From Tilletiopsis washingtonensis (taxonomy: Eukaryota; Basidiomycota; Exobasidiomycetes; Entylomatales), in the NCBI RefSeq assembly GCF_003144115.1, contig NW_020312014.1, forward strand, positions 346,620 through 410,619: 64,000 bases of DNA, in the 5' to 3' direction. The position numbers and the translations under genes are program-made. Positions 1 to 64,000 of the stretch are shown here, piece by piece. The stretch's first letter is position 1. Each line of letters begins with the position of its first letter. Below the pieces are notes generated by a model. That model was not told where the DNA came from, searched no databases, and saw only the letters and a list, made by a program, of their open reading frames with translations.

Positions 1-113
1 AAGGCGCCCAAGGAGCAGTAAATTGGCCACGCGCGCCGCCGCCGCAGCTCCGCCGCTCCCTCTGACATCTCCATCACCTCCTCCTACTGTTACACCCTCG
101 CTTCAGCTCAACA
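1..113. other. 5' flank of the first gene
   Basis: Left edge of the window. It is pyrimidine-rich just before the ATG at 114, as upstream of many genes here. No coding signal or other element is seen. Confidence 0.4.
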
Positions 114-510
114 ATGCCCAAAAAGCGTTCTTCCTCCTCCTCGCCTGACGCTGATGAGAAGAAAGTGAAGAAGAGAGCATCTGCTGCGCCTCCGAAGCCG
201 TGGACTGAGGCAGAGCGTGGGTCTGACGGAGGCGACGGCACGGCACACACTGACACGGCCTCGCAGAGATGGAGGCCCTCATCCTCGTCCTGGCCCACTC
301 GGACGTCAAGACCGGCGCCGGCCTCTATCGCACCATGGGCGAGAAGCTTGGCCGCACGCCCAAGTCCATCGAGGTGTGTACTGCACTGTCGTGTTCTAGG
401 ATGCCTGGACTGACGCAGGCTCGGGTTTGCAGAACTGGTGGCTCGGCAAGATCAAGAAGCAGATCGAGCAGGCGCGCGGCGGCGATAGCCAGCCGGCTAA
501 GGAGGAGTAG
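114..510 (+). CDS. small Myb/SANT-like nuclear protein, member A1
   Basis: Spliced product of 95 residues from exons 114-216, 267-373 and 433-510. A short Ser/Lys/Arg-rich tail (starts MPKKRSSSSS) is followed by a single predicted three-helix domain: W30-T-E-A-E, a Leu-rich helix, then GRTPKSIENWW and a basic C-terminus. The aromatic and helix spacing looks like one Myb/SANT or trihelix repeat, so DNA binding or chromatin association in the nucleus is inferred, not shown. It is the first of three tandem paralogues (next at 714 and 1439); three more lie at 17-19.4 kb. Intron 1 is phase 1, directly after the W-x-x-A-E motif, and intron 2 is phase 0, just before the NWW segment. The start is chosen because it gives the same MPK-type N-terminus as the paralogues. 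Confidence 0.72.
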
Positions 511-713
511 AAGTGCCGGGCCAGGCTGCCGCCGCAGGCGGTGATTGTGGGGCCTCCGCCGACGCCGACGCGGCCCGCCGGCCTCATCACCTGGCACTCG
601 CTCGTAATCTCTATTCTGCCTCTACCATCGCGTGCCTTCGTGTCCTGCCTCGAGCCTGACGTGTCCGAGTAGTGTCTACTTGCGTCTCTTCCACCACATC
701 ATCCGCTGCAAAC

Positions 714-1129
714 ATGCCCAAGCGCTCTCACAGCGACGGCGAGGAGGACGACAAGAAGGTCGCGCAGGTCGACACGAAGGATGAGAAGAAGCCTAAGAAG
801 CCGCGCACGTCAAGCACGGCTGAGCGCACAGGAGCTTGGAGCGAGGCTGAGAGTGAGTGCTGCAGAGTCTGACGACGCTGACTGAAAAACTGACATCTGC
901 TCGGCCAGTCCACGAGCTGCTCATCTGCGTCCTCGCAAACGCGAGCTTCTCGACGGGCCAGACCATGTACGACCAGGTCGGAGCGCGCCTCGGCCGGTCG
1001 CCCAAGAGCGTCAAGGTGGGTAGTGGCCATGCACGCGTCGAACACGCAGACCGCTTACGCATCTCGCAGAACATGTGGCTCATGCGCCTCAAGAAGGAAG
1101 TCGAGGACGTAAAGGCCAGCCTGGGATAG
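714..1129 (+). CDS. small Myb/SANT-like nuclear protein, member A2
   Basis: Spliced product of 101 residues; exon 1 is 714-852. The Lys/Asp/Glu-rich N-terminal tail contains KKPKKPR, a plausible nuclear localisation signal. It is followed by W-S-E-A-E, a helix, GRSPKSVKNMW and a basic end. The domain aligns residue for residue with member A1 (GARLGRSPKSVK against GEKLGRTPKSIE) and has introns at the same two positions: phase 1 after the first motif, phase 0 before the N-x-W. An upstream in-frame ATG-less extension exists, but the ATG at 714 matches the paralogues. The function of the family is unknown to me; single-repeat Myb-like DNA binding is inferred from the tryptophan pattern. Confidence 0.72.
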
Positions 1130-1438
1130 CCTTGACGGGCCGCGCTGCATTGACGGGCTTCCAATGAAATCGCTTCCCTGATTACCGCACTGCTCCAGTG
1201 TGCTTGACGTGTTCAGCTTGTGTGCAGCACGCGTGCAGGAGAGCGGCGGTGCAAGTCAGGGGCTACCTCCGCACCGCCGATGAGCTGGCGAGGCGATCGA
1301 GGCTGCGAGGTGATGAAGCGCAGAGCCACGCGGCGCCGCCGCTCCGTGACCCTCTGTATCAGTGTTCCTGAGCGCACCTTCATCAGCTTCGTCCACCATC
1401 TCCGCACTCGCTTTACCCTCTCGCACCTCCACTTGCCG

Positions 1439-2044
1439 ATGATGGCTCCCATACGTGACGAGTCTGACTCCGGCTCCGAGTACTCGCCCGGAGGCAAGAG
1501 CTCCGCGAAGCAGACCAAGCGCGAGCGCGACGACTCGTCCGACTCGGAGTGTGCGCCTGCAAAGCGTTCCGTGAAGCAGGGCTCGCCCTCCAAATCGCCT
1601 TCGCCCAAGAAGCCGCGCAATGTTGGTGCCGCGCGCAAGGCTGGCTTCAACACCGGCCCTTGGTCGGCCGAAGAAGGTGCGTGTGACGACGAGATGCGGA
1701 GGAAGGGTACAATGCGACGTCAATGAGTGGCTTACACCTGCGCGGGGACAGATCGACTGGCAACGATTGTCCGTGCATTCTTGAACCGTGTCGCTGCCAT
1801 TGACGCGAGCATGCGCAGTACACGCTCGCTCTCAACGCTCCTGTCAAGCTGACGAGAGAGCAGCAGAAGCTCGTGGGAGAGAAGGTCGGACGCGATGTGA
1901 ACGCGGTCGGTCACTGGGTGAGTCAGACCTGCGTGCCCTGTCTCGCTGGAGAATGCGGCTCACACCTCGCGCTCGAAGTTCTACGGCAAGCTCACAAAGA
2001 ACGTGAACGCCGCGCGCAAGGAGCTCGAGGAGCTCGACAAGTGA
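1439..2044 (+). CDS. small Myb/SANT-like nuclear protein, member A3
   Basis: Predicted product of 139 residues, the longest of the family. The first ~75 residues are Ser/Lys-rich and disordered, with SPSPKK and KRERDD runs. Then come PWSAEE, a helical segment, GEKVGRDVNAVGHW and a Lys-rich end (ELEELDK). Three introns are needed. The first (phase 1, after W-S-A-E-E) and last (phase 0, after GHW) match members A1 and A2. The middle one (before YTLALNAP) is extra, uses an unusual GTCCGT donor and is supported only by alignment to the paralogues. The last acceptor is AAG rather than CAG. Two ATGs lie in a row at 1439 and 1442. Exact splicing is less certain than for A1 and A2. Confidence 0.6.
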
Positions 2045-2243
2045 GGCGCGGGTGGCCATGTGCGGCATCGGCAGCGATGTCTGCTTCGTCGAGCGAACGG
2101 CGCCTCGCCAGCAGCAAGCCTCGGCCTCGTGACGCCAGCAGTCGTGCGCTGTGCTTGAGCAGCAATGTCATTAGCGTGGTCTCGAGTCACCAGAGGGAAG
2201 CATGAGCTGAGCGGAGCATGAAGAGAGAGAGAAACGGTGCTGC

Positions 2244-4327
2244 CTAGAGCTTGCCCTTCTTGGCCGCGGCCAGCTCGTCCTTGACCTGGTCGCGCAGCAC
2301 GCGCCGCAGGATCTTGCCGCTGGGCGACTTGGGGATCGCCTCCATGACGCGGCAGCCGCCGCGCAGCTTCTTGTGGTTTGCCACCTTGGCATTGACCCAG
2401 TCGATGACCTGCGCGAGCGACGACAGTGAGCAGGCATTCGGGCGTCGGAGGGCCTGGCGCGGCACTCACCTCCTTGGAGAACTTCTCCGACGCTGCCTTG
2501 TCCTTGAGGATGCTCGCATCGGCAGGCACAACGTATGCCCGTGGCATTTCTGAGGCCTGCTCCTCGGAGTACACGCCGATGACGGCGCTGTCTGCCACCG
2601 CGGGGTGCTCCAGCAGCAGAGCCTCGAGCTCAGCCGGCGCGACTGCGTGCGACGCGTCAGTCCGGGCGCGCGTGCGTAGGGGCGACCACGCGCAACCCAC
2701 CCTGGAAGCCCTTGTACTTGATGAGCTCCTTGATACGGTCGACGATGTAGAAGTTCTTGCCGTCGGGGCAGATGGCAACGTCGCCCGTGTGGAACCAGCC
2801 GTCCTTGTCGATGCACTCGGCCGTGGCGTCGGGGCGGTTGAGGTACCCCTTCATGATCTGCGCGCCGACTCACATCTCAGCCGCCAGCCACCCGATGAAC
2901 CCCAAACGACCTCCAGATTACTCACAGTAGGTCCACGCAGCCACAGCTCGCCCGGGCGGCCGTCCTTGCCTTGCACGTGACCGTAGTCCTCGCCGGACTC
3001 CGCGTCGACGATACGCGCCTCGACGCCCGGCAGCAGGAGACCGCATGACCCCTTCACCTTCTGATATTGCTTGTATGGGCAGTACGTAGCCACCGGACTC
3101 GTCTCAGATAATCCGTAGCCCTGCGTTACTTTGCCTGGGAGCCGCTTCTCGACCTGGTCGCCGAGCTCTGCGCTGAGGGGCGCGGCACCAGACATGAACA
3201 TCTTGATCGAAGAGAGGTCGTACTTGTTGACGACGGGACTCTTGGCGATGAGCACGAGCAGCGGCGGCACGACAATCGCCACGGTGACCTTGTACTTCTG
3301 AACGGCTCCGCACCAGTCGTCGAGGTCGAACTTGGGGAGGACCACCGTGGTGACGCCCCACCAGACGGCGTGGTGGATGAACTGCGCGCGGCAAACGATG
3401 AGCTCGTGCGCTGCATGCCGCTTACTCCCGCACGATGCTGCGTACCTTGCAGAGCGCGAAGATGTGTTGCATCGGCAGGACAGCCAAGTGCCGGTCCTTT
3501 GGCGTGAAGTCGCCGCAGAGGCCAGGGCTGACGGCGGACGTGACGCAAATCATGTTGTTGCTGCGCGCAGAAAGATTAGCGGGTGCTGGTGAAGCGGGTG
3601 CTGGTGGACAACACAAAACACCGCTGAACTCACTGCGTCAGCTGCACACCCTTTGGCTTGCCGCTCGTGCCGCTGGAGTAGACGATGAACGCGTCTGTGT
3701 CCTTGGGGTTCGACACCTTGACCGACTCGAGCTTCTCGTCGCTCAGGAGCGTGCGCAGGTCCTTCTCGCCGTTCTCGCCCTCGACGAACTTGTCTGCATC
3801 GTCGAGCAGCCACAGCCGCGGCAGGTCGCCGCACGTCTCCGACACCTTGGCGAGCGCGATGCCCTTGCGCGCGACGGGCGCGACGGCGGGGTGCGCAAAG
3901 ACGTACTGCACCTCGGCGTCGAGCAGCGGGTGCGTGAACTCCTCGCCCGAGTAGGCGGGGTTCATGGGCACCAGCACGACGCCGGCACAGAGGCCGGCAA
4001 GCACGATGCGCGGATACATCGTCGAGTTGGGCGAGAAGATGGCGACGCGGGCGCCGGGCTGCAGCTTGAGCTTGTGCCGCAGCACGTGCGCCAGCTTGCG
4101 GGCGTCGCTGAAGAGCTGTGGATGGGGTCGTCAGTCGGCGTACGTGCACACTGAGGAGCACTACACACCTGGTCGCGCGAGAGCTCCCAGCCATCATGAG
4201 CACGGATGAAGGCGGGCGCACTGCCAGCCACCTTGTTCGGGTTGCTCTGCAGGAACTCGAAGATGTTCGTTGCACGGCCCTCTGCGCTAGGCGCCTCGCC
4301 GTAGGGCGACTTGATGATCTGAGCCAT
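2244..4327 (-). CDS. 4-coumarate-CoA-ligase-like acyl-CoA synthetase
   Basis: Adenylate-forming (ANL superfamily) enzyme of about 570 residues in several exons. It should activate an aryl or fatty carboxylic acid to an acyl-AMP and then an acyl-CoA. Visible core motifs in order: the phosphate loop [52 protein letters not shown] and the C-terminal lysine motif [11 protein letters not shown]. The order and spacing are those of plant 4CL and the fungal 4CL-like or luciferase-like group. Substrate cannot be read from the sequence. The protein ends KKGKL; GKL is a weak relative of the peroxisomal PTS1 tripeptide, so peroxisomal import is possible but unproven. The start at 4327 gives an N-terminus without an obvious presequence. 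Confidence 0.9.
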
Positions 4328-4718
4328 GGTGCGGATGGAGCAGTGGTAGTGGTGGGTGAGGTGGATGAGAGAGAGTGCGAAGGCGATCGGCCTTCTCGCC
4401 CAGGGGCGCCAGCGCCGGCCGGCCGACGGGCAGTCAAGCGCAGGCGGAGTGCCCGCAGGCCGAGCGCCGGTCCGCCATGTCCGGCGAGCCGTGTCACTCC
4501 TCTGGTGCCTCTCGCATCCCTTTCCCCACAGCGCGTCTGCCCCACGTCATGCGGTCGGCGTGCAGGCATCTGGCCACGCGCGATGCCTCCGCACGCCGCC
4601 ACAGCCTCGGCTCCGGCGCACATCCACCCTCCGAAGCCGACCGCTTCTCGGAGATCGGCACTCGGGACGCGGACATGTTCACAAGCCACATCGAAGTCAG
4701 AGCAAGCACAGAGCACAT
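4328..4718. other. intergenic spacer between two minus-strand genes
   Basis: A 391-nt gap that must hold the 3' end of the eIF2B epsilon gene and the promoter of the acyl-CoA ligase. No open frame with coding character and no RNA gene is recognised. Confidence 0.5.
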
Positions 4719-7222
4719 CTATTCCTCGTCGCTCTCCTCCTCACTGTCCTCGGCGCTCTCGAGGATGAAGCGCACGATGGGCTCGGCGCGCCGGCGCAGC
4801 TCCAGCGCTGCCTCGCCGCCACGGGCCTCGCTGCCGTCGCGCGCCGCCGGCGAGCGCCACCACGCCACGATCGCCTCGTCCGACACGAGGTCGTCGTTGT
4901 AGAGCTTCTTGAGCAGCGGCACGAAGAGCGCCGCGTGCGAGGTGTGCAGCGCACAGTATGTCTGAGAGAGGTGCTAGTCAGTCGCAGAGCTGCGGCGAAC
5001 TGCCACCAGGCCGCTCACCTGCATCATGGCCACCGCCTCGATCTCATCGTCGCTGGCAACCGTCTCAATGAGCGGGCCCCAGCGGTCGAGGATGGCACCC
5101 GTCTGCTTGCCGTCCTTGGCATCGCAGCGGTCCAGGATGAAGCTGATGGCCACCTGACGCACCTCCGAGAGCGGCACGTTGCTCGCCATGCGCAGCGTCT
5201 TGAGCTCGATGGCCGCATTGTCCGTCGTGTGGCCCTCCTCAAAGGCGCGCTTGAGTGATGCAACGGCCTCCGTCTTGAAGTCTGCCAGGCGGGCGTTGGC
5301 CTCTGCTCTGTCGGCGGCAGTCTCATCGCCGTTGGCACCGTCGCCTCCAATGATGAGCGAGGCACCGACGGCGCCCTCGTGCATGTCTGCGTCCTCCACG
5401 CTCGACATGCTCGAGCCATCCCACTCGTCGAGCAGCTCAGAGTCGCCGCCGATGGAGCTGGCGTCGTCGCTGGCATCGTCGTCAATGTCGCCTGCCTCTG
5501 CGCCGAGATAGTCGTGAAGCGGAGCATCGAGCTCCTCTTCGTCGTCGTCATCGTCGTCCTCCGCTGCGCGGCCCTCGCCAGCGCGGGGCCACAGGAAGCC
5601 CTTCCCTTGTGCGCCCAGCGCTGGGTCGACTGCTGCAGCTGTTTTCGGCGTGGCAGCGTTTCCGGACCACTCCTCGTCATCGTCATCCCCGTGCTCCCTT
5701 GCGCCAACGCGCGAGAAGGGCGGCAGCGTGACGTTGGGCCCGACGACGCAGCCCGGGCCGATCAGGCAGCCGCGCCCAAGCACGACGCCGTCGAGCAGAG
5801 TAGCTCCGGACGCAACGATGCTGCGGTCGAGCGAGCAGCGTTCGCCGATTGTGACCGAGTGCCAGACGTGCGAGCCTCTGATGGCCGTGTGCGCACCGAC
5901 GCTGACGCTTGGGCCAATGACGGAGCGAGCAAGCCGGACGTCTGCACCGAGCTTGGCGCCGCCTGCAACGAGCGTGCCCGGGCCGAGCACAGTGGTGCTG
6001 AAAGAGCGCGGTCTGCCTTCAGCTCATGCCCAGCGCGGCACAGCCTGATGCAACTCACTCGTCCAGCGCAACACCAGCGCCAACCAGCGCGCGTCCCCTC
6101 TTCTCCAGTCTCTCGCCCGGCCAGATGTTGCTCGAAGGCACGAGCGGGTGGGCCGCGCCTGCCAGCACGTCGCGCGTGATGGCGTCGTAGGCGCGCGTAG
6201 AGCTTGCGCGTGCGCCGTAGCCGTTCTTCTGCACCGACGGGCCAGCTGCTGCGCCCGACGACGAGCCGCAGACGTGCATGAAGATCTTGGAGTCAAGCAG
6301 GTCGGACGTGAGGATGCCGGGCACAAAGTCGCCGCGCAGCGACTGATAGTCGAAGTTCTCGGAGAACAGCGGCGGCACCTGAACACAAGCGTCAGCCAGT
6401 AGCGGCAGTCCTAGAGAGAGCTGCACTCACCTCGGCGCCGCAAACGTCGATGCCCGCCTCCACCAGGTCAGCGCGCACCTCCAGCTCGCCATCGCCGCCC
6501 TCCTTCTCCTCCAGGAAGAGCACCTCGTTCGGGATCTCGACAGCCTTGCCGACGCCATGAGCGGCGTAGTGCAGCAGCTGCGAGTTGCCGTTGAGGACGT
6601 GCAGGGGGGCATGAAGGCCTCTGATGGAGCAATCATCAGCTACGCGCAGCATAGATGTCCTCACTTGCACGCACCTGCTCCGCGCATTCTCGCCGACCTG
6701 CATGGCGCACAGCGTCATGGCCGTGTCCTTGTCCTTCAGCTTGCGTGCGCGGTGGGCCTCGACGATGGCGGCAAGGTCCATGCCCACGATGGCATCGGGC
6801 TGCACGAGCAGGAACTCGCCGCGGATGACCTGGCGCGCATCGATTTCGCGCAGCGAGTCGCCGACAGAGCGGGCCTCGGGCGTGCGCACCGTCGTCACCT
6901 CCATGCCGGGAGGTGCCGGGTGGGCGGTGAGGTGCTCACGCAGGACATCGGCGTGAGAGATGCTGAGGATGTACACCTGCTCGACGCGCGCGAGCGAGAG
7001 GGCGCGCAGGTGCAGCGAGAGCAGCGGCACATTGAGGAAAGGCCGCAGCAGCGCGCAGCTCTCGATGCTCTCGGCGGAGGAGGAGGCGGCAGCGCTGACG
7101 TCGAGCGGCGCAAAGGCGCGCGAGAACGTGTCGGCCAGGATGACGGCGGCGAGCGGCTCCTCTTGCGCGCCGTCCTTGTCTGCGCCGCCGCCGGGCGCCT
7201 TGGCACTCTTCTTGGGTGCCAT
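4719..7222 (-). CDS. GCD6: translation initiation factor eIF2B subunit epsilon
   Basis: Catalytic subunit of the guanine-nucleotide exchange factor for eIF2, about 750 residues in five exons. The N-terminus is a nucleotidyltransferase-like domain (LAAVILADTFSRAFAPL). A left-handed beta-helix of hexapeptide repeats follows (LGPGTLVAGGAKLGADVR, VVGPNVTLPPFSRV), then an acidic linker, and a C-terminal W2/HEAT domain with the aromatic-acidic end typical of the exchange-active epsilon subunit (IVAWWRSP, then RFILESAEDSEEESDEE). All domains are in the family order. The ATG at 7222 is the first in frame and starts MAPKKSAKAPGG. It lies divergently 223 bp from the paraoxonase-like gene. The cell site is cytosolic and the role is in general translation and its stress control. 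Confidence 0.92.
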
Positions 7223-7445
7223 GATGGGGGAGTGAGGGACGGGAAGGAATGCGGTGGACCCGCGAGCGCGAGCAAGAGAGAGGTGCGGCATGCGCTTGCT
7301 GACGTAAGCGGCGAGGGCACGCACCCGGAACACGGGTGTGGAGGCGGATGCGGGGCACGGACCGGCTCCCCCAAGCAGCCGCTTCCGGCCGCCGGCCTCC
7401 TTCTCGCCCCCCATCATCCTTACCCCACGGAGCAGCCTTGTCGAC

Positions 7446-9170
7446 ATGGCCGTTATTCCTATCGCCGGCGCCGTCCTGGCGCTGCTGGGCGTCGTCTTCC
7501 AGTTCGCGCTGCTGCCGCGCCTCACCGTCTTTGGCGTGCTCAGCCGCTCGCTCGAGAACAAGAGCAATGGCCGCTGCGAGATCATCCCTCGTGAGTGCAG
7601 CGCAGCGGATGTTCCGCTGTGAGGTTATTTCACTGATCATTCATCCGCGATGCAGAGCTCCAGGGCTGCGAGGACATGTGGCTGCACCAGGACACCGGCT
7701 ACCTCTACGCCGCCTGCTCCGACCCGCTCACGTCGCGCATGTCGTGGCTGCCCTGGTGAGTGCCCGAATGTGCAGAGCAGTGCCAGGCAGCTTGACTGAC
7801 AGTCTTACTTCTGGCTAGCCAAGACCGCCTTGACTGGAACAAGTATCCGGCGACGACCGACTACATCGCCGTCGTGGACACGCGGGGCAGCGGGCCGTGG
7901 TCCGAGCGCATCCGCAAGGTGACGCCCAAGAACTTCCCCGGCGTGCAGGTCAACGGCCAGCCGATCTACAACCTGCACGGCATCTCGGTGCACGTCGCCG
8001 ACTCGGTGCTGCCGGGCAGCAAGCCGACGCTCAAGTTCTTCATCGTCAACCACCGCCCGCCGGTGGATGCACAGGGCCGCATCGACGCCGCCGCTGCCCT
8101 CAAGTCCGGCGCCAACTCGACCGTCGAGCTCTTCACCACCACCGTCGGCAGCGACGAGTTCGAGTACGAGCACACGTTCGCGCACCCGGAGATCCGCACG
8201 CCCAACTCGCTTGCTGCGACCGGCAAGGACTCGTTCATCTTTACGAATGACCACGGCGCCAAGGTGGGCCACGGCCGCGCCCTCGACCTGCTTCTTGCGC
8301 GCTCCAGTACGTGATGTGTGGCGCCGCCATGCGACCGAAGCTCACGACAATCGCAGATGCCGGCTACTGCGACAAGAAGGGATGCAAGAACGCATTGAGC
8401 CCCCTGCCGTTCCCGAACGGCATCACGAACGTGAGTGCTGGCAATGTCCCAGAGTAGAGGAGTTGCTGACTCTTGCCACGTCTGCAGGGTGCCAAGGACA
8501 AGGAGTGTGAGTGAGGCGTGCGTCAGGCAGTCGCTTGCCTACTGATGCTTGTCGCAGACTGGATCGCATCCACCTCGGACGGCAAGCTTCGCCAGGTTGA
8601 GCTGCAGGCCGATGGCTCGCTCGTTCTTGTGAGTAGAGCCACGCTGCAGCAACAGACTTTCGCTGACGCTGCTCTCCCAGCTGGACGAGGTTGCGGTGAG
8701 GACCTCCCTCGCGAACGCGGGCGCACCCACTCAGCTGACATTTTCCTACTACAGACCGGCTACCCGATGGACAACCTGCGCACCGACAGCAACGGCCACG
8801 TCTGGGCGGCCAGCTTCCCGAAGCTACTCAAGCTTCTGCCGCGTGAGTGGCGCTCAACTTGCGCCCGTGACGTGCATCGCTGACCCTGCCGCAGACTTCG
8901 AGGACCCCGTCAACACGCACTCGCCCGCGCACGCCATGCGCCTGCGCCTCAACGAGGGCAAGGACGCCTTCTTCGGCCAGAAGTACTCCGTCGACCACGT
9001 CTTCGAGGACGATGGAAAGATCGCCGTGAGTCGCCCGCCCATGCCCAGCGGCTCCTGTGCTGACGCGCCCGCGACAGTCCGGCATCACCGTCGTCGTTCA
9101 CGACACGGACAAGCGCAAGCTGTTCATGGGCGGCGTGCAGACGCCGTACTCGCTCGTGTGCGATATCTAG
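7446..9170 (+). CDS. paraoxonase/arylesterase-like calcium-dependent hydrolase
   Basis: Protein of about 400 residues split over about nine exons. The first 25 residues are hydrophobic (IPIAGAVLALLGVVFQFALL), fitting the uncleaved signal anchor of PON-family proteins, so secretory-pathway or lipoprotein-like membrane attachment is inferred. The six-bladed propeller motifs are present: GCEDMWLH (calcium-binding Glu-Asp), LHGISVH (His of the catalytic dyad region), FFIVNHR, FTNDHG and MDNLRTDSNGHVW (Asp-Asn pair). These are the known calcium ligands of PON1, so an active lactonase/esterase is likely; the natural substrate is unknown. Two exons are microexons: 8488-8506 (19 nt) and 8681-8695 (15 nt). 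They are flanked by complete introns and needed to keep the frame. Confidence 0.85.
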
Positions 9171-9250
9171 GCTCCGCGCGCCTCTTGCACAGGGTCACTC
9201 CAGATGGCGCGATGATGCATGCTCGCATTGCTCGCTCTCGCCGTACGCCC

Positions 9251-10963
9251 TCACTTCTTCTCCCGCAAGGACCGCTTGAACTTGTTGAGCCTGTACTCGG
9301 CAGAGTCAGCGTGCGGTCAGCCAATGCACACATCTTACGGACGCACCTGTCGTGGTTGGCTGCCCGTGCCCGATGGCTGTCGTCCTGGCTGCCGGCCACC
9401 TGCGACACAGGCGCGTAGAGGAAGTCGCGGCCCGTCACCGGCGGCGGCGGCTGGGCGTTGCGGCGGCTCTGCGACGCGGCGTTCATCGTCTCGGGGATGA
9501 ACTCCATCGCGATTGGCCGCTCGTACGACATGGCCTTCGTCTGCTGCTGGCGGTCGCGGTACGAGGCGGAGCGCTTCAGGATCGGCCGCGACCAGTTCTC
9601 TGCAGCAACAGAGTCAGAACAGGGGCCATGGCGCCGCTTCGAGGGCACTCACCGATGAGGCGGTCTGCAATGCGGCGAATGCCAGCCTCGACGCGCCCGC
9701 ACATCGAGTAGAAGAGCACCACCTTGCCGAGCCCGCTCATCTTCAGCGAGATCGTGTCGATCTCCATGCCGAGCAGGATAGGGAAGAAGGCGCGCTGGAT
9801 GTTGAGCGAGGGCAGCGACTTGTCGGGCAGCGGCTCGAGCCATCGCCGCACGCCGTCGAGCAGGTTGTTGTCCAGGATCGACTGCTGCAGATGAGATCTG
9901 CACAGGCGGAGTCAGCTTGTGCTGCAGCTTCGGTTCGGCATGTACCACTCACTTTTGCAGCGTGTCGACGACAACGCCCAGCATGCGCAGCTTGTTCGTC
10001 GCCGGCCGCTTTTCGTCATTTGCAGTGTGGTCGTCATTGGCCGCTGCGATCATGCGGTCCCGAATCTGAGCCACTTCGTCATCGGCAGCTTGGTCGAGGT
10101 CCTGCACGAGTGTCAGGGCGAGCAGCACACGGCAACGGCGCGAGACTCACCACCTCGTCGTCCTTCTTCTTGCGTGGCCGCTTCTTCGTTGGCCGCGTCG
10201 CCGCCTGGATCGCCAGGTCGAGCTCCCGGCGCCGGCCTGCGACATGCACTCAGCGCGAGGCGCAAACGAGACGGAGACGGAGCACTCACGCTCGGCTTGC
10301 TCAGCCTGGCCAAGCTCCGCGTCGGGCGCTCTTTGCTCCACTGGGGATGCTGAGCGCTCCGGCGACACCGCCCGAGACTTCTTTCTGCGACGAGCGATGC
10401 ACTGCATCAGCATGTAGCACCTCTGGCCGCCGCTGGCGCGTCACGCGGGCCTCCAGCTGCATCTGATGACTCACTTCTTTGGCCGCTCAGCCTCGCGCTC
10501 CTGGTACTCCTCCTCATCCTCCTCCTCCACGGGCTGCGGCCGCTTGGCCGAGCTCTCGTTGTCCTCGTCCATGTCCTCCACAGCCGACGCCTGGCGAACA
10601 TGCCCTGGCTCGCCGTCCCGCGCACCTGCATTCATCTCTGCGTCCATCGCCTCGCGTGCGTCCTGCTCCTCCTGCTCGCCCTGCGGCTCAGGGCCCTCGG
10701 AGTCGAGCACAGTCGACGCTCCACCTGCCGCCTTGCCCGCGCCGACGATGCCCGCTGCCTCGAGGTTGCCCTCGACGTCTGCGCCGCGGCTATCGCCCGT
10801 TGCCTCGCCGTCGGGCGCATCGTGTGCGCCAAACATGGACGCCGAAACGCCCGGGCTGTCGGGCTCGCGCAGCGGCGAGTCGGGCGCCAGATCGGCCATC
10901 AGGTCCTGTGTCCGCCGCATCAGCAGTGCGCAGAGCCTCGTGGTGCTGCCTGCTCACCGCCAT
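9251..10963 (-). CDS. SPN1: transcription elongation factor IWS1/SPN1
   Basis: Nuclear factor that binds Spt6 and elongating RNA polymerase II. Product about 430 residues. The N-terminal third is acidic and disordered ([29 protein letters not shown]). Basic stretches follow ([11 protein letters not shown]), then the conserved TFIIS-N-like helical core: [74 protein letters not shown]. The core matches the IWS1 family closely. The last exon gives [13 protein letters not shown] using the acceptor GTACAG. A first tiny exon coding only MA (start at 10963) followed by an intron gives [13 protein letters not shown], the preferred start. It is divergent from the TFIIF-beta gene with about 240 bp between starts. 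Confidence 0.9.
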
Positions 10964-11199
10964 GGTGACAAGTCCAGATCTCCAGGTGTGTGTGGTGATA
11001 TGCGCAGCGTGGGCGCCGCGGTGAGGAGGGAGATGGTGGTCGGAAGAGAGGAGCGAGTCGTGGAGATGCGCCAGACGCGCGCCGCGGCCGCCGGTGCCGC
11101 TCGCACGGAAGCGCGCGCGGCACGCTGCGAGCGGCCGACCCGCAGCGCCGTGCATGCTCCACCGCTTCCTCCTCCACGCCCACCACACATCTCTGCACC

Positions 11200-12759
11200 A
11201 TGAGTGGCTACATGGACGACGTCGAGCCCATCGCCGTGTCGGGCCCCGGCGCAGGCGGCGGCGCCTGGGCGCGCTCCGGCTCCACCTCGTCGCTCGGCAA
11301 GCGCACGCGCACCGACTCGCCCGGCCTCGGCGCCTCGTCGCTGCGCGGCACGGGCTCGGCGGCCGGCACGCCGGGGCCCTCAGGCAGCACCAGTGGCGGT
11401 GGCGGTGCGGCGGCGCCGGTGCGGCCACGCACGCCCGAGCCCGACGAGGACATCGACATGCGCGACGCAGACACGCAGATGTGGCTGGTGCGCGTGCCGC
11501 GCTTCCTCAAGGAGACGTGGAGCAGCGTCAGCGAGCCCGATGCGAAGCTCGGCTTCGTGCGTGTGTACGAGTGAGTGTGCGCTCGGAGCAGCGCCACTGG
11601 TGGAACGGACTATGCCGCGCCGGCGTGCATGTTCAGGCGGGTTGCTAGAGGGGCAGAGTACATGCCCGATGCCCAAGTGGAGTGATTGCTGTGCACAGCA
11701 GAGCTCTGACAGTCCATCGCGCTGCAGCCAAGACGAGCGCGGGCACCAGCGCATGGAGCTGCACCTTGACAAGTCTGCCGTCGAGTCGAAGGGCAGCGGC
11801 GGGCGCTTCTCGAGCATCCCGCAGCAGTACGAGCTGCACATGGCGCGCGACGCCGACGAGCAGCCGCGGCAGACGCAGAACGTGTTTGCGTTCCGGGAGT
11901 GGGAGGAGAAGCGCGACGGCGGCTCGGTGAAGGACCTGGATGAGGACAGCGACGACGAGACAACGGAGGAGAGCGAGCGCAAGTCACGGCGTGAGTGAGG
12001 CGAAGGTGGAGGCGACACTGGCCCTCAGCTCATGCCAGCTCTCACAGGGCGGACTGCCCTTGCTGGCGGCGTCATCAACGAGGTCTTTGCGCGGCCGTCC
12101 ATCGTGGCGCGGCCAACAGGCGCTGTGGCGGCTGCGGGCAGCGGTCCGGCAGGCATCACGCCCGAGTACCGTGCGCTGCTGCGCCAGCGCCGCATCGACG
12201 CGGCCAAGCCGAAGAGCAGCGTCGTGATGCTCAACCCGAACAACACGGCCGAGAACAACATGCTCGCGGCCGGTGTGACGGGACACGCCAAGGGCAAGCG
12301 CGAGGCGTTCATCGTGAGTCACCGCAGCTGGCTTGATGAGTGTGCCGTGGCTGACCTCTCGAACCTCAGGCCACGAAGCAGAAGCCGACCAAGTCGACGG
12401 AGAAGTTCGCGCGCATGCCCAAGAACGAGCTGCTCGACCTGCTCATGACGAGCTTCGACCGCTACCCGTACTGGTCCCTCAAGGCGCTGCGGCAGGAGAC
12501 GCAGCAGCCCGAGGCATACCTCAAGGACGTGCTGAGCACCATCGGCGACCTGCACAAGCGCGGCCCCTACACCGGCAACTGGTCGCTGAAGTCAGAGTTC
12601 CGCGATGCGCCGCGCGAGAAGGCGGCGCCGCCTGTGCAGGCGTCGGGCAGCACGCAGCCAGCAGCGGCTACGCCTGCCAAGTCTGCGGCGGAAGACGATG
12701 GAGCAGACGACGATGACGATGATGACGACGATGGAGAGGACTTTGATGAGGTGATCTGA
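11200..12759 (+). CDS. TFG2: TFIIF small subunit (RAP30/Tfg2)
   Basis: General transcription factor subunit that clamps onto RNA polymerase II with Tfg1. Product about 430 residues in four exons. A Gly/Ser-rich N-terminal tail precedes the dimerisation barrel (QMWLVRVPRFLKETW, LGFVRVY, RMELHLDKSAVES, QYELHMARD). A linker follows with GGVINEVFARP. The winged helix is very well conserved (MPKNELLDLLMTSF, RYPYWSLKALRQETQQPEAY, KRGPYTGNWSLKSEF). The end is a run of aspartates. The second exon is best joined at the CTGCAG acceptor to give VYDQDERGHQ. It shares a short divergent promoter with IWS1/SPN1, another polymerase II factor, which could allow co-regulation. Confidence 0.93.
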
Positions 12760-13150
12760 GCTGAGCGGCACCAGGGCTTCGCAATGTCATAGACTCGCTT
12801 CAGATGCCTCGCCGGACGATTGTTGCACGCTGCACGACCAACGGGCGCTTGTGCGCAGTCGCCAGCTGGACTCCATTGAGTTAACGCAGAGTCGAGGCAG
12901 AGGAGCGCCAGGCCTCATTCAGTCCGATCCATGCCCCTGTGCGCAGCTGCTCAGCTCGCACAAAGCGCTGCCTGACCGCATCGCACCGGCAGACCCCTGA
13001 CAGCTGCCCGCAGACGTGCGTTGAGGCCACACAAGTTCCATTGCGAAAGCGTCAATCTACAGAGGCCGCCACAGACGTGCGGCGCCCTCGCTGCGCCGCA
13101 CCCTGTCCTCCTCTCTCAGTCCCAGCATCCGTGACTCCAAGGCGCTTAGC
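12760..13150. other. convergent 3' intergenic region
   Basis: 391 nt between the converging TFIIF-beta and RIP1 genes. It presumably holds both 3' UTRs. No gene, tRNA or repeat is seen. Confidence 0.5.
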
Positions 13151-14925
13151 TTAGCCGATGACGATCTTGTTCTCGTCGTCGTTGAAGCTGTGTGCCGGCA
13201 CCTCCAGGTTGAGCGGGGCCGGGCCCTTGCGTGCGCGGCCGCTGATGTCGTAGTGCGAGCCGTGGCACGGGCAGTACCAGCCTGCGAGAGGCAGTGAGCA
13301 TCGGAGCGTGCGTCGGCGTGTCTCAGCCGGGCTCACCTCCGTAGTCGCCAGCCTCGCCGATCGGCACACACTGCAGGAGCAAGCGTCAGTGATCTGCAGC
13401 GTCGGTGTCACTCGAAGTCAGTTGCGCGACTTACGCTGCGGAGGGAAGAGGGCGTCAGCATAGGCACAGCGCTCTTGGCACACGCCGAGACTCACCCAAG
13501 GTGTGTGCAGACGCCGAGCATGACCAGCCACTCCGGGCGCTGGGCACGGTCGCTGTCCTTCTGCGGGTCGCGCAGCTTGGAGATGTCGACGGCGTTGGCC
13601 TCGTCGATCTCGTCGGCGGTGCGGTGGCGCACGAACACGGGCTTGCCGCGCCACTTGATGATGGCGTTCTTGCCCTCGGGGATCGATGCCATCTCGACCT
13701 CCACCTTGGCGAGCGCAAGCACGTCGGCCGACGCGCTCATCGAGGCGAGGAAGTCAGACACCGTGGCACGCGCGCCCGAGGCGGCGATCAGGCCCATGGA
13801 GCCGACCATGAAGTACGAGAAGGCCTTGTTGCTGTTGACGTTCGACGTGCGGTACGCGCCAAAGTCGGGCACGGCCTGCAGCTTGCGCGACGACGTCGAC
13901 ATGAAGCGCGGCTGGCCAATCGTGGGGTTGGCTGAGAGGTCTGCTGTCAGCGCGTGCCCAAGTGCGTTGGTCCAGCAGGAGCAATTGAGCGAGCGCTGGG
14001 AAGCGTGCCGAGGCTGCAGGGCATACTGCCAGCGCCGAGGCGTGTTCGCCTTCTGAAGGGCCGCAACGTGCTAGCCTTGCGCTGCCAGCCAGTCGGCCAG
14101 TCGGCGGAGCGCTCTACCGGCCTTTGTGCGCGGCGAGTCCGCGCTCTTGGCGCTGCTCAAGCCCGCATCGCAACCTGCCGCAGTGATTCGGCACGCGTGC
14201 TCGAGCTCTGTGCAGGCCTAGCCAGCGCTCTCAAGCGACAGACAACTGGTGCTGCTCTGCGCTGCGCTTCGAGCTTCACGCGAATTCGCCCGTTGGGGGG
14301 TACCCCTGGCCCTCGGAAGATTCCCGCAGCAGCTGCGCGGGCGCGAGCGGAGAGGCGGCATCCTCCTTTGTTGAAGCGTCGAGCAAGAGCATTGAGCCCT
14401 CTGCGCAGCGCTTCGCAGCCGCCGAATAGGCTCTCGCGGAGCCGCCGCTCGAGCGCCACTGCCGCGCTGCCTGTCCTGCCCACCAGAGGGCTCACAGCGT
14501 GCAGCCTTGCGCTTCTAGGTGCAGTCTCTCTGCGCGATACCAAGCAACATCCCTCCATGCCCTGACATCACCACACCGGCTCCTGCTCGCCGCGCTACTC
14601 ACCGTTCACACCCGTGCGGACCACACCAGCAGCGCCAGCGCGGCTAACGGCCCAGCGCGGCACGGCGCCGGCGTCAGCGCGCACGCCCGGGCCACCGTGG
14701 CCGTGGGCGTCGTGCTCGTCGACAAGCGCACGAGCAGCGAAGTTGGCGGCCGAGATGGGCGCGCCGGCGGCCGAGACGCGCGTCGTCGGGCTGCGGGCGA
14801 GAGAGCGGGCGTCAGCGCAGGAAGATCGGCTGCGCGCGGCGCACAGCGCGGGCGCAGGCCGCAGCATGGCAACGGCAGACGCACGCCAGGTTGATGAAGG
14901 TGCGGGTGCGCAGGGCGGCGGACAT
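13151..14925 (-). CDS. RIP1: Rieske iron-sulfur subunit of complex III
   Basis: Ubiquinol-cytochrome c reductase iron-sulfur protein, 276 residues. Exons on the minus strand: 14925-14885, 14790-14603, 13931-13496, 13435 (one base), 13370-13337, 13281-13151; they sum to 831 nt, exactly 277 codons. The Ala/Arg-rich N-terminus ([14 protein letters not shown]) is a mitochondrial presequence. The motif [10 protein letters not shown] and the transmembrane helix ([16 protein letters not shown]) are followed by the head domain. The cluster ligands are CTHLGC and CPCHGSHYD, with the disulfide cysteines. The Gly codon of CTHLGC is assembled as GG plus C from the one-base exon. Intron 2 is 671 nt, ten times the local norm. 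Stop after KIVIG, as in other fungi. Confidence 0.93.
13435..13435 (-). other. RIP1: single-nucleotide exon of RIP1
   Basis: On the minus strand the order is CTTGG | GTGAGT...CTGAC...CCGCAG | C | GTAAGT...CTGAC...CTGCAG | TGTGTGCCG. The upstream intron (13495-13436, 60 nt) and the downstream intron (13434-13371, 64 nt) each have a strong donor, a CTGAC branch site and a CAG acceptor. Joining without the C breaks the frame. Retaining either intron puts in a stop or a frameshift. With the C the invariant Gly of CTHLGC is restored (GG+C). Sequential splicing (first intron, then the rebuilt C|GTAAGT donor) would avoid steric problems. Confidence 0.85.
13932..14602 (-). other. unusually long RIP1 intron 2
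   Basis: 671 nt between GTGAGT (14602) and CTCTCAG, in a window where most introns are 50-70 nt. It interrupts an Ala codon in the presequence region. I see no conserved RNA, transposon ends or convincing nested gene; open frames inside have the biased make-up of chance GC-rich frames. Confidence 0.7.
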
Positions 14926-15614
14926 GCTGGGCGACGGGACGGGGTGAGGAGGAGGGAGGGCGTGGAGACGACGACGGCGCCGGCGACGACGACGACGAGC
15001 TCGCAGCTGGCGCTGGCCGGCCGGCGCTGCCACAAACTGCCCGCTCGCTGCTGGCTGGCGCGCGACGGGCGAGCCGTGCCTGCTGGCGCGGCGCCGTGGG
15101 CGCAGGCGTGGTGAGCGCCGCGCGACGGCCGGAGCGGCCCGGCGCTGACACGTGACCACCGCTGCCTTGCCACAGAGCGTGGGAACACGGCCGCGCCTTG
15201 CTTGCGCCTGCACCCCGCACCGGCACACGCTGACGCTGACGCCTCGGCCTCGCGCTCCGTCCGCGCTGCAGCTCCGAGTGAGCACGATGCGCTCTGAAGC
15301 TGAGCATGAGGGACTGCATACGGGTGGCTTGGCCGCTGACAGAGCGCTGCACGGGCTTGCGCAGGCAGACTCTGGCGCAGCCGGCGAGGGCAGCGCTGCT
15401 GACACGCAGGCGTCCGTGCTGACGTGATCGATTTTTGGTGGTGCGGCCGCGGGCCGTGGCGCGGCTGGAAGAAGCTTGCGCTTGGGAGGCCGGCGCGGCG
15501 CTGCAGCCGCCGCTGTCACGGCGACTCCGCTTCTCAGTCAAGCCGGCGTGACTCGCGCACTCAGGCCTGCTCTCCTCGTCTCCTCACCACCACACCCCAC
15601 TCAGCACACACACC
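14926..15614. promoter_or_regulatory. divergent promoter region RIP1 / SNZ
   Basis: 689 nt between the start codons of RIP1 (-) and the SNZ/PDX1 gene (+). The SNZ side ends in a pyrimidine- and CA-rich leader. No TATA box or named operator could be assigned, and open frames here are antisense or chance frames. Confidence 0.45.
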
Positions 15615-16883
15615 ATGTCGTCCGAGGCTCCCATCACCAACGGCAACGGCGCTGCCGCGTCCAACGGCATCTCGCGCGCGGCACCTGCCGCCGCCGCGCC
15701 CGCCTCGTCCGCCCACGGCCCCAGCGGCACGTTCGGCGTCAAGAGCGGCCTCGCGCAGATGCTCAAGGGCGGCGTCATCATGGTGCGTGCTGGCGAGGCA
15801 CACCCTCGATTGTGGCTGCAGCAGCTCATCCCTTGTTCCATCAGGACGTCGTCAATGTCGAGCAGGCCCGCATCGCCGAGGAGGCCGGCGCCTGCGCCGT
15901 CATGGCCCTCGAGCGTGTGCCCGCCGACATCCGCGTCGAGGGCGGCGTGGCACGCATGAGCGACCCCAAGATGATCCGCGAGATCATGGCTGCCGTCACG
16001 ATCCCCGTCATGGCCAAGTGCCGCATTGGCCACTTTGTCGAGGCGCAGATCCTGCAGGTGTGTAGCTCCTAGCGAGCAGCTCCTGCAGCAGCGCTGACTC
16101 CTGCCCAGGCCCTCAACGTCGACTACATCGACGAGTCCGAGGTGCTCACGCCCGCCGACGACTACCACCACATTGCCAAGCACAGCTTCAAGATCCCCTT
16201 CGTCTGCGGCTGCCGCAACCTCGGCGAGGCGCTGCGCCGCATCTCCGAGGGCGCGGCCATGATCCGCACCAAGGGCGAGGCCGGCACGGGCAACGTCGTC
16301 GAGGCCGTGCACCACCAGCGCACGGTGCAGGCTGAGATCCGCCGCGCCGCCGGCATGAGCGACGAGGAGCTCTACACGTACGCCAAGGAGATTTCTGTGC
16401 GTGCTGCGGTGTGTTCGCTGCATCTGCTGCGTGCTTACACTCCACCTGCAGGCGCCGTACCACCTGCTCAAGGAGACCGCCCGCCTGAAGCGCCTGCCCG
16501 TCGTCAACTTCGCCGCTGGCGGTGTTGCCACGCCCGCCGACGCTGCGCTCATGATGCAGCTCGGCTCGGACGGTGTGTTCGTCGGCTCTGGCATCTTGTA
16601 AGTTGCGCTTTCAGGCTCCGCTCCATGCGCATGCGCTGAAAGGGCGCTCCACTCTTCCAGCAAGGGCCAGAACCAGGCCGAGCGCGCCCGCGCCATCGTC
16701 GAGGCTGTCGCGCACTACGACAACCCGGAGAAGCTGGCCGAGGTCTCGACGGACCTCGGCGAGGCCATGGTCGGCCTCACGATCTCCGACGTGAGTGGTG
16801 CGAGATCCCGCTGCTCACACATCTGCTCACGTCTCGCCCAACAGAACATGAAGGGCGGCAAGATGGCCCAGCGCGGCTGGTAA
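15615..16883 (+). CDS. SNZ1: pyridoxal 5'-phosphate synthase subunit SNZ/PDX1
   Basis: Synthase subunit of the DXP-independent vitamin B6 pathway. It condenses ribose 5-phosphate, glyceraldehyde 3-phosphate and ammonia, the last delivered by a SNO/PDX2 glutaminase that is not in this window. Product about 320 residues in six exons. A 30-residue Ala/Ser-rich N-terminal extension precedes the barrel: [43 protein letters not shown] (catalytic Lys region), [37 protein letters not shown] (second lysine), [15 protein letters not shown] and [14 protein letters not shown]. All signature blocks are intact. The final exon gives [12 protein letters not shown]. Cytosolic and normally induced by vitamin starvation in fungi; no such site is identified here. 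Confidence 0.95.
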
Positions 16884-17156
16884 TATGCTCCCCTCCTCTC
16901 GCTTCCTATTATTCGCTCTCCACAGCCAAAGCGCTTCCAGCTCCGCCAGTCGTGTCACACACATCCCGTACTAGTCATCCCTGCACCGCCATGCTCTCAT
17001 CATCACATCCCAGCCTCTTTCAACAGTGCCCGCTGCAGCGCCCTCGCCCTTATTTCCGTATGCCAGGCGGGCAGGAATAGAGTTGATTGGAGGACGCAAC
17101 GACGAGGTGTGTGGACGAGAGGCTTGTGGACGAAGCGTCGAGCGCGAGAGCGGCAG
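16884..17156. other. convergent 3' intergenic region
   Basis: 273 nt between SNZ (+) and the small Myb-like gene B1 (-). Nothing recognisable beyond 3' flanks. Confidence 0.4.
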
Positions 17157-17642
17157 TCACTCGGAGCCCGAATCGGAAGCCTCAGCCTTGGCCTTCTTCG
17201 CCGCGCTCGGCTTCGCTTCCGCCTTGCAGGCCTTCTTCGCAGGACTTGCTGGCTTCTTCTCGTCGCCGGCAACATCGCCGGCCAGCAGGCCTGCGCACTG
17301 CGGCTTGAGCTTGTTCTTCCACGTCACTGCACGGACCGTGAAGCGTCAGCAGCAAGAGCTTGCAAGCTTCGCGGGCTGACTCACAGCGGATTCCCTCGGC
17401 AGTCCTGCCGGGCAGCAGCTCCTGCAGCCTCTCTAGATCCGTCTTGCTGAGAGTCAGCTGGCTCTTGGCGACGAGGTAGAGCAGCACGGTATTGACTGCG
17501 GTCGTGGCCATGCTCAGCTTGCCTGCGTCGGAAGCAGAAAGCCTGCAGACTCACGCTCTTCGGGCGTCCACGCCACAGTGGGTCCCGTGCGCCGAGCGTG
17601 CGAGCCGGGCCCGGGCGAGGAGCTGGACTTGCGCTTGGGCAT
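17157..17642 (-). CDS. small Myb/SANT-like nuclear protein, member B1
   Basis: Spliced product of about 122 residues. An N-terminal MPKRKSSSS tail leads to AWTPEE, then LNTVLLYLVAKSQLTLSKTD, LERLQELLPGRTAEGIR and LTWKNKLK, and ends in a Lys/Ala-rich histone-H1-like tail (KKPASPAKKACK, AAKKAKAEASDSGSE). Intron 1 is phase 1 after W-T-P-E-E as in members A1-A3. Intron 2 is phase 1 after GIR, unlike the phase 0 intron of the A group. The acceptor of intron 1 is placed at ACCGCAG because this aligns to member B2; the nearer CGACGCAG would add eight residues. Basic tail and single Myb-like fold suggest a chromatin or DNA-binding role, by inference only. Confidence 0.72.
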
Positions 17643-17944
17643 GACGGGTGGTGCAGTGAGGGTAGTGGAGAGAGGTGGCAAGTCAAGGGGGCCCGCGGAG
17701 CGCGGGACAGCTCTTGATGAGCTCTCGCCGGCTCGACCGCCGCAGACCGCGGCGGACCATGATGTCTCCGGCAGTGAGACGGCGGACCAGCCGGCATGAC
17801 CCCTCTCCGTCTCGTCTGGCACAGGTCAGACCCTCAGCTTAGAGATTGGCACCAAGAGGCAGAGTGGGAGAGACAGATGGCATTCACGGCGCGGAAGAGG
17901 GAGAGAACAGCCCAGCTCGGTAGCGCGTGGCCTCGCAGCCGCGA

Positions 17945-18382
17945 CTACTCGTTCTTGACGCCGCTTGCTGCTTCAGGGGAGGACTTCTTGATGGCGCGCT
18001 TCTTGGGCGGAGGAGCGGACGCAGCACCGATCTGCAGCTCCGCCGACTGCTGCTTGATGCGGTTCTTCCACGTGTCTGGCTGGGGCGTCAGCGCATGGCC
18101 GACAAGTCAAGAAGCGAGCTACTCACGGCGCACGCTGTCGGGCGACCTGCCAGGCAGCAGCTCCTGGAGGCGCTCGACGTCGGCCTTGCTGAGCGTGACG
18201 ACGTTCTTGCCGATGAGGTAGAGCATCATCGTCTGCACTGCGCATCAGTGAGCGAGTGAGCTCGGGCCGCCGAGCGCCGGGCACGTGCGGGACTCACGCT
18301 CCTCGCCCGTCCAGGCAGTGCTGCTGCTGGCCTTGGGGCGCGTGGGCGACGGCGTCTGGCTCTCGGAGCGGATGGGTGGCAT
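17945..18382 (-). CDS. small Myb/SANT-like nuclear protein, member B2
   Basis: Spliced product of about 108 residues. A short Ser/Pro-rich tail (MPPIRSESQTPSPTRPK) leads to AWTGEE, LQTMMLYLIGKNVVTLSK, ADVERLQELLPGRSPDSVR and HTWKNRIKQQ, with a basic tail (PPPKKRAIKKSSPE). It is the closest relative of B1 (shared ERLQELLPGR and TWKN) and lies on the same strand 303 bp upstream of it, so a recent tandem duplication is likely. Both introns are phase 1. The ATG at 18382 is chosen over upstream starts because it gives an N-terminus like the other members. Confidence 0.72.
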
Positions 18383-19004
18383 GCTGCGGCGCGACTTGGG
18401 GTGATGGAGGGACGAGAAGGCATGATATGGCACACCGCTCGCAAACAAAGCGTCCCGGAGCACTGGGCCTCGATGCTCGAGCCTGCGCAGGCGCCTCCAG
18501 GAGCCGAGCAGCAGAGACCCTCTGCCATCAAGTCAGCGCTCGCCTGCTCCCGTGCTTCGCCGGTGCTCGCTCATGCCTCCAGTGTCCCGCCGCCGCTGCC
18601 AGCCGCTAGTCTCGCTTTGATGAGTGTGGGGCAATGTAGATTGCCATTGCACGAGCGCTCTGCCGGCGAGATGATAGCCCATCTGGTGCTCGTCGCGGAC
18701 CGCAGTCAATGGTAGTGTGCGTGCGTCGGACCTTTCAGGGGCAAGCCGTGATGCACGGCCCGTGCCGTCGCGTAGCGCGCCTGCCCCACTGCCGCTCCGA
18801 TGAGGTGTGCTCGAGCAGCGGCAGAGTATGCACGGAGCGCCAAAGAAGTCGCCAGGCAGGGAGCGCGGGTCCTTTCGGGGCATTGCGAGGCGTTCGCCTT
18901 GCCATATAGGCGTCTGCGCGCCGTTCTGCACGTCCGCAACGACCCGATCCCTGCCCTTGCCCTCCTTCCTCCTTCATTCTCCATCTTGTTGTCGTCGCAC
19001 CACA
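18383..19004. promoter_or_regulatory. divergent region between family members B2 and B3
   Basis: 622 nt between start codons of two paralogues transcribed away from each other. It should contain both promoters. Open frames crossing it have no introns or recognisable domains and are judged chance frames. The B3 side ends in a long C/T-rich tract before its ATG. Confidence 0.4.
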
Positions 19005-19444
19005 ATGCCGCCCAAGCGTGCCGCCACCACTGATGAGGATGACCGCGCTCCGAAGAAGCTGATCGCCTGGACGCCCGAGGAGAGTGAGTGCTGCTGCCGT
19101 CACCGTCGAATCGCTCTAGGCTGACGAGGGCGTATATGCGCAGTCGCTTCGATCTACAAGCTGCTTGCAGCCAAGGGCCAGCTGACCCTCACAGCCAAGG
19201 ACGTCACGCGCGTGAGTCGGCTGAGGCCGAGTCCGTTTCTCTCCCTCATGATGTCGTGCGCCGCGCAGCTCGCCGAGTCGATGCCGCACCGCACCGAAGG
19301 CAGCATTCGCAGTGAGTAGGCTGAGGCGCCCGTGCCGCGCTTACCAGCGCTGATGCGACCTGCCGTGCAGCGATGTGGAAGAAGTCGGTCAGGCCGGAGC
19401 TCGTCGCTCTCGCGGCCGAGGACGCAAAGGGCGAGTCCAAGTGA
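19005..19444 (+). CDS. small Myb/SANT-like nuclear protein, member B3
   Basis: Spliced product of 87 residues, the shortest of the family. MPPKRAATTDEDD tail, AWTPEE, IASIYKLLAAKGQLTLTAKD, LAESMPHRTEGSIR, TMWKKSVRPEL and an acidic-basic end (AEDAKGESK). Three introns: phase 1 after W-T-P-E-E, an extra phase 0 intron after VTR, and phase 1 after SIR. The shared phase 1 position of the last intron places it with B1 and B2. It differs by the extra intron and the lack of a long Lys-rich tail. Nuclear DNA binding is inferred from the family pattern. Confidence 0.7.
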
Positions 19445-19567
19445 GGCAATCGTCGGATCGTCATGTCGCGGCCGCTGAGCGAGAGCTAATGCAAGTGCTC
19501 GATCGATGCTGGGTATGATGGGTGGCGAAGGCCTGCATGTAGCCGGGTATCGTGCGGAGGGGCGAGC

Positions 19568-20733
19568 TCAGAAGAGATCCATGTCCGTCATGCTCTCGTT
19601 GGCCGCGAGGTGTTGCTGTTCCTGCCGTTGCTGCGTGCTCGTCGATGCATCTTGATCAGCGGCGGCAGCACTTGCGCGGCTCCTGCCAGCGTTGGGTGCC
19701 GCCCAGGCACCGACGTCCAAGTCCTGACTGTCGAGCGACTGCAGGCTCTCGTCGGCGAACGACGAGCCCATGGCGCCAGCGGCAAAGCTCTCGCCGCCGT
19801 CGTAGCCGCTCTCGTTGCCGCGCGTGCTCGCACGCGTGCTGTCGCCCACCTGTGCCTCGTTCGTCACGTCGCCCAGTCCAGCCTCGTCAGCCTCAGCGCC
19901 AGGCGGCAGCAGGAAGCGCAGGTCATTGAAGGCGCGGATGAAGAAGGGCCGCAGCTCTGCAATCTCGGAGAGCGAGATGTTCGTCATCTGCAGGCAGAAA
20001 GTGTGAGCTATCAGGCGCGGCCAGCAGTCTGAGATAGCTCACCTCGAGATGGAACGGGTTCACGCTGTTCAAACCCTGCAGCACCTTTGCCTGCCGCGCC
20101 TCGCGCAGGTCCTTGAGCAGCGAGCGCACGAGGTCCGAGTCGGGGATGTCGTCCGCAGCTCTGCAATGCTTGTCAGCGTCGGTACGATACGAGCGCATGC
20201 TCTGCTCACTCACGCTTCGAGCAGTAGCGTCGAGACGCCGACGTAGTGCAGCGGCACCGCGGCGAAGACTTGCTCCGATGTCTCCGCTTTGAGCAGCGCC
20301 CTGAGGCCCTCTGTGGAGTGAGTCAGTACAGAGCCGGCTTGCACATAGAGAGGCAAGCAGGCAGCAGCTCAAGCTCCGGCACCACGGCATCTGTCTGACG
20401 CTCATGCCCTGCTGTGCTGCCTGGCGTGCGTGCCCGGCCGCATCGCCGGCGCTCTCCCATCCCTCCATGTCGCCCGACGGCCTGCCGCGACTCACCGACG
20501 CTGAGCCACTCGGGCGCGACGATGCGCGCCTTGCGCTTGCCCTTGAGGTTCACGGCCAGCCAGAGCGGCACCTGCGCCTGCGTCGGCGGGCGGAAGGGCC
20601 CGTAGACGCCCTGGAAGAGACGCACGCGGTCCATGCGCTGCAGCGGCACGATGGCGACGTGCGTGGCCGTGGCGGAGAGGTACTCGGCCTCGGACGGCAC
20701 GAGACCGGCGCGCAGCATCTGCGGCAGCGCCAT
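19568..20733 (-). CDS. PSF2: GINS complex subunit Psf2
   Basis: DNA replication factor, part of the CMG helicase (Cdc45-MCM-GINS). Product about 285 residues in four exons. The conserved part is clear: HVAIVPLQRMDRVRLFQGVY, GPFRPPTQAQVPLWLAVNLK, KARIVAPEWLSV, then EGLRALLKAE, LHYVGVSTLLLEA, ADDIPDSDLVRSLLKDLREA, RQAKVLQGLNSVNPFHLE and LSEIAELRPFFIRAFNDLRF. The usual family length is about 185-210. Here an extra C-terminal tail of about 95 residues, acidic and Ser/Gln-rich, ends in TDMDLF. The tail is in the same exon as the last helix, so it is probably real. The 5' intron of about 200 nt is longer than usual. Confidence 0.93.
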
Positions 20734-21176
20734 GGCGGGCTCGCGGCGACGGGAGAAGGAGAGAGCGGGTTGTGGAGGAGAGGAGGGTGCGGTACGCCTT
20801 GCTCTCGGCGCGAAGCTCTCGCAGCCTTGGCGCGGCGCGGCAACGCGCGGCGCACCTCTTTGGCGTCACGCGACGCGCACCGCTGCCTCGACCAGAGGCC
20901 AAAGTCGTCGTCGCCTGCCGGCGCTTGCAGCCCTTGCCAATTCTCGCTGCGGATCAGCCTTCCAGCAGCGTTATATCAACCCTCAGCGGCTCAGACTTGT
21001 GCGCTCGGTCAGAAGCGAGGCAGCAGCGACCGAGGAGCAGCTCAAGGCAGGTGAGGGCGCTTCGGCCGCTTCGGCCGGCGCGCTCGCCGCGCGCACGGCT
21101 CATCGCGGCGCTCGGCTGGCGGAGCGGCTTCCCTCCCACCTCCACCTGCCACTCTCAATCCCATCCCGCCGCAGCC
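20734..21176. promoter_or_regulatory. divergent promoter region PSF2 / Dabb gene
   Basis: 443 nt between two start codons on opposite strands. No TATA box, repeat or RNA gene identified. The 3' side is rich in CCACC and CT tracts just before the ATG at 21177. Confidence 0.4.
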
Positions 21177-21719
21177 ATGCCCTTCATCCACATCGTCCTC
21201 GTCAAGGTGCGTGCATGTGGCAGGGTGCGCTGTCTACTCAAGCTCACAAGACCCTCGCACACAGGTCAAGCCCGCCATCGCCGACGACTCGGCGCGCATG
21301 GCCGAGCTCGAGGCCAAGTTCCGCACGCTGGCCACCTACGAGGGCCCGAAGCAGCTGCTCGTCGAGCATGCATGGGGCCCGCCCGTGTACGCCGACCGCG
21401 CCCGGGGCTACAACTACGGTGAGTGACCGCTGTCCGCCAGTGCAGCTGCGAGCGGCCGCTGAGCCGCAACGCATGCCAGCGCTGTACTCCAAGTTCGAGA
21501 GCGAGCAGACGTTCATCGAGTACCGCGACTGCCCGGGGCACAAGGAGTGAGTCGCTGCATAACGAACGCCAGAGCCATGCACAGACTGATGCGCTGTACG
21601 CAGGTTCGTCAAGGAGCACATGGCGCCCAATGTCGATGGTGAGTCACGCCGACGCGGAGGTTCGCCACCTTCTCACGCACGTGTCCCCAGAGGTGCTGGC
21701 GTACGACGTGCACATGTGA
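21177..21719 (+). CDS. stress-responsive A/B barrel (Dabb) domain protein
   Basis: Small protein of about 110 residues in five exons. The first exon codes MPFIHIVLVK, the first beta strand of a dimeric alpha-beta barrel. Then come DSARMAELEAKFRTLATYEG, RGYNYALYSKFESEQTFIEY, CPGHKEFVKEHMAPNVD and EVLAYDVHM. The order of YNY-x-x-x-SKFES-x-x-x and the final EVLAYD matches the Dabb family found in plants, bacteria and fungi. The biochemical function of the fungal members is mostly unknown; some relatives are olivetolic acid cyclase-like. No pathway partner is next to it. Confidence 0.85.
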
Positions 21720-21846
21720 TGCATGAGTCATTCAATAAGTGTCGCTGGCGTGGCTTGATTGCAGTAGGGGACACATGCAGAGACGAGGAATGGGTTAGGT
21801 GTGGAGAGCGGCGCGAAGACGGAGCAAGGAGAGCCAGCAGGCGCAC

Positions 21847-24800
21847 TTAGCGGCCCCGCCGCGCCCTCGGCACGCCCTTGATCGGCCGCCCGCCCGCCGG
21901 GCTGCCCGCTCCGGGCGTCGGCGCGGCGCCGAGGTTGAAGAAGCCTCCGCCGCCGGCCGCGGGGGCGCCTGTGGCTGGAGGCGTCTGCGGCGCGTTGGCA
22001 TCTGGCGGTGCGCCGAAATGGAACGGCGCCGAGCCCGACGGCGTGGTCGGCTGGCTCGCACCGAAGACGAACGGCGACGCCGACGACTGCGACGACGCCT
22101 GCTGCTGGCCGAAGCCGCCGGCTGCCGGAGCCGCACCTGCGCTGCTGGGCATGCCGAAGGTGAAGCCAGCAGGCGCAGAGCCGTTGGCAGCCGGAGCAGG
22201 CGCGGAGGCGGCCGGAGCGCCAAAGGTGAAGCCCGTGCCGGCCGACGATGCGGCAGGCGTGCCGGGTGCAGACGGATTCCCGAAGCCGCCGAACGTGCTC
22301 GTCGACTGCGGTGCAGGCGCGCCGAACGGCGAGGCGGCGCGCGAGCTTGCGTTGCTGGCGGTGCCAGCGCCAAAGGCGCCAAATGACGGTGCCGCCGCTG
22401 CAGGTGCGCCGCTGCCAAAGGCGCCGAAGCTTGACGACGAGGCGGCAGGCTGGCCGAAGGTGAAGGTGCCCGATGATGGCGGCTGCGCGGGCTGCGCTGC
22501 AGGCGACGTAGGCGCTGGCGAGGCGCTGCCGGCTCCGAACGTGAAGGCCGGCGAGGGTGCCTGCTGCGGCGGCTGAGACGACGCAGCCGGCGCTGAGCTA
22601 CCGAACATGCCTGTCGAAGACGCGGCCGGTGCGCCGAACGTAAAGCCGGAGGACGCTGCAGGCGCAGCAGCGCCGAAAGGTGTGGACGTGCTGCTTGCAG
22701 CAGACGCAGTCGAAGCTGCGCCCGCCGGCTTGAACGTGAAGCCACTCGGTGCGCTGTCCGTGCCCGACGCGGGTGTCGAAGCCTTCGCCGATCCGCCGAA
22801 GAGCGACGAGCCAATCGTGGTGCTCGCAGCCGACGTGCCGCTGCTGGTCTGGCTGCCGAACGTGAACGGCGTGGCGGCCGGAGCAGGCGCACTGGCAGCC
22901 TCGGTCGTGCTCGTCGACGGGGACTCCTGCATGCTGTTCCCTGCGCCTGCAGCGTCGCTAGTTGCAGCAGCCGGCGCCGGTGTCGCAGGCGTGGCTGCTC
23001 CAAACAGGTTCTTCGGGGACGCGCTCGGCGTGCCGAAGCCGCCGAAGGCAGGCGTCGCAGGCGCAACGGACGCTGCAGGCTTGTCTGCAGCAGGCGCTCC
23101 GAACAAAGAGCCGCCGCTGGCTGCCGCGGGCTTTGCGCCGAAGCTGAAGGCCGGCGTGCCCGAGGCAGGCGCTGCCGAGCTGGCAGGTGCGGCGCCGAAG
23201 CCTCCGAAGCTGAATGCAGCCTTGGGCGCCTCTGCCGCGCCGTTGGCATCCGCGGCCGCCTTCTTGGCTGGCGGATCGGCGCTCTGGCTCTTCGCCTCCT
23301 CATCGTCATCGGCAGAGCGCTTCTTGGGCGCGCCGAATCCGCCGAACGCGGGAGTCGCTGCAGGTGCCGAGCTTGAAGCGGATGCAGGTGCGCCAAAGCT
23401 GAACGTCGGCGCCGCAGTGGAAGATGCAGGCGGCTTCGGCGCCTCTGCCGTGGCGGCACTGCCGAAGAAGTTCGGCACGGGTCCGGACTTCTTCTCGTCG
23501 CGCGCCGGTGCCGCCGCGGGAGCGGCGGCCGGCATGCTGAAGAAGCTGGAAGCGCCGGCCGCGGGCGTAGCCTTTGCCTCGTCGCTCTTCTTCGCGGCCT
23601 CGGTCACAGCCGCAGGTGCGAAGGAGAAGAGAGGCTTGGGAGGCTCGCTGCTGGCAGACGACGCTGGCGGCGCCGCCTGAGCGGCAGGGAAGAACTTTGA
23701 GCTTGGCGGAGGAGACTTCTTTGGCGTCGTCGACTCCTGCGCTGGCGCAGCAAAGCCGCCGAAGCGGCTCAGGAGCGAGCCGCCCGCGCCCTCTGCGGAC
23801 GCCGGCTTGTCGGCCGAAGCCGGCGCGCCGAAAGAGAAGGCAGGAGTGGAAGATGCCGGCTTGTCTGCACCAGCATCCTTCTGCTCGGTCGGCTTCGTCT
23901 GCTCGGTGGACACAGGCTTGGTGGCGGGAGCTGTCGACGCCGAGCTCGTCTTGCCGAACGCAAAGCCGCTTGGGAAGACCACCTCGGGCATCTTGACCTT
24001 CTCTAGCTCCAGGCGTTCCTCCTCTGCGTCGCCGTCCTCGTCATCGTCCTCCTCGAGGCCCACGCGGTTCGACTTGCCGCCGCGACGGTGCGCCGAGATC
24101 TGCTTCTGTGCACCTTGCCGCAGCGAGGAGCGCTCGCGGCGCACGGAGCCTGAGTCGGAGTCCGAGCGAACAGAGAAGACGTCGGGAGCGACCGAGGAGG
24201 CGCGCGATGCGGCGTTGGACTCCGGCACAGCAAGAGCAGCAGAGGCAGCAGCGCGCGAGCTCGAGGCCGAAGCCGCCGGAGCACTGACACCGCCTGCAGC
24301 GCCCGTGGAAGGCTGAGGCTTCTTTGCAGGCGCCGCCAAGCTTGCCTTGGCCGGTGTCTGCTTGACGGGTGCCGCCTTGACGGGCGAGAGCGCGCGGCCG
24401 GAACGCAGGCGTCGCGGCGACGGCTCGTTGTCCTCCTGCGGCTGCGTCTCCTTCGCGGGAGCCTCCTTGCGCGCTGCTGTGCGCGTCGAGACGCCGCGAC
24501 GACGCGGAGGCTCGATGATCTCCTCTTCCTCTTCCTGCTCAGCCTCCTCATCTGTCGTGCCTTCCATCTCGTCGTTCGACTGCTCGTCGGCATGAGAGCC
24601 CGTGCTCATGGCGTCGTCCGCGCGTGGCTCGCGCAGGGGCTGCGCACGCTTTGTGCGCGCCCGCATGCCACCCTCGCTCGGACCAGCTGCGCGGTTGGCG
24701 CGCTGGGCGCGCGAGTACGGCGCGACGGACCTCGACAGGCTACCGCTCGCCTCCGCAGCCGGACGCCGCACCTCGGCGTCGCGCAGAGGCAGCGGCACGT

Positions 24801-26631
24801 GCACGCGAGACAGGCTGTGTGACGGAGGCTGTGCGGAGGATTAGCGCTGGTTCATTGGAAAGCAAGCAAGGCACTCACAAGGCTAGGTGTGGCGCTGCCA
24901 GCTCTCCGAATGTCGCCTAAGGGCGTCCGCATGCCCTCAAGGAAGTTGAGCACACGCTCGGCCTCGTTTTGAGGCGGCGGCGGCACCGGTTCTGGCGAGA
25001 GAGGCGCATGAGACAGAGCGCAAGCGCGCACAGGTCTCCTCTGACTCACGTCTTGCCTTGAGCTCGTCGCGCGAAACGAATCCCAACTCCTGATCCCAGA
25101 CCATACGCCTCTTCTTTGCGCTCTGCGACTAAAGCCCGGTGATCAGCGGTGCGGACTGCTGCCATGTTCCCACTCTGGCACTCACAACAGCACTCATCTC
25201 CTCGTCCTCACGTTCTCGCTCTTTCCTCTTGCCCGGCGTGCCGCTCGCGACGCTGGCATTGTCAACATCCATGCCCGGCGCGGCGCTGCCGGCTCTGCTG
25301 ATGCTCATGGAGCCCTCGCGGCGGCGCACAGCGTACTCGCGCAGCAGGCTCTCGCCCGCCGACTCTCGGGCCGCTGGCGGCGCAAGGCCGAGCGAGCTCC
25401 AGGTCCGTGTGCGCGCCACCTGGCCTGAGCCCAGGCGGCTGGCGCTCGGGCTCGCGCTGATGCTGGACCCTGCGTACAGCGAGGCCGGTCGCGAGAGCGA
25501 CGTGGTCGGCGGGTACACACCGCGAGACTGGCCAAGCAGCGACGAGCGGCCTGCATCAGATCCGGCAGTGACTGCGCCAGTCGAGGCGCGCGCACGGCGA
25601 GCGAATGGCGAACGCGAAGGCAGCGCTGCGGCTGCGGTCTGCAGAGGAGCATCGGCCAGGCCCGCGAGGCGTCGCTCTGAGCCGTAGCCGAAGGCAAAGG
25701 AGGGCGTGGAGGGCGATGCGCCCGGCGTGCCTCCGCGCTGAGGCGTAGTAGCGTAGAGCGAAGAGGGCCGTGGCGTGGGCGCCGCTGAGAGACGGGCGCG
25801 CCCGTAGGTCTGCACGGCAGCGCTGGCATTCGAGCGCGCCGGCGAGGGACTGCGCGTAGCCATGCGAGCGTCATTGGCAGGCACGCCGGGCGCCAGCCAC
25901 GAGGACGTGGAACGCGTGAGCGGAGTGGCGGCCGCACCTCCAGCACCACCTGCGTTGATGGGCGGCTGCGACAGCCGCGAGCGGGCGCCCAGCGAGCCCG
26001 TCCACGACATGGGTGGAGGCGGCGGAGGAGCACCAGCACCGCCGGCACCGCGGCGCCTCGGCGGCGCCCCTCCGCTGGCCTGCGACTCGAGGTCGCCGCT
26101 GGATGCGTGCGCCGACGAGGCGAGGCGGCCGCCGATGGCGCGCAGCGAGCCGCGGCCCAGGCTGCCGTAGCGGTCGACGTCGGGCTCGTCGGTGGAGGCC
26201 GCGCCCGTCCGCCGCTGCGAGCGGCGCGTGAGAGAGCCCATCGAGGCCGACGACGGCAGTGCGAGGCTGCGGTCGTCGGAGCGGGCGCCGCGTGTCGACG
26301 CAGCGGGGCCGGCGCCTGCCTGGCTCGAGGAGCCGCCGGCGACGCCGAGCCAGCCGAGCGGGCGCGAGATGGCGCGGCCCAGCGAGCCGAGCAGGCCGGC
26401 GGAGCGCTGCGGCTGCGGCGGCGAGCCGGCCTCTGCGTCGCCGCCGGTGCGCGCCGAGGGCGAGGCGTGCAGCGAGGGTGTCGAGGCCGACGCTGTCAGG
26501 CTCTGTGCCGACGCCGAGGCAGCGAGGCCGGTGCCGCTGCGCCGCGCGTACGGCCGGTTGGCCTCGAGGCGCGAGGCGCGCGCCGGGCCGCGGGCGCTGC
26601 GGCGCGTCGGCAGGGGCGACTCGTGCTGCAT
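21847..26631 (-). CDS. FG-repeat nucleoporin, Nup1/Nup124 type
   Basis: Large nuclear-pore protein of about 1,500 residues. The N-terminus (MQHESPLPTRRSARG, NRPYARRSGTG) is Ser/Arg-rich and disordered. A short conserved block follows in small exons: RRMVWDQELGFVSRDELKAR, then QNEAERVLNFLEGMRTPLGD. That block is characteristic of fungal Nup124/Nup1-type nucleoporins. The C-terminal half, in one exon, is an Ala/Pro/Ser-rich domain with dozens of FSFGAPAS, GGFG and FTFG repeats, ending GRPIKGVPRARRGR, a basic end like that of Nup1 relatives. The FG part should bind transport receptors; the N-terminal basic part may reach the membrane. The ATG at 26631 is the first in frame that keeps the RPYARR motif. 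Confidence 0.85.
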
Positions 26632-26895
26632 GATGTGCGACGGAGAGCGCCGGACGGGGAGTCTTGAGGAGCGCCGGCGAGCAGGGCAGGCCCGGGCAGC
26701 GAGATGGGAGGGGCGGAGGAAGAATCGGCACGGTGCGGCGCGGCCTGAGCTTGGCCTCGAGCTTCGCTGCCAGCGACGCGGCGGCACGTGACAGACGCGC
26801 TCGCGCCGGTCCCACGCCCCCCGGCCCGGCTGGCTCTGGCTGCGCCTCGCACGTTGTCTCTCCACCACCTCCACCTGCTCGCCGTCGTCGCCGCC
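26632..26895. promoter_or_regulatory. short bidirectional promoter, nucleoporin / SNARE
   Basis: 264 bp separate the start codons of the nucleoporin (-) and the SNARE gene (+). Both promoters must lie in this gap. C/T-rich tracts precede the SNARE ATG. No specific factor site is claimed. Confidence 0.5.
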
Positions 26896-27432
26896 ATGTC
26901 CCGCTCCGCCGCACAGACGTACGAGTCGCAGAACGACGACCAGCTCGGCAAGCTGCTCGACAAGGTCAAGGCCCTGGTGCGTGCCCCGCCGGCCCGGCCA
27001 CCGCATCCGCTGCACGCACACTGACGCATCTGCCGCAGCGCGGCGTGACCAACGACATCCACGACGACGCCGAGTCGCAGCGAACAGGCCTGCTGGCAGA
27101 TGCTGTGAGTGACGCGAGCGGCGCGGAGGCATGTGTTGCGCGGCGCTGCGTCAGAACGGTTCGAAGTCATGCGTCTGCGAGGAAGGGCGTGCGCGGCCAT
27201 GGGCTGGCTTACAGGGCTGCATGCTGTCACGGCGCCACATCGCCGCATTCCGTGCAAGTGCTGACCCATGCGCACCCAGTCCGAGTCCTTCGATGCCTTC
27301 TCCGACCGCCTCTCGCACACCAGCACCCGCTTCACGCGCTCGGTCGTCAACGGCGCGCGCGGACACCGCACCACGCTGTACATCGTCGCCGGCGTCGTGG
27401 GCCTCTTCCTCTTCTGGCACTTCTTCTTCTGA
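26896..27432 (+). CDS. Qc-SNARE of the Bet1/Sft1 type
   Basis: Tail-anchored SNARE of about 103 residues in three exons. The SNARE heptads run from YESQNDDQLGKLLDKVKALR through GVTNDIHDDAESQRTGLLAD to SESFDAFSDRLSHTSTRFTR. A hydrophobic anchor (TTLYIVAGVVGLFLFWHFFF) ends the protein. The zero-layer Gln falls in the central ESQ segment, so it is a Q-SNARE for ER-Golgi or intra-Golgi fusion. The short length and immediate start of the SNARE helix favour Sft1 over Bet1, but the two cannot be separated safely by eye. Intron 2 is about 180 nt and ends at CACCCAG. Confidence 0.82.
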
Positions 27433-27673
27433 GCGGCATCGCCGCCGCCGGAGCAGCAGAAGTGCCACCACGTCAAGACTGCGGGCCCATAGCGCATCGC
27501 TTGGTGCTGCGCTACACGCGCAGCCGGGTGTTTGGCTCGCGCGCGCCCGAACGAGCATCCGCTGCGCATCCTGCAGTCTCTCGACACGTGCAGTGGATTA
27601 GAGCAGCTATGCAACAGTGTAGGATGACACGACGGAGACGCAAATAAGGGCCCGTCGTCTTCGCAACGCAGCC
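27433..27673. other. convergent 3' intergenic region
   Basis: 241 nt between the SNARE gene (+) and the SUCLB-like/PP2C gene (-). No further feature recognised. Confidence 0.4.
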
Positions 27674-30600
27674 TCACCGCTCTACAACGAGCGCAGTCAC
27701 CACGGCCACATCTGGCGGACAACAACAAGTCAGCGATGCCGATATGCTGCGACGCTACAACTCGGGCTCACCGTCAACCTTGCCGCCTGGGAAGCGGATG
27801 CCGTGGCGCGCGGCCTCGCGCTCGAACGGACTCTGCTTGTTCGGCGAGCGCATGCACATGATCTAGAGGAGGAAAGGGGGCGTGAGCAATGCGAAGCACT
27901 TGCGACATCACCAGCTCAGACGTACGGCATACTGGACGAGGCTGTGTGATGGCGGTTGTCAGCGCCGCAAGCCAGTGGTCCACTGCATCGGCGGCACTCA
28001 CTTGTGCGCCACGGCCTGCGTCAGGCTGCGCTCCTCTGCGGCCGCGTCTCCGCTGACGGTGCCCTTCTCACGCGCGGCGACCCAGGTCTGGTGGTGCTTC
28101 TCCTTGACGAAGCGCACGAGCTGCGTCGTCTCTGGCGTGCTGACGTTGTCGAAGAACCCGTCGGTGGCCACGATGACGAGGTCGCCGGCACGCAGCTGGG
28201 CCTGCCAGAGGTGCGCGTCGCGCGGCGACGAGTCGATGGAGCCGGAGCGCCGCATGGCCGGCGGCAGCTTGGCGAGCTGAAGCGGCGTGTTGAAGCCGTG
28301 CTGCAGCGGCGCAGAGGCGTAGAAGACGCCCTCGCGCGCCTCGGTGCTGCTTGCTGCTGAGCCGCTGGCGCCCGCCTTGCCGGAGCGCCCGCTCGTGCGC
28401 AGTACCAGGAAGCCAGAGTCGCCCACATTGGCCGAGCGCAGGATGCCCTTGGTCGAGTCCAGCGTGATGACCGTGGCTGTGGAGCTGCCGGCCGGCACCT
28501 CGGGCTGCTCGAGCGTGCGCTCGTACGCGTACTCCAGGATCGACAGCGGCGCGCCGCCGTGCGAGGCGCCGTCGGCGGAAGAGCCGGGCGTGGTAGGCGG
28601 CGTGCTATCGGAAGAGGCGCTCGAGCTCGACGAACCAAGCGAGCCCGAGTCGATGTCAAGCCGGTCAGGGCACGCGACGTGCTGCTGAGCATATGCCGTT
28701 GCGTGGTACATGAGCGACTGACTGCACGAGGAGGCAATGGTGTCAGCTGTGCGTTTGGCGACCACGAGCACACGTTCACTCACCTGAACAGTGCCGGGTC
28801 GATGCCGTTCTCAGCCCAGCCACCGACACCGTCGGCGACGGCGATGAGCACGTCTCCGCCGCCGTCAGTCTCGCCCTCCGTGCCGCGCATGCGCGAGACC
28901 GTGAGCGCGTCCTCGCCGGCGTCACCTTCTCTCAGCAGGCCGTCGCGCCATCGCCCGATGTCCGAGTCCGACGGGAAGCCCTGCTGCGGCAGCGGCGGCA
29001 CGTCCTCGCCCATGAGCGCCGCGCGGGCCTCTGCAGCCTCCGCCTCCGCCTCGGCCCGCTCCTCCGGATCAAGATCCTGGTCCTCGTCGCGCTCCTGCGC
29101 CGCGGCGCCGCGCGGCTTGCCGGCAAAGGCGTAGCCGGTGAGGAAGTGGAACGGCGCCAGAGGTTGCCGGTACGCTGCAGACGACACGAACGTGCGTGAC
29201 TCGGGCGGCGCCATGCGCGCAGTGGCAGTTGGCCGCTTCGCGGCCCGCCATACCGCAGACATCAGCCTCTTCTCTTCGCCATATCGCACATAGCGAAGCT
29301 GGCCGTTGGGCGCCTTGGCGGGAGGCTTTTCGATGAACGGCCCAGCTCGCCGCACCGCCTCTCGTGCCGCTGACCGGAAGTCGTCGATGAGCGTCGCGTC
29401 AATCTCGCCCCGCTCAGCGGCGGCGGCCAGAGTCGCCTTTGCCTCCTCGGCCATGTTGCCGCGGAAGCGTGCGACGAGCGGAATGCGGCGCATGCCGAAC
29501 TCAGCATACGCCTGCAGGATGCCCTGCGCGACCAGATCGGAGCGCGTGATGCCGCCAAAGACTAGGCGCAAGTCACATGAGCGAGGCCCGGGCTCGCAGG
29601 GCTTGCAATGACTCACTATTGACGAAGATGCAGCGCACGCTTCTGTCCAGACTCAGGATTTCCATCGCCGCCTTGGAGTTCTGGATCGACGCACCGCCAC
29701 CGCCGTCGAAGAAGTTTGCCGGCTGCACAGGCGTCAGTTGTCGAGGCAGTGCCAGTCGCTGCTTGCGCCCGTCCACTCACATGCCCGCCCTCGTCGACCA
29801 CGCCATCAAAGGTGCCCATGCCCATGCCAGCACCGTAGCCAAAGAGTCCGATGTTGCCCATGTGCTGCCGGTACACGAGACCCTGTTCGTCGGCGAGCCG
29901 CTCGAGGAACGAATTGGCCTGTCCGTACGCCGACCGACGCAGCGATGGCCGCGACTGGCGCGCCTCGGAGAGGGGCTCCTCGGGCGGCGTGCTGATCTGC
30001 TCTCTCTCGCGCCGCTCCTGCGCGCGTGCCGCCTTCTCGCCGCGCTTCTTCGCCTCCGCATACACAGGCGGCCACACCTCATTGGCGTCGCGCGAGAGCG
30101 CCTTGATCTTTGGCTGCCGGTTTGCGGCGAAGTCGTCAAAGTCGAGCTGTGCGCTGTTCAGAAGAACCGTGCCTTTGCTCTGCACCACATTCTTGTCATC
30201 GATCTTGGCCCCGTCGGGTGTCTTTAGCGCAAAGCCGAGGTTGATCGTGAAGCGCTCGCCGTCGGCCTTCCAGTACAGCGTCACGAGCTGCTGGACGCAC
30301 GCCTTGAAGGCGCGGTACGCAGTCTCCGGAAAGGAGCGCGCCCAGTCGCTGGCCGTCAGGGCCTCCAATGCGCGCTCGGCCGCGGCCGTGGCGACCTGTT
30401 GCAGCGCTGCATCGCTGCCGCTGGGCTCGGCGGGCGCCTCGCCGAGCGGCGCAAAGGAGCGGACGGGATGAGCCAGGAGCGGCGAGACGTCGATCGGCAC
30501 GCGCAGCACGAGCGGCGGCAGCGTCACCTGCCGCGGCGGCTCATCGGCCAGGCGCTGGTACACCGGCGAAAGGCGCATCTCGGGCCCGAGCACGCCGTTG

Positions 30601-31091
30601 TTGGGCGCGCGAGCGGCGTCGATGTCGAGGCGCACGTCGAAGAAGCTGGGGCGCGTGAAGCGCGAGAGGCGCAGCAGCGGCGGCTGCGAGGCTGCGAGGC
30701 GCACGGGCGGCCGCCCGTCCACGTGGGCCTGCGCGCTGAGCCACTGGATGCCGGCACGCAGCTCGGCGAGCGAGGCGACGACGAGCTCTGGCTGGAGTGA
30801 CCTCTCATCGGCGCCGCCCTGGGCGCGCAGGAAGGCATGGCGCCCCGTCGGGCTCATCTTGACGTAGCGCTGCTCCAGCTCGGCCGGCTCGCGCGACTCG
30901 AGCGGCGGCAGATAGGCATCGGCACGCCGGGAGCGCTTGGCTAGCGGCGGCTCGGCGGGCGTGTACAGGGCGGGGACCTCTGCGTGGAGCAGGGCGCGCG
31001 CCTGTGCCGGCAGCAGGCTCATGTGCCGCGCCGGCCCGGGCAGCGCGGCGGCGGCGAGGCGCAGGCGCGCGCCGCGCAGCAGGAGCGCCAT
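27674..31091 (-). CDS. predicted fusion: succinyl-CoA-ligase-beta-like region plus PTC7/azr1-type PP2C phosphatase
   Basis: Seven exons (31091-29781, 29722-29617, 29561-28784, 28721-28002, 27941-27926, 27862-27772, 27711-27674) sum to 3,060 nt, a 1,019-residue protein. The start MALLLRGARLRLAAAALPG looks like a mitochondrial presequence. Residues ~1-330 are unrecognised. Residues ~350-560 carry succinyl-CoA ligase beta motifs: SAQLDFDDFAANRQPKI, GNIGLFGYGAGMGMGTFD, PANFFDGGGGAS, FVNIFGGITRSDLVAQGI, RFRGN. The N-terminal ATP-grasp part is not evident, so ligase activity is doubtful. The same exon runs on into a PP2C domain: FHFLTGYAFAGKP, VADGVGGWAENGIDPALFS, NVGDSGFLVLR, ATDGFFDNVS, GGKVDDVAVVTALV. 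An internal ATG at 29262 (MSAVWRAAKRPTATAR) could start a separate mitochondrial phosphatase. Known PTC7 acts in mitochondria on CoQ synthesis. Confidence 0.78.
27926..27941 (-). other. 16-nt microexon of the SUCLB-like/PP2C gene
   Basis: The exon adds bases for NLVQYA between AVAH and IMCMRSP. It is flanked by a 60-nt intron (28001-27942; GTGAGT, GCTGAC branch, CACACAG) and a 63-nt intron (27925-27863; GTACGT, GCTCAC, CTCTAG). Without it the downstream GGKVDD motif is out of frame. Confidence 0.78.
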
Positions 31092-31441
31092 GGCGGCAGG
31101 AGGGCGAGGAAGAGGCAGCGGAGGACGGCGTGTGCGGTGCGGTGCGGCGGCGTCGAGGAGCTTGCTGCGCCGGGCGCTGTCACGGTCGGGACGCAAGAGG
31201 CGGGCGGGCGAGGAGGCTGCGTTGGGCCGTCTGGCAACGCGCACGGCGCACCCGAGATGCGCGCCTGGCTGGGGCGCGCCGGATGCCGCGGCACGCACGC
31301 CGCGGCTCTGCGGCGCCCCGGACAAGGGGCCACCTGCACGCTGCGCCTCGCTGGCTGCTCTGCCCTTGCCTTCGCTCCTCAACACCCGCAGCACGCTCCT
31401 CAGCCAGCACACACGCGCCAGCCGCGTACCCACCGTGCGGC
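31092..31441. promoter_or_regulatory. divergent promoter region, PP2C fusion / STYX-like gene
   Basis: 350 bp between two start codons on opposite strands; both genes encode proteins with phosphatase folds. No defined binding site recognised. Confidence 0.4.
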
Positions 31442-32528
31442 ATGTCCGCCGCCGCCGCCGCCGCTGCTGCTGCCGGCGCCGCCGCCTTTCCCCAGAGCCT
31501 CGCCCTCGAGCCGGCCGAGTGGAGGTGCGTGGCTGCTTGCGCGTGCTCAGCGCACCTGGCGCTGCCGACGCTCACGCATGCGCAGGTACGAGATGCGCCA
31601 CTCGATGCAGGCCGTCGCACCCGCCCTCTATCTCGGGCCCGCAGAGGCGGGCAAGGATCTGCAGCGCCTCACTGCCGCCGGCATCACGGCGCTGCTGCTG
31701 CTGCGCTCGCCGCACGAGTGAGTGCCGCTGGGCGGGGACATGCGTGTCGGGCGTCTCGGTCTGATGCAAGCGCTGCAGGACGCCCTTTGTGCGCCCGCGC
31801 TTTCCCGAGCACTTCGTCTATCTCGTCCTCGACGACGTCGCCGACCAGGACACGCAGAACCTCATCCGCCTCCTGCCGCGCGCCCGCGCCTTCATCGACG
31901 AACAGCTGGCGCGCGGCGGCCAAGTGCTTGTGCACGACGACGGCGGCATCAGCAGGGCGCCGGCGGTGGTCGTCATGTGAGTGTGCGGCAGATGTGGGAG
32001 GGCACGTGGTGCGGCAGTGGGGCAAGGCTGGCGGCGTGGCCTCGCAAGGGCGAGGCTTGTGCCCCTGCGATCTACGTCCAGTCGCCTCGCAGCATATTCA
32101 CGCCGTGTCCTCCGCAGGTACCTGATGGACCGGTATCAAGTCACGTTCGACGCCGCGCTGGCACACGTCCAAGCGAGGCGCTACTGCATGCACATCAATC
32201 CTGTAAGTCTTGCAGCAGTGCTTCGTGCTATACGTGCTCACGCGTCCTCCACAGGGCTTCTTGAATCAGATCAAGGTGCGCATGGCTGCACGTCTCGATG
32301 TCGCACGCGGCTGACGCCAGATACAGGAGTTCGAGGCGCTCAGTCGCGCTCAGCACTCCTACGCGGGTGCCGATATGTCTGATGCTGTCTCCTCGCGACG
32401 GAAGCGGGAGATGGACGAGTGAGTCGCCAGGCCCTCGCTGGCATGATGTGGACCTCGACTGACATGCCCCCAGCGAGGACGATGAAGAGATGAACGCCCC
32501 GCGCACGGGCATGACGCCCTTTCAGTAG
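31442..32528 (+). CDS. STYX-like dual-specificity pseudophosphatase
   Basis: Protein of about 225 residues in seven exons. After an Ala-rich start, YEMRHSMQAVAPALYLGP matches the opening of STYX. The fold continues with LQRLTAAGITALLLLRSP, FPEHFVYLVLDDVADQDT, LLPRARAFIDEQLARGGQ and the P-loop VHDDGGISRAPAVVVMYLM. The active-site signature of dual-specificity phosphatases is HCxxGxxR; here Cys is Asp (HDDGGISR) while Gly, Ser and Arg stay. The protein should bind phospho-targets without cleaving them, as STYX does with a Gly at this place. The tail has RKREMDDEDDEE and ends MTPFQ. Exon 32255-32275 (21 nt, GFLNQIK) is a microexon. Confidence 0.85.
32255..32275 (+). other. 21-nt microexon of the STYX-like gene
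   Basis: Codes GFLNQIK in phase 0 between a GTAAGT...CCACAG intron and a GTGCGC...CGCCAG intron. It lies in the conserved helix after RRYCMHINP, so skipping would remove seven residues without a frameshift. Confidence 0.75.
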
Positions 32529-32657
32529 CCGCCGACGACCCGCCGGCATGACGAGACAACACCAAGTCACCCCACACACACACATCTTTCATACCCCGCC
32601 ACAATTAGTTCACGACATCGGCGAAGAGTGACTGGTCACGACTCAATCAGGACGACA

Positions 32658-33200
32658 TTAGGCGCGAGCCAGGTTGCGGCGGCCGAGCGGCGCTGCTTTG
32701 AGCGCCACGGGATCGACGCGCACTGCGGACGACGGCTATCAGGGGATGCTGCTCGCGCTTCCACGTGGCGAAGACTCACGCTCGGCATTGACGACCTCGG
32801 CAGCCTCGACGGTGCCCGACAGGGCGCGCTGCGCCGTCTCTTGCATGCGGGCGCGGCGGGCGGCCGCCTCGGCGACGTCGCGGGCGTCGGGCGTGTAGTA
32901 GGTGATGCGGTTGCGCGGCTGCGAGGCCGGAGCAGCAGCCGGCTCGAGGAGCGAGCGGCGCGGCAGCTTCTCCTGCTCCTCCTCGTCCTGCGCGGCGCGA
33001 GCTTGCTTGCGCTCCGCGAGCGCGGCGTCGTTCTCGTCGTCGCGAGACGCAGCCTCGGCGGCGGTGGGACCGTCGTCGAGCTCCTTGGGCTCGGCGTGTG
33101 CGAAGACGAGGTCTTGCGTGCGCGGCACAGGTGCGGCGCGAGTCGGGCGTGCGGCGCCGAGCAGCAGCAGCAGCGCGGGCATGAGAGAGGTGATCTGCAT
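32658..33200 (-). CDS. small secreted protein of unknown function
   Basis: 161 residues in two exons. It opens with a clear signal peptide (MQITSLMPALLLLLGAARPT, likely cut after TRA before APVPRT). The mature part is charged, rich in Ala, Glu and Arg, with no cysteine pattern and no domain I recognise. Several dibasic sites (KLPRR, AARRARM, LGRRNL) could be cut by a Kex2-type protease. The C-terminal exon adds LRVDPVALKAAPLGRRNLAR. Candidates are a cell-wall or secreted propeptide, or an effector-like protein; none can be chosen. It lies on the same strand as the exchanger gene downstream of its stop, 388 bp apart. Confidence 0.7.
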
Positions 33201-33588
33201 GGCGGAGAGGTGCAGTGGGGGATGAGAGGCAAAGAGAGTGGAGTGTAAAGAAAGGCAGTCCGGCTGAGTGAAGCGAAGGGGGAGAGCAGGGTGAGATGCG
33301 ATGTGTGAGGCGAGCGAGAGGGACACGGTCTTGGGATGCGAGCTGCAGAGCGAGAGAGTCAAGGACCGGCCTGGGAGAGAGAGATGGATGTGAGGAGCTA
33401 GGATCTGGCACGGCTGCTCCGCCCTTCTTGAGGCGAGCGGGGGTTCATGGATCATGCGCCAGGTCCACACTGTGAGGCGCAGGCCCCGCTTTGCGGCACG
33501 CGGCGCCCTGATCAGGGGCAACAATAAGGTGACGGCGCAGCGTGGGCGTAAGTCAGACACATAAATTGCTTCTCCGGCGTTCCTCCTG
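33201..33588. other. spacer between secreted-protein gene and exchanger
   Basis: 388 nt holding the secreted-protein promoter and the exchanger 3' end. The stretch after 33200 is purine-rich on the plus strand (GAGAG and GAGCGAGAG runs), that is CT-rich in the leader of the minus-strand gene. No gene is seen. Confidence 0.4.
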
Positions 33589-35156
33589 TCAGTGCGCCAC
33601 ACCTCGGCTCCAGACGACGACCTCGCAGACGAGGTAGGCGGCGTAGCTGGCGAATAGCACGGCGCCAAAGGCGCGCGAGGCGCGCGTGTGCACGATGGCC
33701 ATGAGCAGGCCGCTAGCGATGAGCAGCGCGAGCAGGTCGCGCGCGTGCACGGCGCCCGCCGAGACGTGGCCGCCGCGCATGGCCGCCAGCTCGCCGGCCG
33801 ACTCGCTCGGGTAGGCCGGCGAGGGGAAGACGAGCACGACGCCGAGGCAGCCGCCGAGCAGGAAGATGTTGGCGCCGGCGGCCGCGGCAGCCAGCACGTC
33901 TATCCGGCCCAGCTTGCCAGCGACGAGGCCGAGCAGCGCCTCGGGCAGCGTTGTGGCGAGCGAGAGCAGCGTCAGGCCGGCGAGCGTGTCGCCGAGGCGC
34001 AGCAGGTCGCCGAGCTGCGACACGGCGCGCGAGACGATGAAGCTCGAGAGGCACAGCAGCAGCAGCGAGAAGAGCAGCCGCGCGATGTGCGAGAAGATCG
34101 AGACGCGCGGACGGGCGCGCACACGCGCCAGCAGCGGTGTGGTGGGGTTGACGGCGCTGCCCGAGGCGGCCGCAGCCAGGCCCGGCGGCACGAAGGAGTG
34201 CTCGCTGCGGTCGTCGTCGCTGTCGGCATCCGAGCCGGCCGAGTCGCTGTCGCTGTCGGCGTCGCTGTCCTCGGGCGCATCGAGCGCGCCGCGGTAGATG
34301 GCGCGCGCCGTGATGCCGACGTAGGCGACAAAGACGGCGATGAGCGCGCCGCCGATGATCTGCTGCTGGCCCTGCAGCACGTGCGTCCACTTCTGCGGCA
34401 CCGCCGGCGCCACGCCGAGGAAGGCGCCGAGTACGCCGACGACAAGCAGCGTGAGCACAAACTGCACGCGCGTGTAGACGCGCGCCGAGTGCGAGAAGAC
34501 GCGCGGCAGGCGCGAGCGCGGCAGGCACAGCAGGCCGAGCGAGAAGCCGATGCCGATGTTGGCCAGCGCCGAGCCGAGAATGTTGCCGAGTGCCAGCGCC
34601 GGGCGGTGCTGGATGAGCGAGGCGATGACGATCGCGAGCTGGACAGGAGGGTCAGTCCATGCGGGACGCAGCGATCAGCGAGCTTGCTACGCAGGCGTGA
34701 TGGCAAACGGTCCTGACGCAATAGCATAGCAAGTGGAGCAAGAGCATAGCAAGTGGAGCCAGAGCATAGCAAGCGGAGCAAGAGCTCGCACGCTCACGGC
34801 TGCCACTCCTTCGTCCAGCGGCCCGCCCGGCGTAAGTATAACCGCTCAGAGGCGGCCTGCGCGAAGAGAGGCGCCCCGACTACCTTCACCCTGCCACCCG
34901 CAGCTGCACGCCCGCATTACAGACGCATCTCACGTGCACTCACCTCCTCCCACTCGGCACCGGCCGTGAGCAGCGCGACGAGCGCCTCGTCGACCTTGGC
35001 GCGGCGCGCGACGGCGGCCAGCGCACGCAGCAGGCCCTCGGCCGAGTGTGCCAGCGTCACGACGCCGCACACGAGCACGCCGATGGGAAAGACGAGGGCG
35101 GCGGCGAGTGCGCCGGCATTGCTGCTGCTGCGGTGCGGCAGCGGGTGGGGCGCCAT
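33589..35156 (-). CDS. cation/calcium exchanger family membrane protein
   Basis: 420 residues in two exons, about ten hydrophobic segments. Two exchanger repeats are visible: alpha-1 (LTAGAEWEELAIVIASL, then LALGNILGSALANIG) and alpha-2 (LATTLPEALLGLVAGKLG, then AAGANIFLLGG). Each keeps the acidic residue and the G-x-x-x-N-type motif used to bind cations. Between the halves lies a Ser/Asp-rich loop (EDSDADSDSDSAGSDADSDD), which may bind calcium. This fits the CaCA superfamily in vacuolar or other internal membranes; the ion pair is not certain. The single intron (34639-34943) is 305 nt and carries a minisatellite. It starts at 35156, 1.3 kb divergent from HSP70. Confidence 0.82.
34723..34782. 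repeat. three-copy 20-bp minisatellite inside exchanger intron
   Basis: Three head-to-tail copies of AGCATAGCAAGTGGAGCAAG with one or two changes in copies 2 and 3. It lies within the 305-nt intron, not in coding sequence. Confidence 0.9.
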
Positions 35157-36449
35157 GGCTTGCGGCGGTGGGTGCGGATGGAGACGGGAGCGCAGGTGCA
35201 GCGAGCACAAGGTGGAGCCACGCGAGGCTGCGCAGCGCACGTCGCCCCACGCCGCGCCCGGCGCGTCAGGGTGCATCCGCCTTACGTAATGACGGGCCGG
35301 CCGGCTGCCACAGCGAGTCCTTTCTGCTGTACTTCCACTCTCACCTCCGAGTCCAGTGATGACGAGGTAGAAGATGTGCAGGTGAGCAAAGAGTGGCTCG
35401 CAGATTGCAGGCCCTGCGGCAATCGTCGGTGCTGGTGATGAGGAGAAGAGACGGGAATGGGAGTTAGGCAGCACGGCCATTTCGGCATCTGCCTCGTCAC
35501 CGCACACGGCCATCTCTTCCTCAGCGAGAAGCGAGAAGATGGCCTGGGGCAGCTTCTACAGTACTGCTGCATTTTGAGGCCCATGCATAAACAGTCCGCT
35601 GCCCGCGAGGCGCCCTTGGGCTCACTGCAGCAGCGTCAAGAGCAAGAAGAAGGGGGGGGCGGCATGGCACCTCCACCCAACGCCTGAGCGTGGGAACGTC
35701 GAGCCGCGCGGCTCTGCAGCGCCCTCAGCCTAGCCATCCGCCGCCTCTGCTCGCCCGTGAGGCCGCAGTTGCAGGTGCGAGCTGAGGGCTGGCTACTAGA
35801 CTGCTGTCAGAGCACCTCTCGCAGCCTCACCGTGCATCCTGCGTCGCCCCTTGACCAGCTCGGCGACAAGACGTGCGAACGGCGCGCAGGAGCCGCGGGG
35901 TGTCCTCCGGCTGCGCAGTCAAGCTCATCAGCCACTCTGCCTTTCTCACACCTCAGCGCCGTCACCTCGCAACGGCTGCGGCACGGTCCGACGCTCTCTG
36001 CCGGTCTCCGGCAGTGCCGCCCTCGACTGCTTTGCCAGATGCAGGCGCAGCGAGGCGGCGCTGGACTCGTCGAGGCGCTTCTCGCGTCTGCGCGAAGGCT
36101 CGCGGTGGCGAGCGCCGCGCGGCCGGGCCGAGAAAATTCAGCAGGCGGCGCGACGCGGCGCCGAGTGGAAGCTTCGCATCCACGCTGCAGGCGCGCGTAA
36201 TGGCGCGCACACTGCTCGCGTGCCGTGCTTCCACCGGCGACGATCGCCGTCTGTGCGCAGGCGGCGCACGACGCTCAAGACGGCGGCGGCCGGACGTCCT
36301 TCGCGCTCGACAACACATCCACTTCTCGCACACCACCCCCACCAGCAGCGCCTCTCACTCCTCACGCCTGCATCACACACACACACATCGCATTCGCTCT
36401 CGCGCATCCCATACCCTGATCACATAGAGCCCCACACCTAATCGCCATC
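35157..36449. promoter_or_regulatory. divergent intergenic region upstream of HSP70
   Basis: 1,293 nt, the largest gap before the right end. It contains a G-tract near 35655 and no convincing gene; open frames are chance frames. The HSP70 side ends in CACACACACA and a pyrimidine-rich leader. Two GAAnnTTC heat-shock-type elements lie 280-320 bp before the HSP70 ATG. Confidence 0.45.
36132..36175. promoter_or_regulatory. candidate heat-shock elements
   Basis: GAAAATTC (36132-36139) and GAAGCTTC (36168-36175) each contain inverted GAA/TTC units spaced by two bases, the core of HSF sites. Full elements need three units, so this is only a candidate for heat induction of HSP70. Confidence 0.35.
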
Positions 36450-38487
36450 ATGACCAAGGCCGTCGGTGAGCAGCGCCGCGCCCACGCCGCCACCGCGCAT
36501 CTGCTGACCCTCACGCAGGTATCGATCTCGGCACGACGTACTCGTGCGTCGCCGTCTGGCAGAACGACCGCGTCGAGGTCATTGCCAACGACCAGGGCAA
36601 CCGCACGACGCCGTCGTACGTCGCCTTCACCGACTCGGAGCGCCTCATCGGCGATGCCGCCAAGAACCAGGTGGCGATGAACCCGCACAACACCGTCTTC
36701 GACGCCAAGCGCCTCATCGGCCGCAAGTTCGACGACGCCGAGGTGCAGAGCGACGCCAAGCACTGGCCGTTCAAGATCGTGAGCAAGGACGGCAAGCCGA
36801 ACATCACCATCGAGTACAAGGGCGAGGAGAAGACGTTCACGCCCGAGGAGATCTCGTCGATGGTGCTGCTCAAGATGCGCGAGACGGCCGAGGCGTACCT
36901 CGGTGGCACCGTCAAGGACGCCGTGGTGACGGTGCCCGCCTACTTCAACGACTCGCAGCGCCAGGCCACCAAGGACGCCGGTGTCATCTCGGGCCTCAAC
37001 GTCATGCGCATCATCAACGAGCCGACGGCCGCCGCCATCGCGTACGGCCTCGACAAGAAGGGCGAGGGCGAGAAGAACGTGCTGATCTTCGACCTCGGCG
37101 GCGGCACCTTCGACGTGTCGCTGCTGACCATCGAGGAGGGTATCTTCGAGGTCAAGGCCACTGCGGGCGACACCCACCTCGGCGGCGAGGACTTCGACAA
37201 CCGCCTCGTGACGCACTTCGTGCAGGAGTTCAAGCGCAAGAACAAGAAGGACCTGACGACGAACGCACGCGCGCTCCGCCGTCTGCGCACGGCGTGCGAG
37301 CGCGCTAAGCGCACGCTCTCGTCGGCCGCCCAGACGAGCATCGAGATCGACTCGCTCTTCGAGGGCGTCGACTTCTACACGTCGATCACGCGCGCGCGCT
37401 TCGAGGAGCTGTGCGGCGACCTCTTCTCGCACACCATCGAGCCCGTCGAGAAGGTGCTGCGCGACTCGAAGATCGACAAGGCGAGCGTCAACGAGATCGT
37501 GCTCGTCGGCGGTTCGACGCGTATCCCGCGTGTGCAGAAGCTGCTCCGCGACTTCTTCAACGGCCGCGAGCCCAACAAGTCGATCAACCCCGACGAGGCC
37601 GTCGCGTACGGCGCCGCCGTGCAGGCCGCCATTCTCTCCGGCGACACGTCGGAGAAGACGCAGGACCTGCTCCTTCTCGACGTCGCGCCGCTGTCGATGG
37701 GCATTGAGACGGCCGGTGGTGTCTTCACGGCGCTGATCAAGCGCAACACGACGGTGCCCACCAAGAAGTCCGAGGTCTTCTCGACGTACGCCGACAACCA
37801 GCCCGGCGTGCTCATCCAGGTCTACGAGGGCGAGCGGTGAGTCTTTGATGGAGTGCAGATGCGCAGCCGACGCGATGCTCACACCTCCTCCCCAGTGCCC
37901 GCACGAAGGACAACAACCTGCTCGGCAAGTTCGAGCTCTCCGGCATCCCGCCGGCGCCGCGCGGCGTGCCGCAGATCGAGGTCACCTTCGACGTCGACGC
38001 CAACGCCATTCTCAACGTGTCGGCGTCCGACAAGTCGTCGGGCAAGGCCGAGAAGATCACCATCACCAACGACAAGGGCCGTCTGTCGAAGGACGACATC
38101 GAGCGCATGGTCTCCGACGCCGAGAAGTACGCCGAGGAGGACAAGAAGGAGGTTGACCGCATCGCTGCGCGCAACAACTTCGAGTCGTTCGCCTTCCGCA
38201 CGAAAAACAGCCTCAACGAGGAGGCCATCGCGTCGAAGATCTCGGCCGAGGACAAGGAGAAGGTCACCAAGGCCGTCGACTCTGCCATTGAGTTCCTCGA
38301 GAGCTCGCAGAGCGCGTCCAAGGAGGAGTACGACGAGCGCCAGAAGGAGCTCGAGAGCGTCACCAGCCCCATCTTCTCGGCACTCTACGGCCAGGCCGGC
38401 GGCGCACCCGGCGGCGCTCCGGGCGGCATGCCCGGCGGCGCACCCGGTGCCGGCGCCTCGGAGCCGTCGGTGGAGGAGCTCGACTAA
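36450..38487 (+). CDS. SSA1: cytosolic HSP70 chaperone, Ssa type
   Basis: About 640 residues in three exons; the first codes only MTKAV before a 54-nt intron. The ATPase domain has [41 protein letters not shown] and [16 protein letters not shown]. The substrate domain and helical lid follow, then a [10 protein letters not shown] tail. Length and motifs are those of cytosolic Ssa/HSC70 proteins; no signal peptide or mitochondrial presequence. The last four residues are EELD, where cytosolic HSP70s nearly always end EEVD, the docking motif for TPR co-chaperones. Expected regulation is by heat-shock factor. Confidence 0.96.
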
Positions 38488-39021
38488 GCAGTGACTCGGC
38501 ATTCGATTCCGTCTTGTAGAGGGCCTGACTTTTTTGTGACAATATCATGATCTCCGCACACACCATCTCGCCTGAGCCTCGTCGCCGTGCTGAGCAGTGC
38601 GAGGAGAGGGCATTGAGCGGCGGGGTCGAGAAGCATGCCTGATGCATTCTCCTGCGCCACTTCCTGGCTAGCCTCTCAAGGCGCTGAATAGCCCGTTTGC
38701 GCCTGTGAACGGACACTGAGCACCTTCGACATTCGCTGGTGGCCCGTCGATGCCTCGTTCGCTCGATTGATGCTGGCGTGGATCAAGAGGGGTCGAGAGG
38801 GAGGCGCGGCGGCGGCGCGGCGCAGCGCACCGCACGGGAGCGGCCGGGCCAGCGCGGCACGTGCCGCGGCACTGCGCCCATCGCAGATGCGCCTCGTGCG
38901 GCTGGCTGTGTGCGTGCCTGCGCCGCTGCGCCCGCGGGAAGCCGGACAGCGAATCGGCAACACTCGCGGCGCCGTCAGCCTCACCTTCCTTTCCCACCAT
39001 ACCCTCTCCCGCCGCTGCACC
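38488..39021. other. intergenic region HSP70 / QCR10
   Basis: 534 nt with the HSP70 3' end and the QCR10 promoter. It has an early T-rich run (CTTTTTTGTGAC) that may serve in 3' end formation. No other feature. Confidence 0.4.
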
Positions 39022-39600
39022 ATGATCCCCACGCTCGCCGTCCGTGCCGCTCTCCGCGCCTCGGCGCCGGCCCGTGCGCCCGTCAAGCCCGTGTTCCAGC
39101 CGCACGTTGCGCGCTTCTCGGTGGAGAACTGCGTCAAGTGAGTGCTGCCCAGCAGTAGGGATAGCACAGCCAAAGCGTTAGCCACGATGGCCACACAGAT
39201 GCAGCGCACCGGCCGAGCAGCGGTGCTGCAAAGCAGAGCGTTGGACGACATGTGTCCTGCTTGCGAGTTGAGGCCCCTCAAGCTGACACGCGTCCGCGCA
39301 GGTGGATCCCGTCGCTCGCCTTCTGGGGTGTCGGCGCCGGCGGTGCCGCCACGCTCTTCCTGAGCGGCGTGCCGCTCTTCCAGGAGGACGTGCTGAAGAA
39401 GTTCCCGATCCTCAGGTGCGTCTGAGGCTGTGCACTGACCTGCGAGAGGGTTACAGCGCTGATCTGGACTCTGTCTGCTCTTGCGCACCCACCAACAGCG
39501 ACTTCTACGCCGGTGCGTCGCCTGCCTGTGCCTCGTCACGCTCACCGCTGACGCGCTCGTGCTTGCAGACAAGACGCCGGACTCCGACAAGCCCTTCTAA
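39022..39600 (+). CDS. QCR10: complex III subunit 10 (QCR10-like)
   Basis: 91 residues in four exons (39022-39137, 39302-39415, 39499-39512, 39569-39600; 276 nt). The first part (MIPTLAVRAALRASAPARAP) looks like a mitochondrial presequence. A single membrane helix follows: WIPSLAFWGVGAGGAATLFL, then SGVPLFQEDVLKKFPIL and DKTPDSDKPF. The pattern matches yeast Qcr10, which has a W-G membrane segment, KFQDTLYKKIPLL and a DHTPPEDKP end. Qcr10 is a small accessory subunit next to the Rieske protein in the cytochrome bc1 complex. The third exon is 14 nt. Confidence 0.8.
39499..39512 (+). other. QCR10: 14-nt microexon of QCR10
   Basis: Bases for part of SDFYAD between ACCAACAG and GTGCGT. The two sides are phase 2 and phase 1, so it is required to reach the conserved DKTPDSDKP end. 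Confidence 0.75.
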
Positions 39601-39907
39601 AGGCAAGGATGGAGGAGGATACCGGCGGGAAGGGACTAGATGCGGAGGGAGCTCAGGGGATCTGTGCTCGAGCAGCACAGCAATGCCAGCTGCTGAACGC
39701 GACACGGTACGCGAGACAGGTGCGAGGCAGAAGAAGCGGGAGATGCAGGACAGACAGGAGCGCTGGGTGAAGCGGAAGCGCAGGACAAGCACGGCCCTCT
39801 GCGCTCCTTTGACGACGGGATGACTGCGCGAGCGGCTGCGCCTCGACAGACCAGAGCAGAGTGGCCGCCCCCTTGGAAGCCGTCGACAGTGTTGTGCAGG
39901 TATGTCA
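39601..39907. other. convergent 3' intergenic region
   Basis: 307 nt between QCR10 (+) and the polymerase delta subunit gene (-). No gene or RNA recognised. Confidence 0.4.
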
Positions 39908-41787
39908 TCACAGCTGCAGGTCCAGCTGGACGCAGCGCACCTCGAGCGTGCTGGTGTGCACGAGCACGACGGTGCCCGTCTCGCGGAAGCTGGGCAGCAG
40001 CACGACGCGGGTATCATGGCCCTCGGCATCTGGACGGGAAGCGACGTCAGCGTGAGGCGTGGGCACGATATGCACAGAGCGACGAACGGGAGACGAGGCT
40101 GGTCTGGAAGCTCGGCTGGTCGCCGATAAAGTAGATGTGCGGCGCTGCCTCGATGAGGAACGGGTCGCGGTCGGTGAATGGGAAGCACCCTGTTGCGCCG
40201 CAACGTCAGCATCATGAGCAAGCGCGCGCGAGGCAGCGGTACTCACACAGCGTGTCGGGCGCTGTCGGCGCGACGTGGCCCCACTCGAGCGTGCGCTCGG
40301 CCATCCGCAGCCGGTCGCTCTCCTCAGCCTGCTCGACGTACTTGAACAGGTCGTTGACGTTCTGCCCGGCGGTGCCGAGCAGTCTGGAGCCAGGCGTGAG
40401 CGATGCGGTCTGTACAGCATGCGTGATGCGACTCACGTGCAGCCGCCGACGCCGCACCACGCCGGGTTCGTCTCGCGGTGCAGGCCGCTCCATCGTGAGG
40501 CGCGCGGCAGCAGCGCGGAATGCAGAGCCTGCTGAGGCAGCGAGAGCGAGGCCGGGTCGTTGGGCCCGGGCAGGATGAAGACGTCCATGGCGCTCGCGAG
40601 CTCGGCGAGGAGTGCGTCGAGGGCAGTGGTAGAGATGACGCGGGCTTTGCCCTGCAGCAGCATGGCGAGCACTTCAGCATGTGCCTGCAAGATCGCCGGC
40701 TCTGCGCGACTCACAGCCTTGTTCTCGACGGTCTTCGGCGCTGCCGGTGCCGCGCACGAGTTGCCAGCAATGACGAGTGCGCTCACTTGAGACGCAAGCT
40801 CGCGTTCCTGGACGAGGTCTGGTGAGACGGCGGCCTTGCTGCAAAGTTCAAGGCCCACTCACCTCCTCATCGCCAATCTCGCCGCGCAGCCACTCGGCGA
40901 GCATCTCGCCCCGCAGCGCGTTCGTCGTCCAGTCCTCGCCGATCTCCTCCTGCCCGGTGCCATCGCCCACCTCGAGGCCAGACACGAGGGCGACCCAGCC
41001 GCCGGCCTCGGGCCCCTCGCTGCTGCTGCCAGCCTCTGTCTTCACCTTGTCTGCCGAGCTTGTGCTCGGGCCTGCAGTCGGCGGAGGCAGGCCGGGAAAA
41101 ATGACATCGGCCACGTCAAAGTCCCCGGCTCGCGTCTCGGTGCCGAGCACGGCGCACACGATGCCTGAGTGGGAGGCGCCTCAGTCGCGCACCCAAGAAG
41201 AGACCTGCTGGAAGCACTGACCTGTGACGAGCATCGCACGCCATTCGCCATCGCCCACAAGCCGCACCCGTCCACTCTCGTCCTCCAGGAACACCTCGTC
41301 GGTCGCAGCATCGGCGTACGTTGTCCGCGTAGGCATGGGCGGCAGGTATTGCTGCACCAGGAAGCGTGAGCACCAGGACTAGACAGGCACACCCATCTGC
41401 AGCACGCACCTCGCGCGTGAGGTCCTCGAGCACGTCGGGCTTGAGGCGCATGTTGCAGTACACGACGCCGCACACGGCCACCATCTGGCCCGGGCGGATG
41501 TCGAGGAGGCGCTCGAGCATGTGCGCGCCGGCCGCCGAGCCCTCGCCCTCGTCGTCGGCGTCATCCTTGCGCTTGCTCGTGCTCTTGCTCTTGCCCTCTG
41601 CGGCGCCGCTGCCGAGGCGCCAGCCCTGCGTGGCGCGCTTGCGCAGGCGGCCGTTGGCGTGGGCGAGGCGGCGCAGGCGGAAGTGGTAGAGGGCGGCGTA
41701 CTGGCGCGCATACACGCGCGCCTTGAGCGGCAGCGTGAGCGGCGCCGAGAGCGCCGGCAGGGGCGTGTGCGCCGAGGTGCGTGACAT
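39908..41787 (-). CDS. POL31: DNA polymerase delta subunit 2 (Pol31/Cdc1)
   Basis: Regulatory B-subunit of replicative polymerase delta, about 490 residues in several exons. The OB-fold part has ARVYARQYAALYHFRLRRLA, LLDIRPGQMVAVCGVVYCNM, DEVFLEDESGRVRLVGD and MLVTGIVCAVLG. The inactive calcineurin-like phosphoesterase part has VSALVIAGNSCA, MDVFILPGPNDPASLSLPQQ, LHRETNPAWCGVGG, LLGTAGQNVNDLFKY and EWGHVAPTAPDTLGCFPF. The end gives VVLLPSFRETGTVVLVHT and VRCVQLDLQL. All match the POLD2 family. The linker between RVRLVGD and the phosphoesterase part is enlarged and Ser/Gly-rich. ATG at 41787 gives MSRTSAHTPLPALS. Confidence 0.93.
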
Positions 41788-42435
41788 GGCGGGGCTGCGG
41801 TGAGGGTAGAGAGGCAGACGCTGTGGAGGCGAGGGTGCAGCGCATCGAGCATCGCTCGAGCCCAACAGCGAACGCGTCGCGCGCAGGTACAGCAACGCGC
41901 ACCGCGGAATTGACAGCGCCAGCGTGGGAACACTCTTGGCTGGCAGACCGGGCAGCGCGCGCGTGCGACTCCCCGCCAGCCGTCGCTCAGAGAAGCGGAC
42001 TGCCACGTCTTGCGCTGCGGCGCACGGCCAGCGCCAGCACAGCCAGCAGCAGCGAGAGGGGCAGCATCAGCCGGCGACCTCCGTAGCAAGGCGAAGGCGA
42101 GGCATATCGCCCGGACCCGATGTCGGTCGCAACGGAGCGGTTGGAGCGAGCTGTCTCTGGTGCGAGACAGGCGCTCGCGGCTCGCTCTGCTCTTGCTTCT
42201 GAAGTCGTGCGACAGGGTGACATCGATGTCCGGCGCACGGTCGGAGCCGGCTCGTGATCGCGGAGGGCCAGCATACGGAGCCAGCTGCCGAGATAGGCGG
42301 CACCCTTGCCTACGCGGCGCAGGCCTGATGGTTCGTATTTTCATGCCAAACAGAGACACAGCTCGCGGCGACGAAGAGGCATCGAGGCTCGGCAGCGGGC
42401 TCGGGCCTTACCGCTGACGGAGGGGACGGACGCGC
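41788..42435. promoter_or_regulatory. divergent region POL31 / NOT1
   Basis: About 650 nt upstream of both genes. No recognised gene. It is the place to look for the missing NOT1 start codon and leader. Confidence 0.35.
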
Positions 42436-45400
42436 ATGACCGGGGCGCTTGCGCGGCGGAGCGCCAGCGGTGCGGGCGGCTCGTGACCCGGCGGGCAGGC
42501 GCAGGGCAGAGGCGGACGCGGGCACTCCACGCGGCCGCGCTCGTCTCGCACGGCGTCGCCGCCGCGCGTCGAGCCGTCAGCGCGAGCCGCGACACCCTCT
42601 TCCGCTCGCACCACCCTCACCCTCCCCGCGTCTCCGCTCCGTCTCGCTGCCTGCGCCTGCGCACTGCTCCCCTGCGCAGCACGCAGCCGCCGCGCTTCTC
42701 CTCCTCCTGCGTGCGTGCGCCGTCCGCCGTCCACGCCGCCGCCGCCAGCCGCCGCGCTGCGCAACGCCTCGCAGCCCGCCGCTGCTGCCGCCGTGCTGCC
42801 GCAGCCCAGCCGCCAGCGCAGCACGAGCCACAGCCGCAGCGCCAGCCGCAGCCGCACGCCCCTCTCCGCTGCTCTTGCGGCGACGGTGGCTGCCGAGCTC
42901 CCGGCTGTGCTTGCTGCACACGTGCACTTCCGCCTCGCCTCGCTCGCCGAGCCCGTCTTCCAGCGCACCCTCGACGAGTTCGCTCTCGTGAGTGGCAGCC
43001 GCCGCACCCATCGCCGCCTGGCTTCTGACACGCTGCGCACAGCTCTGCTCTCAGCACGGCGCTGCCTTCCGCGACGACATCCTCGTCCCGGCTGTGCAGC
43101 ACGAGCGTCTGCGCGTCCAGCAGCTCGCTGCCTCGTCCGCCTCGTCCGCACCCGCTCTCGCTGGCGTCGAGGCGCTCCTAGCGCGCCTCAAGCCTCTCGT
43201 CGCCGGCCTCGCCGCGCCTGCACGCCCAGACGTGCCCTCGCTGCCGCGCTCGCAGCTGCCGCCGCCGCCTCCGCAGCAGCAGCAGCCGCGTGCGGGCAGC
43301 AGCGGCGCCCCCGGCCGCGCAGAGCTTGCGGCGCCGGCGCTCAGCATGCACGATGGCTCGGGCGCGCCGCCGGGCATCTCTGGCAACGGCGGCGGCTCGG
43401 CTCCGTCGTCGGCTGCCGTGCTCGAGTCTGCACTTGACGCGCTGAGACAGCGCGCTCCGCGCTCTGGCGACGGCGCCCTCTCTCCGAGCCAGCTCGCCGC
43501 CTTCCTGGTGCCCCTTCTCTCCGACGGCTCGAACGGGTCCGAAGCGCCCCTGCTCGAGCGCCGTCATCGCCGCGCACTTGTGCGCGCTGTGGCCGAGCAT
43601 GTCGGGCCCGAGGGCGTTGCGCAGGTGCTGCCGCAGACCCTGCCGAACGTGCGGTGAGTCAGGCGTCAAGACCACGCCCTGAGCGGCTGACACTGATCTT
43701 CGCTTCTTTCAGCTTCTCGCCGATGCGCAGCGTGGCAGACCTGCTCGCAGACCTCGGCCCCGACGGCGTGCCCAGCGTCGATGTCGCACGCGCCGTGCTG
43801 TCGCGCTTCGGCATGTCCGAGAACGCGCCGCCAGACGAGGGCACCGTGTCGGACATTCTCGGCGGACTGCTGAGCGTCACGCCGGACGAGCTCGAAGGCG
43901 GCATCGCTACGGACTATGCCTGCGTCGTGCGCGCCATCTGCAGCATCGCGCCGCGCTACCTCAATTGGTCGCGCGCCGTGCGCCTGCTCGACGTGCCGGA
44001 AGGCCTGACGCTTGCGCCAGGCTCGAACTGGAACGGCTTCGCCGCAGCGCTGCTGGCCGCTCCTCGTGACGCACAGCAGTCGCCGGCCGTGGCTGGCCTT
44101 TGGGGCGCGTGGGCCCATCGCTTCCGCCAGCTGCAGATCCTTGGCGGCCTTGTGGCCCTGCCGGCCGATGCCTTCTCCTTCCTGGCGCTTCCGGGCCGCC
44201 GCATTGTCTCGGTCGACGACGTGGCTAATGCAAGCCAGACCGTCAAGAGCCTGGCTGCGCAGGTCCAGAACAGCTCGTGGAACTCGCTCGACCTCATCGA
44301 GAGCCTGACGCAGATCGCCGATACCGACGAGCACGACGTGCGGATCGCCGTGACGGAGATCCTCGAGAAGGCCGTCAAGTCGAGCGCGGAGCTCGTGCTC
44401 ATGGCGCTGGTGCAGATTCCGGTGGGTCTCCTTGCCTTGCCTCTCGCGATGCGCTGCTCACCCCTCTCGCCCTCGCGCAGCAACCCTGGACGACGGTGCA
44501 TGCCGAGCTCGCCTCCAAGCTGCTGTCGATGTTCTTCGCCGGGCACCCGTCGCACCAGCTCGTGTTCCTGCGCATCTGGCAGACGAACCGGGGCTACCTG
44601 CTGAACGCGTTCCGCGGCTTCTACGTCGAGAACGCGATGAACATCACGCGCCTGCTCGATGTCGCACAGGACCTCAAGATCCTCGATGCGCTGCTCGACG
44701 CGCGGCCGTTCTACTTTGCGCTCGACGTGGCCGCGCTGGCCTCGCGCCGCGAGTACCTCAACCTTGAGAAGTGGCTGCAGGACAGCATGCAGGCGCACGG
44801 CAGCGTCTTTGTGCGCGCCTGCCTCGAGTTCCTCGACGCCAAGGCCAAGGACGACCTGGCCAAGCAGGACCCGCAGGCCGAGCAGAACTTCATGCCCCTC
44901 ACCGTGCAGACCGTCGCGGTCTTTCTGCGGGTGCTGCGTGCGCATGGAGACAGCCTGAGCGCAGAGGAGATCGACTACTTCAAGGTCGTGCGGAACCTCT
45001 GCCTGCAGCTGCACCCGCGCCTGATGAACCTTGCGCCCGGCGCCGAGGCGCAGGAGCCCGGCCTGCACGTCGTCACCTTCCCGCAGGACATCCACGAAGA
45101 GGTGCGTGTGTGCCGCTGCCCTACTCGCTGCCAGCTGCTGACGCCCTTTCCTGCAGGCGGATTCGTGGTACCGGCAGATGTACGAGGAGGAGATCAGCAT
45201 CAGCGACGTCGTCTCGCTGCTGCAGCGCACCAAGGCGTCGGACGACCCGCGCGACCACCAGATCTTTGCCTGCATGGTGCACACGCTCTTCGACGAGTAC
45301 CGCTGGTTCGACCTCTACTACCCGCCGCGCGAGCTGGCGATGACGGCCGTCGTCTTTGGCTCGCTCATCCAGCACCAGCTGATCGACTACATCCCTCTCG

Positions 45401-48400
45401 GCATCGCCATCCGCTACGTGCTCGACGCGCTGCGCGAGGCGCCCGAGTCGAACATGTTCAAGTTCGGCCTGCAGGCGCTGCTCCGCTTCCAGGACCGCCT
45501 GCCAGAGTGGCCGCAGCTCGGCCAGGCGCTCCTGGCGCTGCCGCACGTGCAGCAGTCGCACCCAGACATCGCGCGCATGGTGCGCGCGGCAATGTCCGGC
45601 CAGGCTCCGCAGCAGCAGCAGAACGGCGGCGGCGACGGACGCGAGCTGTCGGCGGCGCCCGAGGAGGAGAAGGTGCCCTTCACGGCGCTGAACGTCGACC
45701 CCATCCTCGACGCCGAGGAGCAGCGCGAGCCGGCCGAGGACACGTCGGACCGCATCCTCTTCCTCCTGAACAATCTGTCGCCCAGCAACCTGGACGCGAA
45801 GCTGGTCGAAGCTCGTCGTCTGATCACGCCCGACCTGCACCACTGGTTCAGTTCGTACCTCGTGCTGCAGCGCGTGTCGATCGAGCCGAACAACCACGGC
45901 CTCTACACGCAGTTCCTCGATGGCCTGGATGCTGCGACGCTGCTGCACCACGTGCTGCACGAGACGTTCGTCAAGGTCAAGGCGCTGCTCAACTCGGACA
46001 AGACGGTGCAGTCGACGACGGAGCGCACGCTGCTCAAGAACCTCGGCTCCTGGCTCGGCGGCCTGACGCTCGCGCGCAACAAGCCTGTGCGCCATCGCAA
46101 CATTGCCTTCAAGGAGCTGCTCATCCAGGGCTACGACAGCAACCGCCTCATCGTCGCCATTCCGTTCGTCTGCAAGGTCCTGGAGCAGTGCGCGCGCTCG
46201 ACGGTCTTTGTGCCGCCGAACCCGTGGCTCATGGCGGTGCTGCGCCTGCTCGTGGAGCTCTACCACTACGCCGAGCTCAAGCTGAACCTCAAGTTCGAGA
46301 TCGAGGTGCTGTGCAAGAGCCTGAGCATCGACCTCAAGCAGGTGCAGGCCACGACGATCCTGCGCAACCGTCCGCAGGAGCTGGCAGCCGCTGCCGCCGC
46401 CGCGCAGCAGGCGCAGCTTCAGCAGCAGCAGCAACAGCAGCAGCAACTCCAGCAGCAGCAACAGCAGCAGCAGCAGGCCCAGCACGCTGCGCACCAGCAG
46501 GCTCAGCAGCAGGCGCAGGCTGCCGCGCAGGCCGCAGCGCAGCAGCAGCACCAGCAACAGCAGATGCAGCAACAGCAGCAGATGCAGCAGCAGCAACAGC
46601 AGCAGCAGTTCCCGCAGCAGCACGCGCACCAGCAGCAGCTCGCGCAGCAGGCCTCGCACGGACAGATGGGCCAGCACCAGCAGCAGAGCGGCGCTGGCGG
46701 CCTTGCGCACGACCTCGAGCGTCTGTCGATGGGCGCCGGCGGCGCGGGCTACGGGCCCGGCGCCGCTCAGCGCGCTCGCGCTGGCCCGCCGCAGAATGGT
46801 CCGCCGTCCAGCGGCGCTGCGCCGGCGCACGCGTACTCCGACTCGCTGGCGCTGATGCTGCAGAGCCTGGCGCACTACGTGGTCATCAGCCCGCAGCTGA
46901 CGCTGTTCGCGAACAACGCGACGCTCAAGCGCATGGTGTACGTCGCAATCGACCGCGCGATTCGCGAGATCATCGCGCCCGTCGTCGAGCGCTCCGTCAC
47001 GATCGCCTCGATCTCGACGCGCGAGCTCGTCACGAAGGACTTTGCCATGGAGGGCGACGAGGGCAAGATGCGCAAGGGCGCGCACCAGATGGCGCAGAAC
47101 CTCGCCGGCAGCCTGGCGCTCGTGACGTGCAAGGAGCCGCTGCGCATCAGCATGGTGACGCACGCGCGCACGCTCTTCCTCCAGAGCGGCTTCACGGAGC
47201 AGACGCTGCCGGAGCAGGCGCTCGTCGTCATCATGGGCGACAACCTGGAGCTGGCCTGCTCGGTGATCGAGCGTGCCGCCATGGAGAAGGCGCTGCCCGA
47301 GGTCGACGAAGGACTGGCCAGTGCCTTTGCCAGCCGCCGCGACCACCGCGCGCGCGGCAGAGGCTACTACTGGGACAGCCAGGCGCTCACGACGTCGCAG
47401 TATGCCGCCACGCTGCCCGATCTGCTGCGTCTCAAGCCCGATGGCCTGCAGCCCCAGCAGCTGCGCGTGTACGAGGACTTTGGCAAGATCCCGCGCGCGG
47501 CACCGGCCGGCCTGCTCGGCAGCGACGGCGAGCGTGGCGCTGCCGCCGCGCCGCCTGGCATCGCCGGTGCTGATGGCTACCCTGCCTCGGCGGGCGGCGC
47601 TCCTCCGGGCGGCCTCCTCGAGAGTGGCTCGCTGAGTGCGCAGCAGAGTCTCGAGAAGTTCTCGCAGTGCCTTGCGGACCTCGAGCGCCTCTTGCAGCAG
47701 GCTGGGCCCGATGCATCGATCGCCACGCTGTCGCCCGAGGACGACCTGCGCCTCGTCGTGCGCCAGGTGCCCATGCTGGCGGCCGCGTCGGTGAGCCGCG
47801 ACGAGACGGCCCTGGCCTTCTCACAGAAGGTCGTGCAGCTGCTGTACAAGAGCGAGACGGCCATCGCGCGCGACATCTTCACGATCCTGCTCGAGCGCCT
47901 GTGCGAGGTGTCGATCAAGGTCGCCAAGGAGGTCACCGCCTGGCTCATCTACGCCGAGGACGAGCGCAAGTTCAACGTGCCCGTCACCGTCGGCCTCATC
48001 CGCGCTGGCCTGATCAACATCGTCGAGCAGGACATGCAGCTGTCCAAGTTCATCGCGCGCGACCTGCGCCCCAGCGTCGTCGACTTTGCCGCGCGTCTGG
48101 CGCTCGAGTGCCTGCGCGAGCCGGCCTGCGCCACGCGCGGCCAGCTCGTGCACACCATCGAGGCGCTGCGCCGCGCCTCGCGCAGCGGCAAGGCCACCGA
48201 TGCCGCCGGCCACTTCCTCGCGGAGCTCGAGGACGGCCAGCTGAGCCAGGCAAAGACGGACATTGGCAACTCTGCCCTGCGCGAGCAGCTCGCATACTGC
48301 TTCGCCGAGTGGGTGCGCCTCTTCCAGCAGTCGCCCAACGCCGAGAAGAGCTTCATCGACTTTGTGACGCAGCTGCAGCAGCAGGGCATCCTCAAGGGCG

Positions 48401-50083
48401 AGGAGATCTCGTCGATGTTCTTCCGCGTGTGCGCCGAGGTCGGCGTGGACAGCTACATCAAGCAGAAGGCCGTCGGCGGCTCGCTCGCCACGGGCATCTT
48501 CAGCCCGATCGACGCCTTCTCGAAGCTCATCGTGCTCATGATCAAGTACCACGCCGATCCCACGGGCGCCAACAACGAGCAGGCCAAGGTGCACTACCTG
48601 ACCAAGATCCTCTCGATTGTCGTCCTTGTGCTCGCGCAGTCGCACGAGGAGCTCGGCCCGCACTTCCAGCAGAAGCCCTTCTTCCGCCTCTTCAGCAGCC
48701 TGCTGCACGACCTGCACCTGGCCGAGTCGAGCCTGCACCTGACGTACTTCCAGGCGCTGCTGGCCATCAGCAACACGCTCAACACGCTGCAGCCGAGCTT
48801 CTTCCCGAGCTTCACCTTCTCGTGGATGAGCCTGATGTCGCACCGGCTCTTCATGCCCAAGCTGCTCGGTGCGCCCGAGCTCGTCGGCAGCACGGCGCGC
48901 CAGGAGGGCTGGTCGGCGTTCCACCGCCTCTTTGCCAGCCTGCTGCGCTTCCTTGCGCCGTTCCTGCGCACGGCCGAGCTGCGCGACACGTCGCGCAGCC
49001 TGTACCGCGGCACGCTGCGCATCCTGCTGGTGCTGCTGCACGACTTCCCGGAGTTCCTCTGCAACTACCACCACAGCCTCTGCGACATCATCCCGCCGTC
49101 GTGCATCCAGCTGCGCAACCTCGTGCTCTCGGCGTTCCCGTCGCGGCAGCACCGCCTGCCCGACCCGTTCACGCCCAACCTCAAAATCGACCGCCTGCCC
49201 GAGATCAGCCAGGCGCCCGTCATCCTGTCCGACTACGTCTCGGCTCTCGAGCAGCCGCAGCAGGCGCCGCTCTTTGCCGGCGCGCAGCCGAGCGGCGGCA
49301 GCGGCGGCAGCCCGGCGTTCAAGGCGGCGCTCGACGCGTACCTGCGCGACCGTGCCCCTGCCTCGTTCCTCACGAGCCTGAAGGACGCCGTCGTTAGCCC
49401 AGCCAACGCTGCGCGCGAGATTGACTACGCGCGCGGCGAGTCGCGCTACGATGTCACGTTCATCAACGCCCTCGTGCTCTACGTCGGCATCGCGGCGATC
49501 CAGCGAGACGGCCTGCTCAACGGCAACGCGCAGGTCGACGTGGGCATCGACGTGTTCCAGCAGCTCCTCGACGACCTGGATGCGGAAGGTGAGCCCAGCG
49601 CGTGGCGCCTGCACCGCAGCCGAATCTTTGCTCACTCCACGTCCCACAGGTCGCTACCTGCTGCTCACGGCTGCGGCGAACCAGCTGCGATACCCCAACA
49701 GCCACTCGGCGTACTTTAGCTACCTGCTGCTGTACCTCTACGGCGAGGGTCACGAGGGTGACGCCTCGACGAAGGAGCAGATCACGCGCGTGCTGCTGGA
49801 GCGCCTCATCGTCAACCGCCCGCACCCGTGGGCGCTGCTGCTGACGACGTTCGAGCTGCTGCGCAACCGCCGCTACATCCTGCCCAAGGCACCGGCAGAG
49901 ATCGAGCGCCTGCTCTCGCACATGAAGGCCGGCCTCGTCTCGGGCGCCACGGACAGCGGAGCGCCTGGCGGCCCGACGGAGGGCGGCGCCTCGAGCCCGG
50001 GCTCGCAGCACATGCTCGCTGCGAACTTTGCTGCAGACGCCAACGCGGCGCACCTGCAGCACGAGCTGCGCAACGGCGCCTAG
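42436..50083 (+). CDS. NOT1: CCR4-NOT complex scaffold subunit NOT1
   Basis: Central scaffold of the deadenylase complex, about 2,350 residues. Blocks include [20 protein letters not shown] and [20 protein letters not shown] near residue 500, the MIF4G-type region that binds Caf1, a polyglutamine insertion, [20 protein letters not shown] and [19 protein letters not shown] (CAF40-binding domain), and the C-terminal NOT1 superfamily domain ([54 protein letters not shown]). The splice sites from the donor after 42990 onward are clear; most of the protein is one exon of 4.4 kb. The 5' end is unsettled: the first coding exon has no in-frame ATG after the stop at 42484. The ATG at 42436 can be joined in frame by a weak 111-nt intron and is used here only provisionally. 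Confidence 0.9.
46405..46686 (+). repeat. CAG/CAA repeat coding polyglutamine in NOT1
   Basis: About 280 nt of mixed CAG and CAA codons with interspersed Ala, His, Leu and Met codons. It lies between the MIF4G region and the CAF40-binding domain, in frame. The mix of codons argues for an old, stabilised tract. Confidence 0.9.
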
Positions 50084-50481
50084 ACGCGCGCTCCTTGCGG
50101 CCGAGCCTCTTCTTCCGATGATCCCGGCCGGCTCTGTTCTCCATATTCAAGCCACGCATCTTGCAACAAACAACGTCTCGGGGCGATCGCGGTCACTCGT
50201 CATCCAATGGTCAATGCTCGCCGCGCTCTCTCTCTCTCCTCTTCCTCACCCTCCCACGTAGCACTTTCTTGCCATTAATGGCCCCGTACCACCACCGCGA
50301 CGCAGCTAGTTGTCCCCCTTGGCCCCCCCTGCGCTGTCGCTGCAGCGTCATGTCCCCCTTTCAGTCCCGATCTACCCTGCCTCCCTCCTGCTCCTACAAG
50401 TATGCAATGCCCCGACGCGTGGTGTGCGGCGCGAGTGTGCAAGCCCTGACCTCACACGGTGCAAGCGGTGACGATTGTGCA
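50084..50481. other. convergent 3' intergenic region
   Basis: 398 nt between NOT1 (+) and the GH5 gene (-). It has a CT-rich stretch near 50225-50250 and no gene. Confidence 0.4.
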
Positions 50482-53400
50482 TTAGAGCTCTTGGTGCTCC
50501 CAGAAGCGGCGGCGCTCCGTCGTCTTCTCGATCTCGCTCGAGATGAGCCACAGCGTGCCGAGCAGCACGAGCCACATGGCGGCGGCGACGATGCCGAGCA
50601 CGAGCCAGTCCGCGAAGCCGAGGCGGTTGTACCAGCGGCCTGGCGGCGGCGGCGGGTTCATGCCGCGCACGATGAGGACGTGCGCGACGTTGAGGCGCAG
50701 GTCGGCGTGCTGGATGAACAGCGACTGGCGCTGCAGGAGGACGAGGTCAGCCAGGGTACCATCTTCTTGCTCCTTGCTTCGAACGCACCGCGCTGTCATA
50801 CGTCCACTCGCCGTCGGTGAGCATCACCGAGACGTCCTGATTCTCGAACCAGAAGCGCGGCATGTACACCTCGGTGATGCGCGCGAGCTCCGTCTCCTTC
50901 TCGCCGGGCTCGCCGGCGTTCTTCCAGCGCATCTTGAACATGAGCTGCTGCGGGTCCCACTCGCTGCTCAGCGGCACGCCGGCGACCTTCACTGCATATG
51001 GGCGCTGCGTATCTCGCGGGTCAGTGAGAGGAGCTACACAGGCCCGGGCAACACGCACGATGATCGCGTCGAGACAGCGGCCGCCGTGATACAGCTTATC
51101 GTCCTGCAAGTGGTTCTGCGTGTCGAGAGCTTCCGCATCGGAGGAGCAGTTGACGCTGAAGTCTTCGCTGAGCCAGTTATCGCTGCGAGGGGGTCAGCGC
51201 GCGTCTCGCACAATTCGATGAGCCACAACTGACCCGTGCTCCACGGTGTTGTCCGGATTGTAGTTCCAGAGCGTGTAGCCGAGGCCGTTCTTTTCCATCT
51301 GCAGCAGCCGCCATGAGCAATGCGTAAAAGCGAAGACTGCAGCACACGCACCGCTTCCACGAGCGCAAACATGAGCTGCGCCTGCTTCTCGTAGTTGCCC
51401 GTCAGGAACGCCTTGCGGTTGTTGATGTCGAACGGCACGCCAACCTCGCCGATCAGCACTGGCACGTCGCCGAGCGAGAGCTGAGCGTTGCTGACGATGT
51501 TGCGCAGCTGCAGGAGGTAGCTGAACGGCACGTCAGCCTCTGCAGAGGGGATGCGACATCTCGACGGCTGCTCACTTCTTGCGCAGGCCCTCGACGCCGA
51601 AGTACAAAGCGCGCAGGATGAACATGCCCTGCTTCAGGTGTCAGCGGCAGCTCGCTCGTCCTCGGCAGAGCAACAGCGACTCACGCGGCTCGCGCCCTGC
51701 ACGTTGACCGAGTACCACGAGTACGACTTCTGGAACAAGACCTGGCGCAGGCGGACGAGGTGTCAGCGCTCGTTGGGGCACTGCCTGGGCATGTGGCTCA
51801 CGTTCAGGTCGTAGAAGTGAGGCGCATAGACAAAGTGTTCTGGCCGCTTGGTCTCGATGTGTGTCTGCGTCGCGTAGGCTTGACTGCGGCTGGCCTCCTC
51901 GAATGCCCGCTTCTCCTCATCTGAGAAGCTGTCAATCGCCTCGGCAGCGGGCCACGGCGGATGGAACTCGTTCGGGATGGGCTCGGCAAAGACGAGCAAG
52001 TGAGGGTGCCGTTTCCGCATTCTTCAAGAGCGGTGTCAGGCTGCACGGCCCAGACGCCCTCGCATGCTAACTCACCGGCGGGTGAACTTGTCCACGAACG
52101 GCGCCCAGCAGTGGCGGTACCACTCAATCTCCTCACCAGTGCCGCCCTGTGCCGGTGGCCGCGGGTCGCGGTGGAAGAAGTTTTCCTGCAGCACGACCGG
52201 CGAGCTGCGGTCCTTGTCCCATGCCCAGGCGCCGTGCGCTGCCCAGACACAGCCGCCGAGCCCGCCCTTTCGTGCGTCTGACAGCCACGCGCTCCGTCCT
52301 TTCGGGTCGATCAGCGAGGCGTGTGTCTTGCGTGTCGGGAACGGGAACGACTTGACGTAGCTGAGTCCAGAGCATGAGACTTGAGCCTGAAGCGCGATGC
52401 ATGCCACTCACAAGGGCACCTCCTGCGCATGTCCTGTGCCGAGCGCCAGAGACTGCAAGAGCGATGGGTAGTGGCCCACATGGAGGTCTGTTTCGTCTGG
52501 AAGCGTGGAGTCAGCTAGGCGCGCGGCACCGCAGCTGCTCGTGCTCACACTTCCAGCCGTGCCAGCCGTGCAGGCCAATCAGACCTCGATGTGGCTCGTT
52601 CATGACCTGCGCAGTCGCCGGTGAGCAACGTCGCGCAATAGCAAGCGCGAGAGAGCTCACATCAAAGCCAACGCACGCCGCCTTGCCGCCCAGTCGATCC
52701 GCCAGCAGGCCGAAGGCATCAAGGTAGGCGTCCTGCAGGAACTCCTGAATCGAGACTTCCTCCTTGTCGCCGGTCTCTGGGTGTTGCCGCGTGACGCGCA
52801 GCTTCCACGCCAGCATGGAGCCCGCCCAAAAGAGCGTGGCCATGCTCGACGCCGCGAGTTTCTGGTAGCCGCTGAGAAGCACGGCGCGTCAGCGATGCAG
52901 GAGCTGCACAATCCGGCGGTGCACGCACGAAGGCCAGACGAAGGGGCCGGAAGGCTCCTCTCTGCCCTTGCCTGCCCGGCTAGGCTGAATTTTCTCCACC
53001 TCCTGGCTCGCGACCGAGTGCACGTAGGCCGCGCCCGTGTCCTTGAAGGCGCTAATGTCCAGGCCCGCAGTGGCGAAGGTCTGTCCATCTGTCAGCTCAG
53101 CAGCTGCTGGAGAACGAGCAAGTGCCACTCACCCAGCCCGGCGCTCCGCTGCCTCCCGAGAAGCGGCTCCACACATCCTGGTGCGCGCACACGACGACCT
53201 TGAGGCCGTGCTCGTCGCACAGCTCGAGCAAACGCTCCAGGTACTCGACATACTCGAGGTCGATGTCGGCCGTGCGCGGACCAGCGTGGGCCAGCGCCTC
53301 CCAAGTCACGAGCAGCCGGATGAGCGGATGGCCCCACTCGGCCAGGCGCGCGAGATGCAGCGGCGCATCGGCCAGCGGGAAGGGCCGCCCGACGAAGGAG

Positions 53401-53670
53401 ACACTCTCGTGCTCCCAGAAGGCGGGCGCATACTCGTGTGAGAGCGTGTGCGGGTGTGCCGGCCTGCCAGATGCTCGACTCAGCCAGTGCCGCACGAGCT
53501 GGTCATCGCAGTACTTACTGCTTGGCGCCGCCCGAGACGTTGAAGCCGCGCAGCTGGACAACGCGCCCGTGCGCATCGAGCAGGTGCCGGCCGTGCACGC
53601 GCAGCGACGCATCGCCCAGCGCGGCGGCAGAGAGCGAGGCGGCAGCGTGTGCGGGCGGCTCGAGGACCAT
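50482..53670 (-). CDS. GH5 beta-glucosidase of the sterylglucosidase/endoglycoceramidase-related group
   Basis: Intron-rich gene with a dozen or so exons. Motifs in order: LRGFNVSGGAK, HESVSFVGRPFPLADA, WGHPLIRLLVTWEALAHAGP, LCDEHGLKVVVCAHQDVWSR, MNEPHRGLIGLHGWHGWK (acid/base Glu in NEP), LLVFAEPIPNEFHPPW, YAPHFYDLN, LRKNYLLQLRNIVSNAQ, DVPVLIGEVGVPFD (nucleophile Glu in GEVG) and TGNYEKQAQLMFALVEA. This set is that of fungal EGCrP2/Sgl1-like enzymes, which cleave glucose from sterylglucosides or glucosylceramide. A C-terminal transmembrane helix (LVLGIVAAAMWLVLLGTLWL) suggests membrane attachment. The substrate is inferred from family only. Some middle exon joins were not all checked base by base. 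Confidence 0.85.
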
Positions 53671-54503
53671 GCCGGATGAGCGCTCGATGCGTGGTCGCTG
53701 TGCGATGAGGCGAGGGTGCTGAGGGTGAGAAGGAAGGCGCTGCTCCTCTCGGCGCAGCCATGCAGCTCGGCCGCGCCTCCTGTCTCCACTCTGTTTCACT
53801 CGCGCGGCGTGGGGTCGCGCACCGCACTCCACCATCTCGCCTTCTATTCCGAGGTCACAGCACCCAGCTTGCCAAAGTCTGGCGAAGACGAGCGGGCAGC
53901 GTGCGAGGGTCTGGCGCAAGCATTGCATGGCTGCTCGAGGCGGGCCAGAAGAATGAGAGGCAAAGGCAGGCCCGAGCGCAGCGCGCGCGGCAGGCGGGCG
54001 TGGGAACAACACATGCCTCCGGGGGAGCGGCTTGCCCGACGCCTCTCGCAGCAGCAGCGGCCCTCGCTTGAGCACCCGCCGCCGCCGGTGCTCGGATCGC
54101 GGCAGCGAGATTGCCAGACCCCTCCTGCTGGGCGAGCGAGATGAAGCGGCGCCTGCGATGCGCCCCAGTGCAGCGGGACCCCGGGCGAGAAGATGGAGCT
54201 GCGCCTGCGCCTGCGCCGCTCGGCTTCGCCTGGGCTGCCGCTGCACGCCGCGGTGGCTGGCGCGGCACGCAGGCGCGGCGGCGCGGAGGCTGGCGGCGTG
54301 CCTGCTGTTGTCCGAGGCCGCGCGCCATGCGCGAGCCCCTGGCGGCGCAGAGACGCGTGTTGGTGCTGCTGCTGCTCGCCGTGCCGCCGCTGCTCCGCAT
54401 CCCACTCCCATCACCTCCGCCGTCGTCACTGCTGCGTGTCCGCTCCACGCCTCTCGCCACACTCCTTCTCTCCCCTCTCGCACCCCTCTACGTCGCGCCC
54501 ACC
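53671..54503. promoter_or_regulatory. divergent region GH5 / ARF6-type gene
   Basis: 833 nt between two start codons. Both strands have long chance open frames but no introns or motifs that support a gene. The ARF side ends in a C/T-rich leader. Confidence 0.4.
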
Positions 54504-55647
<1,144 letters not shown>

Positions 55648-55990
55648 CTTATCATTCGTTCTCATGCGTGCCCTGCCGGCGCTGCGTGTGCGCATGCGCG
55701 CGCGCGCGGGGCCGCGGATGGCACTCTTCGCCGTTGCGTCAAGAGCCGCCGCCGGATGGCGCCTAGAAGAAGGCGCGCTCGACTGCTTCCGGCCGGCCCC
55801 GTCACTCTGCCTCTGCTGCTGCGCTCCTTTCGCCTCACTTTCTGTCTCTCTCAGGTGCAAATTATACCAAGCGCTGCTGACGCGGACGGCGACGTGGGTC
55901 ATGATGGCACAACGCGTGTTCTCAGCGGAAGGTGCGGGTACAAATACAGAGGCGGGCATAGGGTATATGTTCGCTCGGGCCGCAGAAAGG
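55648..55990. other. convergent 3' intergenic region
   Basis: 343 nt between the GTPase (+) and dynactin p150 (-). Nothing recognised. Confidence 0.4.
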
Positions 55991-58900
55991 TCACTGGGCC
56001 AACAGGGGAACGGTCGGGAGTCGCGCAAGGAGATCGGCGCTTTGGCGGCCCTCGCCGGCGGCCGCGTCCGAGCCGCGTGGGGCACGCCGGGCGCTGCGCA
56101 CCGAGTCGGCGAGACGCTCGATGCGCGCCTGCAACTCGAGACGCTCGCGCTGCTGCGCCGCGAGCTGCGAGCGCGGCTGTGCGGCAAGGCGACGCCAGGT
56201 GCGCACTGGAGCTGCTGCCGATCCATCGGCGGGTGCTGGGGCAACGCGAGGGAGCGTGATGACGCGCGGCGAGGCGGCTAGGCGCAGCAATTCGGCGTAC
56301 AGCGTCTTGCTCTCGCGCACCGCCGACACTGGTGCGCTGGACTCTGCGGCCCGGCGCGGTCGTGGCGTGCCGGCCTCGGCGTCGTCCTCGGCGTTTGATG
56401 GCTTGAGCGGTGCGCTCGGCAGCACGGGCAGTGCCTCGAGCTGCTGCAGCATGCCGGCGCTCTTGAGATAGCAGTTCTCAGCGCGGACCACCGACAGGAC
56501 GTTGCGCGTGGCCTCGAGCTGCTCTGCGAGGTAGCCACTCTCGAACGATGCGGCAGAGGAGTAGCCTCGCTGCAGTCCTGCGGCGGCTGCAGCGTCCTCG
56601 TCGCCGCCGGCGCGCTCGCCGCTTTGGGCCTCGCCGGCCGTGCTCGCGGCCGACTTGGCGCTGGCCTGTGTCAGAGTGGCGTTCTTGCGCTCCGACGCCT
56701 CCAGGTCGGCCTGCAGGGACTCGTGCACTGCCTGGTACTCCTTGAGCCGCCGCTGTGTCTCGGAGAGCTCCTGCGTGAGGCGCGAGAGGTCGTCTGCCTG
56801 CTCCTTCGTGCGGTCAACCTGCTTCTGCAGCCGCTCGAGCTTGATGGCGCCCTCCTGCAGCTTCTGCTCTCGCGCGTTGATCTGCAGCAGGGCCTCGCGG
56901 AGCTCCTCCTTGAGCTTCGCGATCTGGCGCTCGGCGTCGACGTTGTGCGCAGCCTCGGCCTTGATGTCCTCGACGCGCAGCAGCCACGGCTGCGAGCCAA
57001 GGACCTTCTTGACGTTCTCCTGCTCCAGAGATGCGGCAAGGATCGGCGGGATGGCGGATGACAAGTGCGCAGAAGAAGACAGTGCCTTGTCCCAGATCTG
57101 GTCGTCGCTGCCCGGCTCCATGTCGCCGTCGCGGAGAGCGTCGGCGACGAAGCCGATGAATGTGCTCATCACGAAGGGCGCCTTGGTTGTGCGGACCTCC
57201 GAGGTGTAGGCAGCGACGGAGCGCGCCAGTGCCTTGGCGAAGACGACGAGAGCCGAGCCGATGCCGCCGAGCGGCGGCAAGCCCATGATCACCTCGATCC
57301 GCACGGCCTCCTCGTTGTCGTACAGGCTCGTCAGACGGCGCAGCAGCTTGCGCGTCGGCACCTTGGTAGAACGCGCGTTGTTGATCAGCTCTTGCAGTGG
57401 CGCAAAGACGTCGTCGTCGAGTGTCTTGCCACCGAGCTCCCACTCGGTCTCCTCCTCATTGTACAGCGCGGCGAGCGTCTGCTTGGTGAAGCCCAGCGCG
57501 GCGATCAGAGTGTCGAGGTCGAGGTCGATCAGCTGGGCCGCTCCGACCTCGCGCGCGGCCAGGTCCGCCTCGGTCTCGCCGCTGAGGTTGAGCGAGAAGT
57601 GCTCCACCTCCTTGACGAAGGCCGCGAACTCGCTGCCGCACTCGGCCTCCTTGAGGTCCTCGTGGCGCAGCGAGTAGATGAATTGGTCGATGCGGCGCTC
57701 GATGCGCTCGTACTCGCGGTAGCTGCGGCCGGCCTTGAGGAACGTCTGCACCGGCGCGAGCTTGAGCACGCCGACGATCTGGCGCGACACGGCCGTGAAG
57801 TGCGCCAGGCTGTTGCGCATCTGGCAGATGCCAATGAGGTGCTCCGGCACAACGCTGGCGAGCGCGCCGGCGATGTCGTAGTTGCCCTCCACAATCGTGC
57901 GGATCAACTCCGACTTGTGTGCCATGCGCTGGAAGAAGAGCAGGGCATTGACGGCGTCGGCATCGGCCTCGAAGTACGCCGCCGGCAGGTAGGCACGCGT
58001 CATGTCGAGGTGCGCAATGGCCTGCGAGGCCTCGAGGCGGCCCAGCTCGAGCTCGATCGTCTTGGCCTGCGACTTGAGCGCAGACGACTGCAGCTTCATG
58101 CTGAGGTTAAGCATGGCCTGGCTCTGGTTCGCCAGGCCGCCCGGGCCCTCCTCGCCGGGCGTGCCACCCTCCTCCTGCGCAGCGCGCTGCTGCGCCCGCA
58201 CGGCGTCGATCTCGCTCTGTAGGCTGACGATGAGCTCGCGGAACTGCAGGCGCATGCGCTCGTTGTCGGCGATGTTGGCCTCGAGCAGCTCGTTGCGCGC
58301 GTGCAGCTCGCGCAGCTGAAAGTCCTTAAGGTCGACCTCCTCCTGCAGCTGGCGCTCAGTCTCGATGTGTGCCTCTTCCAGCTCGTTGGCGACCTCCTCG
58401 TGCGCCTCAGCGTCCTGCAGCGAGGCCTTCATCTTCTCGAGCTTTTCCGACAGCGTCAGGTTGCGATCGGTCAGCTGCACGAGCATCTCCTCGGTGCTCA
58501 GCGCATCGTCGAGCTGCTCCTTGAGGTCTTCGATGACTTCGTTGGCGCCCTCGAGACGCGACGAGACGGTCTCGAAGCGCTGCTGCAGGTCCTCGAGCAG
58601 GAAGAGCTCCTTCTCGAGCTCGGAGATGCGGCGCTTCTGCTCGCCCTCCGTCTCGCTCGTGAGGTCGCGCAGTCGCCAGAGGGCCTCCTTGAGGCGCTCG
58701 TTCTGCTTCTCCAGCTGAACGTAGCCCGGCGCACGTCCGACCTTCTCGCCGCTCTCGGAGGTGTCGCCAGCTGCAGCAGGGGCGGAACGCTCCTCTGGCA
58801 CGCCCTCGGCCTCGAGCAGCGCTTTCTCGGCGGTCAGCACTTCGACGTCCATCGTGAGCTCCTCCACACGCTCGCGCTCAGCGTCGAGCTCTTCCTTGAG

Positions 58901-60493
58901 CGCTTCTGCGCGCTCCTCCGCCATCTCCTTGTCGAGAATGGACATCTCGACCTGGTCGGTGAACTCTTGCAGCTGGCGCTCCAGAGACTCGCGCTCCGAC
59001 TCCCAGTCCTTCTCTGCCTGGTAGAGGTCCCTGACCTGGATCTGAAGCTCTTGTTGTTTCGCTGCAGAGCGGGCTTGTCAGTGAGACAGCGCGGAGCACA
59101 TCAAGCGCCGTACTCACTGAGCATCTTGGCCTTCAGCGACGCAAGCTCCTCATTCTCCTGACGCACAGCTTCCATCTGGCGCAGTCGATCCCGGTCTTCG
59201 TCGCGCTGCTTCTCTAGCACACGCGCCGTCGCCTTGAGTTCGTCGACCTCGCGCTGAAGCGCGCCCACCTCTACGGCGCCTGCGGGTCGCTTGCCCGTGC
59301 TGGCAAGAGACATGTGGTCACGCTTGCCGATCCCGCTGGTGCTCGCGCTGAGAGCTGCGCGACGAGCCGACGGCGACAGCTCGTCGTCATGGTCCGAGAG
59401 GACAGCGCCGGGTGAAGCGTCGTCCAAGCTGGCGTCCATCAGACTCTCGGAGTCTTCGTCGCGGCTCTGCCGCCGCGCCGAGAGCGTCTTCTGCGTCTGC
59501 CTCGACGCAGTCGCTGCCGCAAGCCGTGCAGCCGGCGTCCTCGGTGCGATGGCCAGTGCTGATCCCGCGCGGCTCTGTGTACGGGCCACGGGCGTGCTGG
59601 CAGCAGGCACACCGGTGTGGGCACGCGACAGCGCCGGCCGAGCCGGAGAGGCAATCTCTGAGGCACCGCCAGGCGCCATCGACGGGCGAGTGCGCGGCAC
59701 AGGACGCAGCGCGGCACGCGCAGTTGTCGCATCGACGCTTCTCGCCGAGGCCGCGGCAGTCCTGTCGGTGCCGGCTGCAGCTCGTGGAGCCGCGGCAGGC
59801 TGGGTGCCAGGTCTCAGCGCACGGGCCGTCGCAGCCGAGGGCGTCGAGGTGCGGCTCTGGCCAGAGTGGTACACTCCCGACGAGGACGAGGCAGCGGAAG
59901 AGGCCGCGCGCTTCAGCGGACTGACCGCGCCGCTTATCGTGGAGCCGGCGCGGGCGGCGCCCGGCTTGAGAGGCGATGTGACCCGAGGCGGCGCGAGCGA
60001 CGAGCGCGGGCGGCTCGTCGTCGATGTGGCCGAGGACATGCGGGACTGCGCGCGCAGCCGCTCAGCAGCGGCATCAGAGACTCTCGGCTGCGACACTCAC
60101 CACAGGTGCCGGTCGCTTCACTGGGCTGACAGGCGTGCGCACAGGCGCGGGCGGCGGCGGCATGAGCTCCTGCTCGTCCATCTGCGACTCCTCGTGCTCG
60201 CTGTACAGCTCCTCGAGCGCCTCGTCGTCGCTCTCTACGTGGCCGATGACGTGCACCTGGCTGGCGCGCACGAAGACGCCGTGGCCATCGGCGGCGTCAA
60301 AGTAGCGCTTGCCCTGCACGACGCCGTTGTTCTTGCCATTGGGCTCGTCGAGCTGCACGCCGACCCAAACGCCGGCGGCGAAGGCCGTCTGGCCCACGAA
60401 GAGCACCTCGCCGAGGCCGAGCTTGGCGATCTGGCAGCGGTCGTGCAGGCGCAGCACGGCGGGCTGCGCGCCCGTGGCGCGCGGCGTCGACAT
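55991..60493 (-). CDS. NIP100: dynactin p150 subunit (Glued/Nip100)
   Basis: About 1,460 residues in three main exons. An N-terminal CAP-Gly domain binds microtubule ends (GLGEVLFVGQTAFAAGVWVG, LDEPNGKNNGVVQGKRYF, HGVFVRASQV). A Ser/Arg/Pro-rich basic linker follows, then two long coiled coils (LEKEKLFLLEDL-type heptads between about residues 400-700 and near 1150-1300) with the conserved dynactin block between them (MRNSLAHFTAVSRQIVGVL, FLKAGRSYREYERIERRIDQ). It is the dynein cofactor subunit. The CAP-Gly motif is GKNNG, a normal variant of GKNDG. The intron after KRPAPV is 55 nt. ATG at 60493 gives MSTPRATGAQPAV. Confidence 0.93.
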
Positions 60494-63400
60494 GCCGGGC
60501 AGGGCGGGGTTGCGCCGGGTGTGGAGTGCGCCTTGTGGAGAGGAGGTGTTGGTCTGCGGTGCGGTGCGGGCTGAGCCTCGCGACGCGCCAAGGGCGGCGG
60601 CGGCGTGGGAGCGCCAGCCGCGCAGCGAGCCGCACGTCGGCCGACGCGGCCGAATGGCCCGACCGCGCCCGACCACGCGCCAGCACGGACGAGGCCTCGA
60701 GCTCATCGCATCCTCCTGCTCATGTCCCTCTTCTCACTCGACTGCCTCGGCCGCCGGCGGGACGATCCGCTGCGCGCGCCTGCTGTGTACGCACGCGCAT
60801 CTCGGACCGGGCCCAGCGCCCCCTCTGGGTGAGCGTGTGTCACATGGCCTGTCAGCAGCAGGACGGATGAGTAAGCAACGCACCCTTGGGTTGCGGCTCC
60901 GGACGCCGGCGACGGCGAGGTCCGCCCGGCGTCGGAGCGCGCATTCGCCCGCAAGTCTTAGCGAAGGACGAGCGGATGCACACGCAGCTGCATCCTGCAG
61001 CATCAGCCGCCAGCACGCCGCACAGCAGGCAGGCAGCCGACGGCCCGAGCCGACGGGAAGCACGCAGAGGGTGCAGCCGCTGTCCTCCAGCGAGGCCTCG
61101 CTTGGCGGAGCAAGTCAGGGCCGCCGAGGGCGCCAGCAGCCGCAGCGAGATCCGCACCCGTGCGGGCCTGCCGCGCGGCGCGGCCGCTGCTTCGTGCTTT
61201 AGACGGCGACCCGAGGTTTCGAGCGACCACCGCAGCCGCCAGGGTACGCTACGGCTGCGGTAGCGTGCAGCCGTCCGCAGCTCGGCGCCCCGGTCCTCTC
61301 CTGCGCGCGCGATGGGGGCGACGAGTTGAAAGACGGCTGCGGCATTTGCTAAGGCGCTACGAGAAGGCGGTGCGCGCTTGCGGAACCCCTTCCAAGGGCG
61401 CGGCCCTGCGCCAAGAGGCCGTGCCGGCCGGCCCACGCTTGCGGCCGCTGCCTAGCGCATGGAACACAGCATGCACAGCGACAGCCGCTCGCCCAGATCT
61501 CGACGGATCAAGACGCCCGTGGCGGCCGAACGGCAGAGGTCGTCCTGGGTCCTGCCCCCTGAGCGCCGAGCCGAGCGCGTCTCTGCCCCCCTGGCAGCAC
61601 GCTCTCTGCGTGCCTGCGGTGGCCGAAGCTGCGCCGCTGCGATCCAGCATGCTTGGTGATGCCAGCGCGCTGCGCAGACTCCCGGCTGCCGCTGACGTCG
61701 AGCTCCTTCCGCCAGCGCGCCTCTGCATGGCTGCCGCGCTGCTGGCTGCGAAGATCCGGCGCCGACGCCGCAATACCGGCTGCTTCCGCCGCCTCGTCTT
61801 GCCTCGCTGGCACTTTGTGCGCCCACCGCGCCTTCATGCCGCCACGTTCTCTGCACCTCGAACCGCAGCGATGCGCAGGACCCTGCGGACGGCGCTGCGT
61901 GCCCTTGCTAAGCAAGCGGCAGCGCACGGAAGCGACGGCTAGCGCGCACAGAGCGCGCACCGATGCGAGCGATGCCCGCCCGCAGCCGCGTGGGATGACG
62001 TGCGGGCGGGCAGCCGGCAGCACGCGCACGTCACCGCCCGCTGCTGCTGCGCCTGCTGCGGCATGCGGTGACCGCCGCAGCACAGGCAGCCCACCAGCTG
62101 GTGCCGCACGCCGCACGGTGCGCTGCGGCGGTTGGGCCGGATCGCGCATGAATGCTGCGTGCTGCTGCGCTGCATGCTGCTGCTGCATGTGCAGCTCTTC
62201 TGCGCCGCTCGTCCCCCACAGCACCTGCGCGTGCCCCGTCGCAGGTCGCCGTGGCACTGCCGAAGGGGCTGCGTCGGCCCGTGAAGGCCTCCAACGCTTC
62301 CTCGCGCAGGAGCGCCGATGCTGGCGCTGCTGTTGCTGCGCTGCTGCTGCGCCCTGCGCCTGCGCCTGTGTCGCCTCAAGCGGTGCCTGCCTCCCACGGT
62401 CCACCTTCTGAGCCGAAGAACGCATGCACCTGCGCCTGCCACACCTGCCCTGCGCACGCCTGCAGGCGCCTCAAACTGTGGCTCGGGTAAGATGACGCAG
62501 CCGCACTCGCGGCTGCCGCTGCCGCGGCCCAGAGGCGATCGATTCCAATTTGACTCTGCTGCAGCGTCCGCGTGTACAGCACGCCGCACGCAGCGGGGTC
62601 TGCATCGGCTGCACGCCGGCCTCCAAGGCTGCGACGAAAACGCAGCACGGGCAGGCGTTGCGGCCGGCGATGGCGTGGCAGCAAGACGTGGCCTGCGCCG
62701 CACGCGCGAATGGCCGCGCTCGGCGCTCCCGCCGAGGACACCGGCGCCTGGCGTTCCTCGGCGCAGCAGAGTGCTGCGCAGCCAAGAGCCGGGTCGGCGC
62801 GGCGCCGGGGTGCGGCGGCAGCAGACGAGCGACGAACGCCGAGCACTGGCCGCGAATCAGAAGCAAGCGCCAATTCGACGGCCTCCATACGCGTCCCTGC
62901 CGAGCCTCTCGCGACTCGCGCGCGCTGCCGCTGCCGCACACTCCGCCGCACGGCGCCGCGAGGCGCTTGCGCCTATTCTCCGATCAAGGTCCGATGTCAC
63001 AGCGAAGTCTAGCGCTGCGCAGAGCCCGTGGCCGGAAGGGCTGAGCCCGCCGCGCGTGGCATGCCCGCGGCAAGCGAGCAGCGCGCCTCGGCAGCGTCTC
63101 AGGAGGCAGCCACAGCGCCTCGAGGGGCGCGCTGCCGATGCAAAGGCGCTGCGGCGGCCGCGCATCGACGAGGAGCGATGCCCACTTCTTCGCACGGCGC
63201 CGCTGACAGGCATGCAGGAGGGGCATGCATGGCACGACGAGTGGCGGAGTGACGACGGCGGTGACGATGCGGCAGCGCAGCAGCAGCACAGCGGAGGCAG
63301 GCGGCAGCGATGGGCAGCCGCAGCCACGGCCTCGGGCGCTGCAGCCGGGAGCCGAGGACGGGGTGCGGCGCGCAGGAGAGGTGCGGCAGCGGAGCAGGCG

Positions 63401-64000
63401 GCAGCACCGCAGCGTGGCATCACCGCAGCCTGCAGCTGCAGCCGCCAGCCGAAGCAGCAGGGGCAGCCTCTGGCGCAGCGCCGGCCCTTCGCGCCGCGGC
63501 GTGGTCGCCGGCGCCGCTGCTGAGCTTGCTGCATGCTGCCCAGATGCAGGCGCCGACAGCAAGCGGCAGCAAGCCGTTCGCGGCCGCCGCCTCGCCGTGC
63601 ACCTCCACGCGGGCTGCCGCTGCGCGCTGAAGTGATCGGCTGCTGCACCCGCCGCCGCTGCCTGCACCTGGCGCCGCCGTCGCCGCCCTTCGCTGCGTCG
63701 CCGTCGCGCATGCGGCACCGGCGAGCAGCCTGCGGCGTGCTGCACCTCTCGTCTGCGCGCTGCAGGCGACCGATGCACCTCCTGCACGCTGTGATTCATC
63801 GCAGCCGGGCGGAGTCGAATGTCCCTGCGCACGCACTCGCGGACTGCTGCCCGCTCGAGTCCGGGGTGCGGTGCCGAGAAGAAGAGTCGAGGGCTGCGTC
63901 TGCGTCCACCGCGCGGCAGCACACGCAGGTGGCAGCGGCAGCGCCGAGAGCGCCACATTGCCGGCCGCGAGCAGCCAGGCGGGCGCAGGAGCAGCAGCAG
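60494..64000. other. 3.5-kb region with no supported gene
   Basis: The first few hundred bases are the dynactin promoter. Beyond that, open frames of up to 400 codons exist on both strands, but none has recognisable domains, clear intron signals or a believable amino-acid make-up; they are rich in Ala, Arg, Cys and His in every frame. GCTGC-type runs (near 62150-62200 and 63270-63460) are common. It may be a long promoter for a gene beyond the edge, an RNA gene, or another chromosomal element; no direct repeat, tRNA or rRNA was seen. Confidence 0.5.

Follow-up and report, generated by a model that had tools for sequence, protein, structure and literature searches.

Structure of the RIP1 gene

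The window analysed here, a 64,000-nt stretch of the genome of Tilletiopsis washingtonensis (Basidiomycota, Exobasidiomycetes, Entylomatales), carries on its minus strand RIP1, the nuclear gene that encodes the Rieske iron-sulfur subunit of complex III. As listed in Table 1, the gene was read as six exons that total 831 nt including the stop codon and encode a protein of 276 aa. The CTHLGC box occupies residues 218-223 of this reading, and the third base of the Gly222 codon within it stands alone between two short introns, each of which has its own full set of donor, branch and acceptor. The original prediction had placed two complete introns of 60 and 64 nt, each with a CTGAC branch and a CAG acceptor, around a single C in 13371..13495; its coordinates and lengths are correct, and the strand, which it left unstated, is minus. 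Its sum of 831 nt for six exons with the C kept was likewise obtained here, giving the 276 aa with an intact CTHLGC box. Two further RIP1 introns measure 94 and 671 nt, so not all introns of the gene are of standard size; the 671 nt of intron 2 (13932-14602, minus strand) stand out against the 50-69 nt at which the introns of this genome cluster. A genome search with a 42-residue Rieske piece returned one match only, and a second gene copy or retrocopy was rejected on this basis.

Table 1. Features of the RIP1 gene of Tilletiopsis washingtonensis; positions are those of the window
Feature	Position	Strand	Length (nt)	Details
RIP1 exon 1	14885..14925	-	41	Exon also in the model that reproduces deposited P0001
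RIP1 exon 2	14603..14790	-	188	Exon also in the model that reproduces P0001
RIP1 exon 3	13496..13931	-	436	3' end ...TGC ACA CAC CTT GG at 13496
RIP1 intron 3	13436..13495	-	60	Donor GTGAGT, branch GCTGAC, acceptor CCGCAG
RIP1 exon 4	13435..13435	-	1	One C, at position 3 of the Gly222 codon, CDS nucleotide 666
RIP1 intron 4	13371..13434	-	64	Donor GTAAGT, branch ACTGAC, acceptor CTGCAG
RIP1 exon 5	13337..13370	-	34	5' start TGT GTG CCG at 13370
RIP1 intron 5	13282..13336	-	55	
RIP1 exon 6	13151..13281	-	131	Includes the stop codon; contains CPCHGS
Alternative single intron	13371..13512	-	142	Donor GTCTGC; reproduces P0001; swallows introns 3 and 4, the one-base exon and VCTHLG

Identity of the protein and the deposited model

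The 276-aa model matches both the transmembrane domain PF02921 and the Rieske domain PF00355 above cut-off (32.5 bits for PF00355, against a Pfam cut-off of 20.3) and contains both the CTHLGC and the CPCHGS boxes. Its best matches in the PDB are mitochondrial bc1 Rieske subunits, and the gene product is the mitochondrial complex III Rieske protein. Among the best 120 homologues of 8,000 scored, CTHLGC is present in 117, the three exceptions being P0001, which is the deposited model of the same gene, P0064 and P0107. The Cys and His of this box are taken here to be two of the four cluster ligands in RIP1.

The deposited T. washingtonensis Rieske protein, P0001, is 270 residues long and differs from the 276-residue reading only in lacking VCTHLG; as far as can be told, the deposited record and the locus described here are the same gene. 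Both models pass the NCBIfam TIGR01416 cut-off of 97.4 bits, the 276-aa model with 189.3 bits and the deposited one with 158.6 bits, so that TIGR01416 does not tell them apart. P0001 has no match to PF00355 at an E value of 0.001. When introns 3 and 4 and the one-base exon are exchanged for a single 142-nt intron (13512-13371), the resulting protein is identical to P0001 at every residue. Were the deposited model correct, this intron would remove VCTHLG to give a genuine 270-aa protein, and it is indeed a GT-AG intron, in frame and in exact agreement with the record. However, its donor (GTCTGC) scores -1.9, under all 290 candidate introns of the genome sample described below, a rank that arises partly by construction, as only donors with a purine (A or G) at +3 and a G at +5 were admitted as candidates; its length falls outside the intron size peak; and it costs the protein the match to PF00355 together with the Cys and His of the cluster-ligand box. 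The deposited model is for these reasons very unlikely to be right, and the sequence of P0001 is read as an annotation error that the one-base exon would have caused. The practical cost is that the public protein of this species lacks these Cys and His residues, the gene model having seemingly been unable to place the exon.

Several other deposited Rieske proteins are irregular. P0107 (Microbotryum silenes-dioicae) has a six-residue insert, CTHLGQSSTLGC, at the position of CTHLGC, and P0064 (Sporobolomyces salmonicolor) has lost the two residues TH, leaving VCLGC. Judging from the protein sequences, both are probably wrong models near an intron, and the damage may reflect introns close to this codon in basidiomycetes other than T. 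washingtonensis. In Rhodotorula and Sporobolomyces, P0080 and P0086 are broken at CPCHGS and P0035 has an insert directly after it, and CPCHGS would seem to be a second place where Rieske gene models go wrong. P0004 is recorded as a protein of the fern Adiantum nelumboides, yet along its length it shares 71% identity with the RIP1 of T. washingtonensis; the fern assembly would seem to be contaminated with fungal DNA. Five Rieske-like proteins (P0048, P0051, P0077, P0109 and P0118) bear the public name 'hsp70 nucleotide exchange factor fes1', probably transferred from fes-1, a name of the fungal gene.

Alternative splice-site choices

Splice-site choices were enumerated in the segment 13533-13337, covering single GT/GC-AG introns of at least 20 nt and two-intron choices with each intron at least 30 nt long. 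Two single introns keep the frame and both remove conserved residues; as no single canonical intron in this segment yields an intact motif, all were rejected. Exactly one of the two-intron choices gives the exact conserved peptide, and it consists of introns 3 and 4 around the C at 13435. A 48-nt variant of intron 3, with the donor GTGTGC at 13483, was rejected because the conserved peptide is not obtained. Nested removal, as in a stwintron, was rejected as well, since none of 4,442 nested combinations gives the conserved protein and removal of all 125 nt (13495-13371) shifts the frame. A zero-length recursive splice site is formed by an AG followed directly by a GT, with no base kept; at 13437-13433 the order is AG-C-GT, and this model was rejected because one base is retained. 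The base at 13435 is thus needed for the frame of the conserved protein, and the enumeration offers no canonical alternative to it.

These results bear on two further points of the original prediction. A different donor/acceptor pair giving the same protein, which would have told against it, was not found in the GT/GC-AG enumeration or among the nested combinations, where the one-base exon is the sole solution found. The claim that the C is needed for CTHLGC stands as regards the length of one base, which the frame requires, but not as regards its identity: any base at 13435 encodes Gly (GGN).

If no splice rule is imposed, four 124-nt deletions yield the exact peptide, none of which combines GT or GC with AG. 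One intron of 124 nt whose ends are non-canonical, either GT-CA or TG-AG, would join GGG to TGT and produce identical amino acids, but it would violate a near-invariant GT or AG, with scores of -17 and -22 that are low by construction, all candidate introns being GT-AG. It would also fail to account for the strong acceptor, the branch and the GTAAGT donor that lie mid-segment, a combination absent from 5.28 Mb of simulated sequence, and is considered extremely improbable. An error of sequencing or assembly is another conceivable source of the pattern, in that the loss or gain of one base beside one of the two outer splice sites would allow a single ordinary intron of ~125 nt to keep the frame. 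Such an indel would still require the internal acceptor, C and donor to have come together by coincidence, and candidate introns of about 125 nt are not in excess in the genome, so that this explanation is given very little weight. The one-base exon is very probably real as a feature of the structure of this gene, as judged from its sequence.

Intron lengths and splice signals in the genome

Candidate introns were collected by a scan for donor, branch and acceptor signals, not from transcripts, in the window and 20 other 10-kb pieces on both strands (528 kb); chance is expected to account for about one-fifth of the 50-69 nt class. In this class 200 candidates were observed, RIP1 introns 3-5 included, compared with an expectation of 44.6 based on five Markov controls, and at 75 nt or more there was no overall excess over the controls in the 528 kb. 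Because candidate introns peak at 50-69 nt with no excess from 75 nt, the 125-nt gap in RIP1 has the length of two introns: 60 and 64 nt fit such a pair, whereas 124, 125 or 142 nt fall where no excess is seen.

Splice-site scores were ranked against 290 candidate introns with RIP1 left out (293 under another way of removing duplicates). Intron 3 has its donor at the 90th and its acceptor at the 97th percentile, and intron 4 has its donor at the 34th and its acceptor at the 98th. The low score of the intron 4 donor is mainly due to the A at +3, GTA-starting donors being found in 15 of the 293 candidates and GTAAGT in three; in the genome's own donor model it drops to the 27th percentile once intron 3 is removed. 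No other donor in RIP1 agrees with the U1 consensus at each of the six intronic positions; over nine positions (-3 to +6) it has 6 matches, equal to introns 2, 3 and 5.

Introns 3 and 4 of RIP1 are the one pair of good introns (score of at least 6) lying less than 15 nt apart in the 528 kb, and ten simulated first-order Markov sequences of 528 kb each, 5.28 Mb in total, contain no pair at spacings of 0 to 30 nt. The simulated control covers score 6; at a looser score of 3, other candidate pairs 0 to 8 nt apart appear in four of the sampled pieces (L014, L017, L027 and L030). One of them, L017:1893-2014 on the plus strand, consists of two short introns with 0, 2 or 4 nt between them, the first case being an AG directly followed by a GT, and represents a possible recursive site or alternative donors. 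The window itself contains two more candidate microexons between short introns at 8431-8754 (plus strand), of 17-23 nt, depending on the choice of donor, and of 15 nt. A genome-wide search with the pattern CTGACN{5,25}YAGNGTRAGT, which is strict and would miss variants, gave 10 matches compared with 5 for the reversed control; a single match of the 10, the RIP1 site, has an upstream donor together with a downstream branch and acceptor.

There is no support for the pair having arisen from one intron by tandem duplication, as 58 of 300 shuffles score as high as the comparison of intron 3 with intron 4. In the same set of seven comparisons, made with single-base shuffles of GC-rich sequence, intron 3 is more like intron 1 than 299 of 300 shuffles and more like intron 2 than 290 of 300.

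Proposed splicing route

In the proposed route, two ordinary short introns would enclose the one base needed to finish codon 222 (Gly) in CTHLGC. A single base lies between the AG of intron 3 and the GT of intron 4, and from established splicing knowledge U1 and the factors that read the AG would not be bound there together. Because both sites cannot be bound at once, the two introns would leave one after the other by intron definition, for which both appear short enough. Sequential splicing, which the original prediction named beside recursive splicing, is thus implied on steric grounds, an argument also made in PMC4674806 and PMC8831610; the order of removal is not implied by it, since either order would leave a complete second intron. 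Removal of intron 3 first would re-form GGC|GTAAGT, and removal of intron 4 first would leave CCGCAG|CTGTG.

For plant microexons, the literature (PMC8831610, PMC4674806) proposes that the flanking introns leave consecutively; it reports that the downstream intron had more spliced-first reads in 32 of 49 microexons with all read types, and that a potato microexon loses its second intron first. By analogy with these plant cases, we lean slightly towards intron 4 of RIP1 being removed first. The full intronic match of its GTAAGT donor to U1, rare in this genome, would compensate for the near-absent exon. As given in PMC8831610, the donor after the one-base exon of plant VPS55 is GTRAGT, with a change from G to A at +3 that is called stronger; the agreement of the RIP1 GTAAGT with this donor is one case in a genome of GTG donors and may serve as a hint rather than a test. 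It can be speculated, with considerable doubt, that one-base exons arise repeatedly and independently under the same rule, whereby a maximal donor offsets the missing exon, and that the order of removal could also be fixed. Under this same doubtful reading, U1 would pair with the CAG of intron 3 across a bulged C, and the upstream acceptor would be masked until intron 4 is gone.

The exon could instead be facultative, with some transcripts skipping it or retaining an intron, so that a regulated unproductive product would be made beside the functional one. Skipping is predicted to shift the frame, with the reading running on to 307 aa, while retention of intron 3 would bring a stop after Gly222 (222 aa) and retention of intron 4 a stop after 230 aa. 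Intron retention around the VPS55 one-base exon is described for several plants in PMC8831610, and PMC4674806 relates that 33% of transcripts skipped a one-base exon made artificially in potato. On the other hand, RIP1 is a housekeeping gene, and the good signals on either side of the base would argue for efficient inclusion. Facultative use is on balance unlikely, and it would add to the reading of a one-base exon rather than exclude it; inclusion of the exon in the mRNA is probably constitutive.

Comparison with known one-base exons and related introns

The nuclear one-base exons on record in the literature searched are those of plant APC11 and VPS55 and of Fusarium CYP621A (PMC4674806, PMC8831610, PMC12940212); a mitochondrial one-base exon is described in placozoan cox1, with mention also in papers on fungal mitochondrial genomes. 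The literature searched, which covers few subscription journals, yielded no one-base exon in a basidiomycete or in RIP1 and no paper joining stwintrons with microexons. Within that literature the kind of exon is already known. New in RIP1 are the phylum, the position of the exon in a box of cluster ligands in a core respiratory gene, and the damage that can be seen in the public protein.

Fungal stwintrons (PMC5639578) are similar to the RIP1 pair in that two U2 introns are removed consecutively where one is expected. By our own reading of the definition given there, one intron of a stwintron interrupts a splice motif of the other with no exon base between them, unlike the arrangement in RIP1.

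Arabidopsis APC11 (Guo and Liu 2015, PMC4674806) resembles RIP1 in that the single base is needed for the frame, the public annotation was wrong and consecutive removal of the introns was proposed. Its exon is an A located 333 nt into a 422-nt segment and was studied with constructs in protoplasts, whereas both RIP1 introns are very short. PMC8831610 describes the APC11 and VPS55 exons as conserved across land plants by RNA-seq and RT-PCR, with splicing both with and without the exon in several lineages. It also reports that an aligner overlooked reads over such exons unless these were supplied to it as annotation.

A close likeness is Fusarium CYP621A (Nelson and Syed 2026, PMC12940212), whose authors count it as the second example and as the first from a fungal gene. 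As there, the RIP1 exon lies in a fungal nuclear gene and supplies a single base to a glycine codon within a conserved motif; the public transcripts of CYP621A are also wrong at the exon, in all cases but one (PMC12940212). CYP621A is, according to the same text, a rarely expressed P450 of an ascomycete, its exon being a G in mid-codon (AGGGT), in contrast to RIP1, a core respiratory gene of a basidiomycete with a C at codon position 3. The CYP621A exon is described in 20 Fusarium orthologues and in SRA reads of two species (PMC12940212), and the RIP1 exon is read here from the gene sequence. If true, a core respiratory gene, which should lend itself to easy assay, and a basidiomycete would join the three nuclear families APC11, VPS55 and CYP621A.
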